Source of the DNA: an uncultured Acetatifactor sp.
Lineage (GTDB): Bacteria > Bacillota > Clostridia > Lachnospirales > Lachnospiraceae
NCBI GenBank assembly: GCA_947627535.1
Contig: CANQWM010000004.1
Span: 62,001 to 126,000 of the forward strand
Length of the DNA stretch: 64,000 bases
Direction: 5' to 3'
Shown here: positions 1 to 64,000 of the stretch, piece by piece
Numbering within the stretch: the first letter of the stretch is position 1
Layout: the number at the start of each line of letters is the position of its first letter
Program-made: the position numbers and the translations under genes
The notes under the pieces: model-generated
Database searches by the model: none
Told to the model about the DNA's origin: nothing
Seen by the model: only the letters and a program-made list of their open reading frames with translations

Positions 1-338
1 CGCTGCAGGTCCTTGCTGGACAGCTCCACGAGAAGCTGGCCCTTTTTTACGGTGTCTCCCTCCTCCACGTAAACGCGGTCCACGACCCTTCCGCCCAGCG
101 GGAACGTCACCTCCTGCTCCTGGATCTGTCTGTATTTACAATTGACCTTCTGCGTCTTTACCACATCGGCATACGCCGCCTCTTCCAATACATAAGAGAC
201 CCCGCTGCCGTCGTCCTGCTCCACCACGACCACATCGTCCTCCGGCGTTTCCTGCCGGCCGCAGCCGCAAAGCAGAAAAGCCAGGACGCCCCAGGCGCCG
301 ATTCCCTTCAGCCAGATGCTCTTTCCCCGCATCCTCAT
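1..338 (-). CDS. HlyD/RND-type efflux adaptor lipoprotein (5' part only)
   Basis: N-terminal part of a periplasmic-adaptor-like subunit that would couple an ABC exporter to the cell surface; the gene runs off the left edge. The start at 338 is preceded by GGAGGAGGAGCGG. The first residues form a lipoprotein signal with a cysteine near residue 24 (FLLCGC). Residues about 75-112 read as the first half of a lipoyl/barrel-sandwich domain (VYVEEGDTVKKGQLLVEL), the hallmark of HlyD/MacA proteins. Domain type is seen; export substrate is unknown. MacB-like partners would lie to the left of the window. Confidence 0.8.
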   Translation of the reverse strand, partial: MRMRGKSIWLKGIGAWGVLAFLLCGCGRQETPEDDVVVVEQDDGSGVSYVLEEAAYADVVKTQKVNCKYRQIQEQEVTFPLGGRVVDRVYVEEGDTVKKGQLLVELSSKDLQ

Positions 339-443
339 GATAGCCGCTCCTCCTCCATGTTACACAATCTGATAATATTGTAAGCCGTATTTTCGTTTTT
401 TGCTCGCTAATCCTTGTGGTTTTTTCCCCAATCCTTGCTTTCT

Positions 444-1349
444 TTACCGGGGTCTGGGCGCCTGCCCGTACTGCTTTAAAAGCTCGCCCACCCTTCTGCG
501 GATAAAATCCCTCTGGTCCTCCTTGACGAGGAAGTACAGATAAGCGTCAAACACATAGCTCTGAGGCATCCCCCGGCCCGCGATCTTGAAATTCACGAAC
601 CCTCTGTCAATATAGCTTCCGATCTCCTCGTTGGAGATGAACGCGGGACGCTTCATGCATTCGGCAAAATCCTTCTGCTGGTTGGAATTGGGACAGTGGA
701 AAAGATTGCCTACATCGAACTCCAGCTGGGCCCTGGACTGCTGTGCATAATGCTCCGCCCGCAGGGGACAGCCCGGAGAACAGACCTCGTTCACAAGGAT
801 CTCCACCCGGTCCGCCTCCGGTTCAATGGCCGCAAGGGTCTTCTCATCATGGTTTAAGTCGTAGTCCAGCACGACGAGAAAATAATCCTTCTCCAGCTCC
901 TTAAGTACCCCCCCTGTTTCGTTGATCCGCTTCGTGGTGGAGGAGATCAGCTTATAGCCCGGATATTCCCTGCGGATATACGATTCCAGCACCGGAACGT
1001 TTACCAGAACCTGATTCATCCCGTTGTCCGCCAGACGCATGATCAGATTGCAGTAGGTATCGTAGACATGCTTTTCCTCCAGAACGGAGTTTGTCCATGT
1101 GAACCGCACGGGGACGCCCCTGCTGTTATACAGCTTTAAGGTGGCCTCGATCTCCCTTTTCCCGGCGAGTCCCATCACCGCTCTTCCGCCGTTCCAGATG
1201 GCGCCCGGAAACGTGCCGTAGACCGAACCGATCCTGTATCCTGGCCGGAAGCAGTTTTGGTATTCCTTCATCAGCGTGATCATCGCCAGATTCAGCTGTC
1301 TGAAGTAACAGAATCCCGGCAGATGCCAGTACACGGTTTTCTGTGCCAT
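444..1349 (-). CDS. U32-peptidase-like protein, paralogue 1
   Basis: A 301-residue soluble protein with no signal peptide. Two features recall peptidase U32/UbiU-UbiV TIM barrels: a cysteine motif near residue 190 (EVCSPGCPLRAEHY) and a C-terminal NFKIAGRG resembling the U32 'fKIEGR' signature. U32 relatives bind 4Fe-4S clusters or act on proteins or RNA; which applies here cannot be read from the sequence. GAAAGGAGAGACATT precedes the ATG. It lies 15 bp after its paralogue and downstream of the sugar-transport operon, so the pair may be co-transcribed. The family link is moderate; the function is unknown. Confidence 0.6.
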   Translation of the reverse strand: MAQKTVYWHLPGFCYFRQLNLAMITLMKEYQNCFRPGYRIGSVYGTFPGAIWNGGRAVMGLAGKREIEATLKLYNSRGVPVRFTWTNSVLEEKHVYDTYCNLIMRLADNGMNQVLVNVPVLESYIRREYPGYKLISSTTKRINETGGVLKELEKDYFLVVLDYDLNHDEKTLAAIEPEADRVEILVNEVCSPGCPLRAEHYAQQSRAQLEFDVGNLFHCPNSNQQKDFAECMKRPAFISNEEIGSYIDRGFVNFKIAGRGMPQSYVFDAYLYFLVKEDQRDFIRRRVGELLKQYGQAPRPR

Positions 1350-1364
1350 AATGTCTCTCCTTTC

Positions 1365-2315
1365 TCAGGGCCATACACCCGGTCTCGGCTTCATGAGCCT
1401 GAGCACATGACTGCTCTCCAGACTGTTTAACAGCGTTGTGGCGGCGTCCACCCTGTACTCCGGCCGGATCAGATAGTGCATGTAGAGCTCCAGGACATAG
1501 AAGAAGTTGGCCGTCCTTCCCTCCAGCTTGAAATTGCGAAATCCCATGGGAACATACTTTTCCCAGATATCCTCCGGCGACACATAGGTGGAATACCCTT
1601 GAATCGTATGGAACTCGTTATGTTCTCCGTACTCGCATTGCCAGGGCTCCAGGGGCGCCTGCCTGTTCGGGGGAAGCTTCCGGTTGTTCAGCATGATGCG
1701 CTGGTTCTTCGCCACATTCTCGTAATGCTTTCCTCTCCTTGGACAGTTGGGTGTACAGATGGCGTTCACCAGGATCTCGCAGCGTCCCTTATCCTCGATC
1801 TTTTCCAGCGCCTCAAAATCATTGTTGAAATTGTAGTCCAGCACAACAAGGTTATAATCCCGCCGCAGCTCCTCATTCACGGCGTCGATATCCCTGATCT
1901 CCTTGCAGGTAGAGCTGTTGATCTTAAAGCCGGGATAATTTTTCCGCACATATTCCTCCAGAAGGGGCGACACCACAAGAACCTCATTCATCCCGTTGTC
2001 CGCGGCCTTCATACAGAAGTTGCAGTAGGGATCCGCAAGATCCTCCTCACTTAAGAACATATTGGTATAGGTGTAGCGGATGGGAACGCCCTTGGCGTTG
2101 ATGCTCTTGACTACATTCTCCACAAACCCCGCGTCGCACTGGTCGCTGAACGAAGGTCTTCCGCCGTTCCAAAGGGATGTGGGAAACTCCCCGAAGAAGG
2201 AAGCGATCCTTACCCCCTCTCTGAAATACTGGGGCCTTTTTTCCAGCATGGACAAAATCGTCATGTTCAGGGGATAATTCTGTCGAAGGCCGGGCAGATG
2301 AAACTTTACTTCCAT
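1365..2315 (-). CDS. U32-peptidase-like protein, paralogue 2
   Basis: A 316-residue paralogue of the downstream gene. It shares an HLPG start, a WNGGR motif, ADNGMN, an SSTCKEI segment, the cysteine motif AICTPNCPRRGKHY and a C-terminal NFKLEGR close to the U32 signature. The start at 2315 is chosen because homology to the paralogue begins there and AAAGGAAAAACAGAAC lies just upstream; an in-frame extension to 2396 has no family support. The conserved Cys-x4-Cys suggests metal or iron-sulfur binding (inference). The gene follows a terminator-like hairpin, so expression may depend on read-through from the binding-protein gene. Confidence 0.6.
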   Translation of the reverse strand: MEVKFHLPGLRQNYPLNMTILSMLEKRPQYFREGVRIASFFGEFPTSLWNGGRPSFSDQCDAGFVENVVKSINAKGVPIRYTYTNMFLSEEDLADPYCNFCMKAADNGMNEVLVVSPLLEEYVRKNYPGFKINSSTCKEIRDIDAVNEELRRDYNLVVLDYNFNNDFEALEKIEDKGRCEILVNAICTPNCPRRGKHYENVAKNQRIMLNNRKLPPNRQAPLEPWQCEYGEHNEFHTIQGYSTYVSPEDIWEKYVPMGFRNFKLEGRTANFFYVLELYMHYLIRPEYRVDAATTLLNSLESSHVLRLMKPRPGVWP

Positions 2316-2371
2316 GTTCTGTTTTTCCTTTCGTTTCTGTATCCATGCGGATCTGCAGAAATAGTTAGAAA

Positions 2372-2400
2372 AGGGATGGCGCCCGGAAAACACCATCCCT
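2372..2400 (-). terminator. Intrinsic terminator after binding-protein gene
   Basis: Inverted repeat AGGGATGG/CCATCCCT (2372-2379 with 2393-2400), followed on the minus strand by TTTTCTAACTATTT. It sits between the stop of the solute-binding protein and the start of the U32-like pair, ending or attenuating the sugar-transport transcript. Confidence 0.7.
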
Positions 2401-2468
2401 CTTTATTGTTTACTGTTACAGGTCAAATAGACCTTTGGATCGTATGTCGGTACACTCCAGGAACCAGA

Positions 2469-4013
2469 TTACAGTCCCAGGGAAGCGTTAAACTCGTCCA
2501 CAGCGGTCTGCCATGCGGCAAGGTTCTGCTCAAGAATAGCGTCAACATCTGCGCCAACACCCAGCTGATACAGGAAGTCGTTGTTTACGTCGAAGTTAGG
2601 AACGATGGAGTTGATATCGTACACGCCTCTGGTAGCCATCATCTCAATGGTCTCGTCAACGGAACGGGTGTCTCTCATTCCTTCGTACAGCTGATCCTTC
2701 AGGCCATAGTATCCTGCATAGCCAGGAACGTCGTCGGTCCATACATCCAGAGCGAACATCAGCTTTCTTGCCTTCTCGTCGTCATAGGAAGCAGGAAGCG
2801 CGTAAACGTTGTTGGAAACGTTGGTAACATAGTCGGTAGCATTGGGTCCCTTAGGGAACATAACATAACCGAAGTCAACGTTTCTGGGGTCTGTAGACAG
2901 CCAACCGTTGCTGTATGCGCAGTAAGCGTCATCAAACATGAAAGCAGCCTCACCGTTCATGAAGCGCTCCTTGTACTCTTCCCAGTTGGAACCGTCCTCG
3001 TTGCCGTAGTTCAGGAAGTACTGGTTGGTAACGGTGTCGATTGCAAAGTGGAGACCATCTCTCACAGCGTCGGTATCAGCGGTAAGAACATACTTGCCGG
3101 TGCTCTCATCCTTGCTTACCAGGTTGCCGCCGTTGGAACGATAGCACATCTGAACCATGCCGCCGTTGTTCTGTACGCAGCCGTAAACATCGATCTGGCC
3201 GTCGTTGTCAGTATCTCTCTGTACCTGCTTCATGATGTCAACCCATGCGTCCCAGGTCCAGGTTCCGTTTGCCTGCATATCATAAATGGTCTCGGGATCG
3301 ATTCCTGCATCCTTCAGGACGGTCTTGTTGAAGTACAGACCTCCTCTGGGCTCGGAACGGCCGGGAACGAAGCCGAATACGCCGCCGTTCACTGTCCAGT
3401 TCTCCATCTCGCCATTCTGGGTCCACTTCTCAGCGGAAAGGTCGATGACGTCGCCGTCCAGCTTGGTGATATCATACATCAGGCCCTGGTTTACATCTGC
3501 AGCGGTAGCTGCGGAGTTGGTCAGCACCCAGATGATATTCTCATCGGTTCCGGAAGTAGCAGCCTGTACAAAAGCTTCGCCGATGGAACCTTCGCCCCAT
3601 CCCCAGCCTGCGTAGGTCTTCTGAACCATCGTAAAGTTGTAGGTCTCCTGCAGCCACTGCTGGTACTCCTGCTGTGCCTCAGCGAACTCGGTAGTAGCCT
3701 CTGCAGGAGTGCCGTCACCGCTCCACCAGTCGGCAATAATGATCTCCATGCCGCCCAGGTCAAAGGGAGCGCCCGTATTGGGATCGATCCTGACAGTGGC
3801 AGCGCCTTCTTCGCCGCCCTCGGCGGAGCTTGCCTCATCGCTGGCATCGGCGCTTCCGCTGTCAGAAGGAGTGCTTGCTTCGCTGCTTCCGCTGTCAGAA
3901 GGAGTGCTTGCGTTGCTGCTGCTGCCATCATCGCCGCCGCAGCCTGCCATTCCTACTGTCATGATGGCTGCAAGAGAAGCGGCCATCAGTCTGCTTAACA
4001 TTTTTCTTTTCAT
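2469..4013 (-). CDS. Carbohydrate ABC transporter solute-binding lipoprotein
   Basis: A 514-residue extracellular sugar-binding protein (SBP family 1). The start at 4013 has AAAAAAGGAGG upstream. Residues 1-25 are a lipoprotein signal ending GMAGC, followed by a Ser/Asp/Ala-rich linker with two near-identical ASTPSDSGS-type repeats (about residues 33-56) that tethers the domain to the membrane. The rest has the aromatic-rich pattern of oligosaccharide-binding proteins, including a calcium-loop-like DTDNDGQIDVYG. It follows two permease genes, completing the second of two ABC systems here. No ATPase gene is nearby, so a shared MsmX-type ATPase is likely (inference). The exact sugar is unknown; the locus suggests a xylan or arabinoxylan product. 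Confidence 0.9.
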   Translation of the reverse strand: MKRKMLSRLMAASLAAIMTVGMAGCGGDDGSSSNASTPSDSGSSEASTPSDSGSADASDEASSAEGGEEGAATVRIDPNTGAPFDLGGMEIIIADWWSGDGTPAEATTEFAEAQQEYQQWLQETYNFTMVQKTYAGWGWGEGSIGEAFVQAATSGTDENIIWVLTNSAATAADVNQGLMYDITKLDGDVIDLSAEKWTQNGEMENWTVNGGVFGFVPGRSEPRGGLYFNKTVLKDAGIDPETIYDMQANGTWTWDAWVDIMKQVQRDTDNDGQIDVYGCVQNNGGMVQMCYRSNGGNLVSKDESTGKYVLTADTDAVRDGLHFAIDTVTNQYFLNYGNEDGSNWEEYKERFMNGEAAFMFDDAYCAYSNGWLSTDPRNVDFGYVMFPKGPNATDYVTNVSNNVYALPASYDDEKARKLMFALDVWTDDVPGYAGYYGLKDQLYEGMRDTRSVDETIEMMATRGVYDINSIVPNFDVNNDFLYQLGVGADVDAILEQNLAAWQTAVDEFNASLGL

Positions 4014-4036
4014 TTTTTCCTCCTTTTTTATATAAG

Positions 4037-4094
4037 TTCCCGCTTGACCCGCCAGCCTTACAATCTTTTCCGGGAAAAACCGGCGGAGCGGGAA
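4037..4094 (-). promoter_or_regulatory. Intergenic stem-loop between permease and binding-protein genes
   Basis: Paired arms TTCCCGC (4037-4043)/GCGGGAA (4088-4094), with an inner CCGCC (4049-4053)/GGCGG (4082-4086). No U-run follows on the minus strand. The position between a membrane subunit and a binding protein fits an mRNA-stabilising or processing hairpin that raises binding-protein expression. The role is inferred from comparable ABC operons. Confidence 0.5.
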
Positions 4095-4110
4095 TTTATA
4101 CCATATGATA

Positions 4111-5118
4111 TCACATCTTAATGCCTGTACTGCTTAAGCTTTCCACAAATCCCTTCTGGGCGAAGAGATAAAGGATAACCAGCGGAACGATCACCATCAA
4201 GGTTCCCGTCGCCAGAATACAGTTGTTATAGGGGACCGAGATAATTGCCGCATTGGTCGATCCCAGCAGATTGCCGATGTAGCCGCCCAGAGAGTCGGGA
4301 AGCTGTCTTAACTTGATGCTCAACAGGCTGATATCTCCAAGGAACATGCTGGAATAAAAGCCGTCTGTCCACTGCCATACAAAAGCGAACAGGAAACAGG
4401 AAGTAAGGATCGGCTTCGCGTCCGGGAGCATGATCCTGACAAAGGTTCTCAGGGTGCCGCATCCGTCCACATAGGCCGCTTCCTCCAGCTCCTTGGGGAT
4501 ATTGCGGAAGAACTGGCGGATCATATAGATGTAAAGCCCGTTCTTCAGTCCCATGCATCCCGCGCTCATCAGATAATAGGGGATCACGGAGCCTCTTAAG
4601 TTCAGGGGCGATCCGGTGACCGCCTCGATGATGCCGAAAATATCAAAGTACCTGAAATGCAGGTGCAGGGAAGTGGAGATAACCTGGGGCGGGATCAGGA
4701 TGGTCATCATCACGCAGGCAAACCAGAAACCCTTCAGGGGAAATTTAAATCTGGCAAACCCGTATCCCACCAGCGTACTCATCGCCACCTGCAGAACGGA
4801 TATGGTCAGCGCCACAACAAAGGAATTTAACAGGCTCTTGGAGTAATTCATAAACCCGGCGGCCAGCTGGTAATTCTCCGTTGTAAAATGCATGGGAATA
4901 GACACCACAACCGGATCATAAAGATCGGGCTCCGTCATAAAGCTTACGGAAATCTTGTTCAAAAGGGGTTGCAGGATCAGGAAACACAGTCCGAAGAGAA
5001 GGACCGCCCGGCAGATGCTGACGCCATACCCCATGATGGTCTTCCGCAGGAGATAGCCGCCTGACTTCTTGTTCCTCTCCCAGAAATTCGTATATTTCCC
5101 CGTCTTCACCTTACTCAT
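4111..5118 (-). CDS. Carbohydrate ABC transporter permease (MalG type)
   Basis: A 335-residue inner-membrane permease with several hydrophobic spans. The cytoplasmic EAA loop that docks on the ATPase is visible as EEAAYVDGCGTLRTFVRIML. The first codons overlap the end of the preceding permease by 8 bp, showing translational coupling. The N-terminal 35 residues are basic and somewhat longer than usual. It forms the second membrane half with the upstream permease and serves the binding protein encoded just downstream. Substrate is unknown. Confidence 0.92.
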   Translation of the reverse strand: MSKVKTGKYTNFWERNKKSGGYLLRKTIMGYGVSICRAVLLFGLCFLILQPLLNKISVSFMTEPDLYDPVVVSIPMHFTTENYQLAAGFMNYSKSLLNSFVVALTISVLQVAMSTLVGYGFARFKFPLKGFWFACVMMTILIPPQVISTSLHLHFRYFDIFGIIEAVTGSPLNLRGSVIPYYLMSAGCMGLKNGLYIYMIRQFFRNIPKELEEAAYVDGCGTLRTFVRIMLPDAKPILTSCFLFAFVWQWTDGFYSSMFLGDISLLSIKLRQLPDSLGGYIGNLLGSTNAAIISVPYNNCILATGTLMVIVPLVILYLFAQKGFVESLSSTGIKM

Positions 5119-6022
5119 AGTAGTAAACCCCCTTTGAGATAATGAGCGAGCTTATACCCACGATCGCTATGACCAGAACGAAATACGCCCACGACATGGC
5201 GGACGCCAGACCGTAATTCAGGTTGACGTTCATATAGGTTGTAATCTTCTCTATCACCTTGTTGTCCGATCTCATGCAGAAGTCCACGATGGTGTAGATC
5301 CAGTTTACAAGGAACAGGGAGCTGACCATGGGGAACGTGATCTTCCAGAGGCTCTCCCACTTCGTACATCCCTCGATGTCCGCCGCCTCATACATACTGG
5401 TGGAGATCGTCTGCAGGCCGGAGAGGAAGATAATGATCTGAATACCGGAAGAGATCGCCACGTCATAAATGTTGTCGATGATCTCAAACAGCTTCTCAAA
5501 AGCCCTTACACCGACACCGGAGGTCCTTAAGATATTCTGGAGCGCGTCCGTAATGCCGGAGGTCGCGGAAGCGTTTACCTCCACCGTCTGAGCCACGGCT
5601 GCCATCAGCGAGTTCTCGGAATCCAGATTCAGGATCACGCCGCTCGCCAGGATCACGGGAAGGAAGAAAATGGAACGAACCAGCGCCCTTCCCTTAAATT
5701 TCTGATTCAGGATCAGCGCCACGAAGAAGCTGAATACCATAATGGAGACGGAATATATCGCCATTCTGGTCAGTTCCTCCGTCAGGAGGCGGGTGTAGGT
5801 CGGATCGACGCGGAAGGCGTAATTATACTGGAATAAGCCTTTCCAGACGGGGTTAAAGCCCTTGCTCCCCAGCTGGACGTCGCTGAAGCTCATGTACAGC
5901 GACTGACACAGCGGCTTGACCATAAAAGCCAGAAACCCGATGAGGAACGGCGCTATGAACAGATATCCCGAGATGGCCTTGCGTCTTTGAAGACCTGCTA
6001 ACTTGTTCTTCTGTTTTTTCAT
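5111..6022 (-). CDS. Carbohydrate ABC transporter permease (MalF type)
   Basis: A 303-residue sugar permease with an N-terminal YLFIAPFLIGFLAF segment typical of MalF/UgpA-like subunits and an EAA loop (YEAADIEGCTKWESLWKITF). The ATG at 6022 is preferred over a GTG at 6028 because AAAGGG lies eight bases upstream of it. Its 3' end overlaps the next permease. An unusual acidic, Ala/Thr-rich stretch (about residues 130-175) sits between transmembrane spans and is probably extracytoplasmic. Confidence 0.9.
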   Translation of the reverse strand: MKKQKNKLAGLQRRKAISGYLFIAPFLIGFLAFMVKPLCQSLYMSFSDVQLGSKGFNPVWKGLFQYNYAFRVDPTYTRLLTEELTRMAIYSVSIMVFSFFVALILNQKFKGRALVRSIFFLPVILASGVILNLDSENSLMAAVAQTVEVNASATSGITDALQNILRTSGVGVRAFEKLFEIIDNIYDVAISSGIQIIIFLSGLQTISTSMYEAADIEGCTKWESLWKITFPMVSSLFLVNWIYTIVDFCMRSDNKVIEKITTYMNVNLNYGLASAMSWAYFVLVIAIVGISSLIISKGVYYYE

Positions 6023-6066
6023 AACCACTACCCTTTCTAAAATCTTTTCAAATCTTCAGCTTTCCC

Positions 6067-8661
6067 TCAGCGTACCACCTTGTAATCCCTGGCGGGAACC
6101 TCCACGCCGTCCTCGGTCACCGCATCCGTAAAGCTGTAATTCACATAGACCTTTGTGCCGTCCTCATAAACGGTGCAGGACAGGTCATCGCTCAGCTTTT
6201 CGTGTCCTGTGATCTCCTGATCAAACACATGTCCAAGCTCACTGTCATATCTGTTGTAGATATCCATCATCCTGTCATGCCATGCGGCAAAGTCGGATGC
6301 GTAATATTCCGTGTAAAGCGTCTTCTGCAGTGCGAAGGCCGTCTCTCTCATCAGGGAGAAGGAAAGTCCCGCGCCATACTCGGCGGACTCCAGAAGCTCC
6401 TCCTGCGTGTCGCCGCAGGTATTTAAGGGTGCGCCGGTGTAGTTCACAAATCCATGGATCGCGATCTGGTAGAAGGGGATCTCCTCGTCCAGGATGGTAT
6501 AGCCGCTGCCGGCCAGATCCATATTGGTCACCATGTCCGCATAGGGAAGCGCGTAATCATTCCCCATATTGATCAGGATCTTCTGTCCGCCGTCTACGAT
6601 CTCCTTTAACTGCTGCGACTGCGCAAGCATCGCCGCGTTCCTGCTGACGGTGTCCTTCACGTAATAGTCGGAGGAAAGATCCATGCCGGTATCCCTGAAC
6701 GCCACGTTCGCGTTGTATTTCTTCGCAGCCTCCACCAGCGTATCCGTCATTTCCTGGATCAGGTCCGCATGCAGCAGATAATAGCTGTCAAGTCCTTCTC
6801 TTGCGGAATAGGTTACCGGATTGTACTGGAAGAGCTCCGCTCTCTCCTTACTTAAGAATCTCGCCGCATCCGTAAAGGAGAAGAAGCCGTCGAAGATTCC
6901 GCTGTCAAACTCGTAATGGGTCACACCCTCCAGATACAGGTCCACGCCCATCTCCTTCGCCGCGTTGCCCAGCTCCTGCAGGTCCTTCTTGCTTCCCAGA
7001 TCGGAGACCGTCTTGGCCTTCCGCAGGATCTTCTGGTTCACGCCGCCGTTGCACCAGCCGGTGTATTTCACAGAGATGTTATCCATCCCCTCGGAAGTAA
7101 GCTGGCGGATCATATCCTCCGCCTCGCTGTACTTTGTAAGCTTCAGGGGCCTTGAGACCGGTATGCCAAGGATCTGCTTCACCTTGTCGACGGCTCCTAC
7201 AATCTCCAGCGCTACCGGAGTCGACTCATCATCGTTTTCCGCAAAGTACTGGCCGTATTTATCCTTTAAATATCCCTGGTAGCATTTTGCCATATCCACA
7301 TAGCTGCCGGAGTCTATAAAGCGGTATCTCTGGGTCAGCGTCTCGTCAGGCAGAGTTTCCAGGAACTTGTAAATACTCTGGGAACCCACATCGCCGATCT
7401 CATAGAGCTCTCTGGGGCAGATGCTGTACATGGCGTTCACGTAATTGTAGCTGTTGCCGTGTCCGGAAATGTCCGCCTGCACGGAAGCGTAGGGAACGCC
7501 TTCCTCCATGATGCAGATAAAGGAGTCATCTTCATTGGCAACGCCGAAAACGTTAAAATATATACGGGTGTCATGCACCACAGCTTCTCTGGACAGGGCC
7601 ATGTCCCAGCCGTAAACATTGGAATAGTAAGCAGCCTGGGAGAGCTTGTTGTTGTTAAAGTTGATCAGAGCGCCGCCGCCCTCGGGCACAAGCAGATATC
7701 CCTCGTCGTCAGGACCGCCCGCCCCGAAGTAGGGAAGGGGCACCAGCGTATAGATTGGGAACTCCTCCTTGCTCTCCAGAGAACTGAAAGGAACCTCCAG
7801 CACCAGATCCCCGCCCTCCAGACGGTAGATCATGCTTACATTGAACACGGGCTTGTCGTTTTCCTTCGTCGCGTTGCTCAGCTGCTGGTCAGCGGCGAGA
7901 TCCTCCGCGGTATACCCGAATGCTTCAAAGATCTGCTCCATCTTTATTAAAGCCGCGCCCTGTGCCGTATCTCTCAGCGCATAGATAGGCTCCGTTTCCA
8001 AGATGGGGTAGTTGGCAAGCAGCACGTCCTTGTCGTCGTTCTTTCCAAGGTCGTTGATATCGTATTTCTTATAGTAGCGCCTTACAAAGTCCACATCCGA
8101 TTTTTCCATCTGGCTCAGCTTTTCTTCAAAGTCCGCGGCCGTCTCCACGGGCGGGATCATGTAGGTCCGCTCCATATCGCCGATGGAATAGTTGACACGG
8201 ATGTAGTCCTCTCCCGTCTCGATCTCATAGAGACGGTTATCAATTCCGTAGCTGAAATTGTCGAAGGTTGTCTGCAGACCGGTGTCCTGGCTGAACGTCA
8301 TAAGGAGCGTGGACTGGATCCTTCCCTTTTCAGACGCCACCGCCATGGGATCGCTTGCCGCCTCGGGAGGATTGGAATACCAGACCTTTCCGGTTTTCTT
8401 AACCTCCAGCGTAAACTGGGTGGTCAAAGGATCCATGGTCAGCTTCAGCTCGTCGTTTTCCACCACGATGGGTTCTTCCGTCCCCTCGTATCCGCTCAGC
8501 CTTATTACCTCCAAAGGCTCCTCCGGATTCTGGAAATTGATGATCACAATGACTGCAACGGCTATGATGGCAGTTATGATCACGGGAACCGCCAGACTCT
8601 TCAGCCTGTTTATCACTGCAGCTTTCATTTCGGCTTTTCTTACTGATTTTTCTTTCTTCAT
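6067..8661 (-). CDS. DUF5696-family membrane-anchored protein, glycosidase-like
   Basis: An 864-residue protein with one N-terminal transmembrane segment (about residues 20-40, rich in Ile/Val/Ala) and a large predicted extracellular region. The sequence resembles DUF5696 proteins found beside sugar ABC transporters in Lachnospiraceae and Paenibacillus; later segments (NISVKYTGWCNGGVNQKIL, then VDLYLEGVTHYEFDSG) look like a TIM-barrel glycoside-hydrolase fold. The start at 8661 follows AGGAGTGACA; an in-frame extension to 8760 would run back into the preceding Yip1 gene. The gene lies between the Yip1 gene and the second permease pair, so a role in handling the imported glycan at the cell surface is likely. 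No activity is proven for the family as far as I know. Confidence 0.75.
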   Translation of the reverse strand: MKKEKSVRKAEMKAAVINRLKSLAVPVIITAIIAVAVIVIINFQNPEEPLEVIRLSGYEGTEEPIVVENDELKLTMDPLTTQFTLEVKKTGKVWYSNPPEAASDPMAVASEKGRIQSTLLMTFSQDTGLQTTFDNFSYGIDNRLYEIETGEDYIRVNYSIGDMERTYMIPPVETAADFEEKLSQMEKSDVDFVRRYYKKYDINDLGKNDDKDVLLANYPILETEPIYALRDTAQGAALIKMEQIFEAFGYTAEDLAADQQLSNATKENDKPVFNVSMIYRLEGGDLVLEVPFSSLESKEEFPIYTLVPLPYFGAGGPDDEGYLLVPEGGGALINFNNNKLSQAAYYSNVYGWDMALSREAVVHDTRIYFNVFGVANEDDSFICIMEEGVPYASVQADISGHGNSYNYVNAMYSICPRELYEIGDVGSQSIYKFLETLPDETLTQRYRFIDSGSYVDMAKCYQGYLKDKYGQYFAENDDESTPVALEIVGAVDKVKQILGIPVSRPLKLTKYSEAEDMIRQLTSEGMDNISVKYTGWCNGGVNQKILRKAKTVSDLGSKKDLQELGNAAKEMGVDLYLEGVTHYEFDSGIFDGFFSFTDAARFLSKERAELFQYNPVTYSAREGLDSYYLLHADLIQEMTDTLVEAAKKYNANVAFRDTGMDLSSDYYVKDTVSRNAAMLAQSQQLKEIVDGGQKILINMGNDYALPYADMVTNMDLAGSGYTILDEEIPFYQIAIHGFVNYTGAPLNTCGDTQEELLESAEYGAGLSFSLMRETAFALQKTLYTEYYASDFAAWHDRMMDIYNRYDSELGHVFDQEITGHEKLSDDLSCTVYEDGTKVYVNYSFTDAVTEDGVEVPARDYKVVR

Positions 8662-8713
8662 TGTCACTCCTATCCTTCCGCCCGGGCGGATATGCTCTCG
8701 GTCCACCGCCCTG

Positions 8714-9370
8714 TTACATTCGGAACATGATCTCCTTTCCCAAAGAGATGAAGTATGCAATGCCCTGGGAGATCATGCTGAAGAACAGCAGCAGGATGAA
8801 GACGATCACCAGCATTGCAAACAGACTGGCAACAATAAACAGAAGATTCTTTCCCATATTAAACTCATGGATCTGTCCCATGGCCGCCACAAAGAGCAGC
8901 GCCGCCCAGACGAGAGAGATCACGCTGAGCGCGGAATAGAACTCCGCTTCATCCACCGTCACGAAATTACTCAGCACCATCAGAGGAATCTGGACCAGGG
9001 GATAAGGCGTCAGGGCATAGCAGCTCGCCATATACACCTGCCCGAGACGTCCCTTGCCGTCAAACAGAGTCGTCAGCCCCCAGTTGCCTACCACGAACAT
9101 GGCAAGCGGGAATGCGACACTGGCCAGGTACAGGAAAATATTAATATCTTCCCAGTACACCGTTATGAAGATGAAGCTCGTGTACCGAAGCTTCAGAACC
9201 CTGATCAGAAGCGTCAGGATCAGGATGGTATTTGCCGCCGCGTAACTTCCCCTCTTTTCATGGGTGAGATCCCAGAAACCGTCAAGAGGGTGGGTGATAC
9301 AGTACAGGGCAAATTTCAGGCTCTTTAAATAATTTTGATAGGTCTCTTTCTTTTTCAGTGCAGCAATCAT
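8714..9370 (-). CDS. Yip1-family integral membrane protein
   Basis: A 218-residue protein with about five hydrophobic spans and the Yip1-domain pattern: a short cytoplasmic N-terminus, HPLDGFWDL before the first span, and polar loops between the others. GGAGGCCGGT precedes the ATG. It sits in the sugar-transport operon between the NHL-repeat and DUF5696 genes. Bacterial Yip1 proteins have no well-defined function; the conserved neighbourhood suggests it forms a membrane complex with the NHL and DUF5696 proteins (inference). Confidence 0.75.
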   Translation of the reverse strand: MIAALKKKETYQNYLKSLKFALYCITHPLDGFWDLTHEKRGSYAAANTILILTLLIRVLKLRYTSFIFITVYWEDINIFLYLASVAFPLAMFVVGNWGLTTLFDGKGRLGQVYMASCYALTPYPLVQIPLMVLSNFVTVDEAEFYSALSVISLVWAALLFVAAMGQIHEFNMGKNLLFIVASLFAMLVIVFILLLFFSMISQGIAYFISLGKEIMFRM

Positions 9371-9386
9371 ACCGGCCTCCGTTCGT

Positions 9387-10889
9387 CTAGGTTCTGAAGA
9401 TATCTGCGATATCTATTTCATGCTTGATTTCCTTGATCCTGCCGATGGTAAGAGGAACCAGGAAGAGCACCAGAATAATGATGACAATGATCACGATGTG
9501 GTCTTCCACCCATTCCTTGCGGTACTGCTTGTAAGCCTTGGAATAGTTTTCGTCGTCATACTTCAGTTCAAAGTAGTCCATGGCCTCACGGTACTTCTCC
9601 TGCCGCAGCAGCGAACGTCCAATGCCGATATAGGCCAGATCATAGTTGCCGTCCAGCTCCATGACCTCCCTCCAGCTCTCACCGGAAGCCTCATAGTCGC
9701 CGTCGTCAAACTGTTCGATGGCCTGATAGATCAGCTTTCCGAACTCGGTGGGAGTAAACAGCGTCAGGCTGCAGTCCAGGGAATCCAGCACGATCAGGTC
9801 ATGCCCCATATGCTCGATCGCAGCGGGCCGTCTGAAATAACCGTCCATGTTGCCGTTGCCGCCGAAGGCGAACACCATCTTGCCCTGATCGTCATAGCCG
9901 AAGAGCCGGCCGCGGTTCTTATCCAGGCAGACATAGATGTCGTTGTCCATAACGGTTACGTCGGTATACTGAGAAGGTCCTTCATATCCGCCGCCCTCGC
10001 CCCAGTAAAGATCGCCATAGGCGGGATACTCGCCGTTCTCCACGAGGATGTTGCTTCCCAGCAGGTTCAGCTTGCGGATGGCCTGGGCCGCGCCGGAATC
10101 CAGATCACTCTCCTCCTGGCCGCTGGCGCAGGCGTAAATGAAGCCCTCATGATCCATGTAGATATTGTCATAAGCGGTGGGAACAAAGCTCGTCAGTCTC
10201 GTTCTCTGCTCCTGCGTCGCAAATTTCTTCCAGATATAATCCATCCAGTCATAGGTAACGGGCGTGGCGCCCACAAATCCGGAGAAGGTGCCGTCCGCTT
10301 CATACTTGCACAAACCCTGGTTGATACCGGTGGCGATACAGTAGACACGTCCCGCCGTATCAATCACGATCTTGGAGGGCTGGAAGGTAGCATCCGCGTT
10401 CACGGTAGAGTCTACCGGGAGTCCGAACTCCAGCTTGTAGTTCAGATCCGAGTCCACTCTCACGATGCGGGCATTGCCCTTGTCGCTGATAAAGAGATCC
10501 CCCTCTTCGGAAACCGCAATATCGGTGGGGCCGGAAAGCTCCTTCACATCCGTGTTGCCCTTGATGCTGTCAATAATGCGGATAACCTCGAACTGCTCCG
10601 TTCCCGTGCGCTGAAGCTGCACGATCCGGTTGTTGCCGGTATCGCAGATATAGATCATATCTCCCTGAACGAACAGTCCCTCCGGATTGCTGAAGTTCTT
10701 ATCCAATCCAAAAGCCTCCGCGGGAAATACCTTCGTTACGGTATATGCATTGGGTGAATCCTGCACATCGCCCCAGTAGTCGTAATTATATGTGTAGCTG
10801 TTCTCCATTGCCATAACGCTCATGGAGGGCGCCGCCAGGACCGCTGCGCCCAGCGCCAGCGCGCCTATTGTTTTCATCATCCTTTTCAT
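9387..10889 (-). CDS. NHL-repeat beta-propeller protein with C-terminal membrane anchor
   Basis: A 500-residue secreted protein. Residues 1-28 are a signal peptide. Repeats such as NPEGLFVQGDMIYICDTGNN and GPTDIAVSEEGDLFISDKGN mark an NHL propeller over about residues 60-360. A TPR-like helical pair follows (DGDYEASGESWREV; QEKYREAMDYFELKY), then a transmembrane helix near 455-480 and a short cytoplasmic tail. The start at 10889 is chosen because GAGGTGG lies at the right distance; the ATG at 10901 has a poorer site. NHL propellers bind proteins or glycans; here a surface scaffold for the two ABC systems is plausible but unproven. Confidence 0.8.
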   Translation of the reverse strand: MKRMMKTIGALALGAAVLAAPSMSVMAMENSYTYNYDYWGDVQDSPNAYTVTKVFPAEAFGLDKNFSNPEGLFVQGDMIYICDTGNNRIVQLQRTGTEQFEVIRIIDSIKGNTDVKELSGPTDIAVSEEGDLFISDKGNARIVRVDSDLNYKLEFGLPVDSTVNADATFQPSKIVIDTAGRVYCIATGINQGLCKYEADGTFSGFVGATPVTYDWMDYIWKKFATQEQRTRLTSFVPTAYDNIYMDHEGFIYACASGQEESDLDSGAAQAIRKLNLLGSNILVENGEYPAYGDLYWGEGGGYEGPSQYTDVTVMDNDIYVCLDKNRGRLFGYDDQGKMVFAFGGNGNMDGYFRRPAAIEHMGHDLIVLDSLDCSLTLFTPTEFGKLIYQAIEQFDDGDYEASGESWREVMELDGNYDLAYIGIGRSLLRQEKYREAMDYFELKYDDENYSKAYKQYRKEWVEDHIVIIVIIILVLFLVPLTIGRIKEIKHEIDIADIFRT

Positions 10890-10907
10890 ACGCCACCTCA
10901 TTCCCTG

Positions 10908-11819
10908 TTAATCCTTCAGACCTGAACTTGCCATCGTCTCCAGGATCTGGCTTTCGGAGAAGATGAAGATCGCGATGGGAACCACCATCAGGACAACCAG
11001 CACTGCCGCGCCCTGTCCGGTTCTGGCGATACCGCCGCTCTGGATCTGCTGCATGGCATATACAAGCGTCTTCTTTTCCTCGGAATAGATGAAGGTTGCG
11101 GCCTTGTTGTTCCAAAGCCCCTGCACCGAGAAGATAATCAACGTCATCCACGCCGGCTTCACGTTAGGCATCACGATACCGCTGAACACGCGCCATTCGC
11201 TGGCGCCGTCGATCTTCGCTGCCTCGATCAGGGAAGTGGGAAGCCCTTCCATAAACTGCTTCATCAGGAAGAGGTTCATCGGCGATGCAAACGCCGGGAT
11301 CACGATAGCCCAGTAGGTATCGATCCATCCCAGTGCGTTCAGGATCAGGTAGTTCGGGATCTGGGTTACATAACCGGTAAACATCATTGCCACGGTGACC
11401 AGCTTGAAGAAGGTCTGGTTGCCGGGAAATTCGTACTTCGCCAGCACGAACGCGCCCATGGAGGCCACGATCAGGTTTCCTGCCGTTCCCACGAAGGTGA
11501 TGAACACCGTGTTAAACAGGTATCTGGAGAATGTCACCCAGGATTTTCCCATGGTCACGAACAGATCGGAAAAATTGTCCATCGTAGGGTTCTGCGCCAG
11601 GATCTTCGGCGGGAACTTAAACAGTTCATCCAAAGGCTTCAGCGCGCTGCTCACCGCGTAGACGATGGGAAATACCATTACCACAGCCACCAGGAACAGG
11701 AACAGATACAGAAAGAAGTCTCCTGCGATAGAGCGGTTGGGCTTTCTTCTTTTGACCAGCTTTTTGTGGTATACAGCTTCTACGTTTTCTTGCTCTCTTT
11801 TCTTGTTCTTCTTGCTCAT
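10908..11819 (-). CDS. Carbohydrate ABC transporter permease (MalG type), system 1
   Basis: A 303-residue permease with a basic N-terminus, about six spans and an EAA loop (IEAAKIDGASEWRVFSGIVM). AGGAACCTGAT precedes the ATG. It begins one base after the stop of its partner permease, so the two are translated together. It pairs with the upstream MalF-type subunit and the large binding protein. Confidence 0.92.
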   Translation of the reverse strand: MSKKNKKREQENVEAVYHKKLVKRRKPNRSIAGDFFLYLFLFLVAVVMVFPIVYAVSSALKPLDELFKFPPKILAQNPTMDNFSDLFVTMGKSWVTFSRYLFNTVFITFVGTAGNLIVASMGAFVLAKYEFPGNQTFFKLVTVAMMFTGYVTQIPNYLILNALGWIDTYWAIVIPAFASPMNLFLMKQFMEGLPTSLIEAAKIDGASEWRVFSGIVMPNVKPAWMTLIIFSVQGLWNNKAATFIYSEEKKTLVYAMQQIQSGGIARTGQGAAVLVVLMVVPIAIFIFSESQILETMASSGLKD

Positions 11820-11820
11820 A

Positions 11821-12759
11821 TCAGGTTCCTACTCTCCTCAACAGACTTTGGATTGCTTTGTTACAAAGTATCATCATCAGGAACAGGATGGTCGCGATGG
11901 CACATGCATAACCCATCTCAAACCTGGTGAAGCCGTAGTCGAACAGGTGGGTCACAATGGTGCGGGCCGCGTAATCCGTACTGGGATATCCGCAGAGAGC
12001 CATGGTGACGTCGCACACACCGAAAGCCTGCGTGATGGACATGACCGCACCGAACATCAGCATGGGCTTCATGTTGGGGAGCGTGATGTACCACAGCTCC
12101 TGCCAGCGGTTCTTGATACCGTCCATGTAGCCCGCCTCAAACTGGGATCTGTCCACGCCCTGAAGACCTGCCACAAAGGAAAGGAACCCGGTTCCCAGAC
12201 TCATCCACAGGATGACCAGCATACAGATCGGCAGCATGTAGGTCGGATTGATAAACCAAAGGATCGGCGTGTCTATAATGCCAACATTCATCAGGAACGC
12301 GTTTACGTATCCGTATGCGTCGCCCCGGAAGAACACGGAGAAGATCGTGTAGCAGTTGCCCGCAATGGAAGGGGCGTAGAACACAACCACCGCCACGCTT
12401 CGCACCCATCTGGGCAGCTCATTGATCAGCCAGGCGAACAGGAACGACATGATATATCCCAGCGGCCCGGTGACAATGGCTATCATCAGCGTGTTCTTGA
12501 TACCGATGAGGAAGATATCGTCCTCCAGTATCAGGCTGATGTAGTTCTGCAGTCCGATGAACCTCGGACTTTCCAGAATGTTGTAGTAGGTGAACCCGTA
12601 AAAGATGGAGATCACCACAGGCGCCACAAAGAACAGAGTAAACAGCAGCGCGTAAGGCAGGAGGAACAGGTAACACATTTTGCTCTTTTTGGCTTTTTTC
12701 CAAGCCACCTGCATGTTGTGTTTTCGCAGGGTAAAATACTTGCTTACATACTCTTTCAT
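11821..12759 (-). CDS. Carbohydrate ABC transporter permease (MalF type), system 1
   Basis: A 312-residue permease of the LacF/UgpA group. The N-terminal YLFLLPYALLFTLFFVAPVV span and the EAA loop EAGYMDGIKNRWQELWYITL are clear. GGGGAGTGAAG precedes the ATG. The gene starts 11 bp after the large binding protein and is followed at once by its partner permease, a standard binding protein-permease-permease order with no ATPase. Confidence 0.92.
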   Translation of the reverse strand: MKEYVSKYFTLRKHNMQVAWKKAKKSKMCYLFLLPYALLFTLFFVAPVVISIFYGFTYYNILESPRFIGLQNYISLILEDDIFLIGIKNTLMIAIVTGPLGYIMSFLFAWLINELPRWVRSVAVVVFYAPSIAGNCYTIFSVFFRGDAYGYVNAFLMNVGIIDTPILWFINPTYMLPICMLVILWMSLGTGFLSFVAGLQGVDRSQFEAGYMDGIKNRWQELWYITLPNMKPMLMFGAVMSITQAFGVCDVTMALCGYPSTDYAARTIVTHLFDYGFTRFEMGYACAIATILFLMMILCNKAIQSLLRRVGT

Positions 12760-12770
12760 TCTTCACTCCC

Positions 12771-15731
12771 CTATTCTTCATCCACCGGCAGGCCGAACTC
12801 GATCCGCTTTTTCGTGAGCTCGTCATTGATGGTGACGGCATAGTCTATGATAGTTTCTCTGGAGTCGGTCTTTTCGTTGATCACCTTTCGGATCGCGTTG
12901 GTGATATGGCGTCCGGTGAAGTATCCGCCGGGCACTTCCCGGATTCCCACGGTCTGATCCCACTGGGCATCCAGAACCTCAATGTCGTCCGCGCTCCAGG
13001 AGAGCTGTACGAACGCATCCTTGTTCGCCGTGGCGTACCGGGCCGAAGATCCTAACAGCGCCTCGATCTCGCGTCCGAACCGCACCTGGGTGTCAGGCTG
13101 TGCCCACCATTTCATAAACTCCCAGGAATCCTGTCTTAAGCTCTCGTCCTCCGTGGCGATCATCATGGTGGCATTTCCCGTGATGAAATCGGATCTGTCA
13201 ATGTAGGTGGTTCCGTCTTCCGCGGTGCGCTCCGTGCCGGGGATCAGGGTGAAATCCCAGAGCCCGCGGATCTCGGGAGCCGATACCATCAGGGTATTAT
13301 ATGTGGAGTATGCCGAAATACCGATGGGCATCTCTCCGGAACGGAAACGGCTCACAAAGTCGTACACCGTAGGAAGTCCGTAATCGTTAAAGTATCTGAC
13401 GTAATCCTTGAACGCTCTCACGCCGGCTTCGTCGTCCACCGTGGTCTTCGTTCCGGACTCGTTGTACATATCGCCGCCGTACTGGAAGAGCAGCGTAAAG
13501 TACAGGGAAAGATCCGGGGCGTTGGAGGCCACCGCCGTGCTTGCGGTTGCCGTCGCGCTGCTGCCCGCTGCGGTAGGAATGCCGATGGAGAGGTTGTTGC
13601 CCTGGATAGTAGGCATCATCTCGATCAGCTCCTGCCAGGTATTGGGAATTTCAAGCTCCAGTTCCTCAAGGACGTCTTTTCTGTAGAACATCACGTTGAA
13701 GGTCTGGGTCTCGGGCACTGCGTAAATATGGCCGTCCAGTCCGTACTGTTCATAGGAGCTTGGTGTATAATGGGACAGCACCTCCTCCCAGTCGTCAAAC
13801 TGTGTGATATCCTCCACCGCGTTACGAAGCGCATAGTTCACAGGCTGGTCCGCGCCGACGGAAAGCACCACATTAGGTCCTCTCCCTGCCATAACTGCGT
13901 TCATCAGCGCACTGGGGTCGACCACCTCCACGTTGACCTTGACGCCGGTCTCGGGGGTAAAGGTATCGTCCACCATGGACTTTAAGATAGTGCCCTGGTC
14001 ACGTCCGGTAAGAACCCAGACCTTGACGATATTGTCGCTGCCGTCCTCGTCATACACATCGCCCACGGCGTTGTAATCCACAACGAACGATGCCGCGAAG
14101 GATTTCATCTCATGCCAGAGCTTTGTAAACACATTTGCCTGTTTCTTCTCAGGCTTCGCGTTGGTGCCGCTGACCACAAGGTAGTCAATGTCAAGCTTTG
14201 TCTCGCTCAAATTCAGGGACGCGGTTCCCAGGGAAGTGATATTGTCCTTGAAGGTCGTGAACTCCAGCGTAATCTTCTGGGGCTTCTTGCAGAAGCGCTC
14301 CAGCTGCTGGGCCACCGTCTGGGCGGTTGCAATGTTGTCGGCCTTCTGTCCGCTGTAAGCCACCATGTCGTCCACGATCTTGAACAGCCTCTTGGCCTCC
14401 AGATCCATGGCCTCCATCACTTCGGGATAGCTTCTCTCTATATAGTAGTCTCTGTACTGGTCCGGAGTCGCTCCGGTGTACACCAGGATCTTTCTGTAAA
14501 TCTGGTTCAGGCGGAAGGTGGAGTCTTCCAGCTCTTCCAGGATAGCGCCCACGCCGCCCAGGGTTGCTTCCAGGCGGATGGTATGCGCACCCTTCGTCAG
14601 ATAGAAATTGTAAGGGGTGCCCTCCTTGTCGGCCAGGGTCAGATAATTCCAGTCGTTGCTGTATTCAAAGGAGATTTCCTTCATATCATCAAAGGGGATC
14701 ACGCCGTCTATGTACACGCTTCTGCTGGACACAACGCCGCGGGAGTAGTTCTGGCGCCCCTTGACGGTAATGTTGTAATACCCGTCCTCCGGCACCTCAA
14801 ATTCCCATTCGATCCACTGTCCGGAGCTTCTCCATGCCTCGCCGCCCACATAGTTCAGCACGGTCTTCGTAACGCTGTTCGGCTGGGTCGTGGGAGAAGA
14901 TCTGTCATATTTTGCATAAAGAGAAGATTCAGAGCGGTATGTGGAGTCCTCGCCCTCGATCACCTCCATATAATTCTTGGCTGCGTCGGAGGATGCGTCC
15001 GCGGGCTGCTTTGCCAGATATTCCTGGTAGGTGTCAAGCTTCTGCACTTCGTTCAGGGCAAGCCGCCTTAAGACCATAGGCTCGTTTTCCGCCTCAAGGC
15101 CGATGGTGTTCTCGCCGGCCTCCAGATAGAACATATAAGGCTCGGTGATGTAACCCATGTCATCCCTGAAGCAGGTGTTCTGCCAGTCAAATACCTCGAC
15201 CTGGCTGGGCCTGATCTCGTTGCCCTGGTTGTCAACCTTCGGCTCGCCGGCGTCCGTCCAGATCCTGGTAAAGGAAATGTTCCGGGCATCCTCGAAGGGG
15301 ATCTCGCCGTTTAAGTACACAATGCGCTCCGCCGCCACGCCTCTGGATTCCGGGAGAAGATATTCTATGTATATATTGTAGAATCCCGTCTCCGGCACGT
15401 TCACCTTCCAGGTAACCTTGGATCCGGTCCCCGTGAAGAGCGCCTTGTCCTCTCCCTCATAGTCGCTGTACACTTCTACGGAGCCCTCGGCGTCGTAATC
15501 ATACAGATCCACATCCACATTCTGTGCGGGATGCGCCGCATCGGCATGATCATTCAGGTATCCCGTGTAGGTTCCCGTTCTCTCCATGCCCTCCACGTCT
15601 TTCGTCAGATCGGCGCCCGCGTATTTCTCATGGAAATCCTCGACGCCGCGCAGAGACATAAGGAAAGCAATCAACGCTATCACCGCCACGACTGCCACTG
15701 TCACAATAATCTTCTTTACAGAGCTCTTCAT
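12771..15731 (-). CDS. Giant solute-binding protein with two carbohydrate-binding-like modules
   Basis: A 986-residue protein. A single N-terminal transmembrane helix (about residues 5-25) lacks a lipobox cysteine, so it is membrane-anchored rather than lipidated. Two related beta-sandwich modules follow (about 65-250 and 265-440), sharing patterns such as PETGFYNIYIEY/PEDGYYNITVKG and paired SRGV...VYLNGEIPF/SRGV...VYIDGVIPF, resembling CBM6/CBM35-type domains. A helical linker leads to a family-1 sugar-binding domain (about 590-986). The start at 15731 follows GGAGGAAAGT; the in-frame extension to 15785 overlaps promoter-proximal sequence. Ordinary binding proteins are about 400-550 residues. 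The modules probably capture glycan at the wall before import (inference). Confidence 0.82.
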   Translation of the reverse strand: MKSSVKKIIVTVAVVAVIALIAFLMSLRGVEDFHEKYAGADLTKDVEGMERTGTYTGYLNDHADAAHPAQNVDVDLYDYDAEGSVEVYSDYEGEDKALFTGTGSKVTWKVNVPETGFYNIYIEYLLPESRGVAAERIVYLNGEIPFEDARNISFTRIWTDAGEPKVDNQGNEIRPSQVEVFDWQNTCFRDDMGYITEPYMFYLEAGENTIGLEAENEPMVLRRLALNEVQKLDTYQEYLAKQPADASSDAAKNYMEVIEGEDSTYRSESSLYAKYDRSSPTTQPNSVTKTVLNYVGGEAWRSSGQWIEWEFEVPEDGYYNITVKGRQNYSRGVVSSRSVYIDGVIPFDDMKEISFEYSNDWNYLTLADKEGTPYNFYLTKGAHTIRLEATLGGVGAILEELEDSTFRLNQIYRKILVYTGATPDQYRDYYIERSYPEVMEAMDLEAKRLFKIVDDMVAYSGQKADNIATAQTVAQQLERFCKKPQKITLEFTTFKDNITSLGTASLNLSETKLDIDYLVVSGTNAKPEKKQANVFTKLWHEMKSFAASFVVDYNAVGDVYDEDGSDNIVKVWVLTGRDQGTILKSMVDDTFTPETGVKVNVEVVDPSALMNAVMAGRGPNVVLSVGADQPVNYALRNAVEDITQFDDWEEVLSHYTPSSYEQYGLDGHIYAVPETQTFNVMFYRKDVLEELELEIPNTWQELIEMMPTIQGNNLSIGIPTAAGSSATATASTAVASNAPDLSLYFTLLFQYGGDMYNESGTKTTVDDEAGVRAFKDYVRYFNDYGLPTVYDFVSRFRSGEMPIGISAYSTYNTLMVSAPEIRGLWDFTLIPGTERTAEDGTTYIDRSDFITGNATMMIATEDESLRQDSWEFMKWWAQPDTQVRFGREIEALLGSSARYATANKDAFVQLSWSADDIEVLDAQWDQTVGIREVPGGYFTGRHITNAIRKVINEKTDSRETIIDYAVTINDELTKKRIEFGLPVDEE

Positions 15732-15794
15732 ACTTTCCTCCACAAAACCAGTATTCATTGCATTTTTCGCACAAAAGGTTTTCACCTCTTGACT

Positions 15795-15823
15795 ATAATA
15801 GCATAATACACCAAAAATGTCTA
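15795..15823 (-). promoter_or_regulatory. Sigma-A promoter of the ABC/NHL/Yip1/DUF5696 operon
   Basis: -35 TAGACA (15818-15823), 17-bp spacer, -10 TATTAT (15795-15800) with an extended TGC just before the -10. It lies about 60 bp upstream of the giant binding-protein start and gives the operon its own start separate from the GH39-GH43 gene. Confidence 0.7.
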
Positions 15824-15926
15824 CCCCTACTCTTCATTTATTGCTAATTTTCTTTCACAAATTGCTTTTCTTTTGTGCATGTTGTACACTGTCCTCCCGG
15901 CCTCTATGGGAAAATCACCGAAAAAA

Positions 15927-18900
15927 TCAGCGTTTTCGATACTGAAAGTCGGAAAAGGCTCCGCTGCCCCCCGCCTGCCGGGTGGAGAACACCGCCAGGC
16001 CGAACCGGCATCCCGTAAAGTGATCCAGCCGGAAGAAAAGCCTGTGGTCGGGGCCGGTCTTTTCCCACCTTCCGAAAAAGCCCCGCTCTCCCTCTTTCTT
16101 CCAATAATAGAAGGAGGCCGTATCCCTCATGCGGGTGAAATCGGCTTCCAGCTTAAGCCGCACCTGCTCCCCCTCCACGGGTACGGCTTCCCATTCCCGC
16201 CAGGCCGCGCCGGTCCCGCCGGCGTTCTCTCCGCCGTCCTTTTCCCCGGCCTTCGCCGTCTCTTCTCCCGATACGGCGGTGAGCGTCACGACAAAAAGGG
16301 TTCCTTCCCTGCGGGTCAGGGCGATCATGCCATAGCTGCCCTGGAGCGCGCAGAGTCCCGCATAGTCCCCTTCCCCAAGCCCGCTGCCGTCCACCGTCAC
16401 TTCCGCGGCACAGCCGGGATGCAGCATTCTCTGGGTCAGGGTATTGACCGCCTGGGTCAGCCCGCTGCAGACCTTCCCGGTGGTCACCCGAAAGATGCCC
16501 TGCTCCCTGTCATGGCAGATGAGGGATAAGTCCGGTTCATGGTTGAACTGCCAGCAGTCCTTCAGCGGGCCGCGGAAATCGTCGCTGTCCACAAGGGGCC
16601 GGTATCTGTAGCCCGGCCTCGTGCTCTCCAGGGGAAATCTCTCCGGAATCCGGCCGTCGTCCCCGAACACAGGTCTGTCGTCCTTCCAGGTCACGGGAAT
16701 AACCACCGGGATCCTTCCCACCGCGCCGCTGTCCTGGAACAGCACGGCGTACCATTTCCCGTCCGGCGTATCGACGATTCCGCCCTGGGCCACACCCTGG
16801 CCGCAGTATCCCCGGTCATCGTCCAGCACGTCGCCGCCGGTGAACCTTCCCTGCAGGGAATCCGCCACGAAGCAGCTCTCCGTCCTGCGCCACCGATCCC
16901 GTCTGGAATGAATCAGGAACAGGTAATATTTCCCTCCTATCTTATAAAAATGTGTTCCCTCATAGCCCAGAAACGGATTGTCCCTGTCGCTGACGGCCAG
17001 CCTGTGGAGGCCGCCCTCCAGGGGGCCGCTTAAATCCTCCTTCAGCTGGGTGATATAGATGTCCCGGCCGCCGTAGGCGATATAGACGCTGCCGTCGTCG
17101 TCAAACAAAAGGGAAGCGTCGTGGTAAAAGCCCTCTATGTGCCTTTTCTCCCAGGGGCCCTCAATGTCCCTGGCCGTGTAAAGATAGGTCTTATGGGTAT
17201 CGTTGGCCACAAAGCACACATAAAAGGTCCCGCCGGTGCCGTCCTGATCCCTCCGATACCGAAGGGAGGCGGCCCACATGCCTTTCCCGTAAATATTCTC
17301 CCCGTCCTGAAGCTTCTGTCCGGGCGTGCCGTCGAGGGTATCGTACACATAAGCCGCGTGTTCCCAGTTTCTCAGGTCATAGGAGCGCAGGATCTCGCAC
17401 CCCGGCATGAAATGCATGGTAGTGCTCACCATATAATAGGTATCCTCCACCCGGATCACGTCGGGGTCGGGATAGTCAAGCCGCGTGACGGGGTTGATCT
17501 GTGGATACTGCATGGTGCGCTCGTAAGAATAGCCCAGATCCGGTTTCACCTCCCCCGGCGTCCACTGAAAGTACAGCACGCCGTTTTCCTCCACCCGGAT
17601 CTTTTCCTTGGCTTCGTCGTTTCGCCGGAAGGTGCGCGCCGTGCGGGTAAGGGGAACGGACGCTTCCCGCAGAATCTGGATCTCCTCCCGGGAAGGGTTT
17701 GCCGGTTCCCCCATGTCGTGCCAGATCTTCAGGGGGTTGCAGTGTTCCTCATCGACCAGCCTGGTCAGCAGACAGCCCTGTCCTTCCCCGGGAAGGGCCA
17801 GGACAAAATCAAGGGCCTCCCCCGTCCTTTCGTTTGTCATGTTCCACAAAACGCCCCGCAGGCTGCCGTCCGAAAGCCGCATCACAACGGCGTTGTCGTC
17901 CCGGTAAATACAGATCCCCTCTTTTTCCTTCAGCTTTTTGAAAAACACGAAGGTCCAGAAGGTGGGCTTGGGGATGCATCCGTCTGCCACAAGGCCGAAT
18001 CCTCCGTGGAAGGGCGTAAAGGGCACGCCCTGTTCCTCAAACACATCCCCGAAGGTCCAGTAGGAGTAGGATTCGTTTCCTTCCCCCAGCCGGGAAAGCT
18101 GCTGTGCCAGAAAGGCTGCGTTCTGGTTGGTGTCGTGAAGCGGGCAGTTGGGTATGTAGGAGGTATTGTATTCCGTGATATGGATCTCAAGCCCCTTATA
18201 CTCCGGAAAGCTGTCGATAATGTCCCTGGTGGTGCGGAGATTGGCAAAGCCGTCCTCCGCCCGCATCAGCTCTGCGTAGCCGTAATGACCCACATGGTCG
18301 GGAAATTCCGTGGTGTAGTGATGTCTTGTCACAAAGTCTACCGCCAGCCTGTTCTCCGCGCAGTATTCCAGAAAGGCCCGGATCCACTTTTCGTCGCTGC
18401 CGCCGCACACGGCGGGGCCTCCCACCCGGAATCGGCCGTCCACCTCCTTTACCGCCAGGAACGTGCGGTGGAACAGCTTAAAATATTCCTCCATGTCGGC
18501 GTTTTCCCAGAATCCGGGAAGATTCGGCTCATTCCAGACCTCCACCGGCCATGTGACCACCTCGTCCCTGCCGTATCTCTGGCAAAGATGCATAAGGAGC
18601 GCCTGCACCATGTCCGTCCACGCCTCATAGGAAGCGGGGGGCGTCACGTTCCCCTTCCAGTAAAATATGGTCTGGGCGCCGCTTGCCATCTTCCCGGGCA
18701 TAAATCCCAGCTCCAGGAAGGGCCTGAGCCCAAGGCTGCGGTAGTCGTCCATGACCCTGTCAAGATAGGTATAGTTATAGGAGACGGTGCCGTCCTGCTC
18801 CACCTGATAAATTGCCATGTCGTCACAGAACAGGCCGTGTCCCCTGATGTGGTCAAAGCCGATATATTCCTGCACCAGTTTCAGCTGTTCCATGTACTCC

Positions 18901-19004
18901 CTGTGCAGCGCGAGTCCCATGCGGCCCGTCCCCACGCAGAAGTCCACATTGTTGTGAAAAGGCACAGCGGTTTCCGACGATAAATCAATGATTCTCCTGT
19001 TCAT
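15927..19004 (-). CDS. GH39-GH43 bifunctional beta-xylosidase/arabinofuranosidase-like enzyme
   Basis: A 1025-residue fusion of two glycoside hydrolases. Residues 1-370 match GH39: acid/base Glu159 in WNEPN and nucleophile Glu278 in ITEYN. Residues about 500-1020 match GH43 with its C-terminal beta-sandwich: Asp513 or Asp515 in YPDPDV (base), Asp629 in YHDAS, and acid Glu682 in YEGTHF. All catalytic carboxylates are present, so both halves should work. No signal peptide is present, so it acts in the cytoplasm on imported xylo- or arabinoxylo-oligosaccharides. Two starts are possible: 19004 with GGGGGCG upstream, or 19025 with AGGCAGGAT; I use 19004. The gene has its own promoter. Confidence 0.88.
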   Translation of the reverse strand: MNRRIIDLSSETAVPFHNNVDFCVGTGRMGLALHREYMEQLKLVQEYIGFDHIRGHGLFCDDMAIYQVEQDGTVSYNYTYLDRVMDDYRSLGLRPFLELGFMPGKMASGAQTIFYWKGNVTPPASYEAWTDMVQALLMHLCQRYGRDEVVTWPVEVWNEPNLPGFWENADMEEYFKLFHRTFLAVKEVDGRFRVGGPAVCGGSDEKWIRAFLEYCAENRLAVDFVTRHHYTTEFPDHVGHYGYAELMRAEDGFANLRTTRDIIDSFPEYKGLEIHITEYNTSYIPNCPLHDTNQNAAFLAQQLSRLGEGNESYSYWTFGDVFEEQGVPFTPFHGGFGLVADGCIPKPTFWTFVFFKKLKEKEGICIYRDDNAVVMRLSDGSLRGVLWNMTNERTGEALDFVLALPGEGQGCLLTRLVDEEHCNPLKIWHDMGEPANPSREEIQILREASVPLTRTARTFRRNDEAKEKIRVEENGVLYFQWTPGEVKPDLGYSYERTMQYPQINPVTRLDYPDPDVIRVEDTYYMVSTTMHFMPGCEILRSYDLRNWEHAAYVYDTLDGTPGQKLQDGENIYGKGMWAASLRYRRDQDGTGGTFYVCFVANDTHKTYLYTARDIEGPWEKRHIEGFYHDASLLFDDDGSVYIAYGGRDIYITQLKEDLSGPLEGGLHRLAVSDRDNPFLGYEGTHFYKIGGKYYLFLIHSRRDRWRRTESCFVADSLQGRFTGGDVLDDDRGYCGQGVAQGGIVDTPDGKWYAVLFQDSGAVGRIPVVIPVTWKDDRPVFGDDGRIPERFPLESTRPGYRYRPLVDSDDFRGPLKDCWQFNHEPDLSLICHDREQGIFRVTTGKVCSGLTQAVNTLTQRMLHPGCAAEVTVDGSGLGEGDYAGLCALQGSYGMIALTRREGTLFVVTLTAVSGEETAKAGEKDGGENAGGTGAAWREWEAVPVEGEQVRLKLEADFTRMRDTASFYYWKKEGERGFFGRWEKTGPDHRLFFRLDHFTGCRFGLAVFSTRQAGGSGAFSDFQYRKR

Positions 19005-19052
19005 GTTTCGCCCCCGTTCCGGCATACGATCCTGCCTTTTTTCTATATTGTT

Positions 19053-19082
19053 ATTTTATCACACGGGACGAGGCGCGGTCAA
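19053..19082 (-). promoter_or_regulatory. Sigma-A promoter of the GH39-GH43 gene
   Basis: -35 TTGACC (19077-19082), 18-bp spacer, -10 TAAAAT (19053-19058). The predicted start point is about 40 bases before the chosen ATG at 19004. Confidence 0.7.
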
Positions 19083-19121
19083 GGCGGGGCCGGGCGGCGG
19101 CCCGGGCAGAATCCCACCAGA

Positions 19122-19140
19122 ACAAATCCTGAAGATTTGT
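19122..19140. promoter_or_regulatory. Possible operator between divergent promoters
   Basis: Perfect 7-bp inverted repeat ACAAATC/GATTTGT separated by five bases, between the divergent promoters of the GH39-GH43 and PAP2 genes. A dyad of this size could bind a dimeric sugar-responsive regulator. It lacks the central CG of a CcpA cre site. No matching regulator gene is in the window. Confidence 0.35.
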
Positions 19141-19160
19141 GAAAGAATTGAAAAAAACTG

Positions 19161-19188
19161 TTGATTTTTCAATGATTCGGACTATACT
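19161..19188 (+). promoter_or_regulatory. Sigma-A promoter of the PAP2 gene
   Basis: -35 TTGATT (19161-19166), 16-bp spacer, -10 TATACT (19183-19188). The predicted transcript starts near 19195, about 60 bases before the ATG at 19257. Confidence 0.7.
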
Positions 19189-19256
19189 AAAGTTGAAAAA
19201 AGCAGGGCGGAAGCCCCGCACCCACCGAACAGGGATCAGAAAGGGTCTGAACTGAA

Positions 19257-19922
19257 ATGAAAAAATGGATTCGGCTTTATGTAAAATATAAACACATCCT
19301 GCCGCTTTTGGTGTTCATGGCTGTCTATCTGTGCTGGTTTGCATGGCTGGAGCAGGATGTCACCACATACCGTGTGATCCACCTGGCGCTGGACGACGCG
19401 ATTCCCTTCTGCGAGGTGTTCATCGTCCCCTACCTTCTCTGGTTTATCTATGTAGCGGCGGTGGTGGTCTTTCTGATGTTTCAGGATAAGCAGGAATATT
19501 ACAGGACCTGTGTTTTTCTGATGACGGGCATGACTGTCTTTCTGATCGTATCCACCCTCTGGCCCAACGGACATGACCTGCGGCCCCTGGCAATGCCCAG
19601 AGACAACGTATTTTCCCGCCTTGTTGGCCTGCTCTGGCAGACGGACACACCCACAAACCTCTGGCCCAGCATCCATGTGTACAACTCCCTGGGCGCCCAT
19701 TTTGCCGTGATGCACAGCAGGAAGCTGGCCGGCAGAAGGGGAATCCGGATCGCCTCCTTCGTCCTGGCAGTTTCCATTATCTGTTCCACCGTGCTGTTAA
19801 AACAGCACTCCGTGTTCGACGTTGCAACAGCCCTTCTTCTGGGCGCCGTTATGTATGTTGTTGTCTACAGGAAAGACCGGATCACGGCTGTCCGCACCTC
19901 TCTTGCGCAGCAGCGCAACTGA
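19257..19922 (+). CDS. PAP2-superfamily membrane phosphatase-like protein
   Basis: A 221-residue protein with about six hydrophobic spans. PAP2 motifs are visible: NGHDLRP (motif 1, lacking the usual first lysine), WPSIHVYNSLGAH (motif 2, with the His) and STVLLKQHSVFDV (motif 3, Ser replacing the usual SR start but keeping the His and Asp). Such enzymes act on lipid pyrophosphates or lipid phosphates at the membrane. The variant motif 1 is nearer to the inositolphosphotransferase-type branch. AAAGGG upstream is a weak, distant ribosome site. It is one of few plus-strand genes here and is transcribed alone. Confidence 0.8.
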   Translation: MKKWIRLYVKYKHILPLLVFMAVYLCWFAWLEQDVTTYRVIHLALDDAIPFCEVFIVPYLLWFIYVAAVVVFLMFQDKQEYYRTCVFLMTGMTVFLIVSTLWPNGHDLRPLAMPRDNVFSRLVGLLWQTDTPTNLWPSIHVYNSLGAHFAVMHSRKLAGRRGIRIASFVLAVSIICSTVLLKQHSVFDVATALLLGAVMYVVVYRKDRITAVRTSLAQQRN

Positions 19923-19934
19923 CCGGGCCTTCCG

Positions 19935-20963
19935 TTAGTTAAATTTGAAGATTCTCTGACAGATCTTGTACGCCTTTACGGAAATTTCCCTGCCCCCCCG
20001 TCCGGGCAGGTTCATGGTTCCGCCCATGATTCCGCTGCGCATCCAGGCAAAGAGCTTTCTGTCCTTCTCCTTCAGGTAACGCCACAGCTCCTTTTTCTTC
20101 TCAAGATTTTCCTCCGTGCCGGAACGGATCAGCAGAACGGAGGAGACGGTCGTGATGATCTCAAGATAGTTGCGCATATACTGATATCTGCGCTTGTTCT
20201 TTACCAGCTCCCCCTTTTTGTCCGTCAGGTAGTCAATCATAAGCCTGTTGACCTTAAGCTGCTGGTCGATGCGCGAGATCATGACGTCCTCGTTGACGGA
20301 CTGGTCCTCCCGGCCGATGTAATAGCGGTAGAAGTTCACATCCAGGTAATACATGTTCTGCACATAGGGAAGCGGCTCGAACACGTAAAGATTGTCCACG
20401 TAAAAGGTGTGCTCCGGAAGCCTTAAGCCACATTCTCTCAGAAGCTTTGTCCGAAAGATCACGGAATGCATCAGGATATAATGCCCCTTCAGGAAATGGT
20501 GGCAGTCGTCCCAGGTAAACATCTGATCCCTGGGAAGCATGTGACGGTAGCGGATTACCTTTTTGCGCTTTTCCCCTTCCTTTTCGTACACATAGTTGCA
20601 GATCAGCATATCCAGCGTCTTTGCGCCTCCCGCCAGCTGCCGCAGGGTGTCCAGCACCTGCATATAGGCGTCCGCCTTCACCCAGTCGTCGCTGTCCACC
20701 ACCTTGAAATAAAGTCCGGAAGCGGCGTCGATCCCCGCGTTCACCGCGGACCCGTGGCCGCCGTTTTCCTTGTGGATCGCCTTTACGATGGCGGGATAGC
20801 GCTCCTGGTACTCGTCCGCGATCCGGGCAGTGTTGTCCTTATGGGAGCCGTCGTCCACAATGAGGATCTCCACGTCCTCTCCGCCGGGCAGCAGGGATTC
20901 CACGCATTTTCTCATGTAGTTTTCAGAATTGTAGCAGGGTATTGCAATCGACAGAAGCTTCAC
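19935..20963 (-). CDS. Family 2 glycosyltransferase
   Basis: A 342-residue GT-A-fold glycosyltransferase. The nucleotide-binding start is clear (LLSIAIPCYNSENYMRKCVESLL, then ILIVDDGSHKDNT), and the metal-binding DxD lies in KVVDSDDW near residue 92. It is soluble or peripheral, with a basic C-terminal tail. The start codon is GTG at 20963, overlapping the TGA of the SfsA-MutY gene (GTGA), with GGGGAGGAAGG upstream. It probably adds sugars to a surface polysaccharide or glycolipid; donor and acceptor are unknown. Confidence 0.88.
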   Translation of the reverse strand: MKLLSIAIPCYNSENYMRKCVESLLPGGEDVEILIVDDGSHKDNTARIADEYQERYPAIVKAIHKENGGHGSAVNAGIDAASGLYFKVVDSDDWVKADAYMQVLDTLRQLAGGAKTLDMLICNYVYEKEGEKRKKVIRYRHMLPRDQMFTWDDCHHFLKGHYILMHSVIFRTKLLRECGLRLPEHTFYVDNLYVFEPLPYVQNMYYLDVNFYRYYIGREDQSVNEDVMISRIDQQLKVNRLMIDYLTDKKGELVKNKRRYQYMRNYLEIITTVSSVLLIRSGTEENLEKKKELWRYLKEKDRKLFAWMRSGIMGGTMNLPGRGGREISVKAYKICQRIFKFN

Positions 20964-22777
20964 GCTTTTCCTTCCTCCCCGTATCTGTCCTTTCCGAGTA
21001 TGATGCTCAGATATTTTGTGTATGCTCCGAACGCCGAAGGAATGGGATATTTTTCCCTTGCCTCCCCCGGCTCGATGTAGATCCAGTCCTTAGTATCTTT
21101 CCCCGGCGCGCTGCCCGCAAGCTCGTCCACCCGGATCATATATCCCTTCATGTGCCATTCCCTGTGGGTAAAGATATGTTTCGCGTCCTCCAGAGGCAGG
21201 ATTCTGAGAACCCTTATGCCGTTATAAGCAAGATACGCCGTCACTTCCTCCGCCGTATAGAACCCTGAAAGTGACGGAAGCTCATACATTCCCGCCAGAA
21301 GTCCCTTATCCGGCCTTTTCCGGATGGCGGCCCTGTTTCCGTCTCTGACGACCAGCACGGTCCTGTCCTCCACCGTTCTCTCCCTCTTTGGGGCTTTTCT
21401 GGGATATTCCGTCTCACATCTAACGGCGTGGGCCATGCACAGCCCCGCCAGAGGACACTCGCCGCAAAGGGGCGCGCCGTTGGGAAGGCAGACGCAGGCG
21501 CCCAGCTCCATCATGGCTTGATTGAAATCCCCGGGTCTCTCCCTTGGGATCGCCGCCGCAAGCTCCCGCTCCACGGCTTTTTTCACCCCGGCATCCGAGA
21601 TCGGCCTCTCGTCGCAGCGGATCCTCGCCGCCACCCTCAATACATTTCCGTCCACCGCAGGCACAGCCCTCCCGTACGCGATGGACGCCACGGCTCCGGC
21701 CGTATAGCTTCCGATCCCCTTTAATTTCAGGAGTTCCTCATAAGTATCCGGCATTCTGCCCCCATATTCGTCAATGATCTGCCGGGCCGCCTGCTTCAGG
21801 TTCCGCGCCCGGTTATAATAGCCCAGACCTTCCCAGAGCTTCAACAGCTTTTCCTCCGGGGCGTCCGCCAGCGCCGCGATATCGGGGAGCTGCTCCATAA
21901 AGCGCTCAAAATAAGGCTTGACAGCCTCCACGCGGGTCTGCTGCAGCATGATCTCCGACACCCAGACCCGGTAGGGGGTGGGTTCTTCCCGCCAGGGAAG
22001 GATCCGTCTGCTTCTATCATACCACAGTAAAAGCGGTTTGGGAACGGATAAAAGAGAGGGTAAGCTTAAGCTTTTCTTAAGACTTACCAAAGAATCCTCT
22101 AAAAGCACCGGGACAGGCGCGTTTATCGTCATGGAGTCCGGCGTCACCCGGCAGTCCCGAGCCAGCAGCTCCACTCCCGCCGCGGCGGCCTTCTTAAGCG
22201 CCTTGGCAAACTCGGGATGCGTCTGCACATTCGGGGTAAAATAGTGCACTCCCTCCATCTGCACCACAAACAGTACAAGGGCGCGATACCCGTCCGCCCT
22301 GGCCCGGATCAGTTCTTCCACATGTTTCACCGCCCGGTCGGAGGGCGCGTCCGGAAAGCGCACCACGCCCTCTTCCTCCAGTGTAACGCCCTTCACCTCG
22401 AGAAATATTTTCTCCCGCCCGGTCTCCACATAAAAGTCAAAACGGGAATTTCCGTACACCGTCTCCGGCTTTACAAGCTTTACGTCCCGGGAAAAGCCCC
22501 CTGCCCGGATCCATTCCTCCACAGCTCTGTTCGGCGCCTGGGAGTCCATGTTTACAAGCCTGCTGCCCTTTTCCACCGCCACGAGATCCCAGGCTGTGGA
22601 CCTGTTCGGGTTGGTGCTTTCGGTAAGGTAGACCTTTGCCCCTTTCACCAGAAGCTCCCGGCAGCGGCCGGTATTCTTTACGTGCACCGTCTCCCGCCGC
22701 CCCTCTATTTCCACCGTGGCGATAAAACGGTTGGGACGCTCCACGAACCGTCCCTCTGTAATGTTCTCATAGCGCAT
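20960..22777 (-). CDS. mutY: SfsA-MutY fusion: nuclease-like domain plus A/G-specific adenine glycosylase
   Basis: A 605-residue fusion. Residues 1-230 match SfsA (HVKNTGRCRELL, then SRFDFYV and FLEVKGVTLEE, a PD-(D/E)xK-like core with Asp114, Glu127 and Lys129). Residues about 245-600 match MutY, which removes adenine opposite 8-oxoguanine: catalytic Glu275 in WVSEIMLQQT, helix-hairpin-helix LKGIGSYTAGAV, Asp376 in AVDGNV, and a 4Fe-4S cluster motif C430-x7-C438-x2-C441-x5-C447. The C-terminal NUDIX-like domain that reads 8-oxoG is present (GLLAGMYELPSLSGF; FTHREWHM). Both proteins are usually separate. The linker at about 225-245 is short, and the reading frame is unbroken. Confidence 0.9.
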   Translation of the reverse strand: MRYENITEGRFVERPNRFIATVEIEGRRETVHVKNTGRCRELLVKGAKVYLTESTNPNRSTAWDLVAVEKGSRLVNMDSQAPNRAVEEWIRAGGFSRDVKLVKPETVYGNSRFDFYVETGREKIFLEVKGVTLEEEGVVRFPDAPSDRAVKHVEELIRARADGYRALVLFVVQMEGVHYFTPNVQTHPEFAKALKKAAAAGVELLARDCRVTPDSMTINAPVPVLLEDSLVSLKKSLSLPSLLSVPKPLLLWYDRSRRILPWREEPTPYRVWVSEIMLQQTRVEAVKPYFERFMEQLPDIAALADAPEEKLLKLWEGLGYYNRARNLKQAARQIIDEYGGRMPDTYEELLKLKGIGSYTAGAVASIAYGRAVPAVDGNVLRVAARIRCDERPISDAGVKKAVERELAAAIPRERPGDFNQAMMELGACVCLPNGAPLCGECPLAGLCMAHAVRCETEYPRKAPKRERTVEDRTVLVVRDGNRAAIRKRPDKGLLAGMYELPSLSGFYTAEEVTAYLAYNGIRVLRILPLEDAKHIFTHREWHMKGYMIRVDELAGSAPGKDTKDWIYIEPGEAREKYPIPSAFGAYTKYLSIILGKDRYGEEGKA

Positions 22778-22800
22778 CCGCCGCCCTGTCTCCTTTCTGG

Positions 22801-23739
22801 CTACACCTGCGCCGTCTGCCGGAGACGGCGCAGGCCCCCTGTACTGCTGTACGGCACTCTCGCCGCCGGAACCGCCAGCGACGCGCTCAGGGTATGCGCC
22901 GACTGGTCGTCGAAAAAGATCTGCGCGCCGAACGCCTTCAGCACATCCTTCTTTTCCAGGCCCCCCAGGAAAAATGCCTCGTCCACCCGTACATTCCAGG
23001 CCCGCATCGTGCGGATGACCCTCTCGTGGGCCGGCGCGCTCCGGGATGTGACAAGGGCCGTCCGGATAGGGCAGTTCTCCGTGCCAAGCTGCCTCTGAAG
23101 GTCCGAGAGCTTTTTCAAAAACTGTGCGAAGGGCCCTTCCGCAAGGGGCTCCTTTGCATGTGTCTTCTCATTTTCCTCAAAGGCGTCCAGCCCCCGCTCC
23201 TGAAAGATCATCTCCGACTGGTCCCCGAAGAGCACCGCGTCCCCGTCAAAGGCGATCCGGATCTGGGCGGTAGGCATGGGGATCACCTGCGCCGTGCGCT
23301 CCGTACAGATGATTCCGGCGGCAATGCCGCTGTCGATGGCGCACTGTACGTCATCTTCGTATGCCGACAAAAACAGATCCGTGTGAAAAGCGGCCAGATA
23401 CGGCGCCAGCGACGCGCCGCTGACCAGCACGGACCGGGTGATCGGCAGCCCGTAATGCGCAATGGCGTTAAAGACGCGCAACGACGTGTCGGGGCTGTTC
23501 CGCGACATGATAATGACCTCCACCAGATCCTTTTTCCCGCTGTATTCGTTTAAGCGAAGCAGGGACCTGATCAGGCCGAAACCCGGCCCCGGCTTTAAGA
23601 TCTCCTGCTCGTGCTCCACCTGATAGCTGCAGTACGCTTCCAGCCCCTGCTTCTCAAAAATCTCATTCTCCGCCGTAAGATCGAACAGCGCCCTTGAAGA
23701 GACTCCTATCACCATTTTCCTGTCAAGTCCGTGTTCCAT
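22801..23739 (-). CDS. 5'-nucleotidase (cN-I-type family)
   Basis: A 312-residue cytoplasmic protein resembling the 5_nucleotid/cN-I family, which hydrolyses nucleoside 5'-monophosphates. Visible signatures are KMVIGVSSRALFDL at the start, RSNSPDT-like MSRNSPDTSLRVF, IAFDGDAVLFGDQSE (HAD-type aspartate), and a C-terminal AFFLGGLEKKDVL with IFFDDQSAH. The start at 23739 follows AGGAGGGAAT; an in-frame extension to 23841 has no family support. It ends 23 bp before the SfsA-MutY gene and may share its transcript. Confidence 0.82.
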   Translation of the reverse strand: MEHGLDRKMVIGVSSRALFDLTAENEIFEKQGLEAYCSYQVEHEQEILKPGPGFGLIRSLLRLNEYSGKKDLVEVIIMSRNSPDTSLRVFNAIAHYGLPITRSVLVSGASLAPYLAAFHTDLFLSAYEDDVQCAIDSGIAAGIICTERTAQVIPMPTAQIRIAFDGDAVLFGDQSEMIFQERGLDAFEENEKTHAKEPLAEGPFAQFLKKLSDLQRQLGTENCPIRTALVTSRSAPAHERVIRTMRAWNVRVDEAFFLGGLEKKDVLKAFGAQIFFDDQSAHTLSASLAVPAARVPYSSTGGLRRLRQTAQV

Positions 23740-23866
23740 ATTCCCTCCTGTTTCCGCCCGGCCCGCCGGAATGCGGCGGCCCCGGCCTTCGCTCATACTG
23801 CCGCCTTCAAAGCCGCAGGTAAAAGGGGTCTGCCCGGACACCGCGCGGGGACACGGAAGGCTCGTT

Positions 23867-24511
23867 CTATCTCAGACGCCGGCACTCATAGTGTTCCAGC
23901 GTGAGAAGACAGTTCTTCAGCGACTCATAGCGGCGTTCCAGGTCTCCCTCGTCCACCTCCACGCCGGTAGCGATGGCCATGGTGGTAATCATGTCGTCGG
24001 TGATCCTGTGGTGGAGCGCTGCCAGGATGTTCAGCCGCTGCCCGTACTCGGAAGCGTCCAGGAACTCGGCCACCAGAGGGTCCAGAGCGGCGTTTCCGCC
24101 GTCTGTCTCCGCCGCATCCGTCCTGGCGGCGTCCGCCTCTGGCGGATCTTCCGGCGCGGGGCTTTGCATCTCCCCCGGCTCGGGCAAAGCGTCCGGCGCG
24201 CCCTCCGTTCCCGGTGCAGCTTCCGGCACGCCCTCCGTTCCCGGCAAAACGTCCGTCTCCTCTCTCTGGCGTCCGGCGTCCGGCCCCTGCAGTTCAAATC
24301 GAAACTCCTGCTTCGCCTCCGGATATTTTTCTCTGTCCACCCGGCTGGTAAACATGGAAAGCGGCCTTGCATAGGTCTTAAAGTCCCCGTAGAGCGCCTG
24401 GTAGACCACCAGCGTTTCCCCTGTCTCCGTATGCTCTGCCACCGCTGTTATCTGGTACAGATTCCCTTTAAAATGTTTATAGATCTCCTGTGGTTTCGGA
24501 ATGAATGACAT
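23867..24511 (-). CDS. DUF1653-domain protein with acidic repeat linker
   Basis: A 214-residue soluble protein. Residues 5-70 match DUF1653 (IYKHFKGNLYQITAVAEHTETGETLVVYQALY), a small domain of unknown function. A low-complexity linker (about 75-140) carries GTEG(V/A)P-type repeats rich in Pro, Glu and Ala. The C-terminus (about 145-214) is helical, with YGQRLNILAALHHRITDDMITTMA, and may be a separate interaction domain. AAAGGAGCTCCC precedes the start at 24511. Function is unknown. Confidence 0.75.
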   Translation of the reverse strand: MSFIPKPQEIYKHFKGNLYQITAVAEHTETGETLVVYQALYGDFKTYARPLSMFTSRVDREKYPEAKQEFRFELQGPDAGRQREETDVLPGTEGVPEAAPGTEGAPDALPEPGEMQSPAPEDPPEADAARTDAAETDGGNAALDPLVAEFLDASEYGQRLNILAALHHRITDDMITTMAIATGVEVDEGDLERRYESLKNCLLTLEHYECRRLR

Positions 24512-24580
24512 TTTGGGAGCTCCTTTCGATTCATTAAGAAAAGTATACCCCCATTTGAAAGAAATGTCATGCAAATCCTG

Positions 24581-24964
24581 TCACTCATCCAAAAGAAATT
24601 TGTGGCGGAAGCCGCACCCTTCTTCCTCGAAATCCAGTTCCGCCAGACGGCGCAGCAGCGCAGCCCTCTCTGTCTCTTCCATGCCGTCTATCCCGCTGTG
24701 GTGGACGGTCACGGTATACGCGCGGCTTCCGTCCTCCTCCACCACCCGCGTCAGCATAACGCCGCTGTTTTTAAATCCTTCGCGTTCCAGCAGCGTCCGG
24801 ATCTCGCGGGTCAGCTCCCTTTCCTTGTCCTGATAGTACCGCTCCGTCTTCCCTGCGCCGGCCTCCGTCTCGGAACGGACCGTCACCCCAAAGAAAAGGG
24901 CTGCGATCAATACCAAAAGCACCGTCACAGCCGCGTATCCCGCCATGCCTGTCTTTTTCTCCAT
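24581..24964 (-). CDS. Small membrane-anchored protein of unknown function
   Basis: A 127-residue protein with one N-terminal transmembrane helix (about residues 8-28) and a charged, mostly helical extracellular part ending in a small alpha/beta segment (SRAYTVTVHHSGIDGM). GGGAG lies upstream of the ATG at 24964. I do not recognise a family. It sits between an XRE regulator and the DUF1653 gene. Confidence 0.65.
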   Translation of the reverse strand: MEKKTGMAGYAAVTVLLVLIAALFFGVTVRSETEAGAGKTERYYQDKERELTREIRTLLEREGFKNSGVMLTRVVEEDGSRAYTVTVHHSGIDGMEETERAALLRRLAELDFEEEGCGFRHKFLLDE

Positions 24965-25043
24965 CCTTTTCTCCCGCCTTTCTACTTCAATGGATTTTTG
25001 TTACAGGCATATGATATGAAATTTAAAGTCCATTAAAACTCTC

Positions 25044-25418
25044 TTATAATGATTTTTTAGAAGCTTTTTTCAATTTTTCCTGCCGGTACAGCAAAAATTC
25101 CGCATAGCTCATCAGATGCCCGATGGAGCCGGAATCGCAGGAGAGAACAGCGTCTACCACATCCGACAGGGTATAGTCCCGGTTCAGGCGCTGTTCCATT
25201 TTCCTTGTGGAGTAACGGCTGGAGGTACGGTTCAGGAGATAGTCTGTGGTCACGTCATAATAATCCGCCAGCTTGCACAGCGTGTCAAGATCAGGGTAAT
25301 GGACTCCGTTTTCGTAATTGGATATAGTACCGGTGGAAAGGCTTAGATATGCCGCCAGTTCTTTTTGACCAAGATTTCTCTCTTTTCTCAGCTCCATCAG
25401 AATCCTTCCCGTTTCCAT
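25044..25418 (-). CDS. XRE-family transcriptional regulator
   Basis: A 124-residue DNA-binding protein. Residues 3-60 form a Cro/C1-type helix-turn-helix (LRKERNLGQKELAAYLSLST, then ISNYENGVHYPDLDTLCKLADYYDVTTDYLL). The C-terminal half is helical and unassigned. The ATG at 25418 is preferred over a GTG at 25439 because GGAAGG lies eight bases upstream. A dyad just before the gene suggests it represses itself (inference). Confidence 0.88.
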   Translation of the reverse strand: METGRILMELRKERNLGQKELAAYLSLSTGTISNYENGVHYPDLDTLCKLADYYDVTTDYLLNRTSSRYSTRKMEQRLNRDYTLSDVVDAVLSCDSGSIGHLMSYAEFLLYRQEKLKKASKKSL

Positions 25419-25457
25419 ACTGTTGTCCTTCCCTGCCACTTCAAGCCTAAACCCAAA

Positions 25458-25471
25458 AAGTTTAGAAACTT
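25458..25471. promoter_or_regulatory. Candidate operator upstream of the XRE gene
   Basis: Perfect dyad AAGTTT-AG-AAACTT, 40 bp before the XRE start. A -10-like TAAAAT lies at 25478-25483 with a weak TTACGA at -35 (25500-25505), which places the dyad at the predicted transcription start. That position suits autorepression. Confidence 0.4.
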
Positions 25472-25571
25472 AAAAGTATTTTACAGCGTTTCTTACGCTT
25501 CGTAATGGTTATTTAGAAATAGCATAAAATCAGTATGAAAACGGAAAATCAATTTATGTCGACTAACAAAT

Positions 25572-25598
25572 GGGAGTCTCCTTTTTCAGAAGACTCCC
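25572..25598 (-). terminator. Terminator of the epimerase gene
   Basis: Hairpin GGGAGTCT/AGACTCCC (25572-25579 with 25591-25598), followed on the minus strand by ATTTGTTAG. The stem overlaps the epimerase stop codon. Confidence 0.6.
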
Positions 25599-26482
25599 GC
25601 AAAAGCCCGGTAGGTTCTCATCATTCCTTCTTCCGGTGAAAGATAGGAAAGCCCCAGCAGGCGCTTCCCCTTTTCGTTGGAATATCGTTCCGTCTCCCCC
25701 GCGGCCACCGGGAAGGGAAGCGCGATCCCCATAGCCTGCGCCTGCGCCGCGGTCATCTCCCGCACGCCAAGCTCTTTCCCCGCCGCCCGGCGGATGGCCT
25801 GAAAGAGACTGTGATAATCCATGCTGCCGTCCTGACAGAGATTGAACGCCTGCCCGCAGGCGGCAGGATTTCCCAGGCAGCTTAGGACGGCCTTGGCAGC
25901 GTCCTTTACGTAAACGGTCTGGAAGCTTCCGTCCGCATCCGTGATTTCCGGAAGCCAGTGTTCCTGCACTGCCATCTTAATAAAGAGGGATTCCCTGGGC
26001 GCATAATTGTAAGGGCCGTAGAGGATGGCAGGCCGCAGGGAGGTCCACCGGATCCCTCTCTTTTCGCACTGTCCGCAAAGCTCGCCCTCCAGCGCGATCT
26101 TCCCCGCGATATAGGCCCCCGCCTCTCCCGGCAGCCTCCTTGTCTCAAACGGCGCGTCCTCGTCCGTCAGAAGGCCCGTTCCCCTGCGGTAAACATCCAC
26201 GGTGCTGATCAGAATATACTGGGCGGTGCTGCCTGCCATATGCTCCAGGACAAAGGAGATATCCCCTGGCTCATAGGCACAGAAATCCACTATCGCGTCG
26301 TACTCCTCTCCGCACTGCGCCCAGGTATTCTCCTCATGTCTCTCCCCCTTCACCTGTCTTACGCCAAATTCCTCCATGGAATAGGTTCCTCTGTTTACCA
26401 GCGTAACCTGGTGTTCCCCGGCCGCCAGCATCACGAATACCCTTCCGTAAAAATAACTGCCTCCGATGACCAGTACCTTCAC
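25586..26482 (-). CDS. NAD-dependent epimerase/dehydratase family protein
   Basis: A 298-residue extended-SDR protein. The Rossmann start VLVIGGSYFYGRVF carries the glycine-rich nucleotide-binding turn. The catalytic Tyr-x3-Lys is seen in AYIAGKIALEGEL, with a preceding ILISTVDVYRRG strand supplying Ser/Thr. It resembles sugar-nucleotide epimerases and reductases. It is probably transcribed alone after feoB, since a hairpin follows it. Substrate is unknown. Confidence 0.85.
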   Translation of the reverse strand: MKVLVIGGSYFYGRVFVMLAAGEHQVTLVNRGTYSMEEFGVRQVKGERHEENTWAQCGEEYDAIVDFCAYEPGDISFVLEHMAGSTAQYILISTVDVYRRGTGLLTDEDAPFETRRLPGEAGAYIAGKIALEGELCGQCEKRGIRWTSLRPAILYGPYNYAPRESLFIKMAVQEHWLPEITDADGSFQTVYVKDAAKAVLSCLGNPAACGQAFNLCQDGSMDYHSLFQAIRRAAGKELGVREMTAAQAQAMGIALPFPVAAGETERYSNEKGKRLLGLSYLSPEEGMMRTYRAFAGVF

Positions 26483-26604
26483 CGCCGCACCCTCCCTGCC
26501 ATATGTTTTCCTGATCTGGTTTTACGCCGCTGCATTCCAGCTGCACAGACGATCTATTCCTATTTTACCAGATCCCGGGCGGCATTGCCAGCTTCAATCG
26601 CATT

Positions 26605-29013
26605 CTAAGCGGCCTTCTTCTTTTTCAGCTTATCCGTATCAAGTCTCAGGGTTGAACTTTCCTTATAGGGCCTTACTAACAGCCAGCACAGAGCCGCCGC
26701 AAGAACGATGGCCGCAATGGTGCCTGCCGCATTTCCGCTGCCGGAAAAGAGACTGCCCAGCTGATAGAGGATCAGGGAGATAACATAGGCGAAGCCGCAC
26801 TGATAGCCGATGGCAAACCAGGTCCATTTCGCGCTGTTCATCTCTCTCCTGATGGCGCCGATCGCCGCAAAGCAGGGCGCGCAGAGCAGATTGAACGCCA
26901 GGAAGGAGTACGCCGCGGCCTTGGTCATGTTTACAAAGTCCAGGACACCAAACACGCCTACCACCTCTTCCTTCGCCACAAGACCCATGATGGTGGCGAT
27001 TGCCGCTGTAGCGTCGTCAAATCCCAGCGGGGCAAAGATCCATTTGATCCCGTTTCCGATCTTTCCAAGAACGCTGTCCCCAAGCGCAAGCTCCGTGCTG
27101 AAGCCAAAGCGGCCGTCCACCATGCCGAAACAGGATCCGGCCCAGATCACGATAGAGGAAAGCAGGATAATGGTGCCGGCCTTCTTGATAAAGGACCATC
27201 CCCTCTCCCACATGCTCCTTAGAACCGCGCCGGGAGCCGGCCAGTGATAGGCGGGAAGCTCCATGACGAAGGGTGCGGGATCCCCTGCAAACATCTTTGT
27301 TTTTTTCAGAATGATGCCGGAGATCACAATCGCCGCGACCCCCAGAAAATACGCGCTCACAGCCACCAGGCCGGAGCCTCCGAACAGCGCCGTTGCGATC
27401 AGGGAAATGATGGGAAGCTTTGCGCCGCAGGGAATAAAGGTAGTAGTCATGACTGTCATCTTCCGGTCCCTGTCATTTTCGATGGTCCGGGACGCCATGA
27501 TCCCCGGAACGCCGCAGCCGCTGCCGATGAGCATGGGAATAAAGGACTTGCCGGAGAGGCCGAACTTCCGGAAGATCCGGTCCATGATAAACGCCACCCT
27601 GGCCATATAGCCGCAGGCCTCCAGGAAGGCAAGAAAGAGGAACAGCACCAGCATCTGGGGCACAAAGCCCAGCACCGCGCCGACGCCGCCGATGATGCCG
27701 TCCAGGATCAGGCTGGAAAGCCACTCAGAACAGCCCACAGCCTCCAGCGCATTTCCGACAAGGACAGGGATACCGGGAATCCACACGCCGTAATCCGCGG
27801 GATCCGGCGCTTCCTCCAGAATCGGGTCCACCATCCCGGATATGTCATAGCCTGCTTCCGCCATGGAATCCTGAAAGGAATCATACGCCTCGCAAAAGCC
27901 GCCGTAATCTCCCTCCTCTGCTGCTCCCAGAAGGTCTTCTGCGCCGATGACTCCCGCTTCCTGCGCCGCCGAAAGAACGTCTGTCATCTCCTCCGTAAAC
28001 AGCCTGTTCTGGGCAAACTCGCCGCAGGCTGTGTCATAGGCCGACCCGCCGATGCCAAACAAATGCCACCCGTCGCCGAACACGCCGTCGTTGGCCCAGT
28101 CTGTGGCGACGGTTCCCACCGTGGTCACGGAAATGTAATAGACAAGGAACATGATCACGGCAAAGATGGGAAGCGCCGCCCACCTGTTGGTCACGATCCT
28201 GTCGATCCTGTCGGAAACGGACTCCTTTTTTGCCTTTCTCCCGGCGCAGCATTCCCTGACCACGCCGGAGATATACACATACCTCTCGTTGGTGATAATG
28301 CTTTCGGTATCGTCGTCATACGCATCTTCCAGCGTCCTGATCTCCTCCGAAACATCCGGGACATGGTCCATGAGAGACGCGATTTTGTCATCCTTCTCCA
28401 GAAGCTTTATGGCGAAGAAGCGTCTCTGTTCCTCCGGCACATCCGATCCCAGCTTCCCTTCGACGGCTCTGATCGTCTCTTCCACTTTTTCCGCAAATGA
28501 GTGCACGATCTGGGGCGTCTTCTTCCGGCGGGCCAGCTCCACGGCCCTTTCCGCCGCCTTTTCGATCCCCGTTCCCTTCAGAGCGGAAATCTCTACCACC
28601 TCGCAGCCGAATTTCCGGGAAAGCTTCTCCGTGTCAATTTTTTCTCCCGTCTTTTTCAGGACGTCTATCATGTTTACCGCCATGATCACCGGGATTCCAA
28701 GCTCCATGATCTGGGTGGAAAGATACAGATTTCTTTCCAGGTTGGTGCCGTCCACGATATTGAGGATGGCGTCAGGGCGCTCATTGATCAGATAGGTTCT
28801 CGCCACGACCTCCTCCAGCGTATAGGGGGACAGGGAATAAATACCCGGCAGGTCCATAACCGTCACATCTTTATACCCTTTCAGTTTTCCTTCTTTTTTC
28901 TCCACCGTGACGCCGGGCCAGTTGCCCACAAACTGATTCGCTCCGGTCAGCGCGTTAAATAGCGTCGTCTTTCCGCAGTTCGGATTTCCCGCCAGTGCAA
29001 TTCTGATCGACAT
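26605..29013 (-). CDS. feoB: Ferrous iron transporter FeoB
   Basis: An 802-residue GTP-gated Fe(II) transporter. The N-terminal G domain has G1 GNPNCGKT (residues 8-15), G3 DLPG, G4 NMID and a G5-like SALKG. The membrane part has two Gate motifs, including GSGCGVPGIMASR and FIPCGAKLPI with their cysteines. A predicted external insertion of about 110 acidic residues (near 325-430) separates the first span from the rest and makes the protein longer than many homologues. GAGAGGTAAAT precedes the ATG. It belongs with two feoA genes just upstream. Confidence 0.95.
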   Translation of the reverse strand: MSIRIALAGNPNCGKTTLFNALTGANQFVGNWPGVTVEKKEGKLKGYKDVTVMDLPGIYSLSPYTLEEVVARTYLINERPDAILNIVDGTNLERNLYLSTQIMELGIPVIMAVNMIDVLKKTGEKIDTEKLSRKFGCEVVEISALKGTGIEKAAERAVELARRKKTPQIVHSFAEKVEETIRAVEGKLGSDVPEEQRRFFAIKLLEKDDKIASLMDHVPDVSEEIRTLEDAYDDDTESIITNERYVYISGVVRECCAGRKAKKESVSDRIDRIVTNRWAALPIFAVIMFLVYYISVTTVGTVATDWANDGVFGDGWHLFGIGGSAYDTACGEFAQNRLFTEEMTDVLSAAQEAGVIGAEDLLGAAEEGDYGGFCEAYDSFQDSMAEAGYDISGMVDPILEEAPDPADYGVWIPGIPVLVGNALEAVGCSEWLSSLILDGIIGGVGAVLGFVPQMLVLFLFLAFLEACGYMARVAFIMDRIFRKFGLSGKSFIPMLIGSGCGVPGIMASRTIENDRDRKMTVMTTTFIPCGAKLPIISLIATALFGGSGLVAVSAYFLGVAAIVISGIILKKTKMFAGDPAPFVMELPAYHWPAPGAVLRSMWERGWSFIKKAGTIILLSSIVIWAGSCFGMVDGRFGFSTELALGDSVLGKIGNGIKWIFAPLGFDDATAAIATIMGLVAKEEVVGVFGVLDFVNMTKAAAYSFLAFNLLCAPCFAAIGAIRREMNSAKWTWFAIGYQCGFAYVISLILYQLGSLFSGSGNAAGTIAAIVLAAALCWLLVRPYKESSTLRLDTDKLKKKKAA

Positions 29014-29387
29014 ATTTACCTCTCATTCCGCCGCAGGTCTCCCCCGTGGGTACACCGCGGCTTTTTCTTGTTCTTATTCTTTTTCTTATTCCTTTTCTTT
29101 TTGTTATTCCTTTTCTTTTTGTTTCAACAGCCGTTTTCTCCCTTTGGGGTTGTTTCGTATGCTGTCTTTGCTTTCCTGCGTTTTTATTTCCTTGTGTTTT
29201 TATTCTCTTGTGTTTCTATTCTCTTGCGTTTCTATCCTCTCGTGTTTCTATCCTCTTGTGTTTCTATCCTCTTTTTGTTTTTTGCTTTTCCCGATTCCTT
29301 CCCGCCTTCCTTTGTTCGTTATAACTATCATTTATTAGTTTTAACTAACCCACGGCCCTGAAAGAATGCAGATTTGACCGTCGTCTC
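29014..29387 (-). other. Long purine-rich spacer between feoA and feoB
   Basis: No convincing gene in 374 bp. The minus (mRNA) strand is almost entirely A/G from about 29060 to 29300. It holds two near copies of an 18-bp unit (TTATTCCTTTTCTTTTTG on the plus strand, about 29090-29125) and a 16-bp minisatellite described separately. Plus-strand open frames here encode only Phe/Leu-rich low-complexity peptides and are not genes. Confidence 0.75.
29173..29275 (-). repeat. 16-bp minisatellite in the feoA-feoB spacer
   Basis: About six copies of a 16-bp unit, best seen as CTCTTGTGTTTCTATT on the plus strand, with starts near 29189, 29205, 29221, 29237, 29253 and 29269. On the mRNA strand each copy reads AAGAGGATAGAAACAC-like, carrying an AGAGGA motif similar to a ribosome site. 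Copy number could vary by slippage. Confidence 0.8.
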
Positions 29388-29609
29388 TTATTCCACTTCG
29401 ATCATCTCTGCATCCGCCCTGCGCAGGGAAAGCTCATATCCCCTCACGGTGATCTCTACGGGATCTCCCAGAGGAGCGACCTTTCTCACAAAAATCTGTA
29501 TCCCCTTTGTGATCCCCATGTCCATGATACGCCGCTTTACCGGCCCTTCCCCGGAAATCCTTTTTACCGTCACCGTCTGCCCGCAGGCAGTTTCCTTTAA
29601 TGTTTTCAT
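29388..29609 (-). CDS. feoA: FeoA-domain protein, second copy
   Basis: A 73-residue SH3-like FeoA protein that binds and modulates FeoB at the membrane. It has the pattern KRISGEGPVKRRIMDMGITK then VRKVAPLGDPVEITVRGYEL typical of the family. AAAAAAGGAG precedes the ATG. It lies 32 bp after the other feoA and upstream of feoB, separated from the latter by the purine-rich spacer. Confidence 0.92.
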   Translation of the reverse strand: MKTLKETACGQTVTVKRISGEGPVKRRIMDMGITKGIQIFVRKVAPLGDPVEITVRGYELSLRRADAEMIEVE

Positions 29610-29641
29610 CGCGTTCTCCTTTTTTGCTCTCCGGCCCGTCC

Positions 29642-29851
29642 TCAGACCATGATCTTGTTCGCCATATCGCTGCCGATGGCCACCCTGGACTGCTTTACGT
29701 TTACAATGAGATTACCGCCCGCGCGGGAAATCACCGTCACCACACTTCCCACCACAAAGCCCAGGTTCTCCAGAAACCTGCGGGTATCCTCTCTGCCGCC
29801 TACCTTTTTGATCACGTTGCACTCGCCCTCCCGGGCCATTGACAATGGCAT
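29642..29851 (-). CDS. feoA: FeoA-domain protein, first copy
   Basis: A 69-residue FeoA-like protein, the first gene of the feo operon. The core LENLGFVVGSVVTVISRAGGNLIVNVKQSRVAI fits FeoA. The start at 29851 is fixed by AGGAGGATTGG nine bases upstream; an in-frame extension to 29896 would cross the Fur-box-like operator. Paired feoA genes are common in Clostridia. Confidence 0.9.
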   Translation of the reverse strand: MPLSMAREGECNVIKKVGGREDTRRFLENLGFVVGSVVTVISRAGGNLIVNVKQSRVAIGSDMANKIMV

Positions 29852-29881
29852 AAGCCAATCCTCCCTTTCTGTCGTTAATTT

Positions 29882-29900
29882 GAAAATGATTTTCATTTTC
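29882..29900. promoter_or_regulatory. Fur-box-like operator of the feo operon
   Basis: A 19-bp site matching the classical Fur box (GATAATGATAATCATTATC) at 15 of 19 positions by eye. It lies just after the predicted start point of the feo promoter, where a bound repressor would block transcription. No fur gene is in the window. Confidence 0.6.
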
Positions 29901-29908
29901 CTTTCATG

Positions 29909-29940
29909 GTTAGTATATTCTAACTTTCGGAACCTGTCAA
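29909..29940 (-). promoter_or_regulatory. feo promoter with overlapping palindromic operator
   Basis: -35 TTGACA (29935-29940), 17-bp spacer, -10 TATACT (29912-29917), a near-perfect sigma-A promoter. The dyad GTTAGTATATTCTAAC (29909-29924) covers the -10. Its TTAG...CTAA ends recall DtxR-family operators, and a DtxR-type gene is divergently encoded 130 bp away. Regulation by that protein is inferred. Confidence 0.75.
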
Positions 29941-29978
29941 CAGAAATTTTTAAGCTGCGGACTGAAATTTTTATTGGG

Positions 29979-30007
29979 TTGCACGCAGGCCAAAAACGTA
30001 CTATACT
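29979..30007 (+). promoter_or_regulatory. Promoter of the DtxR-type regulator gene
   Basis: -35 TTGCAC (29979-29984), 17-bp spacer, -10 TATACT (30002-30007). The predicted transcript starts near 30014, about 40 bases before the chosen ATG. Confidence 0.75.
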
Positions 30008-30053
30008 GAAACTAGAATCTTTCCCTTTGGGAAAAGACAGGGAGATGAAAGAA

Positions 30054-30440
30054 ATGGCAGGAAATGAATCCGCCGAAAACTATCTGGAGACCATATTGAT
30101 CTTAAGCAGGCGTCTTCCCGTGGTCCGCTCTGTGGATATTGCGAATGAGCTGGGGTTTCGGAAGCCCAGCGTCAGCGTGGCCATGAAGAATCTGCGGGAG
30201 AAAAAGCACATCCGCGTGGACAGCTCCGGCTTTATCACGCTGACGCCCTCCGGCAGAGAGATCGCGGAAACGATCTATGAGCGCCATCAATTCCTGTCCT
30301 GCTGGCTTACAGGACTGGGCGTGCCGGCGGATACGGCTGTGGAAGATGCCTGCAGGATCGAGCATGTGATCAGCCCGGAAAGCTTTGCGGCCATCAAGGA
30401 ATTTGTAAGCCGGAATACCGGGACCCGCGACGTCAGATAG
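30054..30440 (+). CDS. DtxR/MntR-family metal-dependent regulator
   Basis: A 128-residue iron- or manganese-sensing repressor. Residues about 3-65 are the winged helix (ENYLETILILSRRLPVVRSV, then FRKPSVSVAMKNLREKKHI). The dimerisation helices carry the likely metal ligands in ERHQFLSCWL and DACRIEHVISPESF (Cys, Glu and His). The C-terminal SH3 domain of DtxR itself is absent, as is usual for short clostridial members. The start at 30054 places GGGAG nine bases upstream. Its divergent position implies control of feoAAB. Confidence 0.88.
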   Translation: MAGNESAENYLETILILSRRLPVVRSVDIANELGFRKPSVSVAMKNLREKKHIRVDSSGFITLTPSGREIAETIYERHQFLSCWLTGLGVPADTAVEDACRIEHVISPESFAAIKEFVSRNTGTRDVR

Positions 30441-31212
30441 CTCCCAGCCATTTCAGCGCGTTCCATACGCCGTCCTCCTTCAGCGGACCGGTGACATAGT
30501 CGGCCGCTTCCTTTACGTCCGCCGTGGCGTTTCCCATGGCGATGCCGATCCCGGCGCACTGCAGCATGGGAATGTCGTTGCTGCTGTCGCCCAGGGCGGC
30601 AGTCTGCTCTATGGGGACGCCAAGCTCCCCTGCCAGTCTTTTCATGGCGCTGGCCTTGGAACATCCCTTCGGCATGATCTCAAAAAATCCCTTTTTCCGG
30701 TCCACAAAGTCAAGTCTGTCCCCAAATTCTTCCGCAAAGGCCCTCACGGCGTCCGCCCGGTCCGCATACACATAAAACTTGTCAAAATGCCCCACCGCAT
30801 CCCCAAAGCTTCCGTAGCCCGCGTCCCCAAACCGGCTTATAAATCTCCGGAAGGTCTCTGTCCGAATCCTGTCCGGCCTGTCACAGAAATTATTTTCCCA
30901 GCCTTCCAGAACGGCGTCAATGCCGTAACGGTCCAGGGCTTCTATGATATCCTTCGATTCCTGTACGGAAAAGGTCCTGTGGTACAGCTCCCTGCCGTAC
31001 AGGGTAATCATAGTGCCGCACCCCATGAGAAAGGCGTCGAAACCGGCCAGCCTTTCCCGGTCTGGCTCCACAAGCTTTCCGGTCCGCCCGGTATTCACGG
31101 CGCAGAGATGCCCGTTTCGCCCTGCGGCTTCTATGGCTTTGGACGCGCTCTTAGGCATTTCATGGGTTTCCTCGTCGATCAGGGTTCCGTCAATATCAAA
31201 AAAGAGGATCAT
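30433..31212 (-). CDS. HAD-superfamily (Cof-type) hydrolase
   Basis: A 259-residue HAD phosphatase of the Cof/IIB subclass. Motif I is FFDIDGTLID (nucleophile Asp near residue 6), motif II lies in CAVNTGRTG, motif III includes PKGCSKASAMKRLAGELG, and motif IV is ALGDSSNDIPMLQCAG. Such enzymes dephosphorylate sugar phosphates or cofactors. The ATG at 31212 fits the family start, though no good ribosome site precedes it; a GTG at 31260 is the alternative. Its 3' end overlaps the DtxR gene tail to tail by 8 bp. Confidence 0.88.
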   Translation of the reverse strand: MILFFDIDGTLIDEETHEMPKSASKAIEAAGRNGHLCAVNTGRTGKLVEPDRERLAGFDAFLMGCGTMITLYGRELYHRTFSVQESKDIIEALDRYGIDAVLEGWENNFCDRPDRIRTETFRRFISRFGDAGYGSFGDAVGHFDKFYVYADRADAVRAFAEEFGDRLDFVDRKKGFFEIMPKGCSKASAMKRLAGELGVPIEQTAALGDSSNDIPMLQCAGIGIAMGNATADVKEAADYVTGPLKEDGVWNALKWLGAI

Positions 31213-31229
31213 ACGCACACACAAAATGA

Positions 31230-31256
31230 GGATACAAACCTGATCCGTCTGTATCC
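31230..31256 (-). terminator. Weak terminator after rplT
   Basis: Hairpin GGATACA/TGTATCC (31230-31236 with 31250-31256), followed on the minus strand by TCATTTTGTGT. The short U-run suggests partial read-through into the HAD gene. Confidence 0.45.
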
Positions 31257-31275
31257 CCACATTCTCCGTTTTATT

Positions 31276-31632
31276 TTATGCAACCTTGCTCTTTGCCAGC
31301 TCCGCCAGGGTCTTAAAACCCTCCGCGTCGTTGACTGCCAGCTCCGCCAGCATCTTTCTGTTCATGTCCACGCCGGCCAGCTTTAAGCCGTACATAAACT
31401 TGCTGTAGGAGAGACCGTTTAACCTTGCCGCCGCATTGATTCGGGCGATCCAAAGCTGTCTGAACTGACGCTTTCTCTCCTTTCTTCCTGCGTAGGAGCT
31501 TGCCAGCGCCCTCATGACGGACTGCTTTGCCACTCTGTACTGCTTGCTTCTGGCGCCTCTGTAGCCCTTGGCCAGCTTTAACACTCTATTATGTTTCTTC
31601 TTGGCATTTAAGCCACCCTTTATTCTTGCCAT
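31276..31632 (-). CDS. rplT: 50S ribosomal protein L20
   Basis: A 118-residue basic protein matching L20 end to end ([27 protein letters not shown]-like [20 protein letters not shown]). L20 binds 23S rRNA early in assembly and, in Firmicutes, represses its own operon by binding the leader upstream of infC. It is the last gene of infC-rpmI-rplT. Confidence 0.98.
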
Positions 31633-31655
31633 GTCTGTCTTTCCTCCTCACCTGA

Positions 31656-31853
31656 TCATAAATAGGGCAGAATCTTCTTCATGTTCTTTACGTTCGTAGC
31701 ATCGGTAATCGCAGGCTTTCTGAGATTACGCTTGGTCTTCGTGGTCTTTTTGGTAAGGATATGGCGCTTATATGCCTTATTCCTCTTCAGTTTACCGGTT
31801 CCGGTTACCTTAAAACGCTTTGCAGCTGATCTGCTTGTCTTCATCTTGGGCAT
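31656..31853 (-). CDS. rpmI: 50S ribosomal protein L35
   Basis: A 65-residue very basic protein with the standard L35 start ([20 protein letters not shown]) and [11 protein letters not shown]. It lies between infC and rplT as in most bacteria. Confidence 0.98.
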
Positions 31854-31896
31854 AACTGTTTCCTCCTAAATGATTAATCTATTTTAACCTTGGCGT

Positions 31897-32403
31897 TTAC
31901 CGCTTTTCAGTTAAAAACATGGTCATACTTCTGCCTTCCACTTTGGGCGCTTTTTCTATCACAGCGATGTCAGCCAGGCTTTGAGCAAAATCGTCGAGAA
32001 TATGTTTGCTGGTATTCATATGTGCCATCTCCCGTCCGCGGAATCGCAGCGTAACCTTCACCTTGTCGCCCTTGGTCAGGAATTTCCTGGCGGCGTTGAT
32101 CTTGGTGTTCAGGTCGTTGGTATCAATGTTTGGGGAAAGACGCAGTTCCTTGATCTCGATGGTCCTCTGCTTCTTTCTGGCTTCCTTCTCCTTCCGGAGC
32201 TGTTCGTAACGGAATTTGCCATAATCCACAATCCTGCACACAGGCGGCTTTGCCGTGGGCGCGATCTTCACGAGATCCAGTCCCGCCTCCTCCGCCAGCT
32301 TCATGGCGTCCCTGGAAGACATAATCCCCAGCTGTTCGCCGTTCTCCCCGATCAGACGGATCTCCTTGTCCCTGATCTGCTCGTTAATCATTAAATCGCT
32401 AAT
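31897..32403 (-). CDS. infC: Translation initiation factor IF-3 with AUU start
   Basis: A 168-residue initiation factor that keeps 30S subunits free and proofreads start codons. The N-domain (MINEQIRDKEIRLIGENGEQ), linker and C-domain (VKVTLRFRGREMAH) are intact. The start is read as ATT at 32403 (ATT AGC GAT TTA ATG): GGAGG at 32413-32417 is nine bases from the ATT and too far from the ATG at 32391. An AUU start is the known device by which IF-3 limits its own synthesis. Longer upstream frames would run through the leader terminator. Confidence 0.93.
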   Translation of the reverse strand: MSDLMINEQIRDKEIRLIGENGEQLGIMSSRDAMKLAEEAGLDLVKIAPTAKPPVCRIVDYGKFRYEQLRKEKEARKKQRTIEIKELRLSPNIDTNDLNTKINAARKFLTKGDKVKVTLRFRGREMAHMNTSKHILDDFAQSLADIAVIEKAPKVEGRSMTMFLTEKR

Positions 32404-32620
32404 GGTCTTGCACCTCCATGAAAATAAATAAAAACGGACAGCACAGCTATCCGTTTCCTCATCTTTCCGCAGTACGTCCGGCATCCTGCCGCGCAGAACC
32501 GTACACGCATCCCGCTCCTTCCAAAACAGGAACAGGCCTTCAGATTATGAACGCTTACCGGCGCAATTGCCGTAAGGTGAGAGCGGATACTCTGCTTGCT
32601 GGCGCGCGTTCCCCGCGCAC
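32404..32620 (-). promoter_or_regulatory. L20-type leader/attenuator of infC-rpmI-rplT
   Basis: About 215 bases of untranslated leader between the predicted transcription start and infC, ending in an intrinsic terminator just before the ribosome site. In Firmicutes this position holds the L20 leader, which L20 binds to favour termination. Structure upstream of the terminator is G+C-rich, but I did not model a fold, so the class is inferred from position plus attenuator. Confidence 0.7.
32422..32454 (-). terminator. Attenuator hairpin in the infC leader
   Basis: Nine-base-pair stem (32434-32442 with 32446-32454, one G-U pair) and 3-base loop, followed on the minus strand by TTTTATTTATTTT. It ends only five bases before the infC ribosome site, so it must be read through for expression. 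Confidence 0.85.
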
Positions 32621-32626
32621 TTCCAT

Positions 32627-32655
32627 AGATTAACACAGGTTTCTCCGTATGTCAA
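32627..32655 (-). promoter_or_regulatory. Promoter of infC-rpmI-rplT
   Basis: -35 TTGACA (32650-32655), 17-bp spacer, -10 TAATCT (32627-32632). Confidence 0.75.
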
Positions 32656-32673
32656 CCCTTAATTTTGAACTTT

Positions 32674-33019
32674 AACAGTTCAGCCGGCCGCCGTATTCCA
32701 CGAAAAATCGTGCTCGCACGAATTTTTCGTGGAATACGGCGGCCGAGGGAGCGCCATCTCATGAGCAAAGGCAGGCGCGAAGCGCCGAATAGCGCGACAG
32801 CGCGGCTTTGCGAATGGCGCGGCTGAACTGTTACAGATTTCTTATCCGTTCAGCCGACGGTCATATTCAGCGAAAAATCATGCTCGCATGAATTTTTCGA
32901 TAAACATGACTGCCGAGAGAGCGCCATCTCATGAGCAAGGGCAGGCGCGCAGCGCCGAATAGCGCGCCAGCGCGGCTTTGCGAATGGCGCGCGCTGAACT
33001 GTTACAGATTTCTTATCCG
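32674..33019. repeat. Tandem pair of structured palindromic elements
   Basis: Two adjacent diverged copies (32679-32848 and 32849-33019; 170 and 171 bp) fill the gap between DUF1540 and the infC promoter. Copy 1 has 13-bp terminal inverted repeats, AACAGTTCAGCCG (32674-32686)/CGGCTGAACTGTT (32820-32832). It contains a 24-bp perfect stem (32685-32708 with 32722-32745), then a second G+C-rich domain bracketed by GCGCCAT/ATGGCGC. Copy 2 keeps the second domain and the core hairpin but with paired changes (CGTGC/GCACG becomes CATGC/GCATG). Each copy ends in ACAGATTTCTTATCCG. No coding capacity is credible. It resembles a MITE- or BIME-like element. Confidence 0.85.
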
Positions 33020-33021
33020 CG

Positions 33022-33342
33022 TCACTTCTCCGTAAACGTGGCGCAGGCCGTCTGCCCGCAGTCGCAGGCGCCGCATCCCTTGATGTCCACATGCTCGGCA
33101 TGGCATTTATAGTTGGTATTATAAATACATTTCACAGCCTCACAGTCGATGCTGATGGTCTGGCTGGGATGCACCACAGAGCTTTTAAAGGAATCCATCC
33201 CCTCTCTCTGCTGTAAAAAGCTCTCACAGCAGGTGTCGTCACAGTCATCGGCATGTTTTCCGCCCACCATGATATCCCCTTTACAGCACAGGCGGCTGTC
33301 GTTGTAGACGCAGTTCTCCACCGCGCATTTTAAATCTGCCAT
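33022..33342 (-). CDS. DUF1540 cysteine-rich protein, two repeats
   Basis: A 106-residue protein with two DUF1540 modules: LKCAVENCVYNDSRLCCKGDI (about 4-45) and IDCEAVKCIYNTNYKCHAEH (about 64-103). The regular cysteines suggest zinc or other metal binding. Function is unknown; similar small proteins are common in Clostridia. Its stop codon abuts the palindromic repeat pair. Confidence 0.9.
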   Translation of the reverse strand: MADLKCAVENCVYNDSRLCCKGDIMVGGKHADDCDDTCCESFLQQREGMDSFKSSVVHPSQTISIDCEAVKCIYNTNYKCHAEHVDIKGCGACDCGQTACATFTEK

Positions 33343-33447
33343 ATCTGCCTCTCTTTCCGCCGCACAAGCGGCACGCCGTTTTTTTGTTCTTCCTGAGTAT
33401 TCCCCGTTCCCGGCGCACTATTCCAAAGAGACAGATTTTTTATCTTT

Positions 33448-35412
33448 TTATGCCTTTTCCTCCTGTGGCACCTCTTTCCGGATCTCCTTGGTCCGGATTT
33501 CCCTGCAGATCTGGTCGATGAACTCATCCAGAGGCTTCTGCCCCTCATCTCCTGCGAACCGGCTGCGGACGGATACCAGATTCTCGTCCTCCTCCTTCTG
33601 GCCGACCACCAGCATATAAGGAAGCTTGTCAAGCCTTGCCTCCCGGATCTTAAAGCCGATCTTTTCAGAGCGGTTGTCTGTGGTGGCGAGAATGCCGTTG
33701 TCCTTCAGCTTCGCCTCCACCTTTGCGGCATACTCCGAATATTTCTCGGAGATAGGAAGGACACGGACCTGTTCCGGACAGAGCCAGGTCGGGAACTTGC
33801 CCTCATATTTTTCAATGAGCCAGGCCAGGGTGCGCTCATAGCATCCCATGGAGGTTCTGTGGATGATATAGGGACGTATCTTGTCTCCGTTCTGGTCGAT
33901 GTAGTACATGTCGAACTGTTCCGCCAGCAGAGCGTCCCACTGAATGGTAATCATGGTGTCTTCCTTGCCGTACACATTGCAGGCGTTGATATCCACCTTG
34001 GGGCCATAGAACGCGGCTTCTCCCACATCCTCCACAAAATCGATCCCAAGCTCTTTTAAGATCTGGCGGATGCTTTCTTCCGTCTCTTCCCAGACCTTCG
34101 GCTCCCCGATGTATTTCTCCCGGTTATCCGGGTCCCACTTGGAAAGATGATAGGTCACATCCTCCTCCACGCCCAGCACGGTCAGGCAGTATTTTGCCAG
34201 GGCCAGGCAGTCCTTAAACTCCTGCACCATCTGGTCAGGGCGCACGATCAGATGTCCCTCCGAGATCGTAAACTGACGCACCCGGGTCAGGCCGTGCATC
34301 TCGCCGGAATCCTCGTTCCGAAACAGCGTGGATGTCTCGCCGTAGCGCAGCGGCAGGTCGCGGTAGGAATGCTGCGTCGCCTTGTACACATAATACTGGA
34401 AGGGACAGGTCATGGGCCGCAGCGCCAGAACCTCCTTGTCCTTCTTCTCGTCCCCCAGCACGAACATGCCGTCCAGATAATGGTCCCAGTGTCCCGAAAT
34501 CTTATACAGATCGCTTTTCGCCATCAAGGGGGTCTTCGTCCGCAGGTAGCCCCGCTTTTCCTCCTCATCCTCGATCCAGCGCTGCATGGTCTGGATGATC
34601 TTTGCCCCCTTGGGCATCAGAAGGGGCAGCCCCTGTCCGATCACATCCACCGTGGTAAAGAGCTCCATCTCCCGTCCCAGCTTGTTGTGGTCCCGGTTCT
34701 TTACGTTCTCCCAGTAAGCAAGGTACTCCTCCAGCTCTTCCTTCCTGCTGAAAGCGGTTCCGTAGATTCTCTGGAGCATGGCGTTCTCGGATTTTCCCCG
34801 CCAGTACGCCATGGAGGAGGAAGTCAGCTTAAATGCCTTGATCCCCTTTACGCTCATCAGGTGAGGCCCGGCGCACAGATCCACAAAGTTTTCACCCTGC
34901 CTGTAGAAGGAGATCTCCGCGTCCTCCGGGAGATCCCGGATCAGCTCCACCTTGTAGGGCTCGCCCCGGTCCTCCATTAATTTAATCGCCTCCTGGCGGG
35001 GCAGGGTAAACCGCTCCAGCCTGGCGCCGGTCTTGATGATCTTTTTCATCTCCGCCTCGAGGTTGTCAAGATCCTCCCTGGAGAAAGGCGCATGGTCAAA
35101 ATCATAGTAAAAGCCCGTATCTATGCTGGGCCCGATGGTAAGCTTTGCATCGGGGAAGAGATTCTTTACCGCTTCCGCCAGCACATGGGACGCCGTATGG
35201 CGGATGGTGGCAAGCCCCTCCTTGTCGTCGGCGGTACATACAGCAAGCTCGCAGTCTTCGGAAATCACCGTTCTCAGGTCCGCCACCTTCCCGTTTACTT
35301 TGGCGCAGCAGGCCGCCCGTGCCAGCCCCTCGCTGATATCCAATGCGATATCATAGATGCTTTTGCTTTCAGCGTACTCCCTCACGGAGCCGTCCTTCAA
35401 TGTAATCTTCAT
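33448..35412 (-). CDS. thrS: Threonyl-tRNA synthetase
   Basis: A 654-residue class II synthetase that charges tRNA-Thr. The TGS domain (MKITLKDGSVREYAESKSIYD), the editing domain with HTASHVLAEAV and the zinc-site Cys of LCAGPHL, class II motif 2 (FRNEDSGEMHGLTRVRQFT) and motif 3 (RTSMGCYERTLAWLIE) are present, then the anticodon-binding domain. The start at 35412 follows AAAGGATGAG; an in-frame extension to 35610 runs through the T-box terminator and is not real. It is controlled by a T-box. Confidence 0.97.
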   Translation of the reverse strand: MKITLKDGSVREYAESKSIYDIALDISEGLARAACCAKVNGKVADLRTVISEDCELAVCTADDKEGLATIRHTASHVLAEAVKNLFPDAKLTIGPSIDTGFYYDFDHAPFSREDLDNLEAEMKKIIKTGARLERFTLPRQEAIKLMEDRGEPYKVELIRDLPEDAEISFYRQGENFVDLCAGPHLMSVKGIKAFKLTSSSMAYWRGKSENAMLQRIYGTAFSRKEELEEYLAYWENVKNRDHNKLGREMELFTTVDVIGQGLPLLMPKGAKIIQTMQRWIEDEEEKRGYLRTKTPLMAKSDLYKISGHWDHYLDGMFVLGDEKKDKEVLALRPMTCPFQYYVYKATQHSYRDLPLRYGETSTLFRNEDSGEMHGLTRVRQFTISEGHLIVRPDQMVQEFKDCLALAKYCLTVLGVEEDVTYHLSKWDPDNREKYIGEPKVWEETEESIRQILKELGIDFVEDVGEAAFYGPKVDINACNVYGKEDTMITIQWDALLAEQFDMYYIDQNGDKIRPYIIHRTSMGCYERTLAWLIEKYEGKFPTWLCPEQVRVLPISEKYSEYAAKVEAKLKDNGILATTDNRSEKIGFKIREARLDKLPYMLVVGQKEEDENLVSVRSRFAGDEGQKPLDEFIDQICREIRTKEIRKEVPQEEKA

Positions 35413-35532
35413 ACGATGCTCATCCTTTCTTTTTTGAAATTGAATTGCTTTGCAAGCAGGGCGGCCGGAACTCCTGGCTCCATCGCATCGGCAGACTCGA
35501 AACGCTTTGCGTTTCTCGTTCGCGATGCGCGC

Positions 35533-35569
35533 AAAAAGTCCCTTGCAACAGAATTCTATTGCAAGGGAC
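35533..35569 (-). terminator. T-box terminator of thrS
   Basis: Eleven-base-pair stem GTCCCTTGCAA/TTGCAAGGGAC (35538-35548 with 35559-35569), followed on the minus strand by TTTTTGCGC. It lies 121 bases before the start codon, further than usual. Confidence 0.9.
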
Positions 35570-35822
35570 GCATTCTTCTGCGCGGTTCCACCCTTGTTGC
35601 CAGGCCCCACGGGACATTCCCGGGCCAGGCCGCCTTCTTTCGCTCGTAACGGGAGCTTCCGGGCTTGATTGGAGCCACTCCGAGATGGTCTTCAGACACC
35701 TTCCTGCCAAACCGCTTTCAGCTCCGTCACCAGATCATAACGGGCGGTTCTCTCTGGGGTTTTCCGGCGTCCTACTGTTCTCTTCCACGTTTTTCTTCCG
35801 CTTAACTGCTCTGAACTTATGA
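35533..35822 (-). promoter_or_regulatory. T-box riboswitch of thrS, Thr specifier
   Basis: The conserved T-box sequence AAGGGTGGAACCGCG (35581-35595, minus strand) pairs with the tRNA acceptor end, and a terminator follows. Stem I landmarks AGTA and CAGAGAG are visible. The specifier is read as ACC (35687-35689) in GAAG-ACC-ATCTCGGAG, which aligns with GAAG-GTG-GCTTCCGAG in the valS leader. Uncharged tRNA-Thr would block the terminator and turn on thrS. Confidence 0.9.
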
Positions 35823-35828
35823 TTTCCT

Positions 35829-35857
35829 ATCTTAATACTTTTCAGACGCTTTGTAAA
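35829..35857 (-). promoter_or_regulatory. Promoter of the thrS T-box transcript
   Basis: -35 TTTACA (35852-35857), 17-bp spacer, -10 TAAGAT (35829-35834). The -35 lies inside the last codons of the carD gene. Confidence 0.6.
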
Positions 35858-36399
35858 GCACTTTTTTCTTCGTCCGAACATTCCCTCTCCGCGCACTTTC
35901 CGCCTTCCAGCTCTCCGCTGATATATGCGCACACTTCTTCCCGCTCCAGCCCCAGAGCGACAGCCAGCTCCCCGTACAGGCTTTCCTCCGCGAGATGGAA
36001 ATATCTGGCGTCCACCGCCGTTACTTTTCTGCCTGCCTGGATCCGCTTCTGCTTTCTCTGGTAAATGGTCTTGATCACGCGCACCCACTCCTCACAGCTG
36101 TTGGCGCGCATCCTTTCCTTATAAATCTGTTCCGACAGCTTATCGTTTGCAATATCAAGCAGCGGAAGCTCCGGTATCATCCTGATCAGCTGCTTCGCCT
36201 CCTCAAAGCTCAGCACCCTGCGCATGGATTCCCCTGCGGCGTCCACGGGCACATAAACCGTGCTTCCCGACTGGTATTTCGGCTTCAGGATATAGTATTT
36301 TCGTTCCCTGTCCACTCCGGCGATATCCAGAGTGTCAATATCTTCCACGACACAGACCCCTTTGCTGCCGCACACAACGTATTCTCCGATCTCAAACAC
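35842..36399 (-). CDS. CarD/CdnL-family RNA polymerase-binding regulator
   Basis: A 185-residue protein. Residues 1-60 match the RNA polymerase-interacting (TRCF-like) domain (VFEIGEYVVCGSKGVCVVEDI), and the rest is a helical DNA-binding domain (EEWVRVIKTIYQRKQKRIQAG). These proteins stabilise open complexes at many promoters. I choose GTG at 36399: AAAGGAGGGA lies eight bases upstream and family members start with M-F-x-I-G. An ATG at 36435 with AAAAGGAT is the alternative. Confidence 0.88.
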   Translation of the reverse strand: MFEIGEYVVCGSKGVCVVEDIDTLDIAGVDRERKYYILKPKYQSGSTVYVPVDAAGESMRRVLSFEEAKQLIRMIPELPLLDIANDKLSEQIYKERMRANSCEEWVRVIKTIYQRKQKRIQAGRKVTAVDARYFHLAEESLYGELAVALGLEREEVCAYISGELEGGKCAERECSDEEKSALQSV

Positions 36400-36435
36400 A
36401 GACAGTCCCTCCTTTCCCAAAACCTTCCGAAACAT

Positions 36436-36759
36436 GTACGATATCCTTTTCCCAATATTATATCCTTATTTTAACAGAACAAACTGCAAAGTGTCAGTAA
36501 ATTTTATCGTTTTGGATGTTTTTTGTGAAAACTTCCCATGTCATGGGGGACATATTTTGTGCAATCTTACCAAAGCACGGCGTTTGTGCCCGCGCCTGCT
36601 TCCGGCTGGACCGGTTCCGTTCCCCGCCGGAATGGGACGGCTGCGAAGCAGCGGCGCCGTCTATGCGGGACAGCCCTATGCCCATCCGCCCGGAATACAA
36701 ATATCCCGCCGGATCCCGGCGGGATATGGATAAACTTTTCTTACCGGTCCGGCCTTTGT
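36436..36759 (-). other. Intergenic region before carD
   Basis: No gene seen in 324 bp. A consensus -10 TATAAT lies at 36457-36462 on the minus strand as the probable carD promoter; its -35 is weak. The far end holds the terminator of the DUF6033 gene. The middle is featureless G+C-rich sequence. Confidence 0.5.
36701..36727 (-). terminator. Hairpin terminator of the DUF6033 gene
   Basis: Perfect 12-bp stem ATATCCCGCCGG/CCGGCGGGATAT with a 3-base loop, 33 bases after the stop codon. The minus-strand tail TTGTATT is a poor U-run. Confidence 0.6.
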
Positions 36760-37491
36760 CTACACGGTAAAGTCAAACCTGTGGCCGCTGGGCGTAACCT
36801 CCGCGGGCACCTCGTCCCAGTTGACCTGGCCGATCCGTTCCATGAGCTCTTCCACAGAGGAAGCGTGTACGGTAGTGCGCTTTCCGTGTTCTCTTCCAGC
36901 CATGCCTTCCGGGCCTCTCCCCTGAAGCTCCTCCCATCTCTCCCGGTTCTTTTCCGCTCTCGTCTCCCGGTTCTTTTCCCGCGTCTCCACGCGCTTTTCC
37001 TCAATGCGCTCGCGCTGCTTCTCGCTGACCTTCTCCAGCTCCGCAAAATAGGAAACCTGGCCCCCGTCACCGATGGCGACTCCCATTCTCGTAACCTGCT
37101 CTCCCTTTTCGCCAAGCTGGTCCTTTAGATCGGCCAGCTGTGCGAAAGCATCGTCCAGCGCCTTCCGGTTCTCCTTTTCGACACTCTTATCCGCCGCCAT
37201 TTTCTCCAGCTCTTCCGGCTTCAGCAGTACGCTGTATGCCGCGCGGCCCCTGGCCAGAAGGGAGGATGCCTCCTCGTCCGTCTCATAGTCCGCGATAATG
37301 AAATCCGCGTTGCCGTAAGCCTGCTTCAACTCCTTTAAGAGATCTGTGGCCGCATCGCTGAGCTGCACCTTTTTCTGGCCGGCATCCTTCGCCGCGCCGG
37401 TTTCGGCCGCGGAAGCCGCCGAAGTCTTTGCGGTCTGGGGATTGTCATAGTAATTTCTCTGGAATACGCCGTAATTTCCGATTCTGTCCAT
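36760..37491 (-). CDS. DUF6033-family protein
   Basis: A 243-residue soluble protein resembling DUF6033: GNYGVFQRNYYDNPQTAKTS at the start, KKVQLSDAATDLLKELKQAYG, then DFIIADYETDEEASSLLARG. Residues 145-215 are a long charged helix (KQRERIEEKRVETREKNRET), probably coiled coil. Function is unknown. The start at 37491 follows GGAGGGCAGGAAC; longer in-frame extensions lack support. Not obviously part of the neighbouring signalling operon, although it follows it in the same direction. Confidence 0.75.
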   Translation of the reverse strand: MDRIGNYGVFQRNYYDNPQTAKTSAASAAETGAAKDAGQKKVQLSDAATDLLKELKQAYGNADFIIADYETDEEASSLLARGRAAYSVLLKPEELEKMAADKSVEKENRKALDDAFAQLADLKDQLGEKGEQVTRMGVAIGDGGQVSYFAELEKVSEKQRERIEEKRVETREKNRETRAEKNRERWEELQGRGPEGMAGREHGKRTTVHASSVEELMERIGQVNWDEVPAEVTPSGHRFDFTV

Positions 37492-37636
37492 GTTCCTGCC
37501 CTCCGTTGCATCCTGTTTTAAAGTGTAAATCCGTTTACAGCCTTCTTTATTATTATTTCGGACAAAATAAAATAAAATTAACACCTGCCCCGAAAATCTT
37601 TTCTGCATGTTCCAGGACGCCGCCAGGCAGCGCACA

Positions 37637-37703
37637 GCAGCGTTTTATTCCTGTTCCGTCAGACATCGCGGCGGCAGTGTCTTATTCCTGTCCCGCCAGA
37701 CAG
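37637..37703. repeat. Direct repeat at the hemerythrin gene end
   Basis: A roughly 30-bp sequence occurs twice with a 37-bp period (37637-37666 and 37674-37703), differing at only a few positions (core TTATTCCTGT). One copy encodes the last residues and stop codon of the hemerythrin gene; the other lies just beyond. It looks like a small tandem duplication. Confidence 0.6.
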
Positions 37704-38572
37704 TGCAGAATCTCCAGCCTGCCGCAGTCCGTCTCAAAATCCAGCAGAATGCTTTTGCTGATATCAATGCGGGAATCCGAATATTCTTTCAGGAAGATAT
37801 CTCCCCTCCATTGAAACCCTGTATAGCTCTCCCGGTTGAGATAGGACAGCGCCTGGGAAGCGAGAATATCCCCCAGCTCTATCAGGGCGGACATCTCGAT
37901 GGCGTTGGGCCACTCCGTGTTCCTTATCTCCATCCCGCTGATCTTCCTGTACAGCGCCCGGGCCATCTCATCGGAAAATCCAAAGAGAAACACATAGTTT
38001 TTTTCTCCGCTGATGATGATCCTGACAAAGATTTTCCCTTCCACATAGCCCTTGTAGACGCTTGTGCGCGTACAGTTGACCTGGATCCCGTAAGTATCCG
38101 TCAAAAGCTGCACCGTCACCCTGCGGATCAGGTCGTCCGCCCCGTCGAAGCTCGTTTCAAGGGCGATGGGCCGGTTTCTCACGATCTTCCTGTCGCAGTC
38201 GCAGATATGCACCGTCAGCCAGGTCATCAGCGTTCCCAGCAGCTTTTTTAACGTCTCCTTGGAAAAATCTTTCTGCACCTTCTCCTGATAGGCAAGGACG
38301 GTATTTTTAAAATCTCTGTGGATCCGCACATGCTGGTCATAGCTGACATAACCGCGCTCCCTCTGCAGCGCCTCCTCCGCCTCAAAATGACGGATGGTGT
38401 AAGAGACCAGAAAATCCAGCAGCACCAGACATTCCCTTTTGTTCGCCGTCTCGTCCCCCGTCATGGCAACCGCGAGAAGCGCTTCCACCCTGCGGAACAG
38501 CTCCCTGTGCTGCGCATCTATTTCCTCGTCGCCGATCCTGTATTCCTCTTTCCAGAGTCTGACCTCTTCCAT
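37682..38572 (-). CDS. Bacteriohemerythrin with C-terminal CheX-like domain
   Basis: A 296-residue cytoplasmic protein. Residues 1-130 are a hemerythrin domain with all seven diiron ligands visible: His22, His62, Glu66, His81, His85, His122 and Asp127. It should bind O2. Residues about 150-296 resemble CheX/CheC-type domains (IIISGEKNYVFLFGFSDEMARALYRKISG; EMSALIELGDILASQALSYL), which dephosphorylate response regulators or bind signalling partners. The start at 38572 follows GGGAGG. It is the last gene of the signalling operon, so oxygen may feed into the phosphorelay (inference). Confidence 0.85.
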   Translation of the reverse strand: MEEVRLWKEEYRIGDEEIDAQHRELFRRVEALLAVAMTGDETANKRECLVLLDFLVSYTIRHFEAEEALQRERGYVSYDQHVRIHRDFKNTVLAYQEKVQKDFSKETLKKLLGTLMTWLTVHICDCDRKIVRNRPIALETSFDGADDLIRRVTVQLLTDTYGIQVNCTRTSVYKGYVEGKIFVRIIISGEKNYVFLFGFSDEMARALYRKISGMEIRNTEWPNAIEMSALIELGDILASQALSYLNRESYTGFQWRGDIFLKEYSDSRIDISKSILLDFETDCGRLEILHCLAGQE

Positions 38573-38604
38573 AAACAACCTCCCGTAAATTCCTGCCCGT
38601 CACG

Positions 38605-41274
38605 CTACCACTGCTTCAGACAGATCACACCGACGGTGCCAAGGCCGCAGTTACTTATGATGGTAGCGGATGCTTTCTGCAGGAAAACGCGCTCAAAATG
38701 CTGATAGCTTTTCAGCTGCTGCATGAACTCCTGCTGCTGTTTCACAGAGATTCCCGCATGGGTCAGGAAGCATACCTTGTCATCCAGCTGACTTACGTTG
38801 CGCATCTGCATTTTAATATACTTCAGATAGGCCTTCTCCGGACTTCCCAGGATGAGGGCCTGAAGCTTGATCCTGCTCTGGCTCATATACAGAACGGGAT
38901 GCAGGGAGAAAATCCTGCAGAGCGTCATTACCCCCTTGCCGATCTTGCCGTTTTGGTAAAGGGCTTCCGGCCTGGTGACAATAAAGCTGGTGGAAATACG
39001 ATCCCGGAAATCAGCCAGATCTTTCAGGATATCGGGGGCGCTCATGTTGCTCTGCGCCATCTTCGCGGCATACAGCACCAGCATCCCCATGCCGCTGGAG
39101 AGATGGCCGGAATCCACTACATGCACGTTGTCAAAGCCCTTCGCCGCCTCCATGGCCGCCGCGTAGCAGGAGCTGGTGTCCTTTGCCATCGTGATGTGGA
39201 TCACCTGCTCCGCCTTCTCAAGGGCATTGGCAAAGAGCGTTTCATACTCCTCCGGGGAAGCGTGTTCAGAGCGCACGGCGCTTCCGCCGTCTAACAGGTA
39301 AGGGACAAGGTTGTCGGCCGTAACCTCCCTGCCGTCGCAGAATCTTCCCTGATCCGTGTAAATATAATAGTACATGGTCTTGATCTCATACCGGTCCAGC
39401 CACTCCTTCGGCAGATCGCATACACAGTCCGCGGTAACGGCCACCTTTCTCCTCCGGATACCCATAACCTGCTGGATAACCTCTTCGGACTGCTCCTCCT
39501 CTTTGCCGCTGTACTCGATCAGCTCACTTGGCAGGAACTTTAGCAGCGTCGCTTCCAGAAGCGCACCGTTAATAGGCTTCGCGAGATAACTCTGAAAGCC
39601 GCTGTTCTGGTAGATTTCCTCCGCCCCCGACAGGGCGTTGGCCGTCAGCGCGATGACAGGCACATCCCGGCACAAGCCCTCCTGCTGTCTGCGCAGCCGT
39701 TTTAAGGTCTCCACGCCGTCCATGCCCGGCATCATATGATCCATAAAGATCACATGATAGAATTTTCCTCTGGTCTTCTCCAGGCACTCCTCCCCGCTGC
39801 CGGCGGTGTCCACCTGGACTTTCGTGCCGCGCAGAAGCTTGGTGGCAACCATCAGGTTCATTTCATTGTCATCCACCACCAGGACTCTCGCGTCCGGCGC
39901 CTCAAAGGTCTGTCTGTACTTGTCGCGGGCGGCGATCTTTTTCTTAATCATAAGGTCCAGAGGCCCTATGGGCTTCTCATCCATGATCTGCTGTTCCACG
40001 ACCACCGTAAAGGTAGAACCCTTGGTATAGATGCTGTCCACCGTGATCTTGCCGCCCATCATCTCGATGAGCTGTTTGGAGATGGAAAGTCCCAGACCGG
40101 TTCCCTCCACCTTCCGGTTCTTCTCCGTATCCATCCGCTTGTAGGTTTCAAACAGCTGGTCCATATCGTCTTTTTTAATTCCCATTCCCGTATCGGCCAC
40201 GGAAATCCTCAGCTTTACGCTGTTGGCTCCGCTCCGCTCCGCCTTGGCCCGCAGCGTCACGGATCCCCTCTCCGTATATTTCACGGCGTTGGTCAGGATA
40301 TTGGTCAATACCTGTTTTAACCGGATCTCATCTCCGTAAAGCATGGACGGGATCTCAGGGGAAATGTCGATCTTAAATTCCAGTTCCTTCTGGTGCGCCC
40401 GCACCCAGATAATGTTTACCAGGTCGCTGAACATGGCGCCTGTCTCGTACCGGGTGGGAACGATCTCCATCTTGCCGGATTCCAGCTTTGACAGATCCAG
40501 AATATCGTTAATCAGCGTCAGCAGCATTTTGCTGGCGTTCTGGATATTGATGGAGTTTTCCGCGATCTCATCCGAGATATCCTCCCGGAGCGTCATTTCG
40601 TTCAGGCCGATAATGGTATTGATGGGCGTGCGGATCTCATGGCTCATATTGGCGAAGAAGGCGCTCTGGGAACGGCTGATCTCCTCGATCTGCTCCTTCT
40701 GCTCTTCCGTGACCTTGACTTCTCTCTCATACACGGCGTTCTGCATCTTGATCAGCATACCGATCAGCACGGAGGCGAGGACCAGCGCGGCGGCACAGTC
40801 AAAATAAACATACCCGCTGCCGTTGATGGGCAGGATCCAGTCCGGGAACAGGTAACCCAGCACAAAGGTCACACAGATCGCGAGAAGGGAATACACGGTC
40901 AGCGCCAACAGCTTTTTTCCCCGAAACATCAGAAATACCAGGGTCACGCCTACCAGAAACCAGACAGACGCGCCGCTCTGCGCACCGCCGTTTAAGAAAA
41001 AGATGACCGGAAATACCACTCCGTTTGCCAGGAGGACGAAGAGCAAGGCAAAAGCCTCAAACTTCCTGTATTTCACCGAGCTTCGAAGCCCCAGCACCAT
41101 AAGCACCAGCAGAACCAGAAGAGGCAGGAGCACAACGGGGGACTGGCCCTGAATAATGCTGGTGAAGATATTAAAGACCACCGCCGTCATCCCCAGCATT
41201 ACGATCAATCTGAACAATCGCTCCCGCAGGCTGATGTCTTCATCCAGCTGCCTGCGGATCCATTTTTTCAACAT
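38605..41274 (-). CDS. Hybrid histidine kinase-receiver-DegV fusion
   Basis: An 889-residue protein with three parts. Residues 20-178 hold about six transmembrane spans. Residues 200-430 are a kinase: His212 in FFANMSHEIRTP, N box NILTNAVKY, DTGMG and GTGLGL. Residues 462-585 are a receiver: VLVVDDNEMN, Asp512 in FMDHMMPGMDG, and Lys566 in AKP. Residues 608-887 match DegV/FakB fatty-acid-binding proteins: VTADCVCDLPKEW, SEHASPEEYETLF, ITMAKDTSSCYAAAMEAA and VVDSGHLSSGMGMLV. DegV proteins bind fatty acids for phosphorylation by FakA; here the domain probably senses lipid and tunes the kinase (inference). The start is six bases after the stop of the next kinase gene. Confidence 0.93.
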   Translation of the reverse strand: MLKKWIRRQLDEDISLRERLFRLIVMLGMTAVVFNIFTSIIQGQSPVVLLPLLVLLVLMVLGLRSSVKYRKFEAFALLFVLLANGVVFPVIFFLNGGAQSGASVWFLVGVTLVFLMFRGKKLLALTVYSLLAICVTFVLGYLFPDWILPINGSGYVYFDCAAALVLASVLIGMLIKMQNAVYEREVKVTEEQKEQIEEISRSQSAFFANMSHEIRTPINTIIGLNEMTLREDISDEIAENSINIQNASKMLLTLINDILDLSKLESGKMEIVPTRYETGAMFSDLVNIIWVRAHQKELEFKIDISPEIPSMLYGDEIRLKQVLTNILTNAVKYTERGSVTLRAKAERSGANSVKLRISVADTGMGIKKDDMDQLFETYKRMDTEKNRKVEGTGLGLSISKQLIEMMGGKITVDSIYTKGSTFTVVVEQQIMDEKPIGPLDLMIKKKIAARDKYRQTFEAPDARVLVVDDNEMNLMVATKLLRGTKVQVDTAGSGEECLEKTRGKFYHVIFMDHMMPGMDGVETLKRLRRQQEGLCRDVPVIALTANALSGAEEIYQNSGFQSYLAKPINGALLEATLLKFLPSELIEYSGKEEEQSEEVIQQVMGIRRRKVAVTADCVCDLPKEWLDRYEIKTMYYYIYTDQGRFCDGREVTADNLVPYLLDGGSAVRSEHASPEEYETLFANALEKAEQVIHITMAKDTSSCYAAAMEAAKGFDNVHVVDSGHLSSGMGMLVLYAAKMAQSNMSAPDILKDLADFRDRISTSFIVTRPEALYQNGKIGKGVMTLCRIFSLHPVLYMSQSRIKLQALILGSPEKAYLKYIKMQMRNVSQLDDKVCFLTHAGISVKQQQEFMQQLKSYQHFERVFLQKASATIISNCGLGTVGVICLKQW

Positions 41275-41280
41275 AGCGCT

Positions 41281-44088
41281 TTACCCCAGCCTTTCTCTGA
41301 TACCAGCCAACCTGTCCTCTGCTCCCATAAAATCAAACTTTGCCGCCGCTGCCCGCACAGGCTCCAGCAGCTCCTGCAGGGGCTGGCCCTCCCAGGCGTA
41401 TTCCCTAAGCTTCGCAAAGATCTCCTCCACCGCTTCGCTCTCGAAGGTTTCCAGCGCCTCCTGCATTTCTTTCAAAAGGGCTTCCAGCTGTCCGCCGTCA
41501 ATCTTGGTCAGCCCCTCTCCCGGCGCATCCGCACCGGACACGGCCGGGCCGGATTCCCCGCCGTCTTCCGCGGACGGCTCAGGCGCCTTTGTCCCGGCGC
41601 TGATCCTGGGGTCTTCTCCCAGTACGTCAAGCACTCTCTCATATTCGTCCATCATTTCCTGGTGGTGGTCAAAAATATAAGATTCCTCCCCGCTCTTGCC
41701 GGCCCGCTCCAGCTCCTTCGCCATATCCGAAAGCTTTGCCGCGCCGATTCCAAGGGAAGTGCTCTTTACCGCATGTACCAGAATGGAATAATTCTTCCAA
41801 TCCCTGTTCTCATAAAAGCCCTGGATCTCCTTCTTCTTTTCAAGCCCCGAGGTGTAGTAGATCTGCACCACTTCCAGATAATCCTGAACCCTTCCGCCGC
41901 AGTAGGTAATGCCCTGCTTTACATCGATACCGTCGAAGGCAACCTGGGGCTCTTCCGTCTCCTTCCGGAGGGCTCTCCCCGGGCTTTTCTTTTCCGAAAG
42001 CTTCGCCGCTTCCTCCGCGCTGAGCTTCGTAATCTTCTGCTGGGGAATGTAGCGCAGCAGGACTCTCTCCAGCACGGAAAGCTCAATGGGCTTCGCCACA
42101 AAGTCCTGGAACCCTTCCGCGAGGAACATCTCCCTTGCGCCGCCGATGGCGTTCGCCGTCAGCGCGATAATGGGAACCGTCTGGAAATACTTTCCGGGCT
42201 TCTGGCGGATCCTGTGCATGGTCTCCACACCGTCCATCTCCGGCATCATATGATCCATGAATACAAAGTCGTAATCCATGGTTTCGATCTTTTTCAGGGC
42301 CTCCTTGCCGCTGTATGCCGCAAATACCTTGATCTGATACGGGCGCAGCAGGCCCTCCACCACCTTTACGTTCATCATATTGTCGTCCACGACCAGAATA
42401 CTGGACGCGGGCGCAATAAACCGGCTGCCGCTCCTTCCGCTCTGGCTAAGGCTCTGCGTCACATGCTCGCCGTTTAAGACGGCCGCCATGGCCACGGCGT
42501 AGAAGGGCTTGTAGATCCGTAAAAGCCTTCCCGAGACCTCCTCGTCGTTCTCCCGATCCAGCACCAGCACCACCGGAATCCGCTCCGCAAGCTGGTCGAA
42601 CCACTCCTTGTCCTCGCAGTATTCCTCCCAGCAGATAAACACATGGGAGTATCTGGTGTTTTCCAGACGCCGCTTTAATTCCGCCAGGTTGCGGCACTGC
42701 TTAAAGCGGAAGCCCAGCTGATCCACCATGTACCGGATGCAGTCCTCATAGCCGTCCCTGGTGGCGGCATAGGAATATTTCTCCATGTTAATATAGGAAA
42801 CAACGTTGATGGACTCCGGATTTTTCAGGGAGATAATCGCGGTATCGTCCACCACCTTCTGGGGCACCACAAACTGAAATTCGCTTCCCTGTCCCGGCGT
42901 GCTGGTCACGGTGATAAACCCGCCCATCTTCCGGACGATGGCCTGGGAAATGGCAAGGCCCAGACCCACGCCGCCCTCCTGGCGGTTGCGCTTGGTATCC
43001 ACCTGGTTAAAGCTGGAAAACAGCTTTTCCAGCTCCGCGTCGTTCATGCCGATACCCGTATCCTTCACGTTTACAATCAGATTGACGCCGTACTCCTCCC
43101 TGCGCGCGGAAAGCGTAACGGTCACACAGCCCTCCTGGGTAAATTTCACCGCGTTTCCCACCAGGTTCATAATGACCCTGCGCAGCTTCTGTTCGTCCCC
43201 CATCATGCCGCTGGGGATGTTGGCGTCGCAGGAGACGATCAGCTCGATGTGCTTCCCGTTTAGCTGGGCGTTGGTCATGTTCATTACGTCGTTCAGCGTG
43301 GACGTAATGTTGTAGGGCTCCTCCACCAGATCCATCTTGCCTGACTCCAGCTCGGAAAAATCCAGGATATCGCTGACGATGGACAGAAGATTCCGCCCTG
43401 CCGTCTGAATGTCGAACACCTCACCCCGCACGGCGGGCTCCAGATCCTCCCGCAGCAGCATCTCGCTCATGCCGCAGACCGTGTTGATGGGGGTCCGGAT
43501 CTCGTGGGAGACATTGGCCATAAAGTCATTCTTGCTCTGCTCCACCCGCTTCAGCGCTGCGGCGCTGTCCGCCAGCTGCTTCCCCGTCTCCAGCTGACGC
43601 CGGATCAGATACCAGGTCACATATTCCACCAGATACACGGAAGCAATTTTCAGAACGGCCCCGAAGAGGCCGCCGCCCGTCCCCGCAAAGGGAATGTCCC
43701 GCAGGATCACGCCATGGTAGAACAAAAGAAAGGTGGATCCGCCCGCGGATATGAAAACGATCTCGGGAATACAGTAGATGCCCAGCAGCACGATCATGCC
43801 GGCCATGGTAGAAAGAAGATCAAAATAGTCTTTTGCGTGAACGCCATATAAGACGAAGTTAATCCACGCCATAAACGTGACGAGAAACGCGCGGAAACGG
43901 TAGTCCTTCACTTTTTTGAGGAAAGCGCCCCAGCAGAATGCCATGCCGCAAAGGATGACCGGCGCGATCCACTGTCCCCAGGAGTCCACAAGCGACGTCA
44001 CCGACATGGCAATGGAATAGACGGTATATACGATCAGAATGATCTGTTCCACATTTTTCTGACTCTCCGGACGATTCTCTCGTGTCAT
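41281..44088 (-). CDS. Hybrid histidine kinase with receiver and HPt domains
   Basis: A 935-residue BarA-like hybrid kinase. Residues 10-165 are transmembrane. Kinase: His195 in FMANVSHEIRTP, N box NLVGNAVKF, DTGIGM and GVGLGLAI. Residues about 420-545 look like a receiver that has lost its phosphoacceptor pattern. Residues 563-680 are a full receiver (VVDDNMMN, Asp612 in FMDHMMPEMDG, AKP). Residues about 715-815 are an HPt domain with His772 in VHAVKSTSLG. A low-complexity linker leads to a last helical segment. The start at 44088 is chosen because GAGGGAGC precedes it. It sits between the HD-GYP regulator and the kinase-DegV gene. Confidence 0.92.
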   Translation of the reverse strand: MTRENRPESQKNVEQIILIVYTVYSIAMSVTSLVDSWGQWIAPVILCGMAFCWGAFLKKVKDYRFRAFLVTFMAWINFVLYGVHAKDYFDLLSTMAGMIVLLGIYCIPEIVFISAGGSTFLLFYHGVILRDIPFAGTGGGLFGAVLKIASVYLVEYVTWYLIRRQLETGKQLADSAAALKRVEQSKNDFMANVSHEIRTPINTVCGMSEMLLREDLEPAVRGEVFDIQTAGRNLLSIVSDILDFSELESGKMDLVEEPYNITSTLNDVMNMTNAQLNGKHIELIVSCDANIPSGMMGDEQKLRRVIMNLVGNAVKFTQEGCVTVTLSARREEYGVNLIVNVKDTGIGMNDAELEKLFSSFNQVDTKRNRQEGGVGLGLAISQAIVRKMGGFITVTSTPGQGSEFQFVVPQKVVDDTAIISLKNPESINVVSYINMEKYSYAATRDGYEDCIRYMVDQLGFRFKQCRNLAELKRRLENTRYSHVFICWEEYCEDKEWFDQLAERIPVVLVLDRENDEEVSGRLLRIYKPFYAVAMAAVLNGEHVTQSLSQSGRSGSRFIAPASSILVVDDNMMNVKVVEGLLRPYQIKVFAAYSGKEALKKIETMDYDFVFMDHMMPEMDGVETMHRIRQKPGKYFQTVPIIALTANAIGGAREMFLAEGFQDFVAKPIELSVLERVLLRYIPQQKITKLSAEEAAKLSEKKSPGRALRKETEEPQVAFDGIDVKQGITYCGGRVQDYLEVVQIYYTSGLEKKKEIQGFYENRDWKNYSILVHAVKSTSLGIGAAKLSDMAKELERAGKSGEESYIFDHHQEMMDEYERVLDVLGEDPRISAGTKAPEPSAEDGGESGPAVSGADAPGEGLTKIDGGQLEALLKEMQEALETFESEAVEEIFAKLREYAWEGQPLQELLEPVRAAAAKFDFMGAEDRLAGIRERLG

Positions 44089-44138
44089 GCTCCCTCTCAT
44101 TCTGCCGCCGGGCGGCCGCTCATCCCGTCAGGATCCGC

Positions 44139-45212
44139 CTACCATCCTCTGGTGGCAAGATGCTCCCGCAGCGGGGCGTCAAAGCTTAAGAAAACATCAG
44201 TGATCACAGGATCGAACTGGGTTCCCTTTCCCTCTTCCAGTATCTGATATATTTTTTCCAGGGGCCGCATGGCCGGCTTGTAACAGCGCTCCTCATACAA
44301 AGCGTCAAACACATCCGCAAGCGCCATGATCCTGGCGCCCAGAGGAATCTCCTCCCCCTTCAGTCCCCTTGGATATCCCTTTCCGTCCCAGCGCTCGTGA
44401 TGACACATGGCCACATCCTTTGCCAGACGGATATAATCCTCTTCCTCCACGTCCCCGATAATCTCATCCAGAATTGCGCTGCTGCAGGAGGTATGATCCT
44501 TCATCCGGTTGTACTCCTCCTCCGTGAGCCTGCCGGGCTTCTGAAGAATGCTGTCCGGCACCTGGATCTTTCCCACATCGTGCAGCGGAGCCGCCTTACA
44601 GAGCTTTTCTATGTAATCCCTGGTGAGAATATCCGGGAAAAGTCCCCTGCGCTCCAGCTCCTCCGCGATCATCCGCACATAGGTCTGGGTGTTTTTCACA
44701 TGCTTCCCCGTGCTGCCGTCCCGGCTCTCGATCAGGTTCGCCATCCCCATGATCACGTGTTCCTGAATGTCACTGATCCGCCGCAGGGCTCCCGTCAGCT
44801 GTTCCGCCTGCTCCTCCACCATTTTTTCCAGACTGTTCCGATACCGCTCCAGCTCCAGCGTCCTCTTGACCCGGCTGGTCAAAACCTCCGGGAGAAAGGG
44901 CTTTCCCACAAAGTCAACGGCCCCCGCCTGAAAACACCGCACCTCTGTGTCCTCATTCTTGTCCGCAGTCAGAAAAATGACCGAGATGGAGCGCCACTGG
45001 GGGTTCTCCTTCATTCTGGCCACCAATTCAAAACCATCCATTTCCGGCATATTGATATCCACCAGGACAAGATCCGGCCTGTTGTGCTCCAGATAACGAC
45101 AGGCCGCCTCGCCGGAGTTGGCCGCGGCGATCCTGAATTCGTTCCCCAGAATCTTCTTTGCCAGCATCAGGTTTGCAGTATCGTCGTCTACGACCAGAAT
45201 GACTTCGCTCAT
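44139..45212 (-). CDS. Response regulator with HD-GYP phosphodiesterase domain
   Basis: A 357-residue regulator of the RpfG type. Residues 3-120 are a receiver with VVDDD and phosphoacceptor Asp52 in VLVDINMPEMDG. A coiled coil leads to an HD-GYP domain (about 150-350): APLHDVGKIQVPD holds the HD pair at 211-212, and HHERWDGKGYPRGLKG carries the GYP motif. HD-GYP enzymes hydrolyse cyclic-di-GMP, so this is the likely output of the operon. The ATG at 45212 has AAGGAAAGAG upstream; a TTG at 45233 is less likely. It is the first gene after a strong promoter. Confidence 0.94.
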   Translation of the reverse strand: MSEVILVVDDDTANLMLAKKILGNEFRIAAANSGEAACRYLEHNRPDLVLVDINMPEMDGFELVARMKENPQWRSISVIFLTADKNEDTEVRCFQAGAVDFVGKPFLPEVLTSRVKRTLELERYRNSLEKMVEEQAEQLTGALRRISDIQEHVIMGMANLIESRDGSTGKHVKNTQTYVRMIAEELERRGLFPDILTRDYIEKLCKAAPLHDVGKIQVPDSILQKPGRLTEEEYNRMKDHTSCSSAILDEIIGDVEEEDYIRLAKDVAMCHHERWDGKGYPRGLKGEEIPLGARIMALADVFDALYEERCYKPAMRPLEKIYQILEEGKGTQFDPVITDVFLSFDAPLREHLATRGW

Positions 45213-45280
45213 TTTCTCTTTCCTTATCCCCAACTTATCCCCAAAATGTAAAACCTGTCCCTAAAAATCCGTACATTTCC

Positions 45281-45309
45281 ATTTTAAAGAAAACGACAGG
45301 GTTTGTCAA
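45281..45309 (-). promoter_or_regulatory. Promoter of the signalling operon
   Basis: -35 TTGACA (45304-45309), 17-bp spacer, -10 TAAAAT (45281-45286), about 70 bp before the response regulator. No other clear promoter is seen between the four genes down to 37682. Confidence 0.75.
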
Positions 45310-45339
45310 CAAATCAAATGATGTCACGCGGCAGGAACG

Positions 45340-46419
45340 TCACGCGCTTTCGTTCATCTTCAGAAGCCTTGCCGCCTGATCCGCGGCCGTACACCCGTCT
45401 ATGATCTCCTGAATATCCCCGTTCAGGATCTTATCCAGCCGGTACAGAGTCAGGCCGATCCGGTGATCCGTAACGCGGCCCTGGGGAAAATTGTAGGTCC
45501 GGATCTTTTCCGAGCGGTCCCCTGTGCCAATCTGGCTGCGGCGCAGCTTTGCCTCCTCGTCATGGCGCTGCTGCTGTTCCAGGTCGTAAAGCTTTGCCTT
45601 CAGCAGCGCGAATGCCTTCGCCTTGTTCTGTATCTGGGATTTTTCCGTCTGGCTGTAGACCACGATCCCGGTGGGATAGTGGGTCAGCCGCACTGCGGAA
45701 TCCGTAGTGTTCACGCACTGTCCGCCGTTTCCGGAGGCCCGCATCACGTCGATTCGGATATCCTTTTCGTCGATGACCACATCGATGTCCTCATCCACCT
45801 CCGGCATCACGGCGACGCTGACGGTGGACGTGTGGATCCGTCCGCCGCTCTCCGTCTCCGGCACACGCTGTACGCGGTGCACACCGCTCTCATACTTCAT
45901 CTTGGAATACGCGCCCTGTCCGGTAATCATGAACTGCACTTCCTTCATGCCGCCGATTCCGATTTCATCGGCGTTGAGCAGTTCCACCTTCCAACGTTTG
46001 CTCTCCGCATAATGTACGTACATCCGGTAAATTTCGGCGGCAAAGAGCGCCGCCTCGTCTCCTCCCGCCCCCGCGCGGATCTCCACGATCACATTCTTAT
46101 CGTCGTTGGGATCCCTGGGAAGAAGAAGAATCTTGAGCTGCTGTTCCAATTCCTCCACGCGCTGTCTGCTCTCGCTCAGCGTCTCCTTGAGCAGTTCGCG
46201 CATCTCTTCGTCGTTTTCCTCCTCCAGCATGGCAAGAGAATCCTGTACCTCCTGTCTGCTCTTCTTATATTCCTTATATGTCTCCACCACAGGGGTTAAG
46301 TCGCTCTGTTCCTTCATCAGCTTTCGGAAACGCTCCTGATTCCCCGTAACAGAGGGTTCGTTCAGTTCCCCCATGATCTCTTCAAACCGTATCAACAAAT
46401 CTTCCAGTCTGTCAAACAT
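45340..46419 (-). CDS. prfA: Peptide chain release factor 1
   Basis: A 359-residue factor that releases protein at UAA and UAG. The catalytic GGQ is in [20 protein letters not shown], and the C-terminal [18 protein letters not shown] is diagnostic. The upstream methyltransferase prmC, which modifies the GGQ glutamine, is adjacent as usual. GAGGAAGGT precedes the ATG. Confidence 0.97.
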
Positions 46420-46445
46420 ACCTTCCTCACATTCTACCGCTTCGG

Positions 46446-47315
46446 CTAAAGCATACTCCTGATACCGGACACCACCCGGTCCAGTCCGGCGTAGTCCTTC
46501 ATCACCCGCACCTCCAGGAATCCCGCCTGTTCCATCATCTCCGACACAGCCTTCCCCTGGTCATGGCCGATCTCAAAAAACAGCATACCGCCCTTTTTTA
46601 AATGTTCCCCGGTTCCCGCAAGGATCCTCCTGTAAAACAGCAGCCCGTCCCCGCCTCCGTCCAGCGCAGGCCGCGGCTCGTGATCCCGCACCTCCGGCAT
46701 CAGCGTTTCAATAACGCCGGAGGGAATATAGGGCGGGTTGGAGACAATGACGTCAAACCGTCCCTCCACCTGCTGGTACAGGTCGCTTTTCACAAACCGG
46801 AGCCTGCTTTCCCCGCCTTCACCCGGCCGGAGACATTCCGGGACCAGTCTCTTCGCGTTTTCCTCCGCCACAAGGAGCGCCTGGGGGGAGAGATCCGCCC
46901 CCAGCCCCTGACAGTCGTTGGTGTATCGCAGAAGACTGATCAGGATACACCCGGACCCTGTGCCAAGGTCCAGGATCGTCATGCCGTCGTGCAGATTCTT
47001 AAGGACCTCCTCCACCAGGATCTCCGTATCCTGCCTTGGGATCAGCACCTGTTCGTTTACCAGAAAATCAAGCCCCATAAACCCCTGTGTCCCCGTCAGA
47101 TGCTGCAGGGGGATATGGCTCCCGCGCTTTTCCAGCAGCTCCAGATACCGGCCTTTTTCATCCTCCTCCACGGAACGTTCTCCGTGGAGAAGCAGTGCGT
47201 TCCTGTCTGTCCCGCAGACATACTCCAGCAGCAGGCGGGCGTCAAGGGCCGCCTCCTGGATTCCGGCGGCGCAGAGTCTCTCCTTCCCCGTAAGATAAAG
47301 CTCCCGGTATGTCAT
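46446..47315 (-). CDS. prmC: Release factor glutamine methyltransferase
   Basis: A 289-residue SAM-dependent methyltransferase that methylates the GGQ glutamine of release factors. It has an N-terminal helical domain, the SAM motif [15 protein letters not shown], and the catalytic NPPY in [11 protein letters not shown]. Its ATG overlaps the stop of the DUF1385 gene (ATGA), and it lies 26 bp before prfA, so the three genes are coupled. Confidence 0.96.
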
Positions 47316-48331
47316 GATTCTTCTGCGTCCCCCGCCGGAGCAGCCCCCTCCCCGGTCATGCCGGCATCGCTTTGGGAGGTCTGCTGCGTTTCTTCCTGAA
47401 GTTCCTCCAGCCTGTATCCGAAGTTTTCATGGAGAAACGCCTTCCAGTCAAAGACCGCTTCCACGGCGGCGATGGCGACCTCCACCATGCTCCTGTCCGG
47501 TTCCTTCGTGGTCAGCCGCTGGATCCACATGCCGGGCGCGGAAATAATGCGCACCAGAATATTGTTGCTGCGGCCCGCCAGACGGATGATCTCATAGGAG
47601 ATTCCTGCGACCACAGGCAGCAGCAGCACTCTCAGAAGGATCCTGAGAGGCACACTGTCGGTCCGGATAAAGAAAAACAGGATGATGCTCACAAACATGA
47701 CGAAAAACAGAAAGCTGGTGCCGCATCTTTTATGGATTCTGGAGCTGCGCATTACATTCCGCACTGTAAGCGGCCTGCCCCTCTCGATACAGTTGATACA
47801 TTTATGCTCCGCGCCGTGATACCGGAAAAGGCGCCTGATATCACCCATCATGCTGATTGCACAGACGTACAGGATAAAGATCAGGATCCGTATGACCCCC
47901 TCGATGATGGCCAGCAGGGAAGCATTCCGCACAAAGCTTCTGCACAGCGAAGACAGCCAGTAGGGGAGGATCACAAAAATCCCCACCGCCAGCACTACCG
48001 AAAACACCGTCACAAGGGCGGTGGCGATCTTCTCCCCACTGCTCTCCTTCCGGTTTCCCTCCTCGTCCTCATCGTAAAAAGAGGCAGAGTAATTCAGGCA
48101 TTTCATACCGAGCACCAGGGAGTCCACAAAATTAAAAACACCCCTGAAAAACGGCAGGTTTTTCAGCCTGCTCCCGGAAAGCACACCCTGGTGGTTCTCC
48201 AGCTCCACCGCGATCCCGCCGTCCGGCTTTCTCACGGCCACGGCATACTTCTCCTGGTTTTTCATCATAATACCCTCCAGCACGGCCTGTCCGCCGATGC
48301 CGGAATATCTGCTGCGCTTTTTTCTGTCCAT
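47312..48331 (-). CDS. DUF1385-family membrane protein
   Basis: A 339-residue membrane protein of the DUF1385 family (metal-dependent YqhQ-like). The start has GGQAVLEGIMMKNQEKYAVAVR, and the middle shows YHGAEHKCINCIERG with a conserved His/Glu/His and two cysteines that probably bind metal. About five hydrophobic spans are visible. The family often sits between rpmE and prmC/prfA in Clostridia, as here. GGAGGATGT precedes the ATG. Function is unknown. Confidence 0.93.
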   Translation of the reverse strand: MDRKKRSRYSGIGGQAVLEGIMMKNQEKYAVAVRKPDGGIAVELENHQGVLSGSRLKNLPFFRGVFNFVDSLVLGMKCLNYSASFYDEDEEGNRKESSGEKIATALVTVFSVVLAVGIFVILPYWLSSLCRSFVRNASLLAIIEGVIRILIFILYVCAISMMGDIRRLFRYHGAEHKCINCIERGRPLTVRNVMRSSRIHKRCGTSFLFFVMFVSIILFFFIRTDSVPLRILLRVLLLPVVAGISYEIIRLAGRSNNILVRIISAPGMWIQRLTTKEPDRSMVEVAIAAVEAVFDWKAFLHENFGYRLEELQEETQQTSQSDAGMTGEGAAPAGDAEES

Positions 48332-48349
48332 ACATCCTCCTTGTAACTA

Positions 48350-48382
48350 CCAAAAAAGGGTGAGCCGATCTGCCTCACCCTT
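48350..48382 (-). terminator. Terminator of rpmE
   Basis: Nine-base-pair stem AAGGGTGAG/CTCACCCTT (48356-48364 with 48374-48382), followed on the minus strand by TTTTTTGG. Read-through or an unseen promoter must serve the DUF1385-prmC-prfA genes. Confidence 0.9.
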
Positions 48383-48395
48383 TTCCCTGCATTTC

Positions 48396-48596
48396 CTATT
48401 GTACGCCGTATTTCTTGTTGAACTTTTCAATACGTCCGTCGGCCCTTGCCGTCTTCTGCTGTCCGGTATAGAATGAATGGCATTTGGAGCAAACCTCAAC
48501 GTGAAGCTCGGGCTTTGTGGAACCGGTCACGAAGGTATTGCCGCAGTTGCAGGTTACGGTTGCCTGATAGTACTGGGGATGGATTCCTTCTTTCAT
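48396..48596 (-). CDS. rpmE: 50S ribosomal protein L31, zinc-binding form
   Basis: A 66-residue protein with cysteines at 16, 18, 36 and 39 (TCNCG; CSKCH), the zinc-binding L31 type. GAGAGGTGAAAAA precedes the ATG. Confidence 0.97.
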
Positions 48597-48674
48597 TTTT
48601 TCACCTCTCTATATCATCGCATGCATGTTTTCGTTCTCATCCGCACTGCTTATGGAACCACAAACAGCTTAATT

Positions 48675-48703
48675 ATTGTAGCACAGGCTTTGTATACTGG
48701 CAA
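48675..48703 (-). promoter_or_regulatory. Promoter of rpmE
   Basis: -35 TTGCCA (48698-48703), 17-bp spacer, extended -10 TGC-TACAAT (-10 at 48675-48680). It lies directly after the rho stop codon. Confidence 0.75.
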
Positions 48704-48711
48704 GACCTAAT

Positions 48712-50376
48712 TTAAATAAATTTATTCTTTTTTACCATCTGGACAAATTCATTGTTGCTGCGGGTGCGGGCGAACATATCCAGGATCCTGTCGGTGGCTT
48801 CATCCGGCTTCAGTCCGTTCAGAGCCCGCCGCATGATATTGATCGCCTCCAGCTCCTCGCTGCTTAAGAGCAGGTCCTCCCGTCTCGTTCCGGATTTTGC
48901 AAGGTCGATGGCAGGGAAAATACGTTTTTCGGAAAGCTTCCGGTCAAGGATCATCTCCATGTTGCCGGTCCCTTTAAACTCCTCGTACACCACATCGTCC
49001 ATCTTGCTGCCCGTGTCCACAAGAGCCGTTGCGAGGATGGTAAGGCTGCCGCCCTCCCGCATGTTCCGCGCGGCGCCGAAAAATCTCTTCGGCATATGCA
49101 GCGCCGCCGGGTCAAGGCCGCCGGAAAGCGTCCGCCCGCTGGGGGGAACAACAAGGTTGTAGGCCCTGGCCAGACGTGTGATGCTGTCCAGCAGGATCAC
49201 CACGTCCTTCTTGTGCTCCACCAGCCGCTTTGCCCGCTCAATCACCATCTCGGAAACTCTCTTGTGATGTTCGGGCAGCTCGTCAAAGGTGGAATAAATG
49301 ACCTCCACGTTCCTGCCGCTGATGGCTTCCTTTATGTCCGTGACCTCCTCGGGACGCTCGTCGATAAGAAGGATCAGCATATGCATTTCAGGATTGGTGC
49401 GCAGGATCGACTTTGCCACCTCCTTTAACAGGGTGGTCTTTCCTGCCTTTGGCGGCGATACGATCATGCCACGCTGGCCCTTTCCCACAGGGCTGACCAG
49501 ATCCATCGCCCGCATGGCCACGCTGCATCCCGGGATCTCCAGCCGGATCCGTTCATTGGGGAAGATGGGCGTCATATCCTCAAAAGCCGTGCGCTTTGCG
49601 GATTCCTCCACGGTATATCCGTTGATGGTGCGGATAAACAGCAGGGCGCTGAACTTTTCCTGCTGGGTCTTGATCCTCTTGTTTCCTCTGAGAATATCGC
49701 CCGTCTTCAGACCGAAACGGCGGATCTGGCTGGGCGCCACATAGACATCGTTCTCACCGGGCAGATAGTTTTCACAGCGGATAAAACCATAGCCGTCCGG
49801 CATGACCTCCAGGATCCCGCTGGCCTCCTCCCCGCTGTCAAGCTCCCTGGGATATGTCTTTTCATCGTACACTTCCGGTGTGCGGGTTCTCACCGCAGGC
49901 GAAGCGGCCCCCTCCGCCGGGGCGCCATCCGTTCTGGAGCCACTCTCCGCTCTGGGGGCGTCATCCGGCCTGGATGGGCTTTCCGTCCTGGGGGTGCCGT
50001 CCGTCCTGGACGCATCCTCCGGTTTCAAAGCCGCGCCTTCCGCCCGATATACCGTTTCGTTTCGCACGGCGTTTCCCCTGCGCTGGCCGCCCGGGCGCTG
50101 GCCCCTTCCGGCCGTGCCGTAAGACGCGGACTTCCTTGACGCACCGGCTGCTCCGGGGGCGCCGTCTTCACCGGACTGCCGGGCTGTCTGAGTCTCGGGG
50201 GCGGGAGCGCTTGTCTTCTTTGCATTCTCCTGTTCCAGCTTCTTCAGCCGTTCGTCCTCCGCAAGCATGGCTTCCACAAGTTCCGCCTTTTTCATTGTCG
50301 ACGTGCCCTTGAGGCCACGCACCTTCGCCAGCTCCTTTAATTGCAGCAGCGCCAGTGATTCATACTTTTCTCTCAT
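48712..50376 (-). CDS. rho: Transcription termination factor Rho with disordered insertion
   Basis: A 554-residue RNA helicase that ends transcription. The N-terminal Rho_N helices ([20 protein letters not shown]), the cold-shock RNA-binding domain (about 183-260, [14 protein letters not shown]), the Walker A motif [14 protein letters not shown] near 307-320 and Walker B ([16 protein letters not shown]) are intact. Residues about 50-180 are a low-complexity insertion rich in Arg, Asp, Pro, Ser and Gly, with degenerate repeats such as [20 protein letters not shown]. Standard Rho is about 420 residues. Similar insertions in other gut bacteria form condensates. CAGGAGGAATGT precedes the ATG. Confidence 0.96.
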
Positions 50377-50620
50377 ACATTCCTCCTGATTTTGAAAACA
50401 GCTTCGTTCTTCCTTAAACTGAAACGGGAATTACAACAAGACCTTTCTTTGATGTGCTTTCCTGATTCAATGACGGGACATGTCATCCCTGCCCCTTATT
50501 ATAATACAATTTTCTAAAAATAGGAAGTCCCAAATTACAGATTATTTTGTTGTTTTTGAACCTCAACTATGTTATTCTGATTTCGTACATTCTCAGTACA
50601 TTTACGAAGGGACGGCGTTT

Positions 50621-51679
50621 ATGAAAACAATTCTTAAATGGCCCGGCGGCAAGGAAAAAGAACTTCCCGTCATCAGAAAATTCACTCCCGCCTACACCGG
50701 GCGCTTTATTGAGCCGTTCGTAGGCGGCGGTGCGGTGTTCTTCGATACGGACGCCGAAAAATGCTGCATCAACGACAAATCCACCGAGCTGATCAACTTA
50801 TATACCTGTGCCAGGGAAAGGGACGCCGACCTGATCCGATATCTGCGGCTGGAGACAGAGGAGTTTCGTTCATTGAGCGCTTTCGTTGACGGACATACCG
50901 ATGAGATCTTACAGCTCTACCATGGAGAGATTGCCGTGGATGATTTTATCGCCGGGCACAATGCTTTTTTCTCCTCGCTGGCCGAAGGATACGAAAAAAT
51001 CTTTCTCGGAGAGCTTAAGAAAAATCTCGCCGGAAAAATCTCGCGTTCCAAAAAGCTGGAACAGGAAAACGGAGCCATTTCAGACAGCGACAGGCTGGAT
51101 AATATGGAATCCGCCATAAAATCGGCGTATTACATGTATATCAGATATCTGTTAAACCACATGTCCGGGCAGAGCCGCGGACGCCAGGCCGCCGTATTTT
51201 TCTTCATCCGGGAATACTGCTACTCCTCCATGTTCCGCTACAATAAGAACGGGGAATTTAACGTTCCCTATGGCGGCATATCCTATAACCGAAAGGATTT
51301 TCAAAAAAAGGCGGACTATCTGTTATCCGACGAAATGACAAAAAAACTGAAAAGCGCCGAAATCTTCTGCGAGGATTTTGAAGTTTTCCTGGACGGATTG
51401 CATGTGAGCGGGGATGACTATATCTTCCTTGATCCGCCTTACGATACAGACTTCTCCACTTACGCTCAAAACAAGTTCGGCCGCGAGGAGCAGACGCGGC
51501 TCTGCCAGTGTTTAAAACGCACCCCTGCCAAGATACTGCTCATCATAAAGAACACAGATTTCATCTATGATCTTTATAAGAAGGATTTCCATATCACAAG
51601 CTTTGACAAAAAATATATGGTCAGCTTCATGAACAGAAACGACCGTGCCGCCGAACATCTTGTCATCACGAACTATTAG
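50621..51679 (+). CDS. Dam-type DNA adenine N6-methyltransferase (alpha class)
   Basis: A 352-residue D12-class methylase. Motif order is alpha: KWPGGKEKEL at the start, SAM-binding FIEPFVGGGAVFF (residues 29-41), and catalytic DPPY at 271-274 in YIFLDPPYDTDFST. Dam and DpnM are about 270-285 residues; the extra length falls in the central target-recognition part (about 85-185). AAGGGA precedes the ATG at 50621. The protein should protect host DNA against the adjacent endonuclease. It is convergent with the second methylase; their stop codons overlap. The target sequence cannot be read from the gene. Confidence 0.93.
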   Translation: MKTILKWPGGKEKELPVIRKFTPAYTGRFIEPFVGGGAVFFDTDAEKCCINDKSTELINLYTCARERDADLIRYLRLETEEFRSLSAFVDGHTDEILQLYHGEIAVDDFIAGHNAFFSSLAEGYEKIFLGELKKNLAGKISRSKKLEQENGAISDSDRLDNMESAIKSAYYMYIRYLLNHMSGQSRGRQAAVFFFIREYCYSSMFRYNKNGEFNVPYGGISYNRKDFQKKADYLLSDEMTKKLKSAEIFCEDFEVFLDGLHVSGDDYIFLDPPYDTDFSTYAQNKFGREEQTRLCQCLKRTPAKILLIIKNTDFIYDLYKKDFHITSFDKKYMVSFMNRNDRAAEHLVITNY

Positions 51680-52389
51680 GTCTCCATCGTCTCTATTCTG
51701 CGTTTGGCCGCCTCAAAAAAGACGGGGTCGATCTCACAGCCAATAAAATTTCTGTTGAGCTGCCTGGCCGCCGCCGCGGTAGAACCGACGCCCATAAAGG
51801 GATCAAAGACCATGTCGCCCTCGCTGCTGGCCGTTGCTATTAAGTGGCGAAGCAGCTTTAAGGGCTTCTGAGACGGATGCCTGGGTTCCTTCAGGCGTTC
51901 CTTTCCCATACATATAGGACACTCAAAAAAATTATGCATCTCATTCTGGGTGGTGAAATTCCACTTATGTTTCTTATTCCATAAACACACAATCATCTCA
52001 CAGCTGTTCAGGAATCCATTCTTAAAGATCTTCGGCATGGGATTCGTTTTATGCCAGATGAAATACTGAAATGTATCAAATTCAGGGTCAAAGGCCTCGT
52101 GCCATTTCCCGATCAAATTATAGCTTGTAAAAATAAAAATGTTTCCGTCCGGCTTTAAGATCCGTTTGAAATCTTCCACAAAATCAAAAGGGTCTATTTC
52201 CTTTAAATCCCATTCCCCGAGATCGTTGTTGACCGCGCTTCTGCCCGGCAGCGGAATATTCCCCGTGGAGTACTGCGCAATATTATAGGGCGGGTCGGTA
52301 AGGATCAGGTTGACGGATTTATCCGGAATGCCTTTTATATATTCCAGGCAGTCGCCGTTTACAAGTGAACAGCTAGTTCCCGTTTGCAA
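51676..52389 (-). CDS. DNA adenine/cytosine methyltransferase (beta class)
   Basis: A 237-residue N6/N4 methylase. Catalytic DPPY (32-35, LTDPPYN) precedes the SAM motif FDPFMGVGSTAAAA (195-208), the beta-class order. The start is TTG at 52389, with GAGGGA seven bases upstream; no ATG gives a full protein. The first codons overlap the endonuclease stop by 17 bp, so the two are coupled. A Cys-x2-Cys (CPIC) near residue 157 may hold metal. Two methylases for one endonuclease recall DpnII-like or hemimethylation-dealing systems. Confidence 0.9.
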   Translation of the reverse strand: MQTGTSCSLVNGDCLEYIKGIPDKSVNLILTDPPYNIAQYSTGNIPLPGRSAVNNDLGEWDLKEIDPFDFVEDFKRILKPDGNIFIFTSYNLIGKWHEAFDPEFDTFQYFIWHKTNPMPKIFKNGFLNSCEMIVCLWNKKHKWNFTTQNEMHNFFECPICMGKERLKEPRHPSQKPLKLLRHLIATASSEGDMVFDPFMGVGSTAAAARQLNRNFIGCEIDPVFFEAAKRRIETMET

Positions 52390-53230
52390 TGATATCCCTC
52401 ACTCTCGCTTTTACAAATGCGTCGGCATACAACGCAATAAATTCATCGTAGGAAACCTCGGCCAGAGGTAAAACTTCCTCCCAGAAATGACGGCCAACCA
52501 CCTTGTGCGCCCCATCCAGCAGGCCGAAGATAGCGCCGTCAGGATCGCTGCCCTCACCCCTGTTGTTATAGCAGGTTGCGAACTTTGAAACATTGTTCCC
52601 AAACATGGAAAAAACCTTTTCAAGGCGCATCACTTCATTTCTGTTTTCAACCTTATTCTTTGTATCAAGATTTCCGCCGGCTTTTATCTCATATGTGTGC
52701 GCATTCTCATCCGGGTCCAGATAAAACAGGTCCATCGGCATCTTTCCACCCTGGCCGTGAATGATCCCTTTGATTTCCTGAATTTTTTCCTGAATTTCCG
52801 CACCCCCAAACCGATATACCTTTCCGTCCAGGCGCTCCGGCGACGCACTGAGACTGCGCCTGCAGGAAACGCTCAGACGATCTTCCGCCCGGCCGCCCCA
52901 ATACAGGCACTGGGTCATTCCATTCTCAACAGGATAAGACAGCGTCTCAACCGTCAGCCCTTCTGTATTTTCGTCCATGACCACGATATTGGGGACATTG
53001 ACAAACCCATAGGTATATCTTGCGCAGTAGAAAGCTATCTTCTGCAGTCTTGTCCCCAGCTGGGAATCCAGACTTCTGCCCACAGCCATATATTTTTCTT
53101 CCCTGCCCTCAAACAGGCTGAAGGGATTATGCGCCCTGTTAGCAATGTTATCCGCGGATTTTCTCGCTACATTTTTTGCCATATCGCCCAGTTGACCGAC
53201 CATAAAAAGACTTAAATCATCCCTGAACAT
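52373..53230 (-). CDS. Type II restriction endonuclease, ApaLI-like PD-(D/E)xK
   Basis: A 285-residue nuclease. The active site is read as Asp167 (MPMDLFY) and Glu181-x-Lys183 (YEIKAGGNLDTKN). The segment EIKAGGNLD...FATCYNNRGEG and the later GRHFWEEVLPLAEVSYDEF recall the ApaLI family; that match is from memory and moderate. It does not resemble DpnII or MboI. GAGGAATATTGAGGA precedes the ATG. It is translated together with the beta-class methylase and faces the Dam-like gene, making a complete type II restriction-modification system. Confidence 0.75.
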   Translation of the reverse strand: MFRDDLSLFMVGQLGDMAKNVARKSADNIANRAHNPFSLFEGREEKYMAVGRSLDSQLGTRLQKIAFYCARYTYGFVNVPNIVVMDENTEGLTVETLSYPVENGMTQCLYWGGRAEDRLSVSCRRSLSASPERLDGKVYRFGGAEIQEKIQEIKGIIHGQGGKMPMDLFYLDPDENAHTYEIKAGGNLDTKNKVENRNEVMRLEKVFSMFGNNVSKFATCYNNRGEGSDPDGAIFGLLDGAHKVVGRHFWEEVLPLAEVSYDEFIALYADAFVKARVRDIIANGN

Positions 53231-53233
53231 TCC

Positions 53234-53320
53234 TCAATATTCCTCCACGATCTCAAAGTATTTCCGACGCTTTTCCTGTGCGTCCTCCTCCAAAAGCGCA
53301 GCCCGCAGGAAGCTTAACAC
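53234..53320 (-). CDS. Possible 28-residue small ORF between reductase and endonuclease
   Basis: A GTG at 53320 overlaps the reductase stop (GTGTTAA), with GGAG eight bases upstream. The frame runs 28 codons (VLSFLRAALLEEDAQEKRRK, then YFEIVEEY) and ends TGA three bases before the endonuclease ATG. The peptide is charged and helical with typical codon use. It could couple translation of the two genes, or be the relic of a longer protein. No homologue is known to me. Confidence 0.35.
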   Translation of the reverse strand: MLSFLRAALLEEDAQEKRRKYFEIVEEY

Positions 53321-54465
53321 CCGAACAGCTCCGCCGTCTTCTGCATTCTCTCCGCCACAGGAACGCCGAATGGACATCTGGCTTCACAGGCCCGGCACTG
53401 TATACATTCGGAAGCCGTATGCTCCAGCATCTTATAATGGGAGCTGACCGTCGCAGGCACCTTGGGCTGCATCGCCGCCAGATCGTAAAATTTGTTGACC
53501 ATGGCAATGTCCAGCTTTGCCGGGCACGGTTTACAGTGTCCGCAGTAGGTACATTCCCCTCTGTAGGAATGCAGCGGCGCACTCGCGAGCACGGAAGCAT
53601 AATCCTTCTCCGCCTCCGCGGCGCATTCATACCCCACGGCCTCATCCACCTGTTCCCTGGTGTCAAATCCGCATAATATGGAGGATACTCCGGGCCGCGT
53701 GAGCGCGTAATGAATACACTGCACCGGCGTAAGGCTTACCCCGAACGGCGAGCGCTCTCTGTCAAACAGCCTTCCCCCTGCAAACCCCTTCATAACCGTG
53801 ATCCCCACGTTGTTTTCTTCGCACAGCCTGTACAGCTGCGCTCTGTCAGCGTCAATGCCGGCAAGCTCCTGATCGTATTGATACCCTTCCGAGAGCAGAT
53901 TGTCCAGATCCTCATCGGCGGGCAGCATGTCGAAGGCAGGGTTGACGCTGAAAAGGATCATCTCTATGTACCCGGACTGCACGGCCAGCTTCGCGGTTTT
54001 CGGATTATGAGAGCTCATCCCGATATGGCGGATCGTTCCCTTTGCCTTCAGTTCCTTTACATAATCCAAAAACGCAGAGTCCTGAAGCGCCTTCCATTCC
54101 TCCTCCGAATCCACGTAATGAATCATTCCGATGTCAATGTAATCTGTCTGCAGTCTCTGGAGCAGATCTTCAAATGCAGGCTTCACATACTTCATATCTC
54201 TGGTGCGCACATACTGGCCGTTCTGCCAGACCGAGCCCAGATGCCCCTGCACATACCACCTTTCCCTGCTGCCCCGCATCGCCTCCCCGATGATATCCCT
54301 GGATTTCGGATCCGGCATCCAGCAGTCGATGATGTTGATCCCCTGCTCCCCCGCATACCGAAGAAGCGCTGTGGATTCCTCTTTCGGATGACGCTCCAGC
54401 CACTCGCCGCCGAAGCCTATTTCACTGACAAGAAGCCCTGTCTTTCCAAGCAGTCGCTTTTTCAT
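53314..54465 (-). CDS. Aldo/keto reductase with C-terminal 4Fe-4S ferredoxin domain
   Basis: A 383-residue oxidoreductase. Residues 1-290 are an AKR TIM barrel (LGKTGLLVSEIGFGG; the usual catalytic Tyr region is replaced by NIIDCWMPDPKSRD, so Tyr is missing there). Residues about 295-383 carry two cluster motifs: CTYCGHCKPCPAKLD and CIQCRACEARCPFGV. The ATG at 54465 is chosen because GGAGG lies seven bases upstream; the ATG at 54471 abuts it. Such AKR-ferredoxin proteins are common in anaerobes and of unknown substrate. Confidence 0.9.
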   Translation of the reverse strand: MKKRLLGKTGLLVSEIGFGGEWLERHPKEESTALLRYAGEQGINIIDCWMPDPKSRDIIGEAMRGSRERWYVQGHLGSVWQNGQYVRTRDMKYVKPAFEDLLQRLQTDYIDIGMIHYVDSEEEWKALQDSAFLDYVKELKAKGTIRHIGMSSHNPKTAKLAVQSGYIEMILFSVNPAFDMLPADEDLDNLLSEGYQYDQELAGIDADRAQLYRLCEENNVGITVMKGFAGGRLFDRERSPFGVSLTPVQCIHYALTRPGVSSILCGFDTREQVDEAVGYECAAEAEKDYASVLASAPLHSYRGECTYCGHCKPCPAKLDIAMVNKFYDLAAMQPKVPATVSSHYKMLEHTASECIQCRACEARCPFGVPVAERMQKTAELFGC

Positions 54466-54526
54466 ATTCATACCTCCGAAATACTGCTGCTATTACGCAA
54501 AAATCATGTTTCCGTTTGGGGCTCCA

Positions 54527-57208
54527 TCATTTCCCCTGCAGCTTCTCCAGCCTTGCGTCCACCTGTTCCATCATCCGGGTATATTTCTCCAGCTTCTCTC
54601 TCTCTTCGGCGATCTTGGTCTCCGGCGCCTTGGAGATAAATTTTTCATTGGACAGCATCCCGTTTACGCGCTTCAGCTCTCCTTCCAGACGGTTCTTCTC
54701 CTTCTCAAGGCGCTGAATCTCCTGCGCGATATCTACCAGCTCCGCAAAAGGAATGTACAGCGTGGCCCCCGGGATCACCACGGATACCGCATCCTGATCC
54801 ACCTTGTCCGGCATCTTCTCCCCGGCCCCGTCCACGATGGTAACGTCGCTGGCATTCGCCAGAGAGGCAAAGAACAGCCTGCCTTCGGTAAAGGTCCGCA
54901 GGATCTCCTGATCCTCGCTGACGACAAAGACTGCCGCCTTCCGGCCCGGTGCGACATTCATCTCACTTCGCACATTCCGGATGCCGCGAACTGCCGCCTT
55001 GATGGTCTCAATGTCATTTTCCTCCTTCGCAAAGCAGCGCGCCTCGGTATATTCCGGCCAGCGGCTGATCATAATGCTTTCCTCCTCGCTCTGGAGCGTA
55101 CAGAAAATTTCCTCGGTGATAAAGGGCATATAAGGATGCAGCAGCTTCAGGGCGTCGATCAGAACCGTTTTTAAGGTCCAGAGCGCCGCGTTCTGGCTGG
55201 CGGCATCGTCCGTGCTGTACAGACGCGGCTTCACCATCTCGATATACCAGTCGCAGAATTCGTCCCAGATAAAGTCATAGACCTTCTGCACTGCGATTCC
55301 CAGCTCAAAATTCTCCATGTTGTCGGTGACATCCTTCACCAGCATATTCAGTCTGGACAGGATCCATTTGTCCACCGGCTGCAGAGCGGACGCGGCGGGC
55401 TCGGTCACCTGCTTTCCGTCCATGTTCATCAGGATGAAGCGGGAAGCGTTCCACACCTTGTTGGCAAAGTTCCTGCTGTTTTCCACTCTCTCGTAATAGA
55501 AACGCATATCGTTTCCGGGTGCGTTCCCCGTAATCAGCGTCAGACGCAGGGCGTCCGCGCCGTACTTGTCGATGATCTCCAGCGGATCAATGCCGTTCCC
55601 CAGAGATTTTGACATCTTTCTTCCCTGGCTGTCCCTTACAAGGCCATGGAAGAGCACCGTCTTAAACGGCTTCTCTCCCATCTGTTCATATCCGGAAAAG
55701 ATCATCCGGATAACCCAAAAGAAGATAATGTCATAGCCCGTGACCAGCACGTCTGTAGGATAAAAATACTGAAGATCCTCGGTCTTATCCGGCCATCCCA
55801 GAGTCTCAAAGGGCCAGAGCGCGGAAGAAAACCAGGTGTCCAGCGTGTCGGGATCCTGGGTCAGGTGCACGCAGCCGCACTTCGGACACGCCTTCGGCAT
55901 TTCCGCCGCCACCGTGACTTCCCCGCAGTCCGCACAGTAATATGCCGGGATCCTGTGGCCCCACCAGAGCTGTCGGCTGATACACCAGTCCCTGATATTG
56001 TCGGTCCAGTTGAAATACGTCTTTTCCATCCGCTCCGGAATCAGTCTGATCTCGCCCTTTTTCACCGCTTCTACAGCGGGCTTGATCAGTTCGTCCATCT
56101 TTACGAACCACTGCTCCTTCACAAGAGGTTCCACCGTGGTCTTGCAGCGGTCGTGGGTGCCGACGTTATGGGAATAATCCTCAATCTTTACCAGAAGTCC
56201 CAGACGGTCCAGTTCCTCCACGATGGCCTTCCTCGCCTCGTAACGGTCCATCCCCGCATATCTGCCGCCGTTTTCGTTGATGGTGGCGTCGTCGTTCATC
56301 ACGTTGATCACAGGGAGGTTATGACGCTTTCCCACCTCAAAGTCGTTGGGGTCATGGGCGGGGGTGATCTTTACCACACCGGTCCCAAATTCCCTGTCCA
56401 CATACGTATCCGTGACAATGGGAATCACCCGGTTCATGATCGGCAGCATCACGCTCTTTCCCACGAGATGACTGTAACGCTCATCCTCGGGATGAATCGC
56501 CACCGCGGTATCGCCCAGCATGGTTTCGGGGCGGGTCGTGGCGAAGGTCAGAAATTCCGTATCGCTGGGTGTGCCGTCCTCCTTCATCACAGGGTACTTG
56601 ATATGCCAGAGATGGCCGGCCTGTTCCTGATACTCCACCTCCGCGTCGGAGATAGAGGTATTACAGACAGGGCACCAGTTTATGATGCGGGAGCCCTTGT
56701 AGATATAGCCTTTCTCATGCATTTTTACAAAGACTTCCGTCACGGCCCGGTTGCAGCCTTCGTCCATGGTGAAGCGTTCCCTGTCCCAGTCACAGGAAGA
56801 GCCCATCTTTTTTAACTGGGAGATAATGCGGCCGCCGTACTCTTTTTTCCATGCCCATGCTCTCTCCAGAAACTTTTCCCTGCCAAGGTCGTGCTTATCG
56901 ATCCCTTCCTCTTTCAGTTTCTCAATGATCCTGACTTCGGTAGCGATAGAAGCATGGTCCGTTCCGGGCTGCCAGAGGGCGTTATACCCCTGCATCCTCT
57001 TAAAGCGGATCAGAATATCCTGCATGGTATTGTCCAGCGCGTGGCCCATGTGAAGCTGTCCCGTGATGTTTGGGGGCGGGATCACAATAGTAAAGGGTTT
57101 TCTGGAAGGATCCACCTGGGCGTGAAAGTATTTTTTGTCCAGCCATTTCTGGTAAATGCGGTCCTCCAGTCCTTTAGGATCGTAGGTTTTTGCCAGTTCT
57201 CTGCTCAT
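54527..57208 (-). CDS. valS: Valyl-tRNA synthetase
   Basis: An 893-residue class I synthetase. HIGH-type motif is [14 protein letters not shown] (near residue 45), KMSKS is [14 protein letters not shown], and the editing domain has [17 protein letters not shown]. The tRNA-binding coiled coil lies at the C-terminus ([19 protein letters not shown]). A zinc-like CADC/CPKC pair is present ([16 protein letters not shown]). The start at 57208 follows AAAGGAGCAATC; in-frame codons upstream to 57607 belong to the T-box leader. Confidence 0.97.
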
Positions 57209-57310
57209 CGTCTGATTGCTCCTTTCCGTTTTCGGGTATCGTTTATGCCCTAAGATCTGATGCAGAACAGTGGTATTGCGCGTGTTCCCCTTTTTATCGG
57301 CCGGCAATCG

Positions 57311-57348
57311 AAAACACCCTTTGCCGATCTTACTGCATCGGCAAAGGG
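57311..57348 (-). terminator. T-box terminator of valS
   Basis: Twelve-base-pair stem CCCTTTGCCGAT/ATCGGCAAAGGG (57317-57328 with 57337-57348), followed on the minus strand by TGTTTTCG. Confidence 0.9.
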
Positions 57349-57651
57349 CGTCATAAACGCTGTACCACCTTTGTTCCCGGTTCCTTTCACAGGGAACCGT
57401 CTCGGGGACTTCCTGCAAAGTCCTATCCGGTAACGGGGATAAAACGGGAGAGCTTACGGTCCGGCAGACGTATTCCCAGACCGATCCCTGATCGGCCGGC
57501 GTTTTGCCAGCTTTGAGCCCTCCGGCTCGGAAGCCACCTTCCGCATTCCTTCCTTCAAACGGCCTCTCAGCGCCTTCCGGCAGCCGTCCTCTCTGGCAAG
57601 GGGCCATGCGTACTCCTCTTCGTCACAGCCTTTGAAAATTGTTGTTTCCAT
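57311..57651 (-). promoter_or_regulatory. T-box riboswitch of valS, Val specifier
   Basis: The T-box sequence AAAGGTGGTACAGCG lies at 57358-57372 (minus strand), followed by a terminator. Stem I marks AGTA and CCAGAGAG are present. The specifier is read as GTG (57535-57537) in GAAG-GTG-GCTTCCGAG. Uncharged tRNA-Val should prevent termination. Confidence 0.9.
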
Positions 57652-57657
57652 GGTTGC

Positions 57658-57687
57658 ATATTAGTCTATCCAGCATGGAGTTGTCAA
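57658..57687 (-). promoter_or_regulatory. Promoter of the valS T-box transcript
   Basis: -35 TTGACA (57682-57687), 18-bp spacer, -10 TAATAT (57658-57663). About 170 bp of non-coding sequence separate it from the next gene; nothing else is seen there. Confidence 0.7.
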
Positions 57688-57856
57688 GAGTTTTCTGGAA
57701 AATTTTATACCGCACCGTGTCCACGGCGTTCTGCGCAGCCAGCGCGTTGGGGAAAGGACATTCACCCGTGAAGTACAGCGGGAAGCCGCGCTCCCGATTT
57801 TGCCTTTCTGTGCCAATTTCAGACCGGTGCGGCAGCATAAGGCCAACAGTTCCCGA

Positions 57857-58537
57857 TCACGGCCCTTTTTCTCCATACCCGCTCCTAAACTGGATACAGT
57901 GAAAATGCCTTCCATAGTGAAACGCATAACGGTCATATTCCTGTTTATCCGGCACAAAAACATACGCCGGATAAGCTGCGACATGCCGGCTTTTCAGAGA
58001 TGTGAAAAATTCTCTGCTGCCCTGATAATAAAAACGTCCTTTTCTGAAACAGACGATAAACGGCATGTTCTCCGATTGATGCAATGTCCCCTTGTCCACG
58101 TCATCGATGAGACGCAGAGGCATGTTTATCAGCCCGTCGCATATCCATTCTTCCGGATAAGACTGCTCTCCATACAGCTTTTTCATATAACAGATACGCA
58201 GCCATTCCTCAGCAAGTCCCGCCTGATTGTACTGAAGCGCATTTTCCAGCGTCGGCAAAAAGGAAAGTCTGCTCTGGTTCATACCGTATACAATTTTACG
58301 GATCGAGTCTACGGACAAAAAATATTGCTCCGAGAGTTCCCCGACGCCTTTTCCATTTCTGTACTCGTCGTAAATGCGCTGATTCCGTTTCCGCAGTTTT
58401 TGTCTTGCGCCGGAGAGACTCCCCCATGCCATCGGTTCTTCTTTTTGCGGAATGTACAATAATCTTCCTGCGGCATACTTTTGGATTTCGTTGACCAAAT
58501 CCGGCGGCAGAATGTTATTTGCGTTTTCGTATTTCAT
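57857..58537 (-). CDS. CD3324-family protein with long C-terminal extension
   Basis: A 226-residue protein. Residues 1-85 match the CD3324 family (MKYENANNILPPDLVNEIQK; YIPQKEEPMAWG; a helix-turn-helix-like ELSEQYFLSVDSIRKIVYG), usually about 90 residues long. The remaining 140 residues (DDVDKGTLHQSENMPFIVCF, then FYYQGSREFFTSLKSRHVAAYPAYVFVP) look like a separate alpha/beta domain I cannot name. Its first codon overlaps the phosphotransferase-like gene (ATGA), so they are coupled. Possibly a regulator (inference). Confidence 0.7.
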   Translation of the reverse strand: MKYENANNILPPDLVNEIQKYAAGRLLYIPQKEEPMAWGSLSGARQKLRKRNQRIYDEYRNGKGVGELSEQYFLSVDSIRKIVYGMNQSRLSFLPTLENALQYNQAGLAEEWLRICYMKKLYGEQSYPEEWICDGLINMPLRLIDDVDKGTLHQSENMPFIVCFRKGRFYYQGSREFFTSLKSRHVAAYPAYVFVPDKQEYDRYAFHYGRHFHCIQFRSGYGEKGP

Positions 58538-59247
58538 GCTTTCACCTGCAGATTCTCTATGCGTTTCTCCAATTTGCCGATGGACTCCATGATCGTTTTG
58601 CAGGACGTATCATCCTGTATGGATGCGTGCCAGCGCAGCCCATCCAATCCCTTGTAATACGCCATACACAGAAAACGCTCCCTGAAATTTTCTGCTTCAA
58701 TTCCCCGTTCCCGTAAATATGGCGCTAATTTTTCCGGGATCAGGAAATACGGACGGTGGAGATCCATGCAGGCGAAATCCAGCAGCCAATCCGTAACCGC
58801 CGCTCTGCTCCAGTCCATAAATCCGACCGAATGGTCCATAATGACCATATTCCCAAAAAACAGGCTGTTGTTTGTAAAATAGCGCTGTTCTTCACAATAT
58901 CTGCTGTAATAGAGCATTTTTTCATAGTATGTGTCAAAAAATTCTTTCGTCATCAGGGAGGTGTCGAAGAGCTCTCTCCAGTTTTTCCAATAGTTTTCTT
59001 TGTCATCGGCAAAGGTTTCCGTGATAAATTCATGGAAAGAAGCATATTCCGGCTGCTGGTTCTCTGTCAGTTCTCCAAACCCCCGGAGCGAGGAAATATC
59101 CGCTTTCTGAATTTCCATTACGCTGTCAAAAAACTGAAGATATATTTTGTCAAATTCCTCAATCCAAATTTCCTCGGCATTTCTTCCAATGGGGTTTAGC
59201 GAAATGCTCTCCGGTAACCACTGTCTTAATAATTTATCTCTGTTCAT
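58534..59247 (-). CDS. Degenerate aminoglycoside-phosphotransferase-like protein
   Basis: A 237-residue relative of hygromycin-type phosphotransferases. SSLRGFGELTENQQPEYASF and GFMDWSRAAVTDWLLDFACM match the C-lobe, including the metal-binding Asp of the 'DW' motif. The ATP-binding N-lobe is missing, and the catalytic HxDxxxxN loop reads TNNSLFFGN, without the catalytic Asp. It is therefore probably not an active kinase. It precedes the CD3324 gene in one transcript. Confidence 0.75.
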   Translation of the reverse strand: MNRDKLLRQWLPESISLNPIGRNAEEIWIEEFDKIYLQFFDSVMEIQKADISSLRGFGELTENQQPEYASFHEFITETFADDKENYWKNWRELFDTSLMTKEFFDTYYEKMLYYSRYCEEQRYFTNNSLFFGNMVIMDHSVGFMDWSRAAVTDWLLDFACMDLHRPYFLIPEKLAPYLRERGIEAENFRERFLCMAYYKGLDGLRWHASIQDDTSCKTIMESIGKLEKRIENLQVKA

Positions 59248-59295
59248 GGTCTTCTCCTTTTATTCTCATTTTCTTCAGGCGCGCTCCCGATAGCA

Positions 59296-59324
59296 ATACT
59301 ATACAGGATTCCGGTTTATGAAAA
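59296..59324 (-). promoter_or_regulatory. Candidate promoter of the phosphotransferase-like/CD3324 operon
   Basis: -35 TTTTCA (59319-59324), 17-bp spacer, -10 TAGTAT (59296-59301). The match is moderate. Confidence 0.45.
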
Positions 59325-59585
59325 AAGAGAAAAAATGAGTATACTCTGATTTTACCCCAAACCACGTCCAGAGGACCTGTCTGCGCTCATCCGCGCTGAC
59401 TATTTTTGGCCCGTTTGATTCGGTATCGCAAATCCGCTCCGCGCTTTCAGCCCTTTCCGGATTCACGTTTTGCGGCATACTTGCGGAAGCATTTTTCACG
59501 TTTTGCAATGGAATTGTGCCATATTTTCGCACGTTATGCAATTATACAATTTTCAAAGTCTTTTACAATCTTTAAACATACACAC
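59325..59585. other. Spacer with repeated CACGTTTTGC motifs
   Basis: No confident gene. A minus-strand frame of 80 codons (59299-59541) crosses the promoter and has no recognised family. The motif CACGTTTTGC occurs at about 59464 and 59498, with a variant CACGTTATGC near 59530. Confidence 0.4.
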
Positions 59586-60920
59586 TTATTTCAGCACTTC
59601 CCATTTGGCTTCACGCTTCGATCCGACTCTGCGGATATATCCCTTTTCTCTCAATGAATCCAACGCTCTCTGCACTGTCCTGACAGTTTTTGATATTTTT
59701 TCTGCAATTTCATTCCTTGAAGAATCTGGTTTTTGTCTTAAAATAGCAAGCACCGACATTTCTGTTCCATTCAAAGTGACATCTAAAGTGACATTGTAAA
59801 TGTCACTTTTATACTGAGGTCTGTATAGGATGAACTTAAATCCATGTTCCAGCATTTCGTAGGAATATCGAATTTCTGCATCTCTGCACAAACTGTCCAC
59901 TCTTTTAAATCCACTGCCAAATTGTTCAATAGATTTATTTAAATATAAAATTTTTGAAATTATGGCATTCCGTATTGCGGATTCTTTGTTTCCTTTTATG
60001 TATTCCTCCGGTTTGTAATTGCTCGCATATTCCCCGGGACTATAAAATGTTATCATTCCCGGATGGATGCATATCTCATGATTTGTATGTTCATTATAAA
60101 CTGCGTGAGCAAAGCTGTTAGAAAGCACCTCTCTGATCACGGCAACCGGAATTTCCGGAATCTCTTCTCTTTGGGTTCCGATTATTTCACTCCTCCATTT
60201 CATATTCTGAAGGACATAATTTTCAGCAATATCAAGTAAATTATAAATATTGTCCTCAAAATGCTTCATATCAATAAATGTAAGCTTTTCATCTGTAGCG
60301 AATACAGCAGCTTTTAGTGTAACCGGCTGAGTATTGCCAAATAAATATTCTCCGGCATGGTTTAGGTTATCTCCATTAAGCAGGCCATACCTTTTGAGAA
60401 TCATCGGGCAGGTATATCTTCCATCCGGCATACGTCCCGCTAAAACCGCTTTTTGCCAAAAGGATTTTACGGCAGTCCTGTCAATCTGTTTTACAGTGGC
60501 TGAAGATGCAGTTTTCTCCCATTTTTCTTTATACTCATTTGATACAAAAAAATTCTTTAGTTCTTCCGGTGTAACCTCACGGTCTTCGTCCGCCGTTCTT
60601 AAATAATAACGTCCTGCTGCGGAATATGGCGTATTATCTCCATTAAATTCAACCTTGATCAGATGTTTTCCACACATCTCTACTTCTTCAACAACAGGAT
60701 ATATCTGTGGTCTTATATTTTCATAAACAGTCCTTGAAACATCACGAAGCGATGACTCTGAAACATCTTGGCCACAGACATCGCCGTTTGGCTTCACGCC
60801 AAAATAAAGCGTTCCCACCCCATGTTTATTTAAAATGGAGGATATAGAGATCATTGCTTCTTTCATTTCTCCGGTTGTTTTTTTAAATTCAAGCGTTTCT
60901 GTTTCTTTCCCCAAATTCAT
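59586..60920 (-). CDS. AlbA_2/Schlafen-type putative transcriptional regulator
   Basis: A 444-residue protein. Residues 1-130 match the AlbA_2 domain (ETETLEFKKTTGEMKEAMIS; GTLYFGVKPNGDVCGQDVSE). The middle has an ATPase-like segment (IREVLSNSFAHAVYNEHT; FYSPGEYASNYKPEEYIKG; EQFGSGFKRV). The C-terminal 60 residues are a winged helix (RNEIAEKISKTVRTVQRALDS). AGAGGTACACAG precedes the start at 60920, and a TATAAT at -10 lies just upstream. The gene is A+T-rich compared with the core genome, consistent with horizontal gain. It may regulate itself (see the dyads). Confidence 0.85.
   Translation of the reverse strand: MNLGKETETLEFKKTTGEMKEAMISISSILNKHGVGTLYFGVKPNGDVCGQDVSESSLRDVSRTVYENIRPQIYPVVEEVEMCGKHLIKVEFNGDNTPYSAAGRYYLRTADEDREVTPEELKNFFVSNEYKEKWEKTASSATVKQIDRTAVKSFWQKAVLAGRMPDGRYTCPMILKRYGLLNGDNLNHAGEYLFGNTQPVTLKAAVFATDEKLTFIDMKHFEDNIYNLLDIAENYVLQNMKWRSEIIGTQREEIPEIPVAVIREVLSNSFAHAVYNEHTNHEICIHPGMITFYSPGEYASNYKPEEYIKGNKESAIRNAIISKILYLNKSIEQFGSGFKRVDSLCRDAEIRYSYEMLEHGFKFILYRPQYKSDIYNVTLDVTLNGTEMSVLAILRQKPDSSRNEIAEKISKTVRTVQRALDSLREKGYIRRVGSKREAKWEVLK
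59773..59809. promoter_or_regulatory. Intragenic dyad in the AlbA_2 gene
   Basis: AAAGTGACAT occurs at 59773 and 59785, and its inverse ATGTCACTTT at 59800-59809, giving a perfect 10-bp dyad with a 5-base gap plus an extra direct copy. It lies in coding sequence near the 3' end. Confidence 0.5.
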
Positions 60921-60957
60921 CTGTGTACCTCTTTTTCTAAGTGACTTTATTATACTA

Positions 60958-60976
60958 TGAAGTGACATTTTTGTCA
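60958..60976. promoter_or_regulatory. Dyad at the AlbA_2 promoter
   Basis: TGACA (60963-60967)/TGTCA (60972-60976) within GAAGTGACATTTTTGTCAT, just upstream of the -10 TATAAT (about 60949-60954, minus strand). The AGTGACATTT core is the same as in the intragenic dyad. Confidence 0.5.
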
Positions 60977-61087
60977 TTAAAAATTTTCACTCACAAAATA
61001 TTTCTTTGTCACAAAACAAACAACAGCTCTCCGAAAATAGAGAATTGCCATCATGGGATTGATTATTCCGAGGTAGTATTCTTGAAA

Positions 61088-61762
61088 CTATTCAATATAT
61101 TTGATGATATCCAGTGGTTCTTCTGCCACAGAAAAATCAGCTATATTTTCACGCTTGTAGGGATGTTGATTCGTGTACCATTTTGCCTGAATTGCCTTCA
61201 TTCCAACAGCTTTTGCTCCCGCAAGTTCATTGCTTCCTCCATCACCCACAAATACACACTCGTTGAAAGCAACTCCTAATCGCCTGGCGGCTTCTTCATA
61301 GATACAGGGATCCGGCTTCTTCATATGTACTTCAAAAGATAATATTATTTCATCAAAATATTTTTATATTTCCGATTCTTTTAGTACTTTCACCTCGTCT
61401 GCAGAACAATTACTAACAATCGCAGTTTTTAACCCCATCGCTTTCAAATTCCTCAACAGCTGAAATATATCCGGAAGCACATATTCAAAGCATGCTGATT
61501 TTGTTTTTATTCTTTTATCAACAACACTGGACAGCATCAAATTATCGATACATTTTCCACAGCTTTTACAAACATATAATATGGAATCTTCAAAGTTGAT
61601 TTCTCCCACATATCGTTCCTGCTCTTTTTCATCCCAGTACATATCAAAAATTTCTCTTTCTACGCCTAAATCGGCGCTCATATCATTTTTAGTATACTTT
61701 TTATGACCCCATTCCGTAATTAGCGTTTCATACAGATCAAAAATAACCGCTTTGTGTTTCAT
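61088..61762 (-). pseudogene. HAD hydrolase interrupted by one in-frame stop codon
   Basis: A 224-codon HAD hydrolase. Codons 1-132 encode VIFDLYETLI (motif I) and TAIVSNCSADE (motif II). TAA at 61364-61366 follows KESEI. Reading continues in the same frame with KYFDEIILSFEVHMKKPDP (motif III Lys) and FVGDGGSNELAGA (motif IV) to 61088. No frameshift is present; changing the single stop (for example TCA to TAA) restores the full gene. Without motifs III and IV the truncated product should be inactive. It could also be a sequencing error. Confidence 0.85.
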
Positions 61763-61856
61763 ATATCCTCCCTGTTATGAAGTTACGATACCCTTCCTTT
61801 CGGATCTTCTGCATATAATTTCGCATATCCTGTTGCAACTTGTCAAAGGTTTTTAA

Positions 61857-61901
61857 TCAAAAAAGACCATTCTACCGAATTATTTTCAGTAAAATGGTCT
61901 T
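61857..61901 (-). terminator. Terminator of the Rpn-family gene
   Basis: Hairpin AAGACCATT/AATGGTCTT (61863-61871 with 61893-61901) with further partial pairing, followed on the minus strand by TTTTTTGATT. Confidence 0.85.
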
Positions 61902-61931
61902 ATCCCTACCTCGCTATTTTATTTGCGAATA

Positions 61932-62741
61932 TTATGCGCTTTTCTTCTCTGCAAGTTCCTTAATTTTCTCCAAAGATAACCCCGAATATTGCGCAATATC
62001 TTCAAAAGAAAGTTTGCCACCCTTAATCATCTCAAGAGCATTTTCAATCCTTGTAGCCAACTCGGTCTCGTCCCTCATTTTCTCCATAACCCGGCACATA
62101 ACTTCCACCCCTTTCTCATCTTCTTTAAAGAACCGCATTTTCGCTGCTAATTGTGAAAAATACATATCGTCTGCTTTGATGCAGGAAAAGTCGTGCATCA
62201 GCTTTTCAAGTTGTGTTTTGTTCCCCTGCTTTGCCCCGTTCACATAAATAGTATGCGCACCGTCATTAACCGGAATGTACTCTCCATCAATCAAAATATA
62301 TCTTTCTATCGGATAAATCGCTTTATCTTTTCCGATCACATCCGTTTCAGTAATAAAAATCACATAAGTTTCCGGCAATTCCTCTGGCTTCTGCCCCGGT
62401 TTTAGAATAGACGCATCTAAAAGGCTGCTGTTATATCTCGCTCTCTTAAATCCCGTCCCACGGTCATCACGCTGAATTTCAATATCCGCCTCGGCTCCGT
62501 TATCCTCTATTGCATGGACATCAAGCCTCGCGGAACGCCCATTCAGATTCTTCAACTCGTGCTGTGCATGGACACTTTGCACTTTTAATCCCGGCTTATC
62601 CAAAATAATCCGTAAAACAAACTCTGTATCCTCAATATTATCTCTGAAAAAAGCAGACAAAAAATCATCGTCCATCAAGCGGAAGCCTCTTAGTCTCTGC
62701 AAATCCTGTTCATGCAGAACTGCACGCTGTTCTTCTGTCAT
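61932..62741 (-). CDS. Rpn-family recombination-promoting nuclease / PD-(D/E)xK transposase-like
   Basis: A 269-residue protein of the Rpn/PD-(D/E)xK transposase-like group. FMDDDF-like RLMDDDFLSAFFRDNIEDTE opens it; the nuclease core is ARLDVHAIEDNGAEADIEIQRDDR with Asp, Glu and Gln at the usual places, then ARYNSSLLDASIL. The C-terminus has FEDIAQYSGLSLEKIKELAEK, a small helical motif common in these proteins. ATG at 62741 is far from GGAGGT; a TTG at 62747 is better spaced. Such genes spread as mobile elements, though no terminal repeats were found. Confidence 0.85.
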   Translation of the reverse strand: MTEEQRAVLHEQDLQRLRGFRLMDDDFLSAFFRDNIEDTEFVLRIILDKPGLKVQSVHAQHELKNLNGRSARLDVHAIEDNGAEADIEIQRDDRGTGFKRARYNSSLLDASILKPGQKPEELPETYVIFITETDVIGKDKAIYPIERYILIDGEYIPVNDGAHTIYVNGAKQGNKTQLEKLMHDFSCIKADDMYFSQLAAKMRFFKEDEKGVEVMCRVMEKMRDETELATRIENALEMIKGGKLSFEDIAQYSGLSLEKIKELAEKKSA

Positions 62742-62919
62742 AGACAAGAATACCACCTCCTTACAGCTCTTAAGAATATTATACAGAGAATATCCCCCTT
62801 TTTCAATCAAAATTATGTTGTTGATTATGCTACCTCGTTAACCTGCTCAAAGCGAGATAAGAAATAAGTTTGCACAATAAGGCAAAACTGGGCAAAAATA
62901 GCCTATAAGGAGAAACTTT

Positions 62920-62985
62920 ATGAAATTTACAAAAATCCCCTTGCGCAAGGTATTGCTTGTGACGCTGCGTAATGAAGTAGAATGA
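62920..62985 (+). CDS. Small ORF (21 residues) upstream of merR
   Basis: ATG at 62920 has AAGGAG eight bases upstream, then MKFTKIPLRKVLLVTLRNEV and a final Glu before TGA. Its stop is five bases before the merR ribosome site, which fits a leader peptide or a tiny basic membrane-active peptide. Its start signal is better than that of many annotated genes. No family is known to me. Confidence 0.5.
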   Translation: MKFTKIPLRKVLLVTLRNEVE

Positions 62986-63007
62986 AGGGCGAAAGGAGGT
63001 AAAAGCT

Positions 63008-63727
63008 ATGTCAAAATACACGACAGGAGAAATGGCGAAGCTCTGCGGCGTATCTGTCCGAACCGTTCAGTATTACGATACCCGCGGTATATTGACGCCC
63101 AGCGAACTCTCCGAGGGAGGCAGACGGCTTTATTCGGAAGATGACCTCAAGCGAATGAAGATCATCTGCTTTCTCCGTGACGCCGGGCTCTCCATAAACA
63201 GCATTGGAGAACTGCTCAGCGAGGCCGATCCCGGAAATGTGATCTCTGTTCTTTTGGAGCAGCAGGAGCAGGCACTTTCTGAGGAAATCAAAGAACGGCA
63301 GTCGAAGCTCGAAGTGCTTAGCGGGATCCGGCGGGCGTTAAAAAGTGTTTCCAATTTTTCCATCGAATCTATCGGTGATATAGCTTATCAGTTGGAAAAC
63401 AAAAAGGAAATGAAACGCTTTCATGCTATCCTGTTAATCACAGGAATCCCCTTTAGTATCTTTCAGTGGGGCTCGATCATCCTCTGGATCATGACGGGGA
63501 TATGGTGGCCTTTCGTCCTCTATGGTCTGTTGGTCATTCCCTATGGGATCTGGGTGACAAGGTACTATTTTTCAAGGGTAGCATATATCTGTCCCCAGTG
63601 TCACGAGGTATTTAAACCCAATTTGAAAGAGGCGTTTTGGGCGAGACATACCCCAACCCTGAGAAAGCTCACCTGCACGCACTGTGGGTATAAGGGCTTC
63701 TGTGTAGAAACTTTTAGAAAGGATTAA
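63008..63727 (+). CDS. MerR-family regulator with membrane spans and zinc ribbon
   Basis: A 239-residue protein. Residues 4-75 are a MerR DNA-binding domain (YTTGEMAKLCGVSVRTVQYY; SEGGRRLYSEDDLKRMKIIC). A coiled coil (about 75-130) is followed by two hydrophobic spans (about 138-160 and 165-185) and a C-terminal zinc ribbon with Cys195, Cys198, Cys223 and Cys226. GAAAGGAGGT precedes the ATG. It heads an operon with a PLDc_N protein and an ABC transporter, which it probably controls from the membrane (inference). Confidence 0.88.
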   Translation: MSKYTTGEMAKLCGVSVRTVQYYDTRGILTPSELSEGGRRLYSEDDLKRMKIICFLRDAGLSINSIGELLSEADPGNVISVLLEQQEQALSEEIKERQSKLEVLSGIRRALKSVSNFSIESIGDIAYQLENKKEMKRFHAILLITGIPFSIFQWGSIILWIMTGIWWPFVLYGLLVIPYGIWVTRYYFSRVAYICPQCHEVFKPNLKEAFWARHTPTLRKLTCTHCGYKGFCVETFRKD

Positions 63728-63734
63728 AAATAAA

Positions 63735-63938
63735 ATGGAAAAAATTATAGAATTTCTCCCTTTCATCATCCCGCTTGCAATCGTGCAGTTTGCCCTTCTT
63801 TGTTACACGCTGTACCATATTCTGACCCACAAAACATACAAAAGAGGAACCCGCACTTTATGGCTTGTGGTGGCAATCATCGGCATGGAGTTTATCGGCC
63901 CGATCCTGTACTTCCTGTTTGGAAAAGAGGACATTTAG
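63735..63938 (+). CDS. PLDc_N-domain small membrane protein
   Basis: A 67-residue protein with two transmembrane helices and the PLDc_N pattern: FALLCYTLYHILTH, then RTLWLVVAIIGMEFIGPILYFLFGK. These proteins often accompany ABC transporters of the peptide-resistance type. It lies between merR and the ABC ATPase gene. Confidence 0.88.
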   Translation: MEKIIEFLPFIIPLAIVQFALLCYTLYHILTHKTYKRGTRTLWLVVAIIGMEFIGPILYFLFGKEDI

Positions 63939-63939
63939 C

Positions 63940-64000
63940 ATGGAAATACTGGCAATACGGGATTTGAAAAAGAGTTTTGGCAGTAAAGAAGTACTGCGCG
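63940..64000 (+). CDS. ABC transporter ATP-binding protein (5' end only)
   Basis: The first 20 codons read MEILAIRDLKKSFGSKEVLR, the usual start of an ABC ATPase before Walker A; the gene runs off the right edge. AGAGGACATTTAGC precedes the ATG, and the start lies one base after the PLDc_N stop. Confidence 0.8.
   Translation, partial: MEILAIRDLKKSFGSKEVLR

Follow-up and report, generated by a model that had tools for sequence, protein, structure and literature searches.

In a 64,000-nucleotide stretch of DNA from an uncultured Acetatifactor sp. (hereafter the window), a complete DegV domain is fused to the C-terminus of a membrane hybrid histidine kinase (HK-REC-DegV), and the gene directly upstream encodes a second hybrid kinase, which carries an Hpt domain (Table 1). 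We lean slightly towards reading the two genes as a phosphorelay of paired kinases whose cytosolic ligand-sensing module would be a neofunctionalised domain of the DegV/FakB fold. Read along the minus strand, the genes encode REC-HD-GYP, HK-REC-Hpt, HK-REC-DegV and a hemerythrin-domain protein in turn, separated by 38, 6 and 26 nt.

Table 1 Features of the fusion gene and its neighbours in the window
Feature	Position	Strand	Basis
HK-REC-DegV fusion gene, 889 aa	38605..41274	(-)	ORF list, Pfam, NCBIfam
N-terminal membrane part, residues 1-180	40735..41274	(-)	Sequence, hydropathy
HisKA, residues 203-267, phospho-acceptor His212	40474..40668	(-)	Pfam, 59.9 bits
HATPase_c, residues 314-428	39991..40335	(-)	Pfam, 98.2 bits
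Receiver (Response_reg), residues 464-575, Asp512	39550..39885	(-)	Pfam, 77.9 bits
DegV, residues 610-886, Asn875 at FakB1 His270, Leu at FakB1 Arg205	38617..39447	(-)	Pfam, residue mapping
Partner hybrid kinase HK-REC-Hpt, 939 aa, Hpt 743-819	41281..44100	(-)	Pfam, gene order
Response regulator REC-HD-GYP, 364 aa	44139..45233	(-)	Pfam, motifs
Bacteriohemerythrin-like N-terminal domain plus C-terminal part	37682..38578	(-)	Pfam; 26 nt downstream of fusion

A complete DegV domain joined to a hybrid kinase

The fusion gene starts with ATG and forms one uninterrupted frame of 889 aa with no internal stop, and the preliminary description was right that no break separates the domains. All four domains (HisKA, HATPase_c, receiver and DegV) exceed their Pfam cut-offs, the DegV domain covering profile positions 1-278 of 280 in PF02645 (140.3 bits, cut-off 27) and reaching 145 bits against NCBIfam TIGR00762 (cut-off 99.7). 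His212 lies within SHEIRTP (from residue 211) and Asp512 within FMDHMMP (from 510), so that both catalytic residues are intact as had been claimed; among 121 aligned fusions, position 212 is His in 116 and position 512 is Asp in 119. With a HisKA containing its His, the ATPase boxes and a receiver containing its Asp, the protein is a hybrid histidine kinase by its parts. Judged by eye, the membrane part has about six hydrophobic segments and no large extracytoplasmic loop (a hydropathy script overcounts transmembrane segments, and the figure obtained by eye is used instead). The lack of a sizable extracytoplasmic domain makes it more likely that the input comes through the cytosolic DegV domain or the membrane part.

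The fusion is real, neither chance nor assembly error, because a paralogue exists in the same genome, relatives have the same layout and many genomes of the family contain fusions. Six DegV loci were found in the genome: four are standalone and two lie in frames of about 890 aa (the window and G000:C33). Three relatives titled Acetatifactor (L092, L093 and L106) show an identical 889-aa layout, with DegV identities of 72, 59 and 84%, respectively. With the DegV domain as query, frames that combine DegV with kinase and/or receiver domains, checked for these domains afterwards, were found among the matches listed in at least 38 of 250 family genomes, the organism's own included (249 genera), which together with the paralogue argues against the assembly error that the preliminary description had allowed for. 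The distribution is patchy, a long fused frame being present in 3 of 13 genomes of the window's genus. A class-wide sample of 391 genomes has long frames at E<=1e-68 in nine, of which six belong to family f1 and three to a single f187 genus (domains verified in all but G958), and in a phylum-wide sample of 398 the matches listed contain fusions in three genomes, all f1. Taken as given, the titles of the best 80 of 521 relatives are mostly of Lachnospiraceae or other Clostridia, the nearest three being Acetatifactor, and a few name unrelated bacteria, e.g. Alistipes and Gastranaerophilales.

It is extremely improbable that the DegV part has no function and is simply carried along, or that it is an assembly artefact. 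The data are from a MAG, and the chain is divided into two frames at L096 and L109, perhaps through sequence errors; against this, the DegV domains concerned form one clade with near-invariant, clade-specific residues in many genera, and the genome has a second copy. Assembly artefact or frameshift is ruled out by the paralogue and by related loci in independent assemblies.

A few loci depart from the usual layout. At L066:5431-8304 the DegV domain is N-terminal, ahead of a membrane part and HK-REC, in a single case at a contig end. At L084:5790-8378 and L086:5951-8563 DegV is fused to a HATPase protein with no HisKA or receiver match, and by their domain content these proteins are probably pseudokinases; in L084 the alignment puts a His at 212, yet the domain search finds no HisKA, and two GGDEF proteins come next.

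The partner kinase and its Hpt domain

Gene order was compared in a module gene set composed of the window, L037-L091 (55 loci picked from the listed family matches, i.e. long frames and four strong standalone DegVs, weaker standalones being left out) and L092-L170 (the best 79 loci of 521 relatives), which gave 131 distinct DegV genes after five duplicates were dropped. Counts from this set do not represent independent events, as the loci are related and their selection rested on resemblance to the fused DegV. Genes were called with a simple longest-frame script, with rough starts and overlaps, and Hpt and neighbour domains were sought by phmmer with single query sequences (E<=1e-4 for kinase parts, E<=1e-8 for output genes), for which reason absent neighbour domains may be misses.

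An HK-REC kinase gene is directly followed by the DegV gene in 112 of the 131 cases, and the kinase has an Hpt in 103 of these 112. The gene directly upstream on the same strand encodes HK-REC-Hpt in 102 cases (96 fused and 6 standalone DegVs), HK-REC-REC-Hpt in one, HK-REC in nine, REC-Hpt in four and other products in eight (one each of REC, HK, NTD, NTD-HK, NTD-HK-REC and a tandem fusion, and two without any of these domains); three of the remaining DegV genes have a neighbour on the opposite strand and four lie at contig ends. Spacing to the HK-REC partner is between -4 and +35 nt in 81 of 112 pairs. At L148, two tandem HK-REC-DegV genes stand behind one HK-REC-Hpt gene.

Where the partner is without Hpt, as in nine pairs, the operon has one elsewhere, six times in the fusion itself (HK-REC-DegV-Hpt) and three times in another gene. 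The set contains seven such Hpt-bearing fusions, six with an Hpt-less partner and one at a contig end. The Hpt of the window partner scores 20.4 bits, below the Pfam cut-off of 24.6, and both long fusions scanned by Pfam have an Hpt above the cut-off; of the 107 partner Hpts examined, 105 have the motif HxxK(S/G/A), as do all seven long fusions. The two kinases of the window are themselves related (37% over 303 aa and 47% over 137 aa). We consider this Hpt complementarity, with the Hpt in the partner or else elsewhere in the operon or fusion, the strongest evidence that both kinase genes would form one relay.

The HK-REC(-Hpt) relay layout is shared with the hybrid kinases BarA, TorS and ArcB, and BarA and TorS give the best NCBIfam scores, which are far under the curated cut-offs (330 vs. 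890 bits for BarA). The module differs from these kinases in that DegV replaces or precedes Hpt and in that an operon has two kinases, usually with one Hpt between them. The phosphorelay reading of the preliminary description, which had overlooked the conserved Hpt-bearing partner and the putative c-di-GMP regulator, stands as regards intact kinase, receiver and DegV domains in one chain with adjoining partners, but not as regards the link to free fatty acid.

The DegV domain compared with FakB

DegV/FakB proteins are carriers feeding fatty acid kinase. DhaQ, a co-activator of L. lactis (2iu4), works with a transcription factor and not with a phosphorelay, and SaeS is not known to have a DegV domain. 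The closest known FakB/DegV proteins (S. aureus FakB1 and FakB2; S. suis and S. pneumoniae FakB2; 2dt8) are free of kinase fusion or operon, unlike the module, which has furthermore replaced His270 by Asn, lost Arg205, often has Lys for Arg173 and has a more polar lid. The predicted fold of the window domain is FakB-like with high confidence, in keeping with the original assignment to DegV. As described in PMC9136124, the FakA C-terminal domain (6w6b, PF13684) is without the tunnel-forming insertions of FakB; the window domain does not share this trait and has the full FakB length.

According to PMC8892158, the carboxylate network of FakB1 consists of Thr62, Ser95, Ser171 and His270, and mutations in it lead to unstable FakB. 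The same source describes Arg173 as required for catalysis, Arg205 as key to FakA binding and first membrane contact (PMC9136124 likewise has it as the FakA-docking residue), both arginines as completely conserved in FakB, and Trp180 as a lid residue that inserts in the membrane. When these residues are mapped via the actual FakB1 sequence, the window domain has Ser for Thr62, keeps Ser95, and has Asn for both Ser171 and His270, Lys for Arg173 and Leu for Arg205; it therefore has neither arginine nor the full carboxylate network of a FakB. The direct link to free fatty acid claimed in the preliminary description is not supported as stated, given the changes at His270, Arg205 and Arg173 and the altered network.

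These changes are general in the module. The comparison included 129 module domains (the 131 minus L083 and L091, which group with canonical DegVs in the tree) and 36 canonical ones, i.e. 32 DegVs from the same or related genomes (the best-scoring PF02645 loci, 32 of 32 fetched), FakB2, 2dt8, L083 and L091. The His270 site is Asn in 122, His in 2 and another residue in 5 of 129 module domains, and His in 36 of 36 canonical ones (34 of 34 without L083 and L091). Arg is kept at the Arg205 site in 1 of 129 vs. 32 of 36, and the Arg173 site, Arg in all 36 canonical domains, is Lys in 56, Arg in 42 and another residue in 31 module domains. Position 62 is Ser in 99 and Thr in 15 (canonical: Thr 30, Ser 6) and position 95 is Ser in 92 and Gly in 26 (canonical: Ser 36/36). 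The Ser171 site (Asn 60, Ser 20) is not diagnostic, as it is Gly in 35 of 36 canonical domains. At the lid position of Trp180, Lys or Arg occurs in 69 of 129 module domains and in 0 of 37 canonical ones. Clade-specific sites, counted in the same 129 and 37 domains, are Thr640 (126 vs. 0), Gly643 (124 vs. 1), Ser869 (126 vs. 4), Asn875 (122 vs. 0) and Cys786 (107 vs. 0).

The tunnel positions remain apolar, which makes a lipid ligand plausible: in the 129 module domains, position 121 is Leu, Ile or Val in 128, position 162 Val, Ile, Leu or Met in 123 and position 191 Leu, Ile, Val, Phe or Met in 127, while position 158 is Thr or Ser in 116. The head group of such a ligand might be that of a free fatty acid, and another lipid head group is at least as likely. 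A specific sensor of long-chain fatty acid, free or exogenous, would be a narrower case of the favoured ligand-sensing explanation and is a tentative possibility. Many DegV/FakB structures in the fold match list carry titles of fatty-acid complexes, Ser or Thr is present at position 62 in 114 of 129 domains in addition to the 92 with Ser95, and fatty acids are reported to inhibit another sensor kinase system, SaeRS (PMC5539427). This effect of fatty acid level on a sensor kinase system is a likeness to the proposed module; the action of fatty acid kinase there is indirect, through a smaller pool of fatty acid inside the cell (PMC5539427). A fatty-acid-specific sensor is, however, at odds with the Asn at the His270 site, the more polar lid, the mostly replaced Ser171 (a site that says little) and the instability of FakB carboxylate-network mutants (PMC8892158). 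The head-group changes and the greater polarity of the lid could also mean that the domain has lost lipid binding or exchange with the membrane.

Another explanation, in which the DegV part still serves FakA as a FakB-type carrier and fatty acid kinase is controlled by the kinase part, with DegV as output, appears quite improbable. The genome does encode FakA, and Arg or Lys is present at catalytic position 173 in 98 of 129 domains. On the other hand, the docking residue Arg205 (PMC8892158 and PMC9136124) is kept in a single domain, position 173 is Lys in many domains and neither Arg nor Lys in others, His270 is mostly gone, and the FakA gene lies on another contig than the fusion. The sole FakA-like_C match above the cut-off in the genome (G000:C2:46413-47060, L003) has a standalone DegV gene on the same strand at a distance of about 2.3 kb, which suggests that the organism has a canonical fatty acid kinase pair in addition to the fusion.

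All seven standalone DegVs of the module have the Asn and are without Arg205; six adjoin HK-REC-Hpt, and the one at L096 follows a separate NTD-HK-REC frame. Since the standalones share both features, Asn and the loss of Arg205 go with kinase partnership and not with covalent fusion, and a domain with these clade-wide changes no longer resembles a FakB that serves FakA. The residues at the Arg205, Arg173 and His270 sites make service to FakA unlikely. The main rival is a protein-docking scaffold, comparable to the FakA C-terminal DegV-like domain, that would hold together the two kinases or a carrier protein without binding any lipid. FakA_C, a relative of DegV with no tunnel, binds FakB (PMC9136124), the covalent geometry is not fixed, as DegV is also a separate gene and once N-terminal (L066), and the surface docking Arg205 and the head-group His270 are both changed. 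We regard a scaffold as unlikely.

At 20 strong standalone loci from families other than f1 no kinase is found among the displayed neighbours (some contigs are short), and the His is retained in 22 of 22 DegV genes, within His-Cys-Gly in 20 and within His-Thr-Gly in 2. The same is true of L237 and L238, where likewise no kinase neighbour was found; in f187, L235 and L236 show the customary gene pair together with the Asn. A quick maximum-likelihood tree (115 of 165 DegV domains) unites the module members in one clade (SH-aLRT 100), with six standalone members (84) as sister to the rest (98). The simplest reading of this topology would be that a DegV gene beside an HK-REC-Hpt gene later joined a second HK-REC in one frame. 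On the DegV tree, two changes are required to account for the Hpt-bearing fusions; a single origin is possible.

Outputs and signalling context

The response regulator next to the partner kinase contains HDVGK and HHERWDGKGYP (HD_5, 112.3 bits), which match the HD and HHExxDGxGYP motifs of HD-GYP c-di-GMP phosphodiesterases. By these motifs it is likely a c-di-GMP phosphodiesterase output. When three contiguous same-strand genes on either side were considered, 75 of the 131 operons contained genes for c-di-GMP enzymes (HD-GYP 64, GGDEF 17, EAL 1), 11 more contained an MCP and 16 more a lone receiver, and 29 had none of the tested outputs. Among genes more than four away, taken as background, c-di-GMP enzymes make up at most 4 of 332 and MCPs 9 of 332; the MCP link (12 operons) is weak evidence because MCPs are common in the background too. 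At L044:13054-14921, MCP and CheW genes lie upstream of the kinase pair. The window's own genome has 13 GGDEF matches, which makes c-di-GMP signalling likely in this organism.

In the paired-kinase reading favoured here, a candidate acyl-chain ligand would fill the hydrophobic tunnel of the DegV domain and alter the attached HK-REC. Phosphate would then pass from His212 to Asp512, on to the Hpt in the HK-REC-Hpt partner and from there to REC-HD-GYP, changing c-di-GMP. The membrane part could be the sensor instead, or an SBP_bac_3 protein encoded downstream. SBP_bac_3 genes lie directly downstream of HK-REC-DegV at L041:6820-7653, L042:6587-7387 and L144:8882-9688, so other inputs may add in; the three loci checked belong to one subclade, which includes the C33 paralogue. 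The hemerythrin-domain protein of the window may be outside the module. Its gene is found downstream of the fusion at four loci (window, L092, L093 and L230) and is absent from this place in the nearest relative, L106. Its C-terminal part of about 150 aa has no Pfam match and matches no PDB sequence below E 0.8; CheX would be a guess.

A wider interpretation, possible though doubtful, is that the module represents a distinct class of DegV-based chemoreceptors in gut Clostridia, derived from a FakB relative that would have departed from lipid metabolism, with an altered head-group site for a lipid-like signal other than free fatty acid and a two-kinase relay leading to c-di-GMP or chemotaxis-type outputs. 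The putative head-group site would be the one where Thr640, Ser869 and Asn875 are near-invariant and where the His and the docking Arg are lost. As an extreme form of this interpretation, and very improbably, a bound acyl phosphate might itself donate phosphate to the receiver. So far as open-access PMC full text was covered, no description of a DegV-histidine kinase fusion was found, and DegV appears as a gene neighbour in PMC3146951. Both domain types are known to domain databases, whose architecture listings may hold the combination.

If the paired-kinase reading is true, one clade of DegV/FakB proteins would act as signal receptors, without the FakA-docking residue and tied to a two-kinase phosphorelay as fused or neighbouring domains. 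To our knowledge, the ligands of sensors in gut Lachnospiraceae are mostly unknown. The conserved kinase pair with a domain resembling a fatty acid carrier suggests an unstudied route from a lipid-like signal to a cellular response, and the gene pair is small enough for direct testing. Such a clade would offer a concrete entry to lipid signalling and c-di-GMP control in gut Lachnospiraceae.
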